Assembly: GCF_001591705.1 (NCBI RefSeq)
Contig: NZ_BCVK01000012.1
Coordinates: 1 to 43,531, forward strand
Length of the DNA: 43,531 nt
Source: Lactococcus cremoris subsp. cremoris NBRC 100676
GTDB lineage: Bacteria; Bacillota; Bacilli; Lactobacillales; Streptococcaceae
Direction: 5' to 3'
Under the pieces are notes generated by a model. The model made no database searches and was not told where the DNA came from. It saw only the letters and a list, made by a program, of their open reading frames with translations. The position numbers were made by a program, and so were the translations under genes. Positions 1 to 43,531 of this stretch are shown piece after piece (the first letter of the stretch is position 1; every line of letters starts with the position of its first letter).

Positions 1-354
1 AATTCGGGTTATAATAAATCTTATTATGAGAATGATTTATATTATCGAGTGCTCATTTATCGCTTCCTCTATAAAGTAATCCTTAACTGTATTGATTCTG
101 GAAGGAAAGAAAAAGCTCAGGAAGTGCTCGATATTTCCAAACAGTTCTTTATGCCCGGTGATGTGATGAGTCGTGTCATTATTAATTATGCCGAATCTTT
201 TTTTGTTTATTATTATGTTGATAAACAAAAAGGTAAGAGGCAACTTCAAGACACATTAAAATTTTTAAAAAAAATAGGAGCCGAAGATTTTCGCAAAACA
301 CTAAAAATGCAATATGATAAAAGAATAATTAGAGAAAAGCCCAATGAAAGATGA
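1..354 (+). CDS. Rgg/MutR-family regulator, C-terminal part (partial)
   Basis: The reading frame is open from the first base of the window to a TGA at 352-354, so this is the end of a gene that starts outside. The 117 visible residues are helical and rich in Lys, Tyr and Phe, with the pattern of the TPR-like C-terminal domain of Rgg/MutR regulators. The DNA-binding N-terminus is not in the window. In other lactococci a regulator of this type (yhgC) lies just upstream of the pilus genes, in the same direction as here, so a role in controlling that operon is plausible but inferred. The first in-frame start codon seen (GTG at 49) is internal. Family assignment is moderate because no sharp motif is visible. 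Confidence 0.55.
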   Translation, partial: NSGYNKSYYENDLYYRVLIYRFLYKVILNCIDSGRKEKAQEVLDISKQFFMPGDVMSRVIINYAESFFVYYYVDKQKGKRQLQDTLKFLKKIGAEDFRKTLKMQYDKRIIREKPNER

Positions 355-484
355 AGGTCGTCACGTCAAAATTTTGGGCTGCAGAATAAAAACTAAACTT
401 GGACTAAAAACTTCATATTTTTAGATTAAGGTCCAAAATTCCATGTGTGATTATTACATGATGTTACAATTGAAAAAGACATAT

Positions 485-514
485 AAAAACCGTTCTTTAA
501 AATGAACGGTTTTT
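485..514 (+). terminator. Intrinsic terminator after the Rgg-like gene
   Basis: An 11-bp perfect stem (AAAAACCGTTC, loop 496-503, GAACGGTTTTT) runs into a T-rich stretch. It separates the regulator from the pilus operon. The rest of 355-783 holds the promoter at 663-691 and no convincing gene. Confidence 0.85.
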
Positions 515-662
515 ATTTTTTGTTTAAGGTCTATGTAATACAGCTATACAAAGCTCTTTTGTTTTCAAAGCATTAAATAATAAATCAATTTTTTAGTCAA
601 AAAAATAATATTACAAAGCTAGAAAGATTTTTGTTTTGTTAAAATGCTTGCTTCTGTTTTAC

Positions 663-691
663 TTGACGAAACATTATTGCAATGATAAAAT
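663..691 (+). promoter_or_regulatory. Promoter of the pilus operon
   Basis: TTGACG at 663-668, a 17-bp spacer, and TAAAAT at 686-691 preceded by a TGA extended -10 element. The start codon of the first pilus gene is about 90 bp downstream, leaving room for a leader. No operator was recognised. Confidence 0.7.
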
Positions 692-783
692 AACCTTAAG
701 ACAGGAAGGGATTTTCAGGATTTCATCATTAAACAACTTGAGACGACTAAGGAATAAAGATTTAAGAAAGTGAGGTATCGGAC

Positions 784-3700
784 ATGTACTATTCTAAGCA
801 CCAAAAAGGTTATAAAACCAGTCATAAAGTACAAGTGACTCACTTCCGTACTTGGAAATCGGGGAAAAAATGGGTTTATGCTTTTATGGCCTTTAGTCTT
901 CTTGCAGGAGATATTGGTTCAATTCCCCTACTTCAGCATGGACAAGAACAAATAGTACATGCGGCGACTTCCAGCTCAGGAACTTTAGTTCCCAATAGTC
1001 CGGCTAGTACGAACAATAATAATGTACTCGCAGGAGACGTATCTACTGCAACAAACTGGACGACCTCAAAGCTAACAGGAGCGGGCTATGGTTCGGGGAC
1101 ATCCACCGCAGGTGGCGGATGGTCAGGTGGGACTTGGACTGCGATTGCAGGCACAACACAAACCAATGCGGTCAGTCTTTTTAATCAACCGCTTGATATG
1201 ACTCAAAGCCTAACACTGTCAGGCAAGATAACGACAAGTACTAATAGTTCTGTTGCCTCAGCACTTGGGGTAATGCTCTTACCAACAGGGACCTCCCTTA
1301 GTCTCAATGTAGGGGGAACGGGAACAGGTATCCTTCCGACAGAAGGAACGCCTAATGCTATCTTTGCTGGGCGAGATATTTTTCCTCTAAACTCTGGTTC
1401 GACGTCAATTAATGGACAAAGTGTCGCCAATAATGACTGGACAGGAGGTTCTTACTATCAGATTCGTATTTCTCAGACAGGGGCGAATGGTCTTAAACAA
1501 GCGTCTGCTTCTACAAATAACACAGCCAATCCAGTTGTTGGGACAGGCACCTATAACGGTACATCTGGTGAAAGCTATGTCTTGACATGGACGCCAACTA
1601 CTGGGACTACTACAGGTTCGCTAAGTTATGCACTGACAACAGGCGGTAGCACCTATATTGTCACTTGGCCAAATCTTACCTTGCCCGCTTCAATGCAGGT
1701 AGGACTTGCCGCTTCGGCAGGTGGTTGGACATCTACGATGACCTTATACGAACACCACGCTCACTGCAAGCCGAGTCACAGCTCCGGTTCCTGTCAATTA
1801 TTTGAACAAAGTGACAGGTCAAGCGATTCCTAGTATGGGTCCGAGCACAATCACGGCGAATGTCGGGGATACCGTTGGACTATCGCTTGTTGCTCCGACG
1901 ACAAGTAGTCCCGATAGCAATAGTTATACTTTTCTAGCACCAGCAGCGCCGGCAGGCTATAATGCCAATTCTTCTACGAATACGGTAATTTCTGCAACGA
2001 ATCCTGCAAGTTCAACCAATACCGCTGCAACAAAGGTTCAAGCTGTCGCTCAAGGTGCAACAAATCCTAATGTAGTGAACGTGACTTATACGCCGAGCCA
2101 ACAGACCGTTGCTTTCAATTGGGCACTGGCCTCTGGCAGCACTCTTGCAACACTTCCTGCATCTAAAAGCTACGGCGCAGCAGGAACTGGAGTTACGACC
2201 GATAGCTCGGTCGTAACTGACAATCCTTTCGCCTCTACGACCCTCCTTAAAAACTATGCCAGTGACTTGACCTCAGCTGTCCCTGCAGGCTACAACATTA
2301 CGGATATCACGAATGGCACGACGAGCTATACAGGTGCGACAACTGCAGCAACACTGGCAGCTTTCGCAAGCAGCCAACAACCCGACAGTCAGTGCGACTC
2401 AAGCAAGCAATAACTATACGGTCACGCTCACAGCTGCAGCACAAACGGCAACCTTCAACTATGGCTATATCAACACGGCACAGCACACGCCGGCTGTACC
2501 CAGCAGTATGACAACGACAGGAGGGACGACAGGAGCGAATGTCGCACAATCACTACCAACTGGCTGGAACACGCCTTCCAATACAGCGATAGCGGCGAAT
2601 AAAATCCCTTATGGATATTATATCTCTGCCATCTATGCAGGAAACTCTGCAACAGGAACACCGATAGCCACAGGGACGGGAATGGGACCACAAACAACGT
2701 CTGGTGCATGGGCTAATTTTCCTGCAACAGGTCAGACCTACGGGGCAACGGGCAATCAATACTATGTTCAACTCTCGCCATATTCAGTCAGAACTTCTTG
2801 GAAAGTTTCTGTATTAGGGACGGACCCTGATTACCTTGATGGGCTTGGAAATCAGCCTAATGGTGTTGTGGTAGGTCAAGCAACTCCCAATAATCAAGAC
2901 AATCTGTTTAGTTATATTGCTACTAATAGCGGTATATCTATGACGACGACAGATAATATCGTCTATACTGATCCTGCAGGAATTCGCTATATCATCACAA
3001 GTTATACCTATGCGACGACTGCTGGTGGGACTGGAACGACTTATTCGACATTTGAGGCTCTTCTTGCCGCAAACCCATACATTCCTGCTGGGCTTTATAA
3101 TCAACCCCTACAATTTGTCACTGTCAACATGATTTCTGACCAGACGAGCATCACATCTAATTCGACAAGTAGCACAACACCGTTAACCCCAGCAACGAAC
3201 TATATGCCTATCAACGATATCACGGCAAGTACAGATATTGATGGTGTAGATGATGACGGTCTACCTTATGCCATCAATGGCTATAATGCCGTGACCAATA
3301 TCGTAGGCGGCACGACTAACTACTGGGGAGATGCGACAAACTCTCTGAAACTTCCGATTGGCTCATACACAGAAACTTACTATGCGCTTAATTACTTGAG
3401 ACTTCAGGCTTACCAAGCACAGTCAACATATACGACAGTCGCTAGTTTTCTTCAAAGTTTGTCTAGTGCCAATCTGGCAAAATATACGGTAAGTTCAACA
3501 ACCACACTAACCGTCGCTGACGCAACGACTATCTCGGCAAATAATCAGCATATCATTCCTAAAGCCGGCTCTTACAACCCAAGCTCGGATATTCTTAGCG
3601 CGACAAATGCTGATGGCACTAATGCTTTTGCATCTGTCAATAATGTTCCGGTCGGGGTGATTATCACAGACAGAGCAGGTAATAATGTTTGGGTCAACAA

Positions 3701-4193
3701 CATGACCGTTAACTTACCCAAAAACAAATTGGTCGTGGGGACTTATAGTGAAAAGTATTATGCTTTAACTGCTAAAGGAGCTGCGGACTATACGACTTGG
3801 AAAGCAACAGCAAGTCCAAGTGCTAACACAGTGGGCGACTTTATCAACTCTGGTCAAACAACAAGTGGTGATTATGTGACAGCCACGACGCAACTCACGG
3901 TTACAAACTTTATCTTACCCTTTGCAGGTGGGAGTGGAAATCAATTTCTCTATCTAATGATAAGTCTAGCTGCAATCGGAGCGCTCGGACTCTACTTTAG
4001 TAAGCGACGTAAAGAAGAAGAATTAGAGTTCGTCCCTGAGCAAGCGGGTTATGGAGCTTCAACAAATACTAAGGGCAACAAGGCAAGGTTTTTCCAAACA
4101 CTAAGAAAAACCAGACCCTATCGTAAGGTCTTCCATAGCAAAAACCGTATCCATCTGGCGCAAACGCAGCGAAAGGAGGGGAAAAATGATTAA
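784..4193 (+). pseudogene. yhgD: Putative tip pilin, disrupted by two frameshifts (YhgD-like)
   Basis: The gene encodes a large LPXTG-type surface protein, by position the tip adhesin of the pilus. The N-terminus has a KxYKxGKxW-type signal peptide (RTWKSGKKWVYA) cleaved near Ala-Ala at about residue 60. A Gly/Ser/Thr-rich lectin-like beta domain follows, then Thr-rich repeats ending in motifs such as QTATFNYGY that recall MucBP-type modules. The C-terminus has LPFAG (3915-3929), a membrane segment and an unusually long basic tail of about 65 residues. Frame 1 runs from 784 to about 1745. Homologous sequence then continues in frame 2 to about 2360 and in frame 3 to the stop at 4191, so two indels split the gene. 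The first piece alone (349 residues) lacks the wall anchor. Without the shifts the protein would be about 1,130 residues. Confidence 0.8.
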
Positions 4194-4218
4194 GAAAATA
4201 AGAGGAAACTCTACTTAA
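4186..4218 (+). other. Ten-codon ORF with a perfect ribosome site
   Basis: AAAGGAGGGG at 4172-4181 precedes an ATG at 4186 that opens MIKKIRGNST and stops at 4216. It overlaps the end of the tip pilin gene in another frame. It may be a leader peptide coupling translation to the backbone pilin, or the stub of a lost gene. Expression is not shown. Confidence 0.3.
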
Positions 4219-4307
4219 CCTTAGAACTTCATTTAGCTACAAAAGTGCGATAAGCAGAGATGAGCGCACAGCCTCAGACTCAATCAAACAAAAATAGGAG
4301 AAAAAAC

Positions 4308-6131
4308 ATGAAACTCAATTCACTTAACAAAAAATTTGCCCTTGCTAGCGTTAGTCTTCTGACAATTAGCACATTAGCAGGATTTGGTGGGCTAGTAAAT
4401 GTTAATGCTAAAACTACGGTTGTAACTGACCAAGTCTCAAATGGTGAAGTTGCTATCTATGCCCAATCAGCAGCAGGTAATGCAGTCGCAACGACCAACA
4501 ACGATGGTACAAACCCTGATACAGGTGTTGCCAACAACCAAACAGGTGGACAAGCAGGAAATACTGGTACAACTAAAAATGACGGGAGCCAACAATCAAG
4601 CCTTGAAGGTTCAACTCCGAGTGTAATGGCTAATGTGACATTCTCAGCTACCAAATACACAGGAACAGGCGTTCCTACGGGTGTTGCCGATTCGGCATTC
4701 AATGGTGCAAAAGTCACAGCGACTTCAGCTCCTTCAGGACTTGCTGATTTTACTGGCTTGGCAGATGGTTATTACCTTTTCCATCAAGTAACAACAGTCA
4801 ACGGGATTACAACAGTTGGCGACTTTATCGTCCAAGTCAATCATAATGATAGTCAAGCCGGCATCGTCAACGTCTATCCAAAATTAGATATGTCAAGTTC
4901 GGCAGGTTTAGGGACAAGTGCCACAACAAACGCCGATGATAACTTTAATGGTTCAACACCAAACCAAATTGCTAATCCAAATGCAACAGGCGATTCTGAC
5001 CAAACACTTACAAACTCAGATAATAATGCTGGTAATGAAAATCTTGCTAATGGAACATGGGTAAACAATGGTGATAACCAAAATACAACGACTGCAGCAG
5101 CCGGAAATACAGTGAGCTGGAATGTGAACACAGTCTTTGACTCTTCACAAACAAATAATGGAAATGGTACAACTGGTGTAACAGGAACTTATGTTGTGAC
5201 CGACCAATTACCAAATAACCTTGTGGATAGCTCAACAGCTGCAGATGGTACTGTTATCGTGAATGTCACAGACGGTAGCGGAGCGAAAGTCGGGACATTG
5301 ACAGCTACAACAGACTATACAGTCACAAATGACGGTAACGGTAAAATCATTGTAACTTTGACTCCTGTAGGTCAACAACATGCGGCGAGCTTGCTTGGAA
5401 ATGCCGATGGTGCATTGAATATCATCATTCCTTCTACGGTTAAGACGGCTGTTGTTGACTCAGCAAAAGACTCGGCAACAACAGCCATCACGAATGCTTA
5501 TGGGGCTGACCTTTCAATGACTGCCGCTGTTCAGTCTACATTGAATGTTGGTGGAGTTGACATGACGAAGACAGACGCCTCAACGAGCGATGCCTTGAAA
5601 GGTGCAACATTTACGGTAGTCCGTGCGGACAATAAAGCTGATGCCCAAGCTTTTGTCATTGCCAATGCAGCCTACTTTAATAACTCGGCAGCTGGCGGTT
5701 CAGTGGCAAATCCAACTTTGGCTAAGGCAGCCTTTGTCACAGGGGATTCCAATGGTAACGCAAGTACGACAGCAACCACACCAGTGACGTTCACGACTGG
5801 AGAAGATGGTATTGCAACATTTAGCGGTTTGAACTTGGTAGATGACAATACAGATACTACTAATACAAGCAACTACTACCTTGTCGAAGTTGCCGCACCA
5901 AAAGGTTATCAACTTCCAGCACCAAATACAGCAGCAAACTTGACAGGCGCTGTGACAGCTAGTACCGCACCTACTGCGACTGACACAACCATTACTAATA
6001 TCAAACCATTTGCTTTGCCATTTACTGGTGGACAAGGATTGGCAGGGATTATCGCTATTGCCACAGTCTCAGGAGTTGTAGCCTTTGCCATCAAACGTCG
6101 TAAAGATAATGAAGAAGAAGTCGTAAAATAA
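4308..6131 (+). CDS. yhgE: Major (backbone) pilin, LPXTG-anchored, intact (YhgE-like)
   Basis: 607-residue precursor of the pilus shaft. The start at 4308 is chosen over the upstream ATG at 4260 because AGGAG at 4296-4300 is correctly spaced and the signal peptide (MKLNSLNKKFALASVSLL) begins there; cleavage is near the Ala in VNAKT. Pilin hallmarks are all visible: a VYPK pilin motif with Lys192, the residue sortase C normally links to the next subunit; an E-box YYLVEVAAPKGY with Glu527 in the last Cna-B-like domain, which normally promotes an internal Lys-Asn bond; and the sorting signal LPFTG at 570-574 followed by a hydrophobic segment and a KRRK tail. It is the only intact gene of the four-gene operon. 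With the sortase gene interrupted, polymerisation is unlikely, and monomers could at best be attached by a housekeeping sortase encoded elsewhere. Confidence 0.9.
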   Translation: MKLNSLNKKFALASVSLLTISTLAGFGGLVNVNAKTTVVTDQVSNGEVAIYAQSAAGNAVATTNNDGTNPDTGVANNQTGGQAGNTGTTKNDGSQQSSLEGSTPSVMANVTFSATKYTGTGVPTGVADSAFNGAKVTATSAPSGLADFTGLADGYYLFHQVTTVNGITTVGDFIVQVNHNDSQAGIVNVYPKLDMSSSAGLGTSATTNADDNFNGSTPNQIANPNATGDSDQTLTNSDNNAGNENLANGTWVNNGDNQNTTTAAAGNTVSWNVNTVFDSSQTNNGNGTTGVTGTYVVTDQLPNNLVDSSTAADGTVIVNVTDGSGAKVGTLTATTDYTVTNDGNGKIIVTLTPVGQQHAASLLGNADGALNIIIPSTVKTAVVDSAKDSATTAITNAYGADLSMTAAVQSTLNVGGVDMTKTDASTSDALKGATFTVVRADNKADAQAFVIANAAYFNNSAAGGSVANPTLAKAAFVTGDSNGNASTTATTPVTFTTGEDGIATFSGLNLVDDNTDTTNTSNYYLVEVAAPKGYQLPAPNTAANLTGAVTASTAPTATDTTITNIKPFALPFTGGQGLAGIIAIATVSGVVAFAIKRRKDNEEEVVK

Positions 6132-6181
6132 GCTAGATTACCTTTGATAAAATGAAAATCTAATTAGTAAGGAGGGGAATA

Positions 6182-7471
6182 ATGGCAAGAAAAAAACCAA
6201 AAACCTCCCGTAAAAAGGGCTTTAGTTTACGAAATATACTAAGTGTGATTTTGGCAATTATCGCAATCGGATTACTTTTTTATCCGATTGTGGTTAATTA
6301 CCTAGCAGGACAACAAAACGTCAAATCAGTCCAAAAATATGATAATCAACTGTCCACAATTGGAAACTCGAAAGTTAAGTAACTACTTGCTCAGTCTCAA
6401 TTATACAATGCACAGCTTTACAACGAATACATCTATGATGCAAGTCAGCATATTGCATGGAATAAACCTATTCCCAACTATAACAATGTTTTAAAAGTTG
6501 ATTCTACAGGAATGATGGGCTTTATCACGATTCCACAGATTAAGGTCAATGATATTCCAATCTATCATGGAGATTCTGAAACGATTTTAGGGCTTGGTGT
6601 TGGTCATGTGCCCCAATCTTCTTTACCAATCGGAGGAAACAATACTCACACCGTTTTGCCTGCACATTCTGGTCGAGTGAATGATACTTTATTTACTAAT
6701 CTGGACAAACTTAAGAATGGGTACGTCTTTTATTTACACGTCTTAGATTTAACTCTAAAATATAAGATTGATGATATTCGGATTGTTGCCCCAAATCAAG
6801 TTTCGTCATTGAGCATCGAAAAAGGTCGAGATTTAGTAACTTTAGTTACTTGTTATCCGACAGGGATTAATAATAAAAGGTTATTGGTCACTGGCGAGCG
6901 TGTTCCTATATCTAAGGTATTACCCCAAGAAAAAGTCCAACGAAATCAGTTTGGTTATAATTTTTGGGTGATGCTTGGTTCGGGTCTGTTACTGCTTTTG
7001 GGGCTTCTCTATCTTTTATGGTTACTCTTAGGCTCGAGACATAAGCTGTATCATGTTGCTGACAGAAAAATAGAAGAACCAAAGCTTTCAGATGGACAGT
7101 TAAGGGGAGAGTTTGGAGAAGGGTTTTATTTGACTGACTCCAAGAAACTAGCTAATCAATGGTTAGATGAACAAGCTCATAAAAAAAATCAAAATCCTGA
7201 TGAACTCCTTATAAATGTTTATCGCCTGAAAAAAATAAAAAATTTATCTCGTTGGATATTTAAAGATAAGACAGAAAACTGGCAACATTATATCCTTTAA
7301 AAACAAGGATATGGGGATGAGAAACATGCGCTTGTTGTGGGTCCTGTATTTACCAGTGATAAGAAAGTCATGAAATATGCTTTGAAAACAGAAGAAGCAT
7401 TTGAGCATCTAAAGTATATTAAATGCTTGAATAAAAATAAATCAAAGAAAGGGGGAGGAAGAATTGACTAA
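6182..7471 (+). pseudogene. srtC: Class C pilin sortase with a C-terminal DUF3990-like domain, two in-frame stops
   Basis: One frame reads as a pilus-specific sortase, broken by TAA at 6380-6382 (codon 67) and TAA at 7298-7300. Ignoring the stops it gives 429 residues: basic N-terminus, membrane segment about 20-40, then the catalytic domain with His162 (TVLPAHSG), Cys224 (LVTCYP) and Arg233, and a second membrane segment about 262-285. The last ~130 residues are not sortase. LYHVADRKIEEP, GEFGEGFYLT and later LVVGPV match the conserved blocks of DUF3990 proteins, placed on the cytoplasmic side by topology. GGAGGGG precedes the ATG at 6182. The frame ends at 7471, overlapping the next gene by 8 bp. 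Restart at the ATG at 6512 would lack the N-terminal anchor but keep His, Cys and Arg, so residual activity cannot be excluded. Confidence 0.8.
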
Positions 7472-8195
7472 AAGGATCAAATTAATGAGCATTTTAGCGT
7501 TTGCTTTGGTTTTGATTTTTGGATTTGTCAGTCAAAACGCTTTTGCTGATAGCCGTTTAACAATTGTAAAATATGGATTAATCCCAGGGGCATCTGGTTT
7601 TAGCGAGAATCAGACGACAAATGATGGACTAAAAATTAACAACCTCCCCTTGGATAATTTGGGCAATGAGCTTTCGGTAGTGTCTGGAATTCATTATTTA
7701 GTCTATGAAATCTCACCTATTGGGGATGGTTCAGAGCTTACGGCAACAAATCCTCCACAATCAAGTTATAGAATTTCGAAAGAAATTGCTGACTTAGTGA
7801 CTGATTCAAATGGTGTGACCAGTCTTTCTGTGAGCGATGGTTATTATCTGATTGAAGAGTAAAGTAACCCACAAAAGGGTCTGCTAAAGCCTGCTCTACC
7901 TTTAGTTGTAAAGCTGCCAGTGACTGGATTGAATAATGTTTATATTTATCCTAAGTCTAGTGTAGATAAAGAAGAAACAATTAGTCCTCCACAAGCAAAG
8001 CCTCAACCTAAGCCTAAGCCGATTGAAGTTCCTAATGCACCTAAAAAGGTTGATGATTCTTCTAAGAAAGTATTTGGATTATTACCAAAAACGGGCGTAG
8101 TGAGCTCCTTACTATTGACTTCTTATGGCTTTGCTTTATTCTTGATTATCATTCTTTTAAAAAAGCACATCAAAAACGAAGAAGAAGTTAAGTGA
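7464..8195 (+). pseudogene. yhhB: Basal (anchor) pilin, interrupted by one stop (YhhB-like)
   Basis: The frame starts at TTG 7464 behind GGGGGAGG and encodes a signal peptide (residues 1-28, ending AFA), a Cna-B-like domain with an E-box-like DGYYLIEE, a VYIYPK sequence, a Pro/Lys-rich stalk (PPQAKPQPKPKP), the sorting signal LPKTG, a membrane helix and a charged tail. A TAA at 7860-7862 falls right after LIEE; the same frame continues directly to 8195, so this is a nonsense change and not an indel. The Pro-rich stalk plus LPKTG is typical of the minor pilin that terminates the fibre and is linked to peptidoglycan. Truncated at codon 132 it would be secreted without an anchor. It overlaps the end of the sortase frame, suggesting coupled translation in the ancestral operon. 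Confidence 0.8.
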
Positions 8196-8216
8196 AATAA
8201 TAACTCCTAGGCAGAT

Positions 8217-8258
8217 AAAAAAACGCTGGACAAGTAAAGTTCAACGTTTTTTTTTTTA
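8217..8258 (+). terminator. Terminator between converging pilus and lrg genes
   Basis: A hairpin (AACGCTGGAC paired with GTTCAACGTT, one mismatch and one GU pair) is flanked by A-runs and a T-run of more than ten, so it can act in both directions. Confidence 0.7.
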
Positions 8259-8268
8259 AAATAGATAG

Positions 8269-8967
8269 TTAATAACCGAGAATAATTTTAGCGATGATTG
8301 GTGCGAAGATAACATACATGATACCAGTGACACCAATACTGAGTGCTGCCATTGCTCCTTGCGTTTTACCAAGTTCGATCGCTGTTCCAGTTCCGACAGC
8401 ATGTCCAGTTCCTCCAAGGGCAATTCCTTGAGCAACAGGGTCTGTAATTCTAAAGAGTTTTAATAATGGACCGCCAAGCACACTGGTGAGAATTCCTGTA
8501 GCAACCACGACAACAACGGTAATTTGTTCCACGCCATGCATTTTATCAGAAATTCCCATAGCCATTGCAGTAGTTACTGATTTTGGGAAGATTGAAAGAG
8601 AGGCGAGTTTACTGAGGCTGAAAAATTTAGCACAGAGAGCAGTAAAGACACAATTGACTAATGCCGCAATAGCAATTGAGCTAACGATTGAACGCGCGTG
8701 GTGTTTCATTAAATGGAAAGTTTTATAAAGAGGAATTCCAAGAGCAACGGTACTAGGACCGATGAGGTCATTGATGATTGAACCCCCAATATAATAATTT
8801 TTATAAGGAATATGAGCTAGTGAGAGAATGAGAATAATGACGACAGTAGCAAAGAGGAGAGGATTTGTCCAAGGCTTACGAAAGTTTTCATTAATTCGTA
8901 CACCAATCATAAAGACAAGAACGGTAAGGACAAAGCCAAAGAGTGGGTCAGTAGTGATAATGTTCAT
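8269..8967 (-). CDS. lrgB: LrgB/CidB-family membrane protein
   Basis: 232-residue, almost wholly hydrophobic protein with six or more predicted membrane spans. It carries the family signatures SVTTAMAMGISDKMHG in the middle and GGTGHAVGTGTAIELGKTQG near the C-terminus. LrgB works with the holin-like LrgA; the pair has been tied to control of murein hydrolase export and autolysis and, in several Firmicutes, to pyruvate uptake. Length is normal for the family. It follows lrgA by 18 bp, so the two are co-transcribed from the promoter at 9440-9468. Nothing in the sequence separates the Lrg role from the Cid role. Confidence 0.9.
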   Translation of the reverse strand: MNIITTDPLFGFVLTVLVFMIGVRINENFRKPWTNPLLFATVVIILILSLAHIPYKNYYIGGSIINDLIGPSTVALGIPLYKTFHLMKHHARSIVSSIAIAALVNCVFTALCAKFFSLSKLASLSIFPKSVTTAMAMGISDKMHGVEQITVVVVVATGILTSVLGGPLLKLFRITDPVAQGIALGGTGHAVGTGTAIELGKTQGAMAALSIGVTGIMYVIFAPIIAKIILGY

Positions 8968-8985
8968 GATTTTAAATACTCCAAA

Positions 8986-9390
8986 TTATTGGTCTTCAGT
9001 AGACGATGTGACGTTAGTATCTGGTTTTAAAGCGACATAGTCGCCTTCAAATTTCACTTTAATCCACTCGACTAATTTTCCTAAGATAAGCATATTGATA
9101 ACAAGTGCTCCAACAACAATCAAGAGAATTTGTGCCCAAAAATGACTGATTAAATTCCACTTGGCCATGATTCCGACACCAGCGGGTAAAAATAAAATGG
9201 TCATATTATTAATAAGAAAACTTCCTGCTTCATCAACATGACGAAATTCTAAAAGTTTAAATTGCAGGGCGAGAAAAAGTAGTATCATTCCTAAAATAGA
9301 GCCAGGAACCGGTAAACGAAAAATGTTTGAGATGACATTTCCAATAAAAGAAAAGCCAAAAATGATTAATAATTGCAGGTAAATTTTCAT
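8986..9390 (-). CDS. lrgA: LrgA/CidA-family holin-like protein
   Basis: 134 residues with four predicted membrane helices and the family pattern RLPVPGSILGMILLF near residue 30, followed by LPAGVGIM in the third helix. It is a small membrane partner of LrgB, proposed to oligomerise like a phage holin or to form a transport pair with LrgB. The short hydrophilic C-terminus (DTNVTSSTEDQ) is cytoplasmic by prediction. An AGGGAG ribosome site lies before the ATG. No LytTR response-regulator gene, the usual regulator of lrgAB, is in this window. Confidence 0.9.
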   Translation of the reverse strand: MKIYLQLLIIFGFSFIGNVISNIFRLPVPGSILGMILLFLALQFKLLEFRHVDEAGSFLINNMTILFLPAGVGIMAKWNLISHFWAQILLIVVGALVINMLILGKLVEWIKVKFEGDYVALKPDTNVTSSTEDQ

Positions 9391-9439
9391 ATTTGTTAAC
9401 TCCCTAAGTTAATTACGGATAATTTTTACAACAATTTTT

Positions 9440-9468
9440 ATTGTACTCTTTGAAATAGGGTTTTTCAA
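9440..9468 (-). promoter_or_regulatory. Promoter of lrgAB
   Basis: On the minus strand TTGAAA (9463-9468), a 17-bp spacer and TACAAT (9440-9445) lie about 50 bp before the lrgA start. Confidence 0.55.
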
Positions 9469-9527
9469 GGATAAGCTGGTATTGCTTTTATGAAAATAAT
9501 CTTGAAAAATTTTTTTATAAAGTCCAC

Positions 9528-9555
9528 TTGACATTTGCTTAAAACATGTTATAAT
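9528..9555 (+). promoter_or_regulatory. Strong promoter of the rimP-nusA-infB operon
   Basis: TTGACA at 9528-9533, a 16-bp spacer and TATAAT at 9550-9555, preceded by a TGT extended -10 element. Both hexamers match consensus, fitting an operon of translation factors. Confidence 0.85.
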
Positions 9556-9576
9556 TAAAATAAATAAACTATTAGA

Positions 9577-9602
9577 AAGGAGCGTTCGCAAGGGCGCTCC
9601 TT
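9577..9602 (+). other. 5' leader hairpin of the rimP operon
   Basis: An 8-bp perfect stem (AAGGAGCG / CGCTCCTT, 10-nt loop) begins about 20 nt after the -10. No run of T follows, so it is more likely an mRNA-stabilising or regulatory stem than a terminator. The left arm contains an anti-SD-like AAGGAG locked in the stem. Confidence 0.5.
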
Positions 9603-9663
9603 CTCTTGTGTTTTAAAATTGAAGTTGATTTCAACTTTGGATTTTATGAAAGGAGAATTGCCT

Positions 9664-10137
9664 ATGAATGATGTTGTAAAAATTGTAGAAGATTTCATTA
9701 AACCTCATATTCCAAAACCCTTTGAACTCTTTGCTGTTGAATGGGAAAAATTTGGCGGAGATATGATGCTTTCAATTCTGGTGGATAAAGAAGGCGGAAT
9801 CGAAATTGATGAAACAGCAGAACTAAGTGAACTTATTTCACCTTTGCTTGATACCATCAGCCCAGATCCATTTCCAACAGAAGGTTATCTATTAGAAGTT
9901 GCAAGTCCGGGAGCTGAACGTCCGTTGCGTAAGGCTGAACATTTTGCTGGTGCAGTTGGTGAGTATATCTTTGTTAAACTTTATCAAAAAATCAATAATG
10001 AAAAAGAATTTACTGGTGATTTGGTTAGTTTTGACGGGGAAAATTTAGTAGTAGATGTTTTAGATAAGACGCGTCATAAAAATATTGAAATTCCTTTATC
10101 TGCTGTTGCAAAAGCACAAACGATGGTGAAATTTTAA
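9664..10137 (+). CDS. rimP: Ribosome maturation factor RimP
   Basis: 157-residue protein needed for maturation of the 30S subunit. The ATG at 9664 is preferred to the one at 9619 because AAAGGAG sits at 9650-9656 and the family N-terminus (helix, then [13 protein letters not shown]) begins there. Visible signatures are [21 protein letters not shown], the LLDTI stretch and [16 protein letters not shown], which are the canonical RimP N-domain blocks, followed by an Sm-like C-terminal domain. It is first in the operon with nusA, rnpM, ylxQ, infB and rbfA, the usual Firmicutes arrangement. Confidence 0.95.
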
Positions 10138-10189
10138 AGAATTCTGAATGGATTTAATTAATTTTCTACTGGGAAATTAATTTTCCTTA

Positions 10190-10259
10190 GCTGAGTTCGA
10201 TTTCCTTGAGTTAGGTGAAATCGGAAAAATTTCCTTGATTCAAGGTAGTCGAACTTAGC
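10190..10259 (+). other. Cloverleaf-like structured element between rimP and nusA
   Basis: GCTGAGTTCGA (10190-10200) pairs with TCGAACTTAGC (10249-10259), 11 bp with one GU. Inside, GATTTC/GAAATC, GGAAA/TTTCC and CCTTGA/TCAAGG can each pair, giving a multi-branched fold. A second inverted repeat (AATTAATTTTC with GGAAATTAATT) lies at about 10155-10182. This is RNA-level structure in the nusA leader; it is not a tRNA. Confidence 0.5.
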
Positions 10260-10304
10260 AGATATTAAAAATGAAATTTTCTTATAAAAGAAAGAGAGAA
10301 AAAA

Positions 10305-11453
10305 ATGAGCAAAGAAATGCTGAACGCCTTTGCAATGTTAGAAGAGCAAAAAGGAATTAAATCTGAGATTGCTATTGAAGCGATTGAGCAAGCTATCACA
10401 GCAGCTTACAAGCGTCAATATGGTCAAGCACAAAATGTTAAAGTTATCTTTGATGAAAAGAAAGGAAACTTTAATGTTTATTCTACTCGTGAAGTAGTAG
10501 ATGAAGTTTTTGATAGTCGTCTCGAAATTTCTCTTGAAGATGCTCATGAATTAAATCCTCATTATGAAATTGGGGACAAAATCATGTTTGAAGAAAAACC
10601 AAAAGATTTTGCTCGTACTGCTGCAGGGGCTGCTAAACAAGTCATCATGCAAAAAATGCGTGAAGAAGAACGCACAATCATTTACAACGAATATAGCCGT
10701 TACAAGGACGAAATTATCCAAGGGACTGTTGAAAAAGTTGATGCACGTGCCGTTTATGTAAATCTTGGACGTGTTGATGCACTTTTGACTAAGAAAGACC
10801 AAATTCCACAAGAAAACTTCCATGTGGGTGACCGTGTGAAGGTTTATGTGACTGATGTTGTCTTGACTCCAAAAGGAACTCGTGTCTTTATTTCTCGTAC
10901 TGCGCCTGATATGCTCAAACGCATGTTTGAAAAAGAAATTCCTGAAGTTTTTGATGGAACTGTTGAAATCAAATCTATTGCTCGTGATGCTGGTGACCGT
11001 GCGAAGGTCATCGTTCAAAGTCATGATGAAAATGTTGATGCGATTGGTACAATGGTTGGGGCTAAAGGTTCACGTATTCAAGGAATTATTCGCGAACTTG
11101 CTGGCGAAAAAATGGATATCATTGAATGGTCAGAAGACAAAGCAACTCTTGTAGCTAATGCTTTGAAACCTGCTCGTATTGAACAAGTTTTGATTACTGC
11201 TGATGGTTCAAGTCTGGCTGTTGTTGCTCGTGACCAATTGTCACTTGCCATTGGTAAACGCGGACAAAATGTTCGTCTTGCTGCTCACGTCACAAATAGC
11301 AAGATTGATATTAAAGCTGCTGACGAGTTTAACATGGACGATTATGAATTTGTTGGTGAAGCTGACGAAGAAACTCCAACTCTTGAAGTTGAGGAAACAA
11401 TCTCAGTTGATGAAGTTGTTGAAGAACCAGTAGTTAGCGAAAGTGAAGAATAA
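10305..11453 (+). CDS. nusA: Transcription termination/antitermination factor NusA
   Basis: 382 residues. Domain order: N-terminal RNA polymerase-binding domain (1-~125, with KEMLNAFAMLEEQKGI), S1 domain (~133-200, GTVEKVDARAVYVNLGRVDALL), then two KH domains (~230-345) with VGAKGSRIQGIIRELAGEKM and the GKRGQNVRLA loop. The C-terminus ends in a short acidic tail (VVEEPVVSESEE), so the AR repeats of proteobacterial NusA are absent, as usual in Firmicutes. NusA binds RNA polymerase and nascent RNA to modulate pausing and termination. GAAAGAGAG precedes the ATG. The structured leader upstream makes autogenous control possible. Confidence 0.96.
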   Translation: MSKEMLNAFAMLEEQKGIKSEIAIEAIEQAITAAYKRQYGQAQNVKVIFDEKKGNFNVYSTREVVDEVFDSRLEISLEDAHELNPHYEIGDKIMFEEKPKDFARTAAGAAKQVIMQKMREEERTIIYNEYSRYKDEIIQGTVEKVDARAVYVNLGRVDALLTKKDQIPQENFHVGDRVKVYVTDVVLTPKGTRVFISRTAPDMLKRMFEKEIPEVFDGTVEIKSIARDAGDRAKVIVQSHDENVDAIGTMVGAKGSRIQGIIRELAGEKMDIIEWSEDKATLVANALKPARIEQVLITADGSSLAVVARDQLSLAIGKRGQNVRLAAHVTNSKIDIKAADEFNMDDYEFVGEADEETPTLEVEETISVDEVVEEPVVSESEE

Positions 11454-11472
11454 ATTTTAAAAGTTGAAAAAT

Positions 11473-11597
11473 TTACTGACAGAACGTAAAAGATTAGTAG
11501 AAGCATAAAGGTTCTAGGAATTTCTTTTTAATAAGTCTGTCAGTAAAATGACTGAGAGTTTAGGAATCAAAAAATGGCTGTCAGTCACTTTTTCAAC
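11473..11597 (+). repeat. Inverted TTACTGACAGA repeats in the nusA-rnpM gap
   Basis: TTACTGACAGA (11473-11483) and its exact complement TCTGTCAGTAA (11536-11546) can form an 11-bp stem. A second pair, AATGACTGA and TCAGTCAC, lies at about 11548-11590 and runs into CTTTTTC. The pair may act as a weak intra-operon terminator or processing site, and it belongs to the dispersed motif family described in the findings. Confidence 0.6.
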
Positions 11598-11617
11598 AGA
11601 AATTTTGAGGATTTTCG

Positions 11618-11944
11618 ATGAAGCAGAAAAAAATTCCAATGAGAAAATCTTTAGTTTCAAATGAGCAATTTCCCAAACGGGATTTATTGCGCATTGCCTA
11701 CAACAAAGAGGGAGAAATTTTAATTGACCCTTCTGGCAAGGCACATGGGCGCGGAGCTTATATTGCAATTCTTAATAAAGAAGCAAAAGAAGCTAAGAAA
11801 AAACGCGTATTTGACCGAGCTTTTCAAACTAAAATCGCTGATGAGTTTTATGATGAATTAATCACTTATGTTGAACACCTTGTTGCTCGACGTGAACTTG
11901 AATCGACAACTTATTCTGCTGATTTAGCGCCGGATTATGACTAA
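11618..11944 (+). CDS. rnpM: YlxR/RnpM family RNA-binding protein
   Basis: 108 residues, family YlxR (DUF448). Visible signatures: KIPMRKSLVSNEQFPKRDLLRI at the N-terminus, corresponding to the RKCxxT..PKxxLIR block of the family but without its Cys, and the GRGAYI motif near residue 50. Members bind RNA, and the B. subtilis protein was renamed RnpM as a modulator of RNase P. It sits between nusA and ylxQ as in other Firmicutes. The ATG follows GAGGATTTTCG, a modest ribosome site. A ~25-residue Asp/Glu-containing C-terminal extension is beyond the core fold. Confidence 0.9.
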   Translation: MKQKKIPMRKSLVSNEQFPKRDLLRIAYNKEGEILIDPSGKAHGRGAYIAILNKEAKEAKKKRVFDRAFQTKIADEFYDELITYVEHLVARRELESTTYSADLAPDYD

Positions 11945-11946
11945 AG

Positions 11947-12252
11947 ATGGATAAAAAACAACAGATTTCAAATTTGCTAGGTATTGCAAAACGTGCGGGT
12001 AAAATTATTAGTGGAGAAGAATTGGTGATTAAGTCAATTCAATCGAATAAGGCAAGACTTATTCTTCTTGCTAATGATGCCGCAGCAAATTTGAGTAAAA
12101 GAATTACTGATAAATCAAATTATTATGAGATTCCTGTCTCAACACTCTTTACAGAAATAGAATTATCGCACGCTATAGGCCAAAATCGTAAGGTTATTGC
12201 GCTTGTGGACGATGGATTTGCAAAGAAAATGGAGAGCCTCATGAACAATTGA
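11947..12252 (+). CDS. ylxQ: YlxQ, L7Ae-family RNA-binding protein
   Basis: 101 residues starting 3 bp after the rnpM stop. The N-terminal NLLGIAKRAGKIISGEELVIKSI block and LILLANDAAAN are typical of ribosomal L7Ae/L30e-type kink-turn binders. Its position between rnpM and infB is conserved. The exact RNA target in bacteria is not firmly established. Complete, with no anomaly. Confidence 0.9.
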   Translation: MDKKQQISNLLGIAKRAGKIISGEELVIKSIQSNKARLILLANDAAANLSKRITDKSNYYEIPVSTLFTEIELSHAIGQNRKVIALVDDGFAKKMESLMNN

Positions 12253-12272
12253 TCATATAAGGAGGACAAAGA

Positions 12273-15125
12273 TTGTCTGATAAAAAACGTATTAACCAAA
12301 TTGCTAAAGAAACTGGATTATCAAATACTGAGCTTGTCGCAACTGCACAATCACTCGGTTTTGAAGTGAAATCACATTCAAGCTCTGTAACAGCAGAACA
12401 AGCGGAAAAAATCATTCAAGGTGTAAAAACAGGCACTGATACTATTGTTAAACCTGCTGAAAAAACTGTTAAAGCTAAAACTAAGACTGTTCCAGAAACA
12501 GCAAAAAGTAAACAAGAGGACCACCCACGTACTTTTGCTGGGAAAGCAGTCGTTGAAGATCCAGCTATTTTAGCAAGAATCAAAGAAAAAGAAGAAGCTA
12601 AAAAGGCTGCTAAAACAGAAGCCGAACCGATTGAAGAGGTTATTACTACGGAAAAACCAAAAGTGGCTGAGCCAGTTAAAAAATCTGAACCTAAAGCCGC
12701 AGCAAAAGCTGAAGAAACAAAGGTTGAAAAAGTAGAAGCCAAAGCCAAAACAGTAACTCCAAAAGCTGAAGTAAAAACAGAAAATGTTGCTGACAAAAAA
12801 GAACCAGTTGTTACTGAAGAGAAGAAAAAATCATTGACTCAAAAACCAAGAATTCAAATTAAAGTTATCAAACGTGCCGAAGATATCAAAAAAGAACAAG
12901 CTGCTGCTCGTCCTGAAAAGAAAAAATTCGACAAAAATCGCAACGATAGAAACAACCGTAATGATAACCGCCGTCCAAACCAAAATGGAAATGGTCAAGG
13001 CCATTCACAAGGTGGAAATCATTATGATAAAAACCGTCCAGCTGGTCAAGGACAAAATCAAGGGCAAAAACGTGATAAATTTGCTTCATCAGGTAGCAGC
13101 TCTACAAGTGATACCTTTACTCCAGCTGCTTCAGGGAAAAATAATCGTCGTGATCGTGACCGCAAAAAAACGGATAGCAACCGCGATAATACAAAAGATG
13201 GTAACCGCAAAGGTGGACCACTTCGCGTAAACGATAATCGTAATCAAGTCCGTAATGCTCGTAACTCAAATTGGAATCAAAAAGGTGGTCGTGGTCGTTA
13301 CCAAAATAACCAATCTTCAAATGTTCCAGCAACTCAACGTAAATTCCATGAATTGCCAGAAAGTCTTGAATATGAAGTAGGAATGAACGTTCAAGATATT
13401 GCTAAATCAATCAAACGTGAACCGGCTGAAATTATCAAAAAACTCTTCATGATGGGAACAATGGTCAATCAAAACCAATCGCTTGATGAAGATACAATCG
13501 AATTAATCCTTATGGATTATGGTGTGACACCACTTAAAAAGGTTGAAGAAGATAAATCAGATATTGAACGTTTGTTTGTTGAAGATGGTTATCTTAATGA
13601 AGATAAAATGGTTGAACGTCCAGCAGTTGTAACAATTATGGGACACGTTGACCATGGTAAAACGACTTTGCTTGACCGTTTCCGTGAATCTCGCGTAACT
13701 GAAGGCGAAGCTGGTGGTATCACTCAACATATTGGGGCTTACCAAATTAAAACCAATGGCAAGAAAATTACTTTCCTTGACACACCAGGTCACGAAGCCT
13801 TCACTTCTATGCGTGCTCGTGGTGCTTCAGTCACTGATATTACAATCCTCGTTGTTGCTGCTGATGACGGTGTAATGCCTCAAACAATTGAAGCAATTAA
13901 TCACTCTAAAGCTGCTGGCGTGCCAATTATTGTAGCCATTAACAAGATTGATAAACCAGGGGCTAATCCACAACGTGTGACACAAGAATTGACTGAACAT
14001 GGTGTTTTCCCAGTTGCTTGGGATCCAGAAAATGGTTCAGAATTTGTTGAAATTTCAGCTAAATTCAACCAGAATCTTGAGGAATTGTTAGATACAGTTC
14101 TTCTTGTGGCAGAAGTGCAAGAGCTCAAAGCTGACCCATCTGTTCGAGCAATTGGTACTGTTGTTGAAGCACGTCTTGACCAAGGTAAAGGGGCGATTGC
14201 AACTCTCTTGGTTCAACAAGGGACACTTCATATCCAAGACCCAATCGTTGTCGGAAATACTTACGGTCGTGTACGTACAATGACAAACGACCTTGGACGC
14301 CGAATTAAAGAAGCTGGTCCATCAACACCAATTGAGTTAACAGGTCTTTCAGATGTTCCTCAAGCGGGTGACCACTTTGCGGTATTTGAAGATGAAAAAG
14401 CAGCCCGCGCTGCTGGTGAAGAACGTGCTAAACGCGCTCAATTAATTAAACGTCAAAATACACGTCGTGTTAACTTGGATAATCTCTTTGACACACTTAA
14501 AGAAGGTCAAACTAAATCTGTTAACATTATCATCAAAGCGGATGTACAAGGTTCAGCAGAAGCACTTGCCGCTTCACTTCAAAAAATTGAAGTTGAAGGT
14601 GTAAAAGTTGATATCGTCCATTCAGCTGTTGGAGCAATTTCAGAATCTGATATTTCTCTTGCTGCAGCATCAAATGCGATTATCATTGGTTTCAATGTTC
14701 GTCCAACTGGTCTTGCTCGTGAACAAGCAGCGCAAGAAGAAGTTGACATCCGCTTGCACAGTATCATTTATAAAGTAATTGAAGAAGTTGAAACTGCGAT
14801 GCGTGGAATGCTTGACCCAGAATTCAAAGAAGAAATCATCGGTGAAGCAATTGTTCGCGAAACATTCAACGTTTCTAAAGTGGGTACAATTGCCGGATTC
14901 ATGGTTATTCGTGGTAAAGTGACTCGTGATGCTTCAGTTCGTGTTATCCGTGAAGGTGTCGTGATTCATGATGGTGCCATTGCCAGCCTTAAACATTTTA
15001 AAGATGATGTTAAAGAAGTCGGAAATGCTCAAGAAGGTGGTTTGATGGTTGAAGACTTCAATGATGTTGAAATTGATGATACATTTGAAGTTTACAAAAT
15101 GGTTGAAATCGAACGTAAAAAATAA
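12273..15125 (+). CDS. infB: Translation initiation factor IF-2
   Basis: 950 residues, TTG start at 12273 chosen because AAGGAGG (12259-12265) is ideally spaced and [15 protein letters not shown] is the usual IF2-N beginning. The order is: N-terminal IF2-N helix bundle, a long Lys/Glu/Ala linker, an Asn/Arg/Gly-rich low-complexity stretch (~210-350), a second IF2-N module (~365-430), then the GTPase with GHVDHGKT from residue 457, DTPGHEAF and NKID, followed by domains II-IV that bind fMet-tRNA. It delivers initiator tRNA to the 30S subunit and promotes subunit joining. The Asn/Arg-rich linker is lineage-variable and expected to be disordered. Downstream, 15126-15370 holds a hairpin and the rbfA ribosome site. 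Confidence 0.97.
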
Positions 15126-15162
15126 GATGTGAGGAAGATTCGCTTAGAAGTTAAGAGAAATG

Positions 15163-15200
15163 CCATTCGACTTGCGACTATAGTCGTATAGCGAGAATGG
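15163..15200 (+). other. Hairpin in the infB-rbfA gap
   Basis: CCATTC (15163-15168) pairs with GAATGG (15195-15200) around the palindrome CGACTATAGTCG. The downstream GGACAACGCAGTAG resembles the GGACAGCGTAG repeats of the hairpin block at 35481-36100. The remaining 245-bp gap has no gene. Confidence 0.45.
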
Positions 15201-15370
15201 ACAACGCAGTAGCAAAAGTGCGGAGATAGGAAAATTTAGGATTCACACAAGTTGTGGTTCTGTATTTCACCTATTTTCAATGATTTCTAGGACTATTGAC
15301 TCACTTAAAAAAATGTAAAAATAGTTTCATACTTATTTCTTACATTTTGAAATAAATTAGGAGGAAAAAA

Positions 15371-15730
15371 ATGGGAAATTCTTTTCGTAGCGACCGTGTC
15401 GCAGTAGAGATTCAACGCGAAATCAATGATATTTTGCGCAATAAAGTTCGCGATCCACGTGTACAAGATGTTAATATTACTGATGTTCAATTGACAGGCG
15501 ATTTGAGTCAAGCGACTGTTTATTATAGTCTCTTGTCAAACTTAGCTTCTGACAATGAAAAAGCTGCCACTGCTTTGAAAAAAGCAACTGGACTTTTCAA
15601 AAGTGAATTGGCAAAACGAATGACTATTTTTAAAATTCCAGATTTAACTTTTTCAAAAGATGAATCTGTTGAATATGGTTCAAAAATTGACGAGCTCTTA
15701 CGTGGGCTTAACGATAAATCAGAATATTAA
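15371..15730 (+). CDS. rbfA: 30S ribosome-binding factor RbfA
   Basis: 119 residues, start preceded by AGGAGG. The family pattern [24 protein letters not shown] at the N-terminus is unmistakable, followed by the KH-like core with [18 protein letters not shown]-type strands and the [19 protein letters not shown] end. RbfA binds free 30S particles and helps 16S rRNA 5'-end maturation and cold adaptation. It closes the operon; the strong terminator at 15739-15806 follows. Confidence 0.95.
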
Positions 15731-15738
15731 TTAAAAAG

Positions 15739-15806
15739 TTACTGACAGAAAAAGTTGAATCTATTCTCTATAGAGATAGATTCTGCACCTTTTGTCAGTA
15801 ATTTTT
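15739..15806 (+). terminator. Terminator of the rimP-rbfA operon
   Basis: A long imperfect inverted repeat of about 28 bp: TTACTGACAG...AATCTAT pairs with ATAGATTCT...TGTCAGTAA around a TATA loop, followed by ATTTTTTG. Its outer ends are the dispersed TTACTGACAG motif. Confidence 0.85.
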
Positions 15807-15827
15807 TGTCTTAAAATTACTGACAAA

Positions 15828-15855
15828 TTGTTCTAGATAAATTTTGTGATATAAT
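15828..15855 (+). promoter_or_regulatory. Promoter of manA
   Basis: TTGTTC (15828-15833), 16-bp spacer, TATAAT (15850-15855) with a TGA extended -10. It lies 50 bp before the start codon. Confidence 0.65.
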
Positions 15856-15904
15856 AGACATTGTGAAATGAAAGCGAATAAAATCTGCTCATTTGGAGGA
15901 AAAT

Positions 15905-16852
15905 ATGAAAGAACCATTGTTTTTGAACTCAGTTTTGCAAGAAAAAATCTGGGGCGGCGACCATTTGAAAGAATTTGGCTATGATTTGCCATCCGATAAA
16001 GTTGGCGAATATTGGGCCATTTCTGCTCATCCACATGGCCTGTCAACAATTGCTAATGGCGAATTTAAAGGTCAAAAGCTTGACCAATTATACGCAAGTC
16101 ACCGCGAATTGTTTGGTGACAGTAAAAAGGAAATCTTTCCTTTATTAACTAAAATTTTAGATGCCAATGATTGGCTTTCTGTACAAGTTCATCCAGATGA
16201 TGAATATGGACAAAAACATGAGGGTGAACTGGGAAAAACTGAATGTTGGTACATAATTTCAGCTGAACCAGGAGCTGAAATTATCTATGGTCATAATGCC
16301 AAATCACGTGAAGAGCTCGCTGAAATGATTAAATCTGGTGATTGGGATCATTTGTTGCGTAAAGTGAAAGTGAAAACGGGTGATTTCTTCCATGTTCCAT
16401 CAGGAACAATGCACGCAATTGGTGCTGGAATTGTCATTCTTGAAACACAACAATCTTCTGATACGACTTACCGTGTTTATGATTTCGACCGTAAAGATGA
16501 CCAAGGAAATCTTCGTGAATTACATATTCAACAATCGATTGATGTCTTGAATATTCCGGGCGACAAAGTTCCTGAAAATCAAGTTAAAACTGAAAAATTT
16601 GCTGATGCAGAAATTAAAACTCTTGTGAAATCAGACTTCTTTGATGTTTATAAATGGCAAATTCATGGTGACCATGAATTTGCCAAAGTTGCTGATTACA
16701 CTTTGGTTTCTGTCCTTGATGGCGAAGGGAAACTGACTGTTGATGGAAATGAATATCCCTTGAAAAAAGGTGCTCATTTTATCTTACCAAGCAATGTTGA
16801 AAACTGGACTTTATCTGGTCAATTAGAAATTATTGCCAGCAATCCAGCCTAA
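15905..16852 (+). CDS. manA: Mannose-6-phosphate isomerase, class I
   Basis: 315 residues, cupin-fold zinc enzyme interconverting mannose-6-phosphate and fructose-6-phosphate, feeding mannose into glycolysis and supplying mannose-6-P for polysaccharide precursors. The ATG at 15905 follows GGAGG at 15895-15899. Visible family blocks: KIWGGDHL near the N-terminus, LSVQVHPDDEYG with zinc-binding residues, GKTECWYI, and VPSGTMHAIGAGIVILETQQSSDTTYR in the active site. The C-terminal half is the small second cupin domain of the short Firmicutes type. It is monocistronic, between its own promoter and the terminator at 16862-16911. Confidence 0.95.
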   Translation: MKEPLFLNSVLQEKIWGGDHLKEFGYDLPSDKVGEYWAISAHPHGLSTIANGEFKGQKLDQLYASHRELFGDSKKEIFPLLTKILDANDWLSVQVHPDDEYGQKHEGELGKTECWYIISAEPGAEIIYGHNAKSREELAEMIKSGDWDHLLRKVKVKTGDFFHVPSGTMHAIGAGIVILETQQSSDTTYRVYDFDRKDDQGNLRELHIQQSIDVLNIPGDKVPENQVKTEKFADAEIKTLVKSDFFDVYKWQIHGDHEFAKVADYTLVSVLDGEGKLTVDGNEYPLKKGAHFILPSNVENWTLSGQLEIIASNPA

Positions 16853-16861
16853 TCAAATGAA

Positions 16862-16911
16862 AAATTACTGACGAAAGTTCAAAAAAATTCTGTCAGTAAT
16901 TTTTTTTTGAC
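16862..16911 (+). terminator. Terminator of manA
   Basis: AAAATTACTGAC pairs with GTCAGTAATTTT, with a loop of about 25 nt and a T-run of eight or more. Another TCTGTCAGTAA copy follows at 16918-16928. Confidence 0.85.
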
Positions 16912-17005
16912 AAAATTTCTGTCAGTAAAAATAGCATTTTTACAGATAAAAACTGTGGATTTTTAAAAAAATTTAAAAATGTTGACGTTTTCTAAAAATT
17001 ATTAC

Positions 17006-17034
17006 TTGCAAATCATTCTAAAAAATAATATAAT
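17006..17034 (+). promoter_or_regulatory. Promoter of the fab operon
   Basis: TTGCAA (17006-17011), 17-bp spacer, TATAAT (17029-17034). The TTTGATAC immediately after the -10 resembles half of a FabT box, but a full palindrome is not seen. Transcription from here gives a leader of about 215 nt. Confidence 0.65.
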
Positions 17035-17109
17035 TTGATACAGAAAATCATTTGCAATATAAAAACAAATTGAGTTCATCTTGCGCGAAAGATAAAATAG
17101 ATTATTAAT

Positions 17110-17190
17110 CAGGGGATAAATTGATGATATTTTGCTATCAGTTTATCCCCTGTCTAAATGTAATAATAAAAGCCCATAGGGACTTTTATT
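17110..17190 (+). promoter_or_regulatory. Structured leader of fabT, possible attenuator
   Basis: A 15-16 bp stem with one GU pair (AGGGGATAAATTGAT with ATCAGTTTATCCCCT, 17110-17152) is followed by a second hairpin AAAAGCCC-ATA-GGGACTTTT (about 17169-17189) and TATTTATTTC. The second could act as a weak terminator. The remaining leader to 17259 ends in CGGACTCACATCT, a phrase found again before fabG. Confidence 0.45.
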
Positions 17191-17259
17191 TATTTCGGTT
17201 TCCTATTTTTACTAATGTCTAAAGTCGGACTCACATCTAAAAAATGAAGAGGATGACAG

Positions 17260-17700
17260 ATGAAAACAGATTTTGATAAGGTAAATGAATGGCTGATTCA
17301 ACTCTTTCATGATTTTATGATATTAGAGGAGCAATTCTTAAAAGATTCAGCTTATTCAGATGTAACAGTAAAAGAATTACAAATTTTGACACTCGTCCAT
17401 ACGTTGGGGACTTGTTGAGCAACAGATATTGCCAAAAATCAAAAATTGGCCTTATCAACTATCACAATTACCCTCAATCGTTTAGAAGATAAAGGTTACA
17501 TTGAACGTAAACGTTCAACAGCGGACCGACGAGTGACTCATATTATACTGACATCAAAAGGTGACGAGCTTTGCGCCACTCATCGTGAGTTTTTCCATAT
17601 GATTACTGACAATCTATTTGATAGTGTTTATGGAACAACTGAAAACAAGCTAGCTGGTGAACTTGCAGCTCTGCATAATTCTTTGGAGAATATGAAATAA
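17260..17700 (+). pseudogene. fabT: MarR-family repressor of fatty acid synthesis FabT, interrupted by an in-frame TGA
   Basis: The full frame (ATG 17260, GAGGATGACAG upstream) reads 146 codons with a winged-helix MarR domain: VTVKELQILTLVHTLGTC, then TGA at 17416-17418, then ATDIAKNQKLALSTITITLNRL (recognition helix), DKGYIERKRSTADRRV (wing) and a helical dimerisation end. The stop splits the DNA-binding domain, so no working repressor is expected unless translation restarts or reads through; the first downstream ATG leaves too little. In streptococci and lactococci FabT represses the fab/acc genes with long-chain acyl-ACP as corepressor. All other residues look normal, suggesting a recent change. 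The stop codon overlaps the fabH ATG by one base, so loss of translation could also lower FabH by polarity. Confidence 0.8.
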
Positions 17701-18677
17701 TGAATTTTGCGAAAATCACGCAAGCGGCACATTATGTGCCAGAAAACGTAGTATCTAATGATGACTTATCAAAAATTATGGATACTAATAATGAATGGAT
17801 TTACAGTCGAACAGGAATTAAAAATCGTCATATTTCAACTGGGGAAAATACTTCAGATTTAGCAACAAAAGTTGTTAAACAGTTGATTGAAAATTCTGGG
17901 GTAGACCCAGAATTGATAGATTTTATTATTGTTGCTACTGTGACCCCTGATTCAATGATGCCCTCAACAGCCGCACGCGTTCAAGCGCAAGTAGGTGCAA
18001 CTAATGCATTTGCTTACGACTTGACCGCGGCATGCTCAGGATTTGTTTTTGCACTATCAACCGCAGAAAAATTAATTTCCTCAGGTGCTTATCAACGTGG
18101 GATTGTCATTGGGGCAGAAGTATTCTCAAAAGTAATTGACTGGTCAGACCGGTCAACAGCCGTTCTTTTTGGAGATGGTGCTGCTGGTGTACTCTTGGAC
18201 AATAGTGGAAGTCAACCTCTTATTATTGCTGAAAAAATGCAGACAGATGGCAAGCGAGGTGGAAGTTTACTTTCTAGCTACGCTGATATTCAAACGCCTT
18301 TTGCCTCTGTTTCATACGAGGGTTCAAACTTGAGTATGGAAGGGCGAGCAATTTTTGATTTTGCTGTACGCGATGTTCCAAAGAACATTCAAGCAACATT
18401 AGAAAAATCTGACCTTGCTGCTGAAGAAATAGATTATTATCTCCTTCATCAAGCAAATTCAAGAATTCTTGATAAAATGGCTAAAAAGTTAGGCGTGACA
18501 AGGAATAAGTTCCTCCAAAATATGCAAGAATATGGCAATACATCGGCAGCAAGTATCCCTATATTGTTGTCAGAATCCGTAAAAAATGGTATATTTAGTT
18601 TGGACGGTCAAACAAAAGTCGTCTTGACAGGATTTGGTGGTGGCCTCACTTGGGGCACAGCAATTATTAATTTATAA
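17700..18677 (+). CDS. fabH: Beta-ketoacyl-ACP synthase III
   Basis: 325 residues, starts fatty acid synthesis by condensing acetyl-CoA (or branched acyl-CoA) with malonyl-ACP. Catalytic triad visible: Cys112 in LTAACSGF, His250 in LLHQANSRI, Asn280 in [10 protein letters not shown]. Other signatures are [10 protein letters not shown] near residue 40 and [10 protein letters not shown] at the end. The length is standard. The ATG overlaps the last base of the fabT stop, so translation was evidently coupled; the usual SD is replaced by GGAGAATATG within fabT. It is the first intact enzyme gene of the cluster. Confidence 0.96.
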
Positions 18678-18817
18678 GAGTCAAAAAGTTTAGCCTGCTT
18701 TTGGTAAGTTGTCTACTTTAAATTTTAAAGAAGTGACGAAAAAGTTGAAGCTGACTTAACTCTTAAGTAGATTTTAAAAATCTACATTTAACTAATGGTT
18801 ATAAACCGCTTTGCGGA

Positions 18818-18823
18818 TATAAT
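18818..18823 (+). promoter_or_regulatory. Possible -10 element upstream of acpP
   Basis: TATAAT at 18818-18823 lies about 36 bp before acpP, behind the hairpins GTAGATTTT-AAAAATCTAC (about 18769-18787) and CCGC-TTT-GCGG. No good -35 is seen, so this may be an internal promoter or chance. Confidence 0.3.
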
Positions 18824-18858
18824 ATAAATATTTTCACTCAATTAAAGGAGAAAAAATT

Positions 18859-19080
18859 ATGGCAGTATTTGAAAAAGTACAAGATATTATCGTTGACGAA
18901 CTCGGTAAAGAAAAAGAAGAAGTAACACTCGAAACTTCATTTGAAGAGCTCGACGCTGATTCACTTGACCTTTTCCAAATCATCAATGACATCGAAGACG
19001 AATTCGACGTTGAAGTTGATACAGAAGCAGATATGAAAACAGTTGCTGACCTCGTTAAATACGTAGAAAACAACAAATAA
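18859..19080 (+). CDS. acpP: Acyl carrier protein
   Basis: 73-residue, very acidic four-helix protein that carries growing acyl chains on a phosphopantetheine arm. The attachment site is Ser35 in [16 protein letters not shown] lies at 18845-18851. The ~180-bp gap upstream and ~280-bp gap downstream are both rich in hairpins, consistent with an abundant, possibly separately processed acpP transcript. In streptococci fabK normally follows here; in this window it is absent. Confidence 0.97.
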
Positions 19081-19084
19081 TTCG

Positions 19085-19171
19085 GGATGGGGGTGAAGCG
19101 AGCAAGGGAGTTGATTCTTTTGCGACTTTCGCCCCTTCTTTTCGTTGGACTAGCTCTATTTTTAAAAATAG
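19085..19171 (+). terminator. Imperfect hairpins after acpP
   Basis: A GC-rich imperfect stem (GGGGGTGAAGCGAG with TGCGACTTTCGCCCC, followed by TTCTTTT) could be a partial terminator. A second palindrome CTATTTTTAAAAATAG lies at 19156-19171. The rest of the gap to fabD (19172-19364) shows no gene. Confidence 0.45.
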
Positions 19172-19364
19172 AATTCTAGTATAGGGAGCTCAGTAGTGTT
19201 ATACTGGGCTTATCCTATAATTTTCATATTGAGGAATGTCATTTTTTTAAGATAAAAACATTTTACAATACTAATAATTAACTTTATAAAAGAAAATACG
19301 AGGAATTCTAATCTTCTAGTTTGAATAGCTTATTTGAATTTGAAATAGTTGATTACTATATATT

Positions 19365-20285
19365 ATGACTAAAACAGCATTTTTATTCTCGGGTCAGGGC
19401 GCACAACAGCTAGGAATGGCTCGTGATTTATATGACCAACACGAATCGGTAAAAACGACTTTTGATGAAGCAAGCAAAGCTTTAGGATATGACTTACGTG
19501 CTTTGATTGATCATGATGAAGAAAAATTAAATGAAACAAAATATACACAACCTGCTATTTTGACAACTTCTGTTGCCATTATGCGATTGTTGAATGAAAA
19601 TGGAATAAAACCCGACGTAGTTGCTGGGCTTAGTCTTGGTGAGTATTCAGCATTAGTTGCTTCAGGAATTATTGATTTTCAAGAAGCAGTTAAGCTTGTA
19701 GCTAAACGTGGTCAATACATGACAGAAGCTGCTCCGACTGGTTCAGGTAAAATGGTTGCAGTAATGAATACAGAGCCTGCTTTGATTGAAGAGATTTGTC
19801 AAAAAGCATCTGAGCGTGGCATTGTGAGTCCGGCAAATTATAACACGCCCGCACAAATTGTTATTGGTGGTGAAGTTTTAGCCGTTGATTATGCCGTTGA
19901 ATTATTAAAAGAGGCAGGGGTTCGTAAACTGATTGAATTAAAAGTATCAGGACCTTTCCATACAGCTATTCTTAAGCCAGCTTCTGAAAAATTAGCTTTG
20001 GAACTTGATAAAATTAATTTTAAATCTTTTGAATTACCTTTAATTTCAAATACTAGCGCTAAAGTAATGCAAGAGGATGAGGTAAAAGCCTTGTTAACTC
20101 ACCAAGTAATGGAACCTGTCCGTTTCTATGAATCTGTTGAAACAATGCAAAAACTAGGAGTGACTCGCTTTATTGAAGTTGGTCCTGGAAAAGTACTTTC
20201 TGGTTTCATAAAGAAAATTGATAAAAATGCAGAATTTACAAATGTTTGTGATATTGCTACATTTGAAGCCTTGATTAATCAGTAA
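19365..20285 (+). CDS. fabD: Malonyl-CoA:ACP transacylase
   Basis: 306 residues, loads malonate onto ACP. Signatures: FLFSGQGAQQLGMARDLY at the N-terminus, the nucleophile Ser90 in GLSLGEYSAL, and His199 in SGPFHT. The C-terminal FIEVGPGKVLSGFIKKI is also typical. The ATG at 19365 is fixed by homology, yet no Shine-Dalgarno sequence precedes it (TTGATTACTATATATT), unlike nearly all neighbours. The distance from acpP (284 bp) is large for a gene of the same operon. Confidence 0.95.
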   Translation: MTKTAFLFSGQGAQQLGMARDLYDQHESVKTTFDEASKALGYDLRALIDHDEEKLNETKYTQPAILTTSVAIMRLLNENGIKPDVVAGLSLGEYSALVASGIIDFQEAVKLVAKRGQYMTEAAPTGSGKMVAVMNTEPALIEEICQKASERGIVSPANYNTPAQIVIGGEVLAVDYAVELLKEAGVRKLIELKVSGPFHTAILKPASEKLALELDKINFKSFELPLISNTSAKVMQEDEVKALLTHQVMEPVRFYESVETMQKLGVTRFIEVGPGKVLSGFIKKIDKNAEFTNVCDIATFEALINQ

Positions 20286-20323
20286 AATTGGAGAAAGGAA
20301 TTGAGTTCGTCCTTCTAAACAGT

Positions 20324-20362
20324 CAGCAATAATCTGACATCAGAGATATCAGATTATTGCTG
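20324..20362 (+). other. Perfect 14-bp hairpin between fabD and fabG
   Basis: CAGCAATAATCTGA pairs exactly with TCAGATTATTGCTG, 11-nt loop. A second palindrome AGCACT-AA-AGTGCT follows near 20376-20389. Neither is followed by a T-run, so a role in mRNA processing or stability is more likely than termination. Confidence 0.6.
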
Positions 20363-20422
20363 TCCTTGAAGTCTAAGCACTAAAGTGCTAAGACCCTAAG
20401 GCGGGCTCACATCTTATAAATA

Positions 20423-21154
20423 ATGGAAATTAAAAATAAAAACGTCTTTGTAACTGGTTCAACTCGTGGAATTGGTAAAGCAATTGCTCTTCAATTTGCT
20501 AAAGCGGGTTCTAATGTGATCATTAATGGACGTTCAGCTGTTTCAGAAGAACTTTTAGCTGAATTTAAAGCTTTTGGTGTTCAAGCGGTTGGGATATCAG
20601 GTGATATTTCAAAATCAGAAGATGCTAAACGAATGGTTAAAGAAGCAATTGAAGCTCTTGGTTCAGTGGATATTTTGGTAAACAATGCAGGAATCACGCG
20701 TGATGGCTTATCATTAAAAATGTCAGAAGAAGATTTTGAGACTGTTCTTAAAATCAACTTGACAGGTGCCTTTAATATGACACAAGCAGTTTTAAAACCA
20801 ATGACTAGAGCGCGTTCTGGAGCAATCATTAATATCTCATCAGTTGTTGGTTTGATGGGAAATGCTGGACAAGCAAATTATGCGGCTTCAAAAGCTGGAC
20901 TCATTGGTTTAACAAAATCAATTGCCAGAGAGGTAGCAGGACGTAACGTTCGTGTAAATGCTGTGGCTCCAGGATTTATTGAATCAGATATGACAGAAGT
21001 TCTTTCTGATAAGGTTAAAGATGCAATGAAAGGGCAAATTCCAATGAAACGTTTTGGTATGCCAGAAGAAATTGCGACCGCGGTTCAATTCTTGGCCGAA
21101 CAAGAATATATGACTGGACAAGTACTCACCATTGATGGTGGGGTTGCGATGTAA
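20423..21154 (+). CDS. fabG: 3-oxoacyl-ACP reductase
   Basis: 243-residue short-chain dehydrogenase reducing beta-ketoacyl-ACP with NADPH. Visible: TGSTRGIG cofactor loop near residue 12, NNAG at about 86, and catalytic Ser140, Tyr153 and Lys157 (YAASK). The C-terminus LTIDGGVAM is typical of FabG. Like fabD, its ATG lacks a recognisable SD (CATCTTATAAATAATG); CGGGCTCACATCT just upstream is shared with the fabT leader. A second SDR that may be a paralogue lies at 39036. Confidence 0.95.
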   Translation: MEIKNKNVFVTGSTRGIGKAIALQFAKAGSNVIINGRSAVSEELLAEFKAFGVQAVGISGDISKSEDAKRMVKEAIEALGSVDILVNNAGITRDGLSLKMSEEDFETVLKINLTGAFNMTQAVLKPMTRARSGAIINISSVVGLMGNAGQANYAASKAGLIGLTKSIAREVAGRNVRVNAVAPGFIESDMTEVLSDKVKDAMKGQIPMKRFGMPEEIATAVQFLAEQEYMTGQVLTIDGGVAM

Positions 21155-21195
21155 ATTGCTCATTTATAAATTTTGAAATTAAGAAGGATAATAAT

Positions 21196-22431
21196 ATGAC
21201 AAATAGAGTTGTAATCACTGGTTATGGCGTAGTTAGTGCAATTGGGAATAGCCCAGAAGAATTTTGGAACAATCTTAAAGCTGGTAAAACTGGAATTGGT
21301 CCAATCACTCATTTTGATGCCGAAGCAACAGGAATTTCTATTGCAGCAGAAGTAAAAGAATTTCCATTTGACAAATATTTCCAGAAAAAAGATGCACGAC
21401 GCATGGATACTTTCTCACTTTATGCGGTTTATGCAGCGCTTGATGCGATGGAAATGTCTGGAATTACAGAAGAAAATACTAATTTTGACCGTTTGGGTTG
21501 TATCATGGCTTCTGGGATTGGTGGACTTGAACAATCACAAAAAAATTCACAAGCGATTGTTGCTAAAGGACCTCGTAAAGGCGTAGCACCACTCTATGTT
21601 CCACTTGCTATTGCTAATATGGCAACTGGTAATGTTGCTTTACGTACAGGTGCTCGTGGTGTTTCACGTGCCGAAGTTACTGCTTGTGCGGCTGGTGCCA
21701 ATGCAATTGGTTCAGCTTTCCGTGAAATCAAACATGGTTACGCTGATGCAATGATTGCTGGTGGTGCTGAAGCGGCAATTTGTGAACTTGGAATTGCTGG
21801 ATTTGCTAATTTGACAGCTTTGACTAAAGAAACTGACCCTGAAAAAGCATGTATTCCATTTGATAAAAACCGTTCTGGTTTCGTAATGGGTGAAGGCTCT
21901 GGTGTTTTGATTTTGGAAAGTCTTGAACATGCACAAGCTCGCGGTGCTAATATCTTGGCTGAGATTGTTGGTTACGGAAATACAAATGATGCTTTCCATA
22001 TGACAACTCCTTCAGGAGTTGGTGCTGAAAATGCCATTAAATTGGCATTGGAAGAAGCTGGGGCAAGTCCTGCTGATGTAGATTATGTCAATGCTCACGG
22101 AACTTCAACACATGCTAATGAAGAAACTGAAAGCAAAGCGATTCACAATGTTATCGGCGATAAAGCTTACGTTTCATCTACAAAAGCTTTGCATGGACAT
22201 GCACTTGGTGCAACGAGTGCAATTGAAGCAGTAGCAACTGTTCAAGCCCTTTTGAATCAATATGCACCAGTAAACGCTGGAACAACTGAACTTGATGAAG
22301 GAATGACAATTAATGTTGTTCTTGGTGAAGGGAAACCTGCTGAAATTAACCTTGCCTTGTCACAAGACTTTGGTTTTGGTGGACACAATGCTGTATTGGC
22401 ATTCAAGAAATGGGAAAATGCGGCCGAATAA
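21196..22431 (+). CDS. fabF: Beta-ketoacyl-ACP synthase II
   Basis: 411 residues, elongating condensing enzyme. Active-site Cys164 (TACAAGA), His301 (NAHGTSTHANEETE) and His335 (LHGHALG) are in place, and the N-terminus VVITGYGVVSAIGN is typical. It elongates malonyl-ACP onto acyl-ACP, and in lactococci FabF is also considered to support unsaturated fatty acid synthesis because no FabB is known. AAGGATAATAAT precedes the ATG. A perfect stem ACTTTGC-CTA-GCAAAGT (22456-22472) lies right after the stop. Confidence 0.96.
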   Translation: MTNRVVITGYGVVSAIGNSPEEFWNNLKAGKTGIGPITHFDAEATGISIAAEVKEFPFDKYFQKKDARRMDTFSLYAVYAALDAMEMSGITEENTNFDRLGCIMASGIGGLEQSQKNSQAIVAKGPRKGVAPLYVPLAIANMATGNVALRTGARGVSRAEVTACAAGANAIGSAFREIKHGYADAMIAGGAEAAICELGIAGFANLTALTKETDPEKACIPFDKNRSGFVMGEGSGVLILESLEHAQARGANILAEIVGYGNTNDAFHMTTPSGVGAENAIKLALEEAGASPADVDYVNAHGTSTHANEETESKAIHNVIGDKAYVSSTKALHGHALGATSAIEAVATVQALLNQYAPVNAGTTELDEGMTINVVLGEGKPAEINLALSQDFGFGGHNAVLAFKKWENAAE

Positions 22432-22492
22432 GGCGTATTTTGACGATAGAATAAAACTTTGCCTAGCAAAGTGTCAAAAAGGATAAACAAAA

Positions 22493-22960
22493 ATGAACAT
22501 TTCAGAAATAAAAGATTTGATGAACCAATTCAATGGTTCTACTTTACGTGAATTTTCTTGGAAAAATGCTGACGGCGAATTATCGTTTTCAAAAAATGAA
22601 GGGCAAGCCCTTGTTGGTCCTCAAAGTTCCGCTCCTATTGCAGCTGCTTTTACAGCTCAACAAGCTGCGCCAGTTGCAGAAAGCACAGAAGTTCCCGTGG
22701 CAAATGAAATAGCCGTAGAAGCTGAAGGTGAAGCAGTTACTTCTCCATTGGTAGGTGTGGCTTATCTTAAACCTTCTCCAGATAAAGCTGAATTTGCTAA
22801 AGTTGGAGATACGGTTAAAAAAGGTCAAACCTTGCTTATTATTGAAGCAATGAAGGTGATGAACGAAATTCCAGCACCAAAAGATGGAATTATCACTGAG
22901 GTGATGGTTTCAGGAGAAGATGTTGTTGAATTTGGTCAAGATTTGATGAGAATCAAATAA
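22493..22960 (+). CDS. accB: Biotin carboxyl carrier protein of acetyl-CoA carboxylase
   Basis: 155 residues: short N-terminal helical part (MNISEIKDLMNQFNGSTL), an Ala/Val/Glu/Pro-rich linker (~50-85) and a C-terminal biotinyl domain with the biotin-accepting Lys121 in IIEAMKVMNEI. It carries CO2 from AccC to the AccDA transferase. AAAGGATAAAC precedes the ATG. The following gap (22961-23080) has TTACTGATAAG, TCTGTCAG and a perfect 12-bp stem TAGATGATTTAC/GTAAATCATCTA (23024-23062) just before the fabZ ribosome site. Confidence 0.95.
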   Translation: MNISEIKDLMNQFNGSTLREFSWKNADGELSFSKNEGQALVGPQSSAPIAAAFTAQQAAPVAESTEVPVANEIAVEAEGEAVTSPLVGVAYLKPSPDKAEFAKVGDTVKKGQTLLIIEAMKVMNEIPAPKDGIITEVMVSGEDVVEFGQDLMRIK

Positions 22961-23080
22961 AAATTACTGATAAGGCTCTGTCAGCTTATCTTTAATGTAA
23001 AAATTTCTGACAGTTCTAGAGGCTAGATGATTTACAGGCAAGTTCTGTCAGTAAATCATCTAAAAGAAAAGTGAGAATAA

Positions 23081-23515
23081 ATGACTGAAGTAAATATTAA
23101 TGTAACAGAAATTATGGAGGCTTTGCCTCATCGTTATCCATTTTTATTAGTGGACCGTGTGATTGATATTGCTGATGATGAGATTACAGCAATTAAAAAT
23201 GTGACGATTAATGAAGAATTTTTCCAAGGACATTTTCCACAATATCCAGTAATGCCAGGTGTTTTGATCATGGAAGCTCTCGCCCAAGCGGCTGGTGTCT
23301 TGGAATTATCTAAACCTGAAAATAAAGGGAAACTTGTCTTTTATGCGGGAATGGATAACGTTAAATATAAAAAACAAGTCACTCCTGGAGACCAGTTGGT
23401 CTTACATGCTAAATTTATCAAACGTCGTGGACCAATTGCGGTTGTTGAAGCAGAGGCAACTGTTGATGGAAAATTGGCAGCGAAAGGAACTTTAACCTTT
23501 GCCTTAGGTAAATAG
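23081..23515 (+). CDS. fabZ: 3-hydroxyacyl-ACP dehydratase
   Basis: 144-residue hotdog-fold dehydratase. Catalytic His51 ([14 protein letters not shown]) and Glu65 ([10 protein letters not shown]) are visible, and the [14 protein letters not shown]-terminus is diagnostic. It dehydrates 3-hydroxyacyl-ACP to trans-2-enoyl-ACP. Lactococci usually carry a second fabZ next to fabI elsewhere; neither fabI nor a FabM isomerase gene is in this window. The start is preceded by GTGAGAATAA, a weak site partly next to the 23024-23062 stem, which could modulate access. Confidence 0.95.
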
Positions 23516-23723
23516 GTTATTCCCATTTAAAAATAATCATATTTATTATGATTAAGAAGCAAAAAATTTATTTTAACCATAAGATTTTTTACTTATGGTA
23601 AATTTCGGACTTATTTTTATTTATCAAAAAATTGTTTTGTTGGCTATGACTTTCTTTTTATCATTCCTTTCAAAACTCCCATTGAGCAAAAGCTCGGGGT
23701 ATTTTCCCATATGGAGAACATCT

Positions 23724-25091
23724 ATGTTTAATAAAATTTTGATTGCCAATCGTGGCGAAATTGCTGTAAGAATTATTCGTGCAGCTCGTGAATTAGGAGT
23801 GGGTACAGTTGCCATTTATTCAACTGCAGACCGTGACGCTTTACATGTTCATTTAGCTGATGAAGCCATTTGTGTTGGTCCAGCTAGAAGTACAGAATCA
23901 TATCTTAATATGAATAATATTCTGTCAGCTGCTGTAGCAACTGGCGCACAAGCGATTCACCCAGGTTTTGGATTTCTTTCGGAAAATTCAAAGTTTGCTC
24001 GTCTTTGTGAAGAAATGAATATTAAATTTATCGGCCCCTCAGCAAAAGTCATGGATATGATGGGTGATAAAATCAATGCTCGTGCAGAAATGATTAAAGC
24101 TGGTGTTCCAGTAACACCGGGTTCTGAAGGCGAAGTTCATACCACTGATGAGGCCGTGAAAATTGCTGAAGAAATTGGCTATCCAATCATTCTTAAAGCG
24201 TCAGCTGGTGGTGGTGGTAAAGGAATTCGTAAAGTTAATACTGTCGAAGAACTTGTCCCAGCCTTTGAGGCAGCCCAAGCTGAAGCCCAAGCAGCTTTTG
24301 GAAATGGTGCCATGTTCATCGAACGTATGATTTTCCCAGCTCGTCATATTGAAGTTCAAATCTTAGGTGACAGCCATGGCAATGTGATTCATCTTGGCGA
24401 ACGTGATTGTTCTCTTCAACGTAATAATCAGAAAGTTCTCGAAGAATCTCCGTCAGTAGCAATTGGACATACTTTACGTAATGAAATCACGTCGGCTGCT
24501 GTAAAAGCGGCTCAACATGTTTCGTATGAAAATGCAGGAACCATTGAATTTTTACTTGATGAATCTTCTGGTAAGTTTTATTTCATGGAAATGAATACTC
24601 GTGTTCAAGTTGAACATCCAGTAACTGAATTTGTCTCTGGTGTAGATATTGTCAAAGAGCAAATTCGTGTAGCTAATGGCAATGAGTTATCTGTTAAGCA
24701 AGAAGACGTGACTTTTAGCGGACATGCGATTGAATGTCGAATTAATGCTGAAAATCCTAAGTTTAATTTTGCACCATCGCCAGGAAAGATTACTAATCTA
24801 TTCTTACCAGGTGGTGGGGTTGGCTTACGGGTTGATAGTGCCATGTACAGTGGCTACACTATTCCCCCTTACTATGACAGTATGATTGCTAAAGTCATTG
24901 TTCATGGCGAAAATCGTTTTGAAGCTTTGATGAAAATGCAACGTGCCCTCCTTGAATTCGATGTTGAAGGTGTGACAACGAATGTTGATTTCCAATTGGA
25001 GCTTATTTCTGATCCACATGTTGTTGCGGGAGATTACGATACAAGTTTCTTAGGAAATGTTTTCTTACCAGAATATCAAAAAGAAGACTGA
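23724..25091 (+). CDS. accC: Biotin carboxylase subunit of acetyl-CoA carboxylase
   Basis: 456 residues; the ATG at 23724 behind GGAGA (23713-23717) gives the canonical start MFNKILIANRGEIAVRI. An ATP-grasp enzyme: preATP-grasp N-domain, ASAGGGGKGIRK ATP loop, RDCSLQRNNQKVLEE, EMNTRVQVEHPVTE and ECRINAENP in the C-terminal domain. It carboxylates biotin on AccB using ATP and bicarbonate. The 200-bp gap after fabZ has the hairpin GAGC-AAAA-GCTC near 23682-23693 but no gene; the in-frame upstream codons lack homology and are not thought to be translated. Confidence 0.96.
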   Translation: MFNKILIANRGEIAVRIIRAARELGVGTVAIYSTADRDALHVHLADEAICVGPARSTESYLNMNNILSAAVATGAQAIHPGFGFLSENSKFARLCEEMNIKFIGPSAKVMDMMGDKINARAEMIKAGVPVTPGSEGEVHTTDEAVKIAEEIGYPIILKASAGGGGKGIRKVNTVEELVPAFEAAQAEAQAAFGNGAMFIERMIFPARHIEVQILGDSHGNVIHLGERDCSLQRNNQKVLEESPSVAIGHTLRNEITSAAVKAAQHVSYENAGTIEFLLDESSGKFYFMEMNTRVQVEHPVTEFVSGVDIVKEQIRVANGNELSVKQEDVTFSGHAIECRINAENPKFNFAPSPGKITNLFLPGGGVGLRVDSAMYSGYTIPPYYDSMIAKVIVHGENRFEALMKMQRALLEFDVEGVTTNVDFQLELISDPHVVAGDYDTSFLGNVFLPEYQKED

Positions 25092-25165
25092 CAAGAAAAT
25101 TCTGCAAAAGCAGAAAGCGAATGTCTGTCACTAAATTTAATAAAAAATGAGAAAAGGATGCAAAG

Positions 25166-26032
25166 ATGGCTCTTTTCCAAAAGAAAAAATACATTAAAAT
25201 TAATCCAAATCGTTCAATTATTGAGAAACAAGCAGAGCATCCGGAAGTTCCTGACGAACTTTTTGCTAAATGTCCTGCTTGTAAACATACGATTTATCAA
25301 AAAGACTTAGGAAAGAATAAAGTCTGTCCTAATTGTGACTATAATTTCCGAATTACGGCAAAGGAACGTCTAGCCATTGTTGCTGACAAAGATTCTTTTG
25401 TTGAAATGTTTACTGGAATTGATAGTAAAAATCCCTTAGATTTTCTAGGATATCCTGAGAAATTGGCGGCCACAAAAGCAAGAACAGGTCTTGACGAAGC
25501 AATTATGACCGGAGTGGCTACGATTAAAGGTCAAAAAACGGCTTTGGCAATCATGGACTCGACTTTTATTATGGCTTCTATGGGGACGGTTGTTGGTGAA
25601 AAACTGACACGTCTCTTTGAACATGCGACGACTGAAAAATTACCAATTATTGTTTTTACAGCATCAGGTGGGGCACGTATGCAAGAGGGAATCATGTCCT
25701 TGATGCAAATGGCTAAAACCTCAGCTGCTGTCAAACGTCATTCAAATGCTGGTCTTTTTTATATTACTGTTTTGACTGACCCAACCACGGGTGGAGTGAC
25801 GGCATCTTTTGCTAGCTTAGGCGATATTATTCTTGCCGAACCACAATCTTTGATTGGTTTTGCTGGCCGTCGAGTTATTGAGCAAACGGTGCGTCAAACC
25901 TTACCTGATGATTTTCAAAAGGCTGAATTTCTTTTGAATCACGGTTTTGTCGATACAATTGTTAAGCGCAATGAATTACGTCAAAAATTGGCCCTTCTTT
26001 TAGAACTTCATACGGAGGTGGAAAATGTCTGA
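25166..26032 (+). CDS. accD: Acetyl-CoA carboxylase carboxyltransferase beta subunit
   Basis: 288 residues. The N-terminal zinc ribbon is visible as CPAC at about residues 34-37 and CPNC about 19 residues later, followed by the crotonase-like carboxyltransferase domain with [21 protein letters not shown] and [14 protein letters not shown]. It transfers CO2 from biotinyl-AccB to acetyl-CoA with AccA. It overlaps accA by 8 bp, so the two subunits are translationally coupled. Confidence 0.96.
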
Positions 26033-26819
26033 AACTATTGATTCAATGACAGGTGAAGTTTCGCAAAAAAATATTGCTGATATTATTAATGAAGCAAGAG
26101 CTGCTGATAGAATTTCGGCAAGAGATATTATTGCTCAGGTTTTCACTGATTTCCTTGAATTACACGGAGATCGTCAATTAACGGATGATGAAGCAATCGT
26201 CGGTGGAATTGCACGATTTAATGACCAAGCTGTGACCGTTATCGGAATTCAAAAAGGGCGCAATCTTGAGGAAAATTTGGCGACTAATTTTGGACAACCC
26301 AGTCCGAATGGTTATCGGAAAGCTTTGAGATTGATGAAACAGGCCGAAAAATTTGGCCGACCAGTCATTACTTTTGTTAATACTGCAGGTGCTTATCCGG
26401 GGATTGAAGCAGAAGAACGTGGTCAAGGTGAGGCGATTGCTAGAAATCTTTTAGAGATGTCTGACCTTAAAGTCCCACTGATTGCCTTTATAACAGGTGA
26501 AGGAGGCTCTGGTGGAGCACTTGCTCTTGCGCTTGCTAATAAGGTTTATATTTTAGAAAATGCTGTTTATTCTGTTCTTTCGCCAGAAGGTTTTGCCACT
26601 ATTCTGTGGAAAGATGGTTCGCGTCGTGATGAAGCGGCTGAGCTGATGAAAATTACTGCGCCACATCTTTTAGAAATGGGAATTGTTGATGGGATTATTT
26701 CTGAAGAAAATCTGATTGATAATCTCAAAAGACAGCTGACAGAAACGCTCAGCGAGTTAACTTTACTGACAGAAACTGAATTAGCAGAACAACGCTATAA
26801 TCGATTTAGAAAATATTAA
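26025..26819 (+). CDS. accA: Acetyl-CoA carboxylase carboxyltransferase alpha subunit
   Basis: 264 residues; signatures [39 protein letters not shown] and [18 protein letters not shown]. It is shorter at the N-terminus than the E. coli protein, as usual in lactic acid bacteria. GGAGG lies inside accD just before the ATG at 26025. It ends the fab-acc cluster. Its last codons contain two copies of the dispersed motif (CTGACAGAAAC, TTACTGACAGAAAC). Confidence 0.96.
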
Positions 26820-26820
26820 G

Positions 26821-26850
26821 AACGAAGCCCTTTGCCTCGTTTTTTTATTT
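26821..26850 (+). terminator. Terminator of the fab-acc operon
   Basis: AACGAAG and CTCGTT pair around CCCTTTGC, followed directly by a T-run of seven. Confidence 0.75.
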
Positions 26851-26889
26851 TTCAATCAGTAAAGGAGTGAACAATTTGTATGCGAATTA

Positions 26890-26969
26890 AGCTTGCCATA
26901 AAAAATATTAAGTCTGCCATAGCATTTTCTTATGGCGACTTTTTAACTTTCATGATATTTTTATATTAT
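26890..26969 (+). promoter_or_regulatory. metC-cysK control region
   Basis: TATTAT at 26964-26969 with only a poor -35 (TTTAAC, 16-bp spacer) suggests an activated promoter. Upstream, TAAAAAATATTAA (about 26899) is close to the published CmbR (FhuR) box consensus TWAAAAATTNNTA, with two mismatches. GCCATAA and TTATGGC around 26895-26936 form an inverted repeat. CmbR control is known for lactococcal metC-cysK; the site here is inferred. Confidence 0.45.
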
Positions 26970-26971
26970 AG

Positions 26972-28138
<1,167 letters not shown>

Positions 28139-28148
28139 TATATTGACA

Positions 28149-28320
28149 GAGTTGTAAGCAAAGCTTACAACTCATTTCTCCCCCGCTTCAACAGCTCCCG
28201 TTGGTCCTGTTGAGCTGTCAGAAAAATTAGATAGTAAAAATTGAGAATGATTTACTGACAGAATGGTAAACTTCAAAGTCTGTCATTCTTAAGCAGAACT
28301 GACAAGACTGTCAGTAATTT
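28149..28320 (+). repeat. Hairpin-rich metC-cysK spacer
   Basis: Perfect 11-bp stem GAGTTGTAAGC/GCTTACAACTC with a 3-nt loop at 28149-28173, then CAACAG/CTGTTG near 28190-28213. Three or four copies of the TTACTGACAG family follow between 28251 and 28318, ending CTGTCAGTAATTT. Read-through to cysK is expected because no clean T-run terminates the first stem. Confidence 0.6.
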
Positions 28321-28330
28321 AGGAATTAAT

Positions 28331-29251
28331 ATGACAAAAATTGTTGAAAATATCACTGAATTAGTTGGCAATAGTCCAATAATAAAATTAAAAAATAGCC
28401 CAGAAAACAGTGCTGAAATTTATCTCAAACTGGAATATTTCAATCCTGGAGGCTCAGTTAAAGACCGGATTGCCCTACAAATGATTCGACAAGCAGAACA
28501 AGAGGGACTCTTGAAAAAAGGGGGAACGATTGTAGAGCCTACTTCTGGAAATACAGGGATTGGACTTGCCATGGTTGGAGCAGCCTTGGGTTATAATGTC
28601 GTAATTATCATGCCTGATAGTTACTCAAAAGAACGTCGTCAGCTCATTCAAGCTTATGGGGCAAAATTAATATTAACTCCAGCAGCTGACGGAATTAAGG
28701 CTGCTATTGATTTAGGTGAACAGCTGGTCAAAGAAAATGGCTGGTACATGCCAATGCAATTTGAAAATCCAGCCAATTTGAAAGCCCATGAATTGAGCAC
28801 AGGCCCTGAAATTATTGAAGCCTTTGGTAAAGAAGGACTGGATGCTTTTGTGGCTTGCGCAGGAACTGGTGGGACAATTTCTGGAGTTTCTCATTATCTA
28901 AAAAGCCAAAATTCCAAGATAAAAACTTTTGTCGTTGAACCAGCGGAATCTCCGATTTTAACAGGAGGAGAGAGTGGGCCTCATCGAATTCAAGGAATCG
29001 GCATTCCTTTTATGTCGCCCAATTTGGATACAAAGTCTTATGACGGCGTGGTGGATGTGACAAGTGATGATGCTTTAGATACCGCACGAAAGATCGGTAA
29101 AACAGAAGGCTTTCTAGTCGGAATTTCTTCAGGGGCGGCCATTTGGGCAGCTTATGATTTGGCTAAAAAACTCGGAAAAGGGAAAAAAATACTAGCACTT
29201 TGTGCTGATAATGGGGAGCGATATCTTTCAACAGAACTTTATGATTATTAA
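28331..29251 (+). CDS. cysK: Cysteine synthase (O-acetylserine thiol-lyase)
   Basis: 306 residues, beta-family PLP enzyme that makes cysteine from O-acetylserine and sulfide. PLP Lys44 in [11 protein letters not shown], substrate loop [13 protein letters not shown], phosphate-binding GTGGTISG and SSGAAIWAA. It lacks a CBS regulatory domain, as expected for CysK. It is downstream of metC in the same direction and presumed co-regulated with it. The ribosome site AGGAATTA is weak. Confidence 0.95.
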
Positions 29252-29278
29252 AACTTGGCATGTTCCAAGTTTTTTTTA
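29250..29278 (+). terminator. Terminator after cysK
   Basis: AAACTTGG and CCAAGTTT pair across a six-base loop, followed by a run of eight T. Confidence 0.85.
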
Positions 29279-29372
29279 TCGTTATGAGCAGTTTTCTGTA
29301 CTTTTTTTGCTACGGATGTTAGAATGAGAATAGATTAAGAAGAGAATAAAGGAGGGAAATCGTACATTCTAT

Positions 29373-29446
29373 TTTATCAATCAATGATTGATAAATTTAA
29401 CTGATTTAGTTTTTCTAAAAATTATTATGAAACTTTCATGATAATT
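29373..29446 (+). promoter_or_regulatory. Two adjacent palindromes upstream of the CsbD-like gene
   Basis: At 29373-29395 TTTATCAATCA and its exact complement are separated by one base. At 29420-29446 AATTATTATGAAA and TTTCATGATAATT are separated by one base with a single mismatch. They lie 87 and 36 bp before the start codon, positions suited to dimeric regulators. No terminator-type T-run follows. Confidence 0.55.
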
Positions 29447-29481
29447 TGAGATGAAATCGCAAATTACGAGGAGGATTTAAA

Positions 29482-29721
29482 ATGGCTTTAAATGACAAAC
29501 TTGATGCAACAAAAGATAAAGTAAGTGGAAAAGTTAAAGAAACCACAGGTAAAGTAACTGGTGATGAAAAACTAGAAGCTAAAGGTAAAACAGAAGGACT
29601 TATGGGAAAAGCTAAAGAAGGCTTGGAAAATATCAAAGATAAGGCTTCTGACCTTGCTGAAGATGTTGCAGAAAAATTTAATGATACGGTTGACTCTGTC
29701 AAACATAAAAAAGATAACTAA
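29482..29721 (+). CDS. CsbD-family stress protein
   Basis: 79 residues, very Lys/Asp/Glu-rich, with the repeat DATKDKVSGKVKETTGKVTGDEKLEAKGKTEGLMG that defines the CsbD/YjbJ family, then an amphipathic helix extension. Members are small, predicted helical, and abundant under general or stationary stress; the molecular function is unknown. AGGAGG precedes the ATG at ideal distance, implying strong translation. It is monocistronic, with the terminator at 29745-29778. Confidence 0.9.
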   Translation: MALNDKLDATKDKVSGKVKETTGKVTGDEKLEAKGKTEGLMGKAKEGLENIKDKASDLAEDVAEKFNDTVDSVKHKKDN

Positions 29722-29744
29722 TTAATTTCCTATTTTTTATCAAC

Positions 29745-29778
29745 AAAAACCTAAGTGATTAAAAACTTAGGTTTTTTT
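29745..29778 (+). terminator. Terminator after the CsbD-like gene
   Basis: AAAACCTAAGT pairs with ACTTAGGTTTT, then a run of T. Confidence 0.9.
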
Positions 29779-29805
29779 ATTTTATAAATTAGGAAGTGAT
29801 AAAAC

Positions 29806-29835
29806 TTGACTTATATACCCATGGGGGTATATAAT
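29806..29835 (+). promoter_or_regulatory. Promoter and CstR/CsoR-type operator of the sulfur operon
   Basis: TTGACT (29806-29811) and TATAAT (29830-29835) with an 18-bp spacer. The spacer and -10 are covered by a perfect inverted repeat, TATATACCC-ATGG-GGGTATATA (29812-29833). G/C tracts in an AT frame are the hallmark of CsoR-family operators, and the last gene of the operon encodes such a regulator, so autoregulation is likely. Confidence 0.75.
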
Positions 29836-29867
29836 GGTTTTAAATTAACTAAAGAAGAGGCAATGAA

Positions 29868-30161
29868 GTGCAAACAATTGATGCTGGTCAGTTAAAATTA
29901 CTGATAGAAAATAAAAAAGCAATAATCATTGATGCTCGAGAAGATTTTGAATATCGAAATGGGCATGTTCCAGGTGCTAAAAATCTTCCATTAAGTCAGC
30001 TAGAAGAAAAATATCAAGAAATTACTGACGGAAACTATATTATCTGTCAGTCAGGCGCTCGTTCTGCTAGGGCTTGTCAATATCTTTTGGCAAAAGGAAT
30101 TGAAACAATCAATATTTCTGGAGGAACTTCAGCTTGGGATGGACAGCTAGATTTTGATTAA
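29868..30161 (+). CDS. Single-domain rhodanese (sulfurtransferase)
   Basis: 97 residues, GTG start at 29868 with AGAGG nearby. One rhodanese domain: IIDAREDFEYRNGHVPGAKNLPL and the active-site loop around Cys60 in ICQSGARSARA, a six-residue loop typical of persulfide-carrying (not phosphatase-type) rhodaneses. It probably shuttles sulfane sulfur as a cysteine persulfide. It is first in an operon with another rhodanese (broken), a CoA-disulfide reductase fusion and a CstR-like repressor. Confidence 0.88.
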   Translation: MQTIDAGQLKLLIENKKAIIIDAREDFEYRNGHVPGAKNLPLSQLEEKYQEITDGNYIICQSGARSARACQYLLAKGIETINISGGTSAWDGQLDFD

Positions 30162-30192
30162 AAGCAAGAAGTGACAAAGTTGAGGAGAAAAT

Positions 30193-30500
30193 GTGTTCAA
30201 GTTATTTAATAAAATAAAAACAATAAGTATCTCTGATTAACAGAGGAAATAAAAAAAGGAAAACAATTAATTGATGTTCGGGAAGTAGAGGAATTTAAAA
30301 GAGGACATATTAGTGGCGCCAGAAATCTTCCGTTGAGTCAACTGACCGCTCAATCATTAAATAAGAACAAAAAATACTTACTCATTTGTCAGTCAGGAAT
30401 GAGGTCAAAAAAAGCTTACAAAATATTGAGCAAAGCTGATTATGATGTGACCAATGTATCTGGTGGAATGTTAGCTTGGAGAGGAAAAATCAAAAAATGA
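30193..30500 (+). pseudogene. Second rhodanese, broken by one frameshift
   Basis: GTG at 30193 behind TTGAGGAG opens FKLFNKIKTISIS. The frame then stops at 30238, while the neighbouring frame from 30237 continues without interruption as LTEEIKKGKQLIDVREVEEF, then RGHISGARNLPLSQL, CQSGMRSKKAY with the active-site Cys, and a stop at 30498. One lost base near 30235 explains this. With the shift repaired it would be a 102-residue rhodanese paralogous to the gene at 29868. Its end overlaps the next start (ATGA), a sign of former translational coupling. Confidence 0.82.
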
Positions 30501-32140
30501 CAGAGAAAATATTAATTGTTGGTGGTGTTGCTGGAGGAATGTCTGCGGCCACCCGCTTGCGTCGTCTTCAGGAAAAGGCAGAAATTATTGTTTTTGAAAA
30601 AGGACCTTATGTTTCATTTGCAAATTGTGGTTTGCCTTATTATGTGGGCGGAGAAATTGAAGAACGAGAAAATTTAATTGTCCAATCGTCTAAAGCATTG
30701 CAAAAACGTTTTAACTTAGATGTGCGTGAAAATTCTGAGGTCACTGCAATTGACAGTAAAGAAAAGAAAATTACAGTCCTTTCAAATGGGAAAAGTTATT
30801 TTGAAAGCTATGATAAACTCATTCTTTCACCAGGTGCCAAACCATTTGTTCCACAAATTAAAGGATTAGATCTGGCAAACAATGTCTTTACTTTACGAAA
30901 TATTCCTGATGTGGATAAAATAATGGCTCAGCTGAAAGAGAAAGCGCCTAAAAAGGCGACGATCATTGGTGCTGGTTTCATTGGAATAGAAATGGCCGAA
31001 AATCTTGCAAAACGTGGAATAGCGGTCACAATCGTTGAAAAAGCGCCACATGTTTTGCCAACGATTGATCGTGAAATGGCTGCTTATGTCAATGAAGAAT
31101 TAATCAAAAATAATGTCTCAGTAATGACAAATACAGGAGCTGTGGAATTTAAGGACAAGCAAATTTTACTTGATAATGGTGAAAGTCTTTTATCAGATCT
31201 AACAATTCTCTCAGTCGGTGTTCAACCCGAAACGAGTTTAGCTAAAATGGCTGATATTAAATTAGGACTTAGGAATGCTATTCTAGTTGATGAACATTAC
31301 GAAACATCGGTTAAAGACATTTATGCGGTAGGTGATGCTATTGTTGTCAAAGATCAATTAGGACATGATGCTTTAATTTCACTGGCCTCTCCAGCCAATC
31401 GTCAAGGACGTCAGGTCGCTGATATCATTAGTGGCTTGCCAGTTGAAAATCGTGGTTCGCTCGGGACGGCGATTGTTCGTGTATTTGATTTACAAGTGGC
31501 AAGTACAGGGCTTTCAGAGTCGCAACTTCAGTCCTTAAATCTGAAGCATAAAATTGTTCATGTGACGGCAAACAATCATGCTGGATATTATCCAGGAGCG
31601 ACATCTATTGTTCTGAAACTAATTTTTGAGCCAGAGAGTGGGGAAATTTTTGGAGCACAGGCGCTTGGTAAAGAAGGAGTTGATAAAAGAATTGATATTT
31701 TATCGACAGCAATTAAAGCTAAACTCACTGTGTTTGACTTACCAGAATTAGAATTTACTTATGCTCCACCTTTTGGATCGGCTAAAGACCCTGTGAATAT
31801 GGCTGGTTATGCTGCAATGAATATTATATTGGGACAGTCAGAAAATATTCAGTGGCATGAACTTGCAGATGAATTGGCAAAAGGAAAAGTTTTGCTTGAT
31901 GTAAGAAATCCTGCTGAACTAATTAAAGGTAAATTTAAAAATTCTCAAAATATTCCACTTGATGAGCTCCGTGAACGTCTTAATGAACTGGATAAGAAGA
32001 TTCAATATATCGTCAGTTGTCAGTCAGGACTTCGTTCTTACAATGCTGAACGGATCTTAAAACAAGAAGGTTATCAAGTTAAAAATTTAGATGGAGCCTT
32101 TGGTTTATATAGTAAAGTCACGAATGATTTAATTGAATAA
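30497..32140 (+). CDS. CoA-disulfide/CoA-persulfide reductase fused to rhodanese
   Basis: 547 residues. N-terminal FAD/NADH pyridine nucleotide-disulfide oxidoreductase with ILIVGGVAGGMSAATRLRR, redox Cys44 in SFANCGLPYYVGG, a second GxGxxG at about 155 and the FAD motif VGDAI near 288. After the dimerisation domain a C-terminal rhodanese (about 455-540) carries VLLDVRNPAEL and Cys508 in SCQSGLRSYN. This CoADR-rhodanese architecture reduces CoA-persulfide or disulfide and handles sulfane sulfur. The start at 30497 overlaps the preceding frame and matches the family N-terminus. In context the enzyme likely detoxifies polysulfides that the CstR-like protein senses. Confidence 0.9.
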   Translation: MTEKILIVGGVAGGMSAATRLRRLQEKAEIIVFEKGPYVSFANCGLPYYVGGEIEERENLIVQSSKALQKRFNLDVRENSEVTAIDSKEKKITVLSNGKSYFESYDKLILSPGAKPFVPQIKGLDLANNVFTLRNIPDVDKIMAQLKEKAPKKATIIGAGFIGIEMAENLAKRGIAVTIVEKAPHVLPTIDREMAAYVNEELIKNNVSVMTNTGAVEFKDKQILLDNGESLLSDLTILSVGVQPETSLAKMADIKLGLRNAILVDEHYETSVKDIYAVGDAIVVKDQLGHDALISLASPANRQGRQVADIISGLPVENRGSLGTAIVRVFDLQVASTGLSESQLQSLNLKHKIVHVTANNHAGYYPGATSIVLKLIFEPESGEIFGAQALGKEGVDKRIDILSTAIKAKLTVFDLPELEFTYAPPFGSAKDPVNMAGYAAMNIILGQSENIQWHELADELAKGKVLLDVRNPAELIKGKFKNSQNIPLDELRERLNELDKKIQYIVSCQSGLRSYNAERILKQEGYQVKNLDGAFGLYSKVTNDLIE

Positions 32141-32157
32141 ACAAAGGGAAGATGCTG

Positions 32158-32412
32158 ATGAAAAAATATGATAAAAAAATGGAAAATCGATTGAAAAGGG
32201 CTAATGGTCAGCTGTCAGGTGTTTTAAACATGATGGATTCAGGTGAGGAGTGTATTGATGTCGTCAGGCAACTGACTGCAGTTCGTTCTAGTTTAGATAG
32301 TCTGATTGGTCTAATCGTGGCAGAAAATCTTAAAGAGCTTTTACTGGATAATGAAGTGACTGACAAGGAAGAAAAACTTGAACAAGCCATCAAATTGATT
32401 GTGAAAAAATAA
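32158..32412 (+). CDS. CsoR/CstR-family transcriptional repressor
   Basis: 84 residues, all-helical DUF156 protein. ATG 32158 is preferred over 32152 for spacing from AAGGGA (32144-32149). YDKKMENRLKRANGQLSGVLNMM is very like the N-terminus of Staphylococcus CstR. Cys32 (GEECIDVV) corresponds to the first sensing Cys, but the second, expected in ENLxEC, is Leu here (AENLKELL), and the His/Cys pair needed by copper-sensing CsoR is missing as well. By context it should repress the operon via the 29812-29833 operator and respond to persulfides. How one Cys suffices is unclear; inter-subunit disulfide through Cys32 or another ligand are options. Confidence 0.85.
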   Translation: MKKYDKKMENRLKRANGQLSGVLNMMDSGEECIDVVRQLTAVRSSLDSLIGLIVAENLKELLLDNEVTDKEEKLEQAIKLIVKK

Positions 32413-32438
32413 CGATGGCTGAAACTTAGTCAGCAATA

Positions 32439-32472
32439 AAAAACCATATTATTTTAATAATACGGTTTTTTT
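32439..32472 (+). terminator. Terminator of the sulfur operon
   Basis: AAACC-ATATTATT pairs with AATAAT-ACGGTTT, followed by a T-run. Confidence 0.8.
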
Positions 32473-32507
32473 ATCAAGAAATTTTTATAAAAATTGACTT
32501 TTTATTA

Positions 32508-32516
32508 TGCTATAAT
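32508..32516 (+). promoter_or_regulatory. Extended -10 promoter of the ArsC/Spx-like gene
   Basis: TGC directly before TATAAT (32511-32516). No -35 at proper spacing; TTGACT at 32494 is too close. It lies 25 bp before the start codon. Confidence 0.5.
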
Positions 32517-32540
32517 AAGACTGGATTTAAGGAGGGGAAA

Positions 32541-32891
32541 ATGTACGATTTTTATTGGTATCCAAAATGTTCTACTTGTAGAAAAGCAAAAGCAAAATTA
32601 GATGAACTTGGTATAGACTATCAAGCGATTGATTTGAAGGAAACACCACCTAGTCAGCAAAAATTTGAAAAGTGGTTTAAAGAAGCTGACTTTCCCATTA
32701 AAAAATTTTTCAATACAAGTGGCTTAGTTTATCGTGACTTGAATCTTAAAGATAAGCTAGCAACATTATCGGAAAAAGAAATGGCAGAACTTCTTTCATC
32801 AAATGGAATGCTTATCAAACGCCCATTACTCGTAAAAAATGATCAAGTTCAGCAGATTGGATTTAAAGAATCATCTTATAAAAAAATATAA
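32541..32891 (+). CDS. ArsC/Spx-family thioredoxin-fold protein
   Basis: 116 residues. The N-terminal WYPKCSTCRKAKAKLDELG has a CxxC (Cys10, Cys13) and the fold continues with the FNTSGLVYRDL segment and RPLLVKN, which place it in the ArsC/Spx/YffB family. It lacks the C-terminal features of true Spx and lacks proof of arsenate reductase activity; the YusI/YffB subgroup is the best fit. Function is likely a thiol-dependent reductase or adaptor. AAGGAGGGG gives strong initiation. Confidence 0.8.
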   Translation: MYDFYWYPKCSTCRKAKAKLDELGIDYQAIDLKETPPSQQKFEKWFKEADFPIKKFFNTSGLVYRDLNLKDKLATLSEKEMAELLSSNGMLIKRPLLVKNDQVQQIGFKESSYKKI

Positions 32892-32919
32892 AAAAATGAG
32901 TTGGTTAGACTCATTTTTT
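32891..32919 (+). terminator. Terminator of the ArsC/Spx-like gene
   Basis: AAAAATGAGT pairs with ACTCATTTTT, seven-base loop, followed by T's. Confidence 0.85.
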
Positions 32920-33024
32920 CATGTAATAATATTTAAATCTTAGGAGATTCTAAAAAAGCTAAACTTTCAAACGAAAGCGAAAATCTTTCTTATGAAGAAA
33001 ATATATCATATTTTAGAAAATCTG

Positions 33025-33060
33025 TCAATAAAAAAACGGACATTGTCCATTTTTTATTGA
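33025..33060 (-). terminator. Terminator of the DeoR-family gene
   Basis: TCAATAAAAAA and TTTTTTATTGA flank GGACA-TTGTCC. The stem overlaps the stop codon of the minus-strand gene (33054-33056) and provides T-runs in both directions. Confidence 0.65.
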
Positions 33061-33800
33061 ATAGTTGTGACTTTGATATTTTGATTTTCAAGAATTGCTT
33101 CGGTTTCTTTACTGATCGCTTTATCAGTAAAGACTTGCGAAATTTCAGGGAATGAAAAACAAGTGACGGTGCCGTTTTGCTTAAATTTAGAAGCATCAGT
33201 TAAAATAATGACTTCCTTAGCGGCAGCTGCCATGACATGAATGGCTTCACTACGGGCAAGGTCATTACTTCTAAAACCACGTATGGGGTCAAAACCATCA
33301 ATGCCGATAAATAATTTGTCAACATAAAATTCATCAACTACCTTTTTTATCAGTGGGCCTACATTGACTTGGGAGTTGTTTTGATATTCTCCACCAAGTA
33401 AGATGACTTTAACGGAATCGGATTTCCGGATATAATTGGCAATAAAAACAGAGTTAGTAATGATGGTAACATTTTTCCGATTAAAGGCTAACTCTTCAGC
33501 GAGTAGAGCACAAGTAGAGCCAGATTCAATCATCACTGTATCCCCATCAAGAATATTTTCAGCAGCTTTAATGGCAATTTTACGCTTTAAGTTATAGTTT
33601 TTTGCTAAACGGAAGTTGATATCATCTGTATTATTAATCAAAGCAAAACCGTGTTGGCGATTAATAATTCCTTTTTCTTCAAGTTTATCAAGATCTTTTC
33701 GGATTGTTACGTTTGAAACTTCGAGTAATTGTGAAAGTTGAGTGACTTCGATTTTTTTATAATCACTCACAATCCGGATAATTTCATCAGAACGGGACAT
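33054..33800 (-). CDS. DeoR-family transcriptional regulator
   Basis: 248 residues. N-terminal DeoR helix-turn-helix (RIVSDYKKIEVTQLSQLLEV, then SNVTIRKDLDKLEEKG, with the usual KxG end) and a C-terminal sugar-phosphate sensor domain with GDTVMIESGSTC, ITNS, LLGGEY and the end block LTDASKFKQNG. Such proteins repress sugar or polyol catabolism genes and are released by a phosphorylated sugar. No catabolic operon adjoins it in this window, so the ligand and targets are unknown. Transcribed alone, convergent to the ArsC/Spx-like gene. Confidence 0.88.
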   Translation of the reverse strand: MSRSDEIIRIVSDYKKIEVTQLSQLLEVSNVTIRKDLDKLEEKGIINRQHGFALINNTDDINFRLAKNYNLKRKIAIKAAENILDGDTVMIESGSTCALLAEELAFNRKNVTIITNSVFIANYIRKSDSVKVILLGGEYQNNSQVNVGPLIKKVVDEFYVDKLFIGIDGFDPIRGFRSNDLARSEAIHVMAAAAKEVIILTDASKFKQNGTVTCFSFPEISQVFTDKAISKETEAILENQNIKVTTIQ

Positions 33801-33892
33801 TTAGTAGCCTTTCGTCGTCTTTTTTATATTTTAAGACTACCACAAAAATTTAAAAAAATAAATTTTTTATTAGTATTTCTTTCATTCGTAAG

Positions 33893-34449
33893 TTAATGAA
33901 GTAAAATATATTCGTTTTTGGTAATTGCCCAATAGTCTGTAAGAATAGGCTGCTTAAACTTAGGAAAATAGGAATAAACTTTTCCTAAATGCTTCATTCC
34001 TAATTTTTCCATGACACGGCCAGATTTTGAATTTTCTGTTAGGTGTTCGGCCTGAATGACCTCAATCCCCAACTCATTGAAACAGAGCTCGAAAGGACAT
34101 CTGGCTGCTTCTGGCATATATCCCTTGCCCCAGCTATTTTGATTTAAAATCCAACCAAATTCAACAATTTTTTCTTTGATAATATTAAGAAAAATTTCCC
34201 CAATGAGTTGTCCTGAAGTTTTTCAACAATTCCCCAATGATTGAGACCATCAGGCAGAAAAAAATTGGCAATTGTGGATTTGGTTGTCTCTACCGAGTCA
34301 TGCGGTTCAAAGCTAGTATAACGAACAACTTCTGGATTAGAAGCATAGTTAAACATTTCTGTGGCATCCTCAAGTTGTAATTTTCTAAGAATCAAGCGCT
34401 CAGTTTCTAAGGTCTGATGCTCTGCTAATATTAAATTTATATCAACCAT
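33893..34449 (-). pseudogene. GNAT acetyltransferase (RimJ/RimL type), frameshifted
   Basis: The N-terminal part TLETERLILRKLQLEDATEMF and YTSFEPHDSVETT is typical of RimJ/RimL-like N-acetyltransferases. Near 34215 (minus strand, after VEKLQ) the frame changes: the original frame soon stops, while the other frame continues as GQLIGEIFLNIIKEKIVEF, then WGKGYMPEAARCPFEL and SGRVMEKLGMKHLG, all classic GNAT acetyl-CoA-binding blocks, to the stop at 33893. One missing base explains it. Intact length would be about 185 residues. The substrate is unknown. Confidence 0.82.
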
Positions 34450-34510
34450 AATAATTTTTCTCCTTGACTATTTTCACTCAATTATAGCCTCTATTTGTTT
34501 TATTGACAAT

Positions 34511-34536
34511 AAAAAAGAACCTTTAAGGTTCTTTTA
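34511..34536 (-). terminator. Bidirectional terminator next to exoA
   Basis: AAAAGAACCTT pairs perfectly with AAGGTTCTTTT, flanked by A- and T-runs. It lies just downstream of the exoA stop on the minus strand. Confidence 0.85.
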
Positions 34537-34538
34537 TT

Positions 34539-35396
34539 TTAGAGTTCAAATTCTAAGAGAATTGGGACGTGATCTAGACGTTCGCCAGAATCAAGGGGTT
34601 CAGAAACTTTAATTGCATCTGCAAGACGATTGGAAACTAACCAGTAATCAATTCTCCAACCTGAATTATTTAGTTTTGAGGTTTTTGCACGTTGGGCAAA
34701 CCAAGTATAAATACTGCGTCCTTCTTCATAAAACTTCTCAACAGGACCATGAAGTTTACGGAATGTATCAGTAAATCCAGCCTCTAAAAGTTGACCAAAT
34801 TTTTCACGTTCTTGGTCGGTAAATCCAGCTGAGTTGTGATTGCCACGGGGATTGGCTAAGTCGATTTCTGTATAGGCTGCATTGAAATCTCCACAAACAA
34901 AGACAGGTTTTTGAGCATCAAGGCTTGTGAGATAGTTACGGTAGTTATCATCCCAAATTCCACGTAAATCAAGTCGCGTCAGACCTTCTTGAGCATTTGG
35001 TGTATAAACCGTAGTGACAAAGAAGTCAGGAAATTCAAGGGTGATGATTCGACCTTCGGCATCCATAGGTTCAGGAGCATCAATTTCAGGAAAAGTGATG
35101 ACTGGTTCTGGTAGAGTTTCTTTATAAAGAATCATTGTTCCAGAATATCCTTTACGAGCAGGTTCTACTGATGAACGCCAGACGATTTTATAACCTTTAA
35201 ACAGATCTTCCAAAACTTCTAGATGAGCTTTTTTAGGTCCAGTAGAAGGAAGTTTGGTTTCTTGAATTGCTAAAACGTCTGGTTGTGCTTGGGCAAGATT
35301 TTTAACAACAGCAAGAGAAAGTGCAGCACGTTCTGAGGTTCCAGTCAATGCAGCATTGAGTGAGTCAATATTCCATGAGATAAATTTATAGTTCAT
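34539..35396 (-). CDS. exoA: Exodeoxyribonuclease III / AP endonuclease
   Basis: 285 residues; the ATG at 35396 (complement) behind AAAGGAAC fits the family start MNYKFISWNIDSLNA. Exonuclease-endonuclease-phosphatase fold with AIQETKLP (metal-binding Glu), YSGTMILYK, CGDFNAAYTEIDLANP (catalytic Asp/Asn) and the terminal LDHVPILLEF (catalytic Asp-His). It cleaves at abasic sites and degrades duplex DNA 3'-5' in base excision repair. Codons upstream of 35396 run into the palindrome at 35481-35514 and are not part of the protein. Confidence 0.94.
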   Translation of the reverse strand: MNYKFISWNIDSLNAALTGTSERAALSLAVVKNLAQAQPDVLAIQETKLPSTGPKKAHLEVLEDLFKGYKIVWRSSVEPARKGYSGTMILYKETLPEPVITFPEIDAPEPMDAEGRIITLEFPDFFVTTVYTPNAQEGLTRLDLRGIWDDNYRNYLTSLDAQKPVFVCGDFNAAYTEIDLANPRGNHNSAGFTDQEREKFGQLLEAGFTDTFRKLHGPVEKFYEEGRSIYTWFAQRAKTSKLNNSGWRIDYWLVSNRLADAIKVSEPLDSGERLDHVPILLEFEL

Positions 35397-35469
35397 AATC
35401 GTTCCTTTATTTTTTAAAAGAATTTCCAAAGAGCTGTGACTTAAAGGAATTCTTAACTTTTCTATGATA

Positions 35470-35514
35470 ATTATAACATAGCCGGTAACATGAAACACGT
35501 TTTATGTTACCGGC
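35470..35514 (-). promoter_or_regulatory. exoA promoter overlapped by a long palindrome
   Basis: On the minus strand TATAAT (35470-35475) with an upstream TGT extended -10. A 16-bp stem (GCCGGTAACATGAAAC with GTTTTATGTTACCGGC, two-base loop, one GU pair; 35481-35514) covers the -35 area. It may be an operator, or a terminator stem for transcription entering from the hairpin block. Confidence 0.55.
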
Positions 35515-35519
35515 TTTTC

Positions 35520-36100
35520 GTCTAATTACGACCTGATAAAAATACAAGCCTATCTGTAAGCGCTGAAGCGCCAACAGCTACGCTTTGGCGAAGTGAATCT
35601 TCGCAACTACATTGCTACGCTGTCGATGCTCGCTAAACCAGCAAGCTGGTAAGTCGCAATCGCAACCGATACTTTTTCACTTAGGATAGTCGTTATCAGC
35701 TTGCCTTTTTGTCATTCGCTTGCGATTCGCGTTGGTGCTTTGGCACCTTACAGCGAATGGACATTCGAGCGTAGCGAAGATTAGCGAATAGACAAAACGG
35801 ACAGCGTAGCGCCTAAGCGCGTAGATGCTGACTTACGAATATGCTAGTAGTTTCATCAGAGAAAGTAGTAAGACTCTAGTCAATCCCCATAGGGATTGAC
35901 GTCCGCCCATTCCCGCTTGCGACTCGACTTGTCGCTTTGCCTTTTCATCACCTGCTTTAGCAGGTAGAGAAAACGGACAGTGTAGATAGCGACTTAGCGA
36001 GAACCACTGCGACTTGTGACTTTAGTTACTTAGTGAGCACGGATACCTGTGGTGTGGACAGCGTAGCTAGCGGGTTATGGGCTGTGAGTATTATAACAAA
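35520..36100. repeat. Non-coding block of short perfect hairpins and GGACAGYGTAG repeats
   Basis: No gene is seen. Perfect short stems: GCGCT/AGCGC (35560-35571), GCGAAG/CTTCGC (35588-35604), CCAGC/GCTGG (35638-35649), GGTGC/GCACC (35734-35747), CGAATG/CATTCG (35754-35767), CAATCCC/GGGATTG (35881-35898), GCGAC/GTCGC (35919-35935), ACCTGC/GCAGGT (35950-35965). The 11-mer GGACAGYGTAG occurs at 35799, 35975 and 36056. The block is less AT-rich than its surroundings and full of GCGA/TCGC words. Confidence 0.7.
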
Positions 36101-36132
36101 CTTAATCAGACAATGCGATTTTAGAGGTTTTT

Positions 36133-38198
<2,066 letters not shown>

Positions 38199-38273
38199 TA
38201 AATATAATTGCTGACAGTTCTGTCAGTATTATATAATCTTTGCTACAAGAAATTGTTGGAGTGAAGCCTACAG

Positions 38274-38312
38274 AAAAAAGTCGTGAAAATTTGTTATTTT
38301 TCACGGCTTTTT
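38274..38312 (+). terminator. Terminator downstream of metS
   Basis: AAAAGTCGTGAAAA pairs with TTTTTCACGGCTTTTT (loop about six bases). An inverted pair of the dispersed motif (CTGACAG-TT-CTGTCAG) lies before it at 38211-38226. Confidence 0.8.
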
Positions 38313-38395
38313 ATGTATAGTAGATTAGGAGGGAAATCTCTTAGTGTTCACTTGGTTTCATGTATCCTGACAAATTCTAGATGCAGGAGGTGCCT

Positions 38396-38440
38396 ATGAA
38401 GTCAAGGTGTTTCTTGGTTATGGAGAGGATTTTATGCTGA
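38396..38440 (+). CDS. Possible 14-codon leader ORF
   Basis: AGGAGG (38385-38390) is ideally placed for the ATG at 38396, which encodes MKSRCFLVMERILC and stops with TGA at 38438-38440. The last base of the stop is the first base of an ATG (38440) inside the next small ORF, an arrangement typical of translational coupling. It has no recognised family; real expression is unproven. Confidence 0.35.
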   Translation: MKSRCFLVMERILC

Positions 38441-38535
38441 TGGTACTTGGGATGATTGTCGAAGTTTTGAACTTCGCAATTAACCTAGTCAGACTTTGGC
38501 TTGAAATAAAAAAACTAATCGCAATTAGCGATTAG
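38434..38535 (+). CDS. Possible small hydrophobic peptide (type I toxin-like)
   Basis: 33 codons: one hydrophobic helix (LGMIVEVLNFAINLVRLWL) then the basic tail EIKKL, the layout of holin-like/type I toxins. Starts are possible at 38434 or 38440; GGAGAGGA lies at 38422-38429. The mRNA would be strongly folded: CTTGGTTATGG (38412-38422), over the ribosome site, is complementary to CCATAACCAAG (38541-38551) after the stop. CGAAGTT/AACTTCG (38460-38476) and CTAATCGC/GCGATTAG (38515-38535) fold inside the ORF, and a terminator follows. No antitoxin RNA can be confirmed. It may alternatively be a structured non-coding RNA. Confidence 0.35.
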   Translation: MLMVLGMIVEVLNFAINLVRLWLEIKKLIAISD

Positions 38536-38561
38536 TCCCACCATAACCAAGTTTTAACACG

Positions 38562-38588
38562 AGGTCTGTTAGCGCAGACCTTTTTTTT
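38562..38588 (+). terminator. Terminator of the small-ORF element
   Basis: AGGTCTG pairs with CAGACCT, six-base loop, then a run of eight T. Beyond it, 38590-38774 has only the promoter of the next gene, with TGC-TATAAT at about 38729-38737. Confidence 0.85.
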
Positions 38589-38774
38589 GCGTGTCCCACT
38601 TTGTTGAAATTACTATAACAAAAAATTTTAAGGGAGACAAATAGACTATAATTTTTGTGGGCTCTTTATTAGTTCTATCTATCGGATAATTAAAACTGGT
38701 TTTCATTTATTTAAAATCTCTCGAACTTTGCTATAATGAATTTAGTTTATTTTTAAACAATATGGAGGAAAAAA

Positions 38775-39014
38775 ATGACTTTTGAAGAAGCATTAGCTTT
38801 ACTTAAAGCTGGAAAAAAAGTAGTTAGAACTAAAGGCTGGTCTGGTGCCGAAAATTATGTCAAACTTTATGATTCGATTGTTTTAGAATCTGGTGAAAAG
38901 TTAGAAGTGACCCCTTATTTCTTGATTAATGTCTCAGGAGAGGGTGAAGGTTTTTCAATGTGGGCACCAACGCCTTGCGACGTTTTGGCTGATGATTGGG
39001 CCTTGGTTGAATAG
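38775..39014 (+). CDS. DUF2829 protein (Tad2-like)
   Basis: 79 residues. MTFEEALALLKAGKKVVRTKGWSG at the N-terminus, PYFLINVSGEGEG in the middle and the end MWAPTPCDVLADDWALVE match the DUF2829 pattern (EAL..L..GKKV.R.GW ... W.P...D.LA.DW). DUF2829 includes the phage Thoeris antidefence protein Tad2, which sequesters cyclic ADP-ribose-type signals; chromosomal members have no established role. TATGGAGGAAAAAA gives a strong ribosome site. It stands 21 bp before an SDR gene and is probably co-transcribed. Whether it binds nucleotides cannot be told from sequence. Confidence 0.8.
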   Translation: MTFEEALALLKAGKKVVRTKGWSGAENYVKLYDSIVLESGEKLEVTPYFLINVSGEGEGFSMWAPTPCDVLADDWALVE

Positions 39015-39035
39015 ATAGAATAGATAGGCTACAAA

Positions 39036-39767
39036 ATGAAATTTTCTGGGAAAAAAGTGCTAATTACAGGTGCTGCCAGTGGTATTGGCTTGGCTCAAAC
39101 AAAAGCATTTTTGGCCGAAGGCGCACAAGTTGTTGCTGTTGACTTACAAGAATTTACTGACGAATCTGTCAGTAAATCAAATAATCTGTCAGTAAAAATG
39201 GTTGATGTTTCCAATGCTCAAGCAGTTGAAAAATTGTCTAACGAAGTGGGAACGATTGATATTTTACTCAATACAGCGGGCATTTTGGATGCTTATAAAA
39301 CCTTGGAAGAAACCGATTTTGCAGAATGGCAACGTATTTTGTCAACGAATCTCAATTCGATGTATTTGATGATTTCGGCTTTCTTACTTAAAATGAAAAG
39401 GCAAAAATCAGGAGTCATTATCAATATGGCTTCGGTTGCCGGATTAGTGGCAGGTGGAGGCGGTGTCGCTTATACGGCCAGTAAGCATGCTATTGTTGGA
39501 CTGACAAAACAATTGGCTTTAGATGAGGCGCAACATGGGATTCAAATAGCAGCCATCGCTCCGGGGGCAATCAATACTCCGATGAATGCGGCTGATTTTA
39601 CTGAAAATAACGGTCAGATGGCTCAGTGGGTAGCAGATGAGACACCAGCTAAAAGATGGGCCAGCCCTGATGAAGTGGCTAATCTGACTCTCTTTTTAGC
39701 CAGTCCACAGGCTTCTTATATGTCGGGAGCAATTGTTCCAATTGATGGAGGTTGGACAATTAAATAA
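39036..39767 (+). CDS. Short-chain dehydrogenase/reductase (FabG-like)
   Basis: 243 residues. TGAASGIG cofactor loop, NTAG at about 85, Ser near 132 (NMASVAG), YTASK catalytic Tyr-Lys at about 146-150, and the C-terminal VPIDGGWTIK. Such enzymes are often annotated 3-oxoacyl-ACP reductase, but the real substrate is open; the true FabG is at 20423. The acidic residue after beta-2 (VAVDL) suggests NAD(H) preference. Between beta-2 and beta-3 the gene carries three copies of the dispersed motif (39153-39196), giving the Ser/Asn-rich stretch FTDESVSKSNNLSVK. No SD is obvious before the ATG. Confidence 0.88.
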   Translation: MKFSGKKVLITGAASGIGLAQTKAFLAEGAQVVAVDLQEFTDESVSKSNNLSVKMVDVSNAQAVEKLSNEVGTIDILLNTAGILDAYKTLEETDFAEWQRILSTNLNSMYLMISAFLLKMKRQKSGVIINMASVAGLVAGGGGVAYTASKHAIVGLTKQLALDEAQHGIQIAAIAPGAINTPMNAADFTENNGQMAQWVADETPAKRWASPDEVANLTLFLASPQASYMSGAIVPIDGGWTIK

Positions 39768-39775
39768 AAGATATT

Positions 39776-39810
39776 GAAAGACTTATCAGCATGTTGGTAA
39801 GTCTTTTATT
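39776..39810 (+). terminator. Terminator after the SDR gene
   Basis: AAAGACTTATCA pairs with TGGTAAGTCTTT (one GU), followed by TATTT. Beyond it, 39842-39925 holds an inverted arrangement of dispersed motifs, TACTGACAGA, TTACTGACGA and TCTGTCAGTAATTTTT, which may form a second terminator. Confidence 0.8.
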
Positions 39811-40050
39811 TATTGTAGGAAAGTCTGTATTAATTACAAAAGTACTGACAGACTCATTGATTTTACTGACGAGTTGCTCAATTGGTTGTTTTCTGTGAAA
39901 AAAAATCTGTCAGTAATTTTTGAGCTTCTTTTTGGCACATCTACTTGATGGTCTGTCTTGAGAGAGTTTTTATTGATTACAAAAAATTAGCAGCTGTCAG
40001 CGAAACTAACCTCTCTCTATTTATTGATGAAAGAAAATCTTTGTCACTCC

Positions 40051-40079
40051 TTTTCATTTGTTCAAAAATCTGTTAAAAT
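40051..40079 (+). promoter_or_regulatory. Promoter of queT
   Basis: TTTTCA (40051-40056), 17-bp spacer, TAAAAT (40074-40079) with a TGT extended -10. The riboswitch begins about 25 nt downstream. Confidence 0.6.
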
Positions 40080-40103
40080 AAAAACGTTGCTCAATTGCGA
40101 GTC

Positions 40104-40168
40104 AACCCTTGAGCCTTCTTCCCTTTGCTCAAGCATATTAAACGCGACATTTTGTCGCCAAAGGAGAG
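40104..40168 (+). promoter_or_regulatory. preQ1-II riboswitch
   Basis: The conserved preQ1-II (COG4708) layout is visible: stem CTTGAGC (40108-40114) with GCTCAAG (40127-40133), the conserved AAGCATATTAAACGCG, a hairpin GCGAC-ATTTT-GTCGC (40144-40158), and CCAAAGGAGA (40158-40167), where the pseudoknot includes the ribosome site. It lies directly before queT, the gene class it controls in Streptococcaceae. By the known mechanism, ligand binding hides the SD and lowers translation. Confidence 0.92.
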
Positions 40169-40172
40169 TATT

Positions 40173-40682
40173 TTGAAAAAGTCTAGAACTTATGATATTG
40201 TTACGATTGCGATTGTTGCCGCTCTTTATGTTATTCTAACGATGACGCCGGGTCTGAGCGCGATTTCTTATGGGCCAGTCCAATTTCGGGTGTCGGAAAT
40301 GTTAAATTTCACAGCATTCTTCAATAAAAAATATATTATTGCAGTTACGATTGGCTGTATGATTTCAAACTTTTTGTCTTTCACTTGGGTCGATGTGATT
40401 GTTGGTGGTTTATCAACTTTAATTTTCTTAAGTCTTGGTCTTTTCTTATTTGAACGCTTTAAAGGACAGTATTTTTGGAATGGTCAGTTAAATAAAGCCT
40501 TTCTGTTTTTTGCAATTTTCTTTTCAATTAGTATGTTTACCATTGCTCTGGAGCTAAAATTTGTCGCTGGAGCCCCATTTTTTGTGACATGGTTGACACT
40601 TGGTCTGGGTGAATTTGCCAGTCTATTGGTTGGGGCGTTTGTGATGGATAAACTTGGGAAAAGAGTGGATTTAAGCCGATAA
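40173..40682 (+). CDS. queT: Queuosine precursor transporter QueT
   Basis: 169 residues, S component of an ECF-type transporter for the queuosine precursor. About six membrane segments; AALYVILTMTPGLSAISYGPVQFRVSE and the LNFTAFF stretch are typical of the family (DUF988/COG4708). The start is TTG at 40173 because the riboswitch SD (AAAGGAG, 40159-40165) is placed for it; a start at 40125 would lie inside the riboswitch. The ECF energy module genes are not in the window. The terminator AAGCAGCA/TGCTGCTT with a T-run follows. Confidence 0.92.
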   Translation: MKKSRTYDIVTIAIVAALYVILTMTPGLSAISYGPVQFRVSEMLNFTAFFNKKYIIAVTIGCMISNFLSFTWVDVIVGGLSTLIFLSLGLFLFERFKGQYFWNGQLNKAFLFFAIFFSISMFTIALELKFVAGAPFFVTWLTLGLGEFASLLVGAFVMDKLGKRVDLSR

Positions 40683-40690
40683 ATATAGTA

Positions 40691-40713
40691 AAGCAGCACT
40701 TGCTGCTTTTTTT
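40691..40713 (+). terminator. Terminator of queT
   Basis: AAGCAGCA pairs with TGCTGCTT (two-base loop), with seven T following. Confidence 0.85.
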
Positions 40714-40745
40714 GAACCATTTTTAGAAGCCAAAATTACTTAATT

Positions 40746-40754
40746 TGTTATAAT
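40746..40754 (+). promoter_or_regulatory. Extended -10 promoter before the NAD(P)-binding gene
   Basis: TGT followed by TATAAT (40749-40754), no clear -35, 31 bp before the start codon. Confidence 0.5.
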
Positions 40755-40784
40755 AAAAATAAATAAAGGATTGGAGAGTTTGTA

Positions 40785-41417
40785 ATGAAAAAAATAGCTG
40801 TGATTGCTGCTACTGGTAAAGCTGGAAGTTTAATTGCCCAAAAAGCTCTTAGTCATGGTCATGAAGTGACTGCCATTGTCAGAAATAAAGAGCGATTAAA
40901 AAATCAAGTGACTGCTGTTCTTGAAAAAGATATCTTTGCATTGACTGCAGAAGATTTATCTGGATTTGATGCCATCGTTTTGGCTCATCGTGCACCAGCA
41001 GGTCAAGAAGAAGATTACTCAAAAGTAGCAGAGAAAATGATAAAAATTCTTGACGGTTCAGAAAGTCGTTTAATCATCGTGGGAGGAGCAAGTTCACTTT
41101 ATCTTGATGAGAACCGCTATCAACGCCTACTAGATGTGACACAAACGGATTTGCCTTATTATCCAACACTTTTGGAGATGGCTAAAGCAAGCTTGATTTA
41201 TGAAAGTTCAAAACTCAATTTCACATTCTTTTCCCCAGCAGAATTTTTTGACCCAGAAGGTTTAGAAACAAATGATTATACAATCACCGGAGATGTTTTG
41301 GGATACAATAAAGCCGGAAAAAGCCGAATTTCATATGCTGACTATGCCGAAGCGGTCGTAAAAATGATTGAAGACGGAAAATATCAACATGAACATATTG
41401 GAATTTACGAAAATTAA
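40785..41417 (+). CDS. NAD(P)-binding Rossmann protein (NmrA/COG2910-like)
   Basis: 210 residues. IAVIAATGKAGSLIAQKAL holds the glycine-rich cofactor loop, then VTAIVRN, RLIIVGGASSLYLDE and FTFFSPAEFFDPEG, typical of the atypical SDR/NmrA group around COG2910. Members are predicted NAD(P)H-dependent epimerases or redox-sensing proteins without a firm substrate. AAAGGATTGGAGAG precedes the ATG. In this strain its downstream neighbour is an IS remnant. Confidence 0.82.
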   Translation: MKKIAVIAATGKAGSLIAQKALSHGHEVTAIVRNKERLKNQVTAVLEKDIFALTAEDLSGFDAIVLAHRAPAGQEEDYSKVAEKMIKILDGSESRLIIVGGASSLYLDENRYQRLLDVTQTDLPYYPTLLEMAKASLIYESSKLNFTFFSPAEFFDPEGLETNDYTITGDVLGYNKAGKSRISYADYAEAVVKMIEDGKYQHEHIGIYEN

Positions 41418-41476
41418 AATGTATTAAAATACATAAATAATGATGGATTTAATCTAAAAAAGTAGAATAGCAATGA

Positions 41477-41672
41477 TGTGAACCCCAAAAGCTAGACTTT
41501 TTAGACAAGAATAATTTCTTGTCTTTTTTTTGTTATTTTGAATAAGTTAAACGATATTGGATTGGACTCATCCAGTTCAATTTTTTCTTAATTCGTTTCG
41601 TGTTGTAATAGTGAATCCATTTAGTAATCGCTTGTTCAAGTTCTTCAAATGAATTGAAAACATGACCAAACT
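41477..41672 (-). mobile_element. Remnant of an IS3-family (IS150-like) element
   Basis: The minus strand from about 41672 to the stop at 41533 encodes the end of a DDE transposase: FNSFEELEQAITKWIHYYNT, then KRIKKKLNWMSPIQYRLTYS, whose YYNxKRIKKKLxxMSPxxYR signature is diagnostic of IS3-family OrfB. Beyond the stop, TGAACCCCAAAAGCTAGAC at about 41479 looks like the terminal inverted repeat. Only one end remains: the rest of the transposase and the other terminus are missing, replaced by argB sequence. The element thus marks a deletion junction. Confidence 0.88.
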
Positions 41673-42449
41673 GTCGTCATCAAATACGGCGGCAATGCCA
41701 TGATTGATGAAAAAGTGAAAGAAAGTATTCTAAAAGATATTTTATTACTTAAAACAGTTGGAATTAAAGTTGTTTTGGTTCATGGCGGAGGACCTGCGAT
41801 TGGAGAATTACTTGAAAAATATGAACAAAAAAGTCAATTTGTTCAAGGCTTGCGCGTGACCAATAAAAAAACAGCTCAATTAGCACTAACAGCTTTAGCT
41901 GGGAAAGTAAATACAAGTTTGGTTCAAGATATCATTCGCTTGGGAGGTAATGCGATTGGTGTTTCAGGAATTGATGGTAAATTAATAGAAGCCAAACCTA
42001 TTTCTGAAGATTTAGGCTATGTTGGAGAAATTACGGCGATTCATCCGGAAATCATTGAGCGCATCAATCAAACAGATGCTGTTCCAGTCATTGCGTCAGC
42101 CGCTATTGGTCTTGATGGCGAAATTTATAATGTCAACGCTGATACCGCCGCCAGTCGAATTGCTGGATCGCTTTGTGCCGAGCAATTTATTTTATTAAGT
42201 GATGTACGCGGTTTATATGGTAATTTTCCTGACGAGGGTTCATTTATTGATGAAATTAATCTGACCAATCTGGAAAAGTTAGTTAAAGAGAAAAAAATTA
42301 CTGACGGCATGATTCCAAAGATAGAAGCCATTAAATACGCCATGCAAGAAGGTTTGGGACAGGCCGTATTACTCGACGGACGAGTGCCACATGCTTTATT
42401 GCTAGAATTATTTACTGACAGAGGTCAAGGGACTTTGATTAATCACTGA
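41664..42449 (+). pseudogene. argB: Acetylglutamate kinase, 5' end deleted
   Basis: Homology to the kinase starts abruptly at DQTVVIKYGGNAM next to the IS remnant and runs to a normal C-terminus (LLELFTDRGQGTLINH). Catalytic elements downstream are intact: the HGGGP substrate loop, NVNADTAA, and KITDGMIPK with the C-terminal Lys. Roughly the first 20 residues, the ribosome site and the promoter are gone; the frame has TGA at 41655-41657, and the first start codon (ATG 41700) lies after the essential Lys-Gly-Gly segment. A working enzyme is therefore not expected. It catalyses the second step of arginine synthesis in the acetylated pathway. Confidence 0.88.
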
Positions 42450-42487
42450 CAGATTTACTGACGATGTAAGCAAACAAAGGAGAGAGA

Positions 42488-43489
42488 ATGTTTCAAGGAA
42501 GAAGTTTTTTAAAAGAAATAGATTTTAGTAAAGATGAGTTGTTATATCTGATTGACTTTGCCATTCATCTAAAAAAATTAAAAAAAGAACATATTCAACA
42601 TAAATATTTATTGGATAAAAATATTGCTCTTATTTTTGAGAAAACCTCAACAAGAACAAGAGCCGCATTCACGACAGCCGCCATTGATTTAGGGGCGCAC
42701 CCTGAATTTTTAGGACCAAATGATATTCAGCTTGGGAAAAAAGAATCCATTTCGGATACGGCAAAGGTTTTGGGAACCATGTTTGACGGCATTGAATTTC
42801 GCGGCTTTAAACAAAGTGATGTAGAAATCTTGGCGAAAGACTCGCAAGTGCCAGTCTGGAATGGTCTGACTGATGATTGGCACCCCACGCAAATGTTAGC
42901 TGATTTTATGACAATTAAAGAGCATTTTGGTTATTTAAAAGGTTTGACTCTTGCTTATGTTGGCGATGGTCGCAAAAATGTGGCCCATTCGTTGCTGGTG
43001 ACAGGGGCAATTTTTGGGGTCAATGTAACAATTATCTCGCCGGAAAGTTTGCAACCAGCTCATGAAATTCAAAAACTTGCTCGTAATTATGCGCTAAGAA
43101 CACACAGCAAAATCAGCATTCGTTCGGATTTAAATGGTCTTGAAAATGCCGATATCGTTTATACAGATGTCTGGGTCAGCATGGGCGAAGAAAGCCAAAC
43201 AGCCGAGCGAATCAAGTTACTAAAATCCTACCAAATCAATCAAAAAGTGGTGGATAAAATTATAAATAAAAACTTTATTTTCATGCATTGTTTGCCAAGT
43301 TTTCATGATTTGAATACGGAAGTCATGAAAGAAATCAAAGAAAATTATAATCTTAATGAATTAGAAGTCACCGATGAAGTTTTTAATTCCAAAAATTCAG
43401 TCGTTTTTGAGCAAGCCGAAAATCGGATGCACACGATAAAATCAGTGATGGCAGCTACTTTAGGGGATTTATTTATTCCTAAAGTGTAA
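42488..43489 (+). CDS. argF: Ornithine carbamoyltransferase
   Basis: 333 residues. Carbamoyl-phosphate motif STRTR at 54-58, [12 protein letters not shown], and ornithine-site motifs MHCLPSFHD and, near the C-terminus, [10 protein letters not shown]. It converts ornithine and carbamoyl phosphate to citrulline. AAAGGAGAGA precedes the ATG. Position after argB identifies it as the anabolic argF; the catabolic arcB is not excluded by sequence alone. It appears intact but has lost its native promoter with the upstream deletion, so expression depends on read-through. Confidence 0.92.
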
Positions 43490-43509
43490 ATTTTGTCAAT
43501 AAGGATAAA

Positions 43510-43531
43510 ATGATGGAAAATACTTTGATTG
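43510..43531 (+). CDS. Possible start of the next gene (partial)
   Basis: AAGGA at 43501-43505 stands before ATG ATG (43510 and 43513) opening MMENTLI, cut by the window end. Too little is visible to identify it. Confidence 0.35.

Follow-up and report, generated by a model that had tools for sequence, protein, structure and literature searches.

The class C sortase gene (srtC) in a pilus locus of Lactococcus cremoris subsp. cremoris NBRC 100676 continues past its second membrane helix into a tail that matches DUF3990 (PF13151), a family of the ADP-ribosyltransferase (ART) clan. Tentatively, and with somewhat less than even confidence, we read this tail as a real folded domain that acts as a basic, non-catalytic module and retains SrtC at foci on the inner face of the membrane. 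It would descend from a DUF3990 protein with an ART fold, would probably have lost its catalytic site, and, as a basic body at the inner membrane face, might hold SrtC where pilins emerge and are polymerized, i.e., it could be a folded counterpart of the positively charged domain reported to retain sortases. The fusion itself, the predicted fold, the loss of conserved residues, the unrelated domains found in sister species, and the basic charge were computed here; where the tail lies, whether it is inactive, and what it does are argued from these results below.

The window, i.e., the whole stretch of DNA analyzed, comprises 43,531 nucleotides of a genome assembled to 2.34 Mb in 122 contigs. 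On its forward strand, genes for a tip pilin (784-4193), a major pilin (4260-6131), the class C sortase (6182-7471), and a minor pilin (7464-8195) follow each other in the order yhgD, yhgE, srtC, yhhB that the available text of Oxaran et al. (2012; PMC3516528) gives for the pil operon of L. lactis IL1403. The yhgD-like tip gene is split into three open reading frames (784-1833, 1802-2413, and 2313-4193), the last of which contains an anchor-motif match below cut-off. The yhgE-like major pilin is a single open reading frame with a SpaA domain (PF17802, 30.1 bits) and an LPFTG anchor, and the yhhB-like minor pilin is interrupted by an in-frame TAA at 7860-7862, with its LPKTG anchor in the second piece; its counterpart in an L. 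lactis-like locus (L004) is unbroken and 241 aa long. With srtC carrying two in-frame TAAs (6380-6382 and 7298-7300), and yhhB and the tip gene broken as well, the pil locus as a whole appears to be decaying in this genome, although the stops and split frames may instead be assembly errors.

The srtC frame begins with a basic N-terminus and a first membrane helix (6182-6382), ended by the first TAA, followed by the extracytoplasmic class C sortase domain (6383-6961; PF04203, NF033745), in which the catalytic Cys codon lies at 6851-6853 (TLVTC). The second membrane helix, FWVMLGSGLLLLLGLLYLLWLLLG (6962-7033), was recognized by eye and from the hydropathy of intact relatives, and the DUF3990-like tail (7040-7471; PF13151 and a lactococcal tail profile) contains the second TAA and ends at the natural stop, 7469-7471. 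Assignment to class C is based on the profile cut-off together with the catalytic His, Cys, and Arg and the pilin operon: NF033745 scores 230.8 bits at 6245-6901 with one TAA inside (cut-off 160; intact L004, 219.2 bits), the overall sortase match spans 6179-7039, also with one TAA inside, and H164, C226, and R235 (L004 numbering) are invariant in all seven aligned sortases, with major and minor pilins adjoining. A preliminary description of this DNA had proposed that the sortase frame runs on into DUF3990, and the profile search bears this out: PF13151 matches 7043-7378 (forward strand) with 58.1 bits (E 1.2e-15), well above its curated cut-off of 32.2 and across one TAA. The piece before that stop (6512-7297) alone scores 80.5 bits with the Sortase family PF04203 and 50.5 bits with DUF3990 (residues 178-261), and the blocks LYHVADRKIEEP, GEFGEGFYLT, and LVVGPV, read by eye, share one frame. 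The TAA at 7298 does truncate the tail in this strain, as had been noted, and leaves a 52-residue piece in which no Pfam family matches at E up to 0.1, while the lactococcal tail profile covers 7040-7450 (E 7.3e-49, one TAA inside). Since basic residues come after the second helix, the tail most likely faces the cytoplasm.

The predicted structure of the tail has an ART fold, in agreement with what the preliminary description expected, and the tail carries the FGxGFY core of DUF3990. Its fold is common to the solved structures of RES/ParT/MbcT-type ART toxins, at 8 to 17% identity over the alignments; unlike these toxins, the lactococcal tail is membrane-tethered and has lost residues conserved in DUF3990, and no toxin-antitoxin pair was seen next to it. 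Searching the PDB by sequence gave best E-values of 1.2 for this tail (type A) and 0.7 for another lactococcal tail (type C, see below), both taken as chance. For comparison within the family, 44 distinct non-sortase DUF3990 proteins (open reading frames of at least 120 aa) were used; the profile that served to score and align them came from 23 proteins picked by a YH[GA] pattern. Six of these 44 either are incomplete or have no His or Arg, and the set also includes at least two larger proteins. In it, 42 of 43 letters at the YHG position are the His, and Arg121 (of NR) occurs in 39 of 41. Sortase tails differ: the His is kept in two of six (L004 included) and replaced by Gln in two and by Arg in two, Arg121 occurs in none of the six, and the segment made up of the A-D-D motif plus its following residues is shortened, most of the A-D-D part being absent. 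The window itself keeps the His as read by eye, and is excluded from the Arg count. The Gly after the His is Val in four tails and Ala in two, the latter also found in 5 of the 43 other proteins, while G33, G35, Y37, A45, and G145 are kept in all six. A catalytic role of these DUF3990 residues is itself suggested by analogy with the ART fold, and the tail is probably non-catalytic. That it is an active ADP-ribosyltransferase modifying a protein at the inner membrane face, one form of the modification suggested in the preliminary description, would fit the above-threshold DUF3990 match and the fold, but is disfavored because the near-invariant DUF3990 residues are lost and the A-D-D stretch is shortened; we consider it highly improbable.

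Since the His is kept in two of six tails, residual NAD binding is possible. Sensing, the other role raised in the preliminary description, could take the form of a tail that still binds NAD or a related nucleotide and, from the cytoplasm, adjusts pilus assembly to the metabolic state or to stress on the envelope. Its fold is that of NAD-using enzymes, G33, G35, and Y37 persist in every tail, and a free-standing relative (L103, genome G422) lies between genes that by eye resemble nadB and nadC of NAD synthesis. However, four of six tails lack the His and all six the Arg, and other kinds of domain substitute for the tail in sister species, a replacement hard to reconcile with a specific NAD sensor, making this explanation rather unlikely.

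Intact versions of the fusion exist. PF13151 exceeds its cut-off in 7 of 18 genomes of the genus, including that of the window, and in the other six (of 17) the same tail stands in an open frame of 424 to 447 aa located between major and minor pilin; four of these are sequences found in L. termiticola, L. nasutitermitis, L. hircilactis, and L. taiwanensis. A sortase-DUF3990 fusion also occurs in a Streptococcaceae metagenome-assembled genome (L066) and, as a frame of 419 aa, in a genome of another genus of the family (G426), and these two are probably the same. Across the family, 21 of 295 genomes are matched by the tail profile, with fusions in the seven genus genomes and G426, whereby the matches of G005 and G426 extend beyond the natural stop; a match in a 1025-aa frame (L112) is weak, and another, in a frame of 429 aa, is by visual inspection unrelated. 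At the levels of order and phylum, PF13151 has matches in 17 of 395 and 19 of 398 genomes, respectively, both sets containing the genome of the window, which holds the only fusion seen in either. Apart from it, the longest frames in the order measure 483 and 437 aa, and by eye neither encodes a sortase, and those in the phylum, at no more than 279 aa, are too short to be fusions as judged by length. Among 14 control genomes, two match anywhere in the genome (Lactococcus lactis and Bacteroides ihuae). DUF3990 members in the other samples were not seen on sortases, and in the samples surveyed this kind of tail is confined to Lactococcus and one neighboring genus. As for mobile elements, none of 38 viral stretches fitting a pattern was confirmed as a relative of the tail, 3 of 50,697 phage records match weakly (E 6e-4 to 5e-3), and none of 577 plasmid records matching the fusion query has one place covering 80% of it; the nearest lactococcal plasmid copy is tail-less. 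Some loci deserve separate mention. Lactococcus taiwanensis has a tail-less pil locus (L063, 7001-14617) beside lrgB-lrgA-rimP-nusA, which are also the neighbors of the DUF3990-tailed locus in the window, while its own tailed locus (L059) has none of these genes within its 14.8 kb. A contig filed as a Sphingobacterium metagenome-assembled genome (L062) contains a lactococcal pil locus almost the same as the one in G004, which looks like bin contamination.

DUF3990 is only one of several domains at this position. A search with the L004 sortase part (19 rows, E below 1e-90) found pil-type sortases in 13 of the 18 genus genomes, each with exactly one long-tailed copy and six with one tail-less copy in addition. 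Seven of the long tails are DUF3990 (type A, the broken one being that of the window), three are of a type B, and three of a type C. Type B aligns with the sortase domain (hhalign 98.3%, E 1.6e-14) and lacks the catalytic Cys and Arg, i.e., by sequence it is a degenerate second sortase; it follows a longer hydrophobic stretch and could lie outside the membrane. For type C, no Pfam family passes its cut-off, and the AlphaFold model of this type (two rows) has a pLDDT of 48.2, too low for use in a fold search. The type C profile finds two free lactococcal proteins (L149 and L150) that score 67.7 and 71.6 bits with DUF3850 and barely pass the ASCH cut-off; the profile comparison of type C with free DUF3850 proteins gives 87.3% (E 3.8e-6), and the FEIRKNDRDFQVGD block of the latter is lost in the tail. 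Profile comparison shows no relation between types A and B or A and C.

Among the 95 sortase cores of one tree, tailed lactococcal sequences form a clade (94/91) next to a tail-less one (100/92). Relatives lacking the tail, which the preliminary description would have counted against its proposal, do occur in this sister clade, but the profile match is solid and several species have an intact fusion. Types B (99/95) and C (100/100) fall within the DUF3990 type, and the starred branches force at least three changes of the DUF3990 label. A smaller tree (31 rows from 32 chosen loci) needs two changes and is compatible with a single origin of the DUF3990 type, so domain swapping has moderate support. 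That unrelated domains occupy the same place in sister species suggests a role of the tail in positioning the enzyme and not in catalysis. The same pattern, together with blocks conserved within each tail type (e.g., the ENW block in type A), would also suit a platform on which proteins dock, with SecA, SrtA, pilin tails, and cell wall enzymes as candidate partners and the fold varying with the partner; we regard this as possible but unlikely.

A third way to explain several unrelated domains at one spot would be that the tail is a passive, functionless remnant of chance fusions, in line with its decay in the genome of the window. Also in favor of this reading, the tail exceeds the core in dN/dS in three of four near pairs (tails: 0.11 for a type A pair, 0.35 for type B, 0.38 and 0.26 for two type C pairs; cores, same order: 0.06, 0.19, 0.10, and 0.46), with few changes in each and a fifth pair saturated. 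Against this, of the 13 genus genomes that have a pil-type sortase, 12 carry an unbroken long tail, and the tail values, from few changes each, stay between 0.11 and 0.38, making a mere remnant very improbable.

The trait that would point to retention is charge. The seven DUF3990-type tails computed have a net charge of +5 to +14 over the whole tail (their side of the membrane being deduced as above), and the 14 lactococcal long tails computed +3 to +15. Over the matched part, the six sortase tails carry 0.0 to 8.8 net charges per 100 residues, while other DUF3990 proteins (n = 42) have a median of -0.6 (range -8.7 to 5.6), i.e., the tails are more positive (p 6e-4, uncorrected for kinship); ten sortase ectodomains lie between -1.0 and 3.9. 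According to the available text of Oxaran et al. (2012; PMC3516528), SrtC (YhhA) of IL1403 has 432 residues with H163, C225, and R234, has membrane domains at its N- and C-termini along with a positively charged domain, and must be active for YhgE polymerization and auto-aggregation. L004, read from its second Met, likewise has 432 aa and H163/C225/R234, a comparison made by published length and positions. The SrtC of E. faecalis was located at the septum and at foci, according to the available part of the report (PMC10107303). Because the tails are basic, and a charged sortase domain and foci have been reported, the tail could be a folded, non-catalytic elaboration of a localization signal. 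The positively charged localization signal of sortases, associated with work of Kline and colleagues in 2009 to which both PMC3516528 and PMC10107303 refer, is reportedly a short stretch and not a folded domain. Both it and the lactococcal tail are basic and flank a membrane helix, but the latter is a folded domain. Several observations weigh against retention: net charge over the matched part is zero in one tail, one DUF3850-type tail reaches only +3, tail dN/dS exceeds that of the core in three of four near pairs (small counts), and, as tail-less lactococcal pil-type sortases have only a short basic end, a fold of 130 residues seems more than retention by itself would call for.

The terms DUF and ADP-ribos are absent from the available text of PMC3516528, and a literature search, largely outside subscription journals, found no paper on DUF3990 together with a sortase, on a sortase fused to an ADP-ribosyltransferase with a pilin, or on a class C sortase with a C-terminal extension; it listed one paper for class C sortases with a cytoplasmic domain and four for DUF3990 by itself. 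About a third of the length of SrtC, an enzyme under study in a laboratory strain since at least 2012, seems to be a domain named in no paper found.

The preliminary description took a long tail to be exceptional for a class C sortase, which did not hold: long tails as such are common. The class C profile matches 185 of 198 order genomes at E 0.001 (59 over its cut-off), and of 150 stop-to-stop frames among the matches listed, 52 measure 370-500 aa (counting the broken frame of the window), 3 exceed 500 aa, and 95 are shorter. A wider survey yielded 39 distinct long tails from 34 regions, three further loci, and plasmid pSH74, with 7 of 64 loci (L151-L180, L182-L215) giving no row as their active-site pattern was unmatched. 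All 39 are net positive (+7 to +31), and 38 fall in one SpaA/CnaB-like family by a profile of its own, which was seeded from seven of the same loci and iterated, so that the seeds match by construction; in ten such proteins, Pfam SpaA is above cut-off in three, below it in four, and absent in three. These sortases occupy a separate part of the tree from the lactococcal ones and, like them, continue past the second membrane helix into a long basic tail. It is conceivable, if on balance doubtful, that the inner-face tail of class C sortases is a general, exchangeable slot, refilled by basic, apparently non-catalytic ART, ASCH, second-sortase, or SpaA/CnaB domains. What these would share is a charged, folded body for placing the pilus machine, and no reaction. 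If four unrelated kinds of tail do one job, placement of sortases at assembly sites becomes directly testable and, if true, sortases used for protein display on lactic acid bacteria may be tunable via the tail.

On pSH74 (L181, 2614-5053), both SrtC1 and SrtC2 have long basic tails, one with a weak Pfam SpaA match (15.0 bits) and the other with none. The three frames above 500 aa (L212-L214) each hold two sortases in one chain; together with L032 and L033 they form one clade (100/100) of 582-621 aa frames, whose second domain has its own His (SHN/AHN) and Cys (RCEG) motifs.
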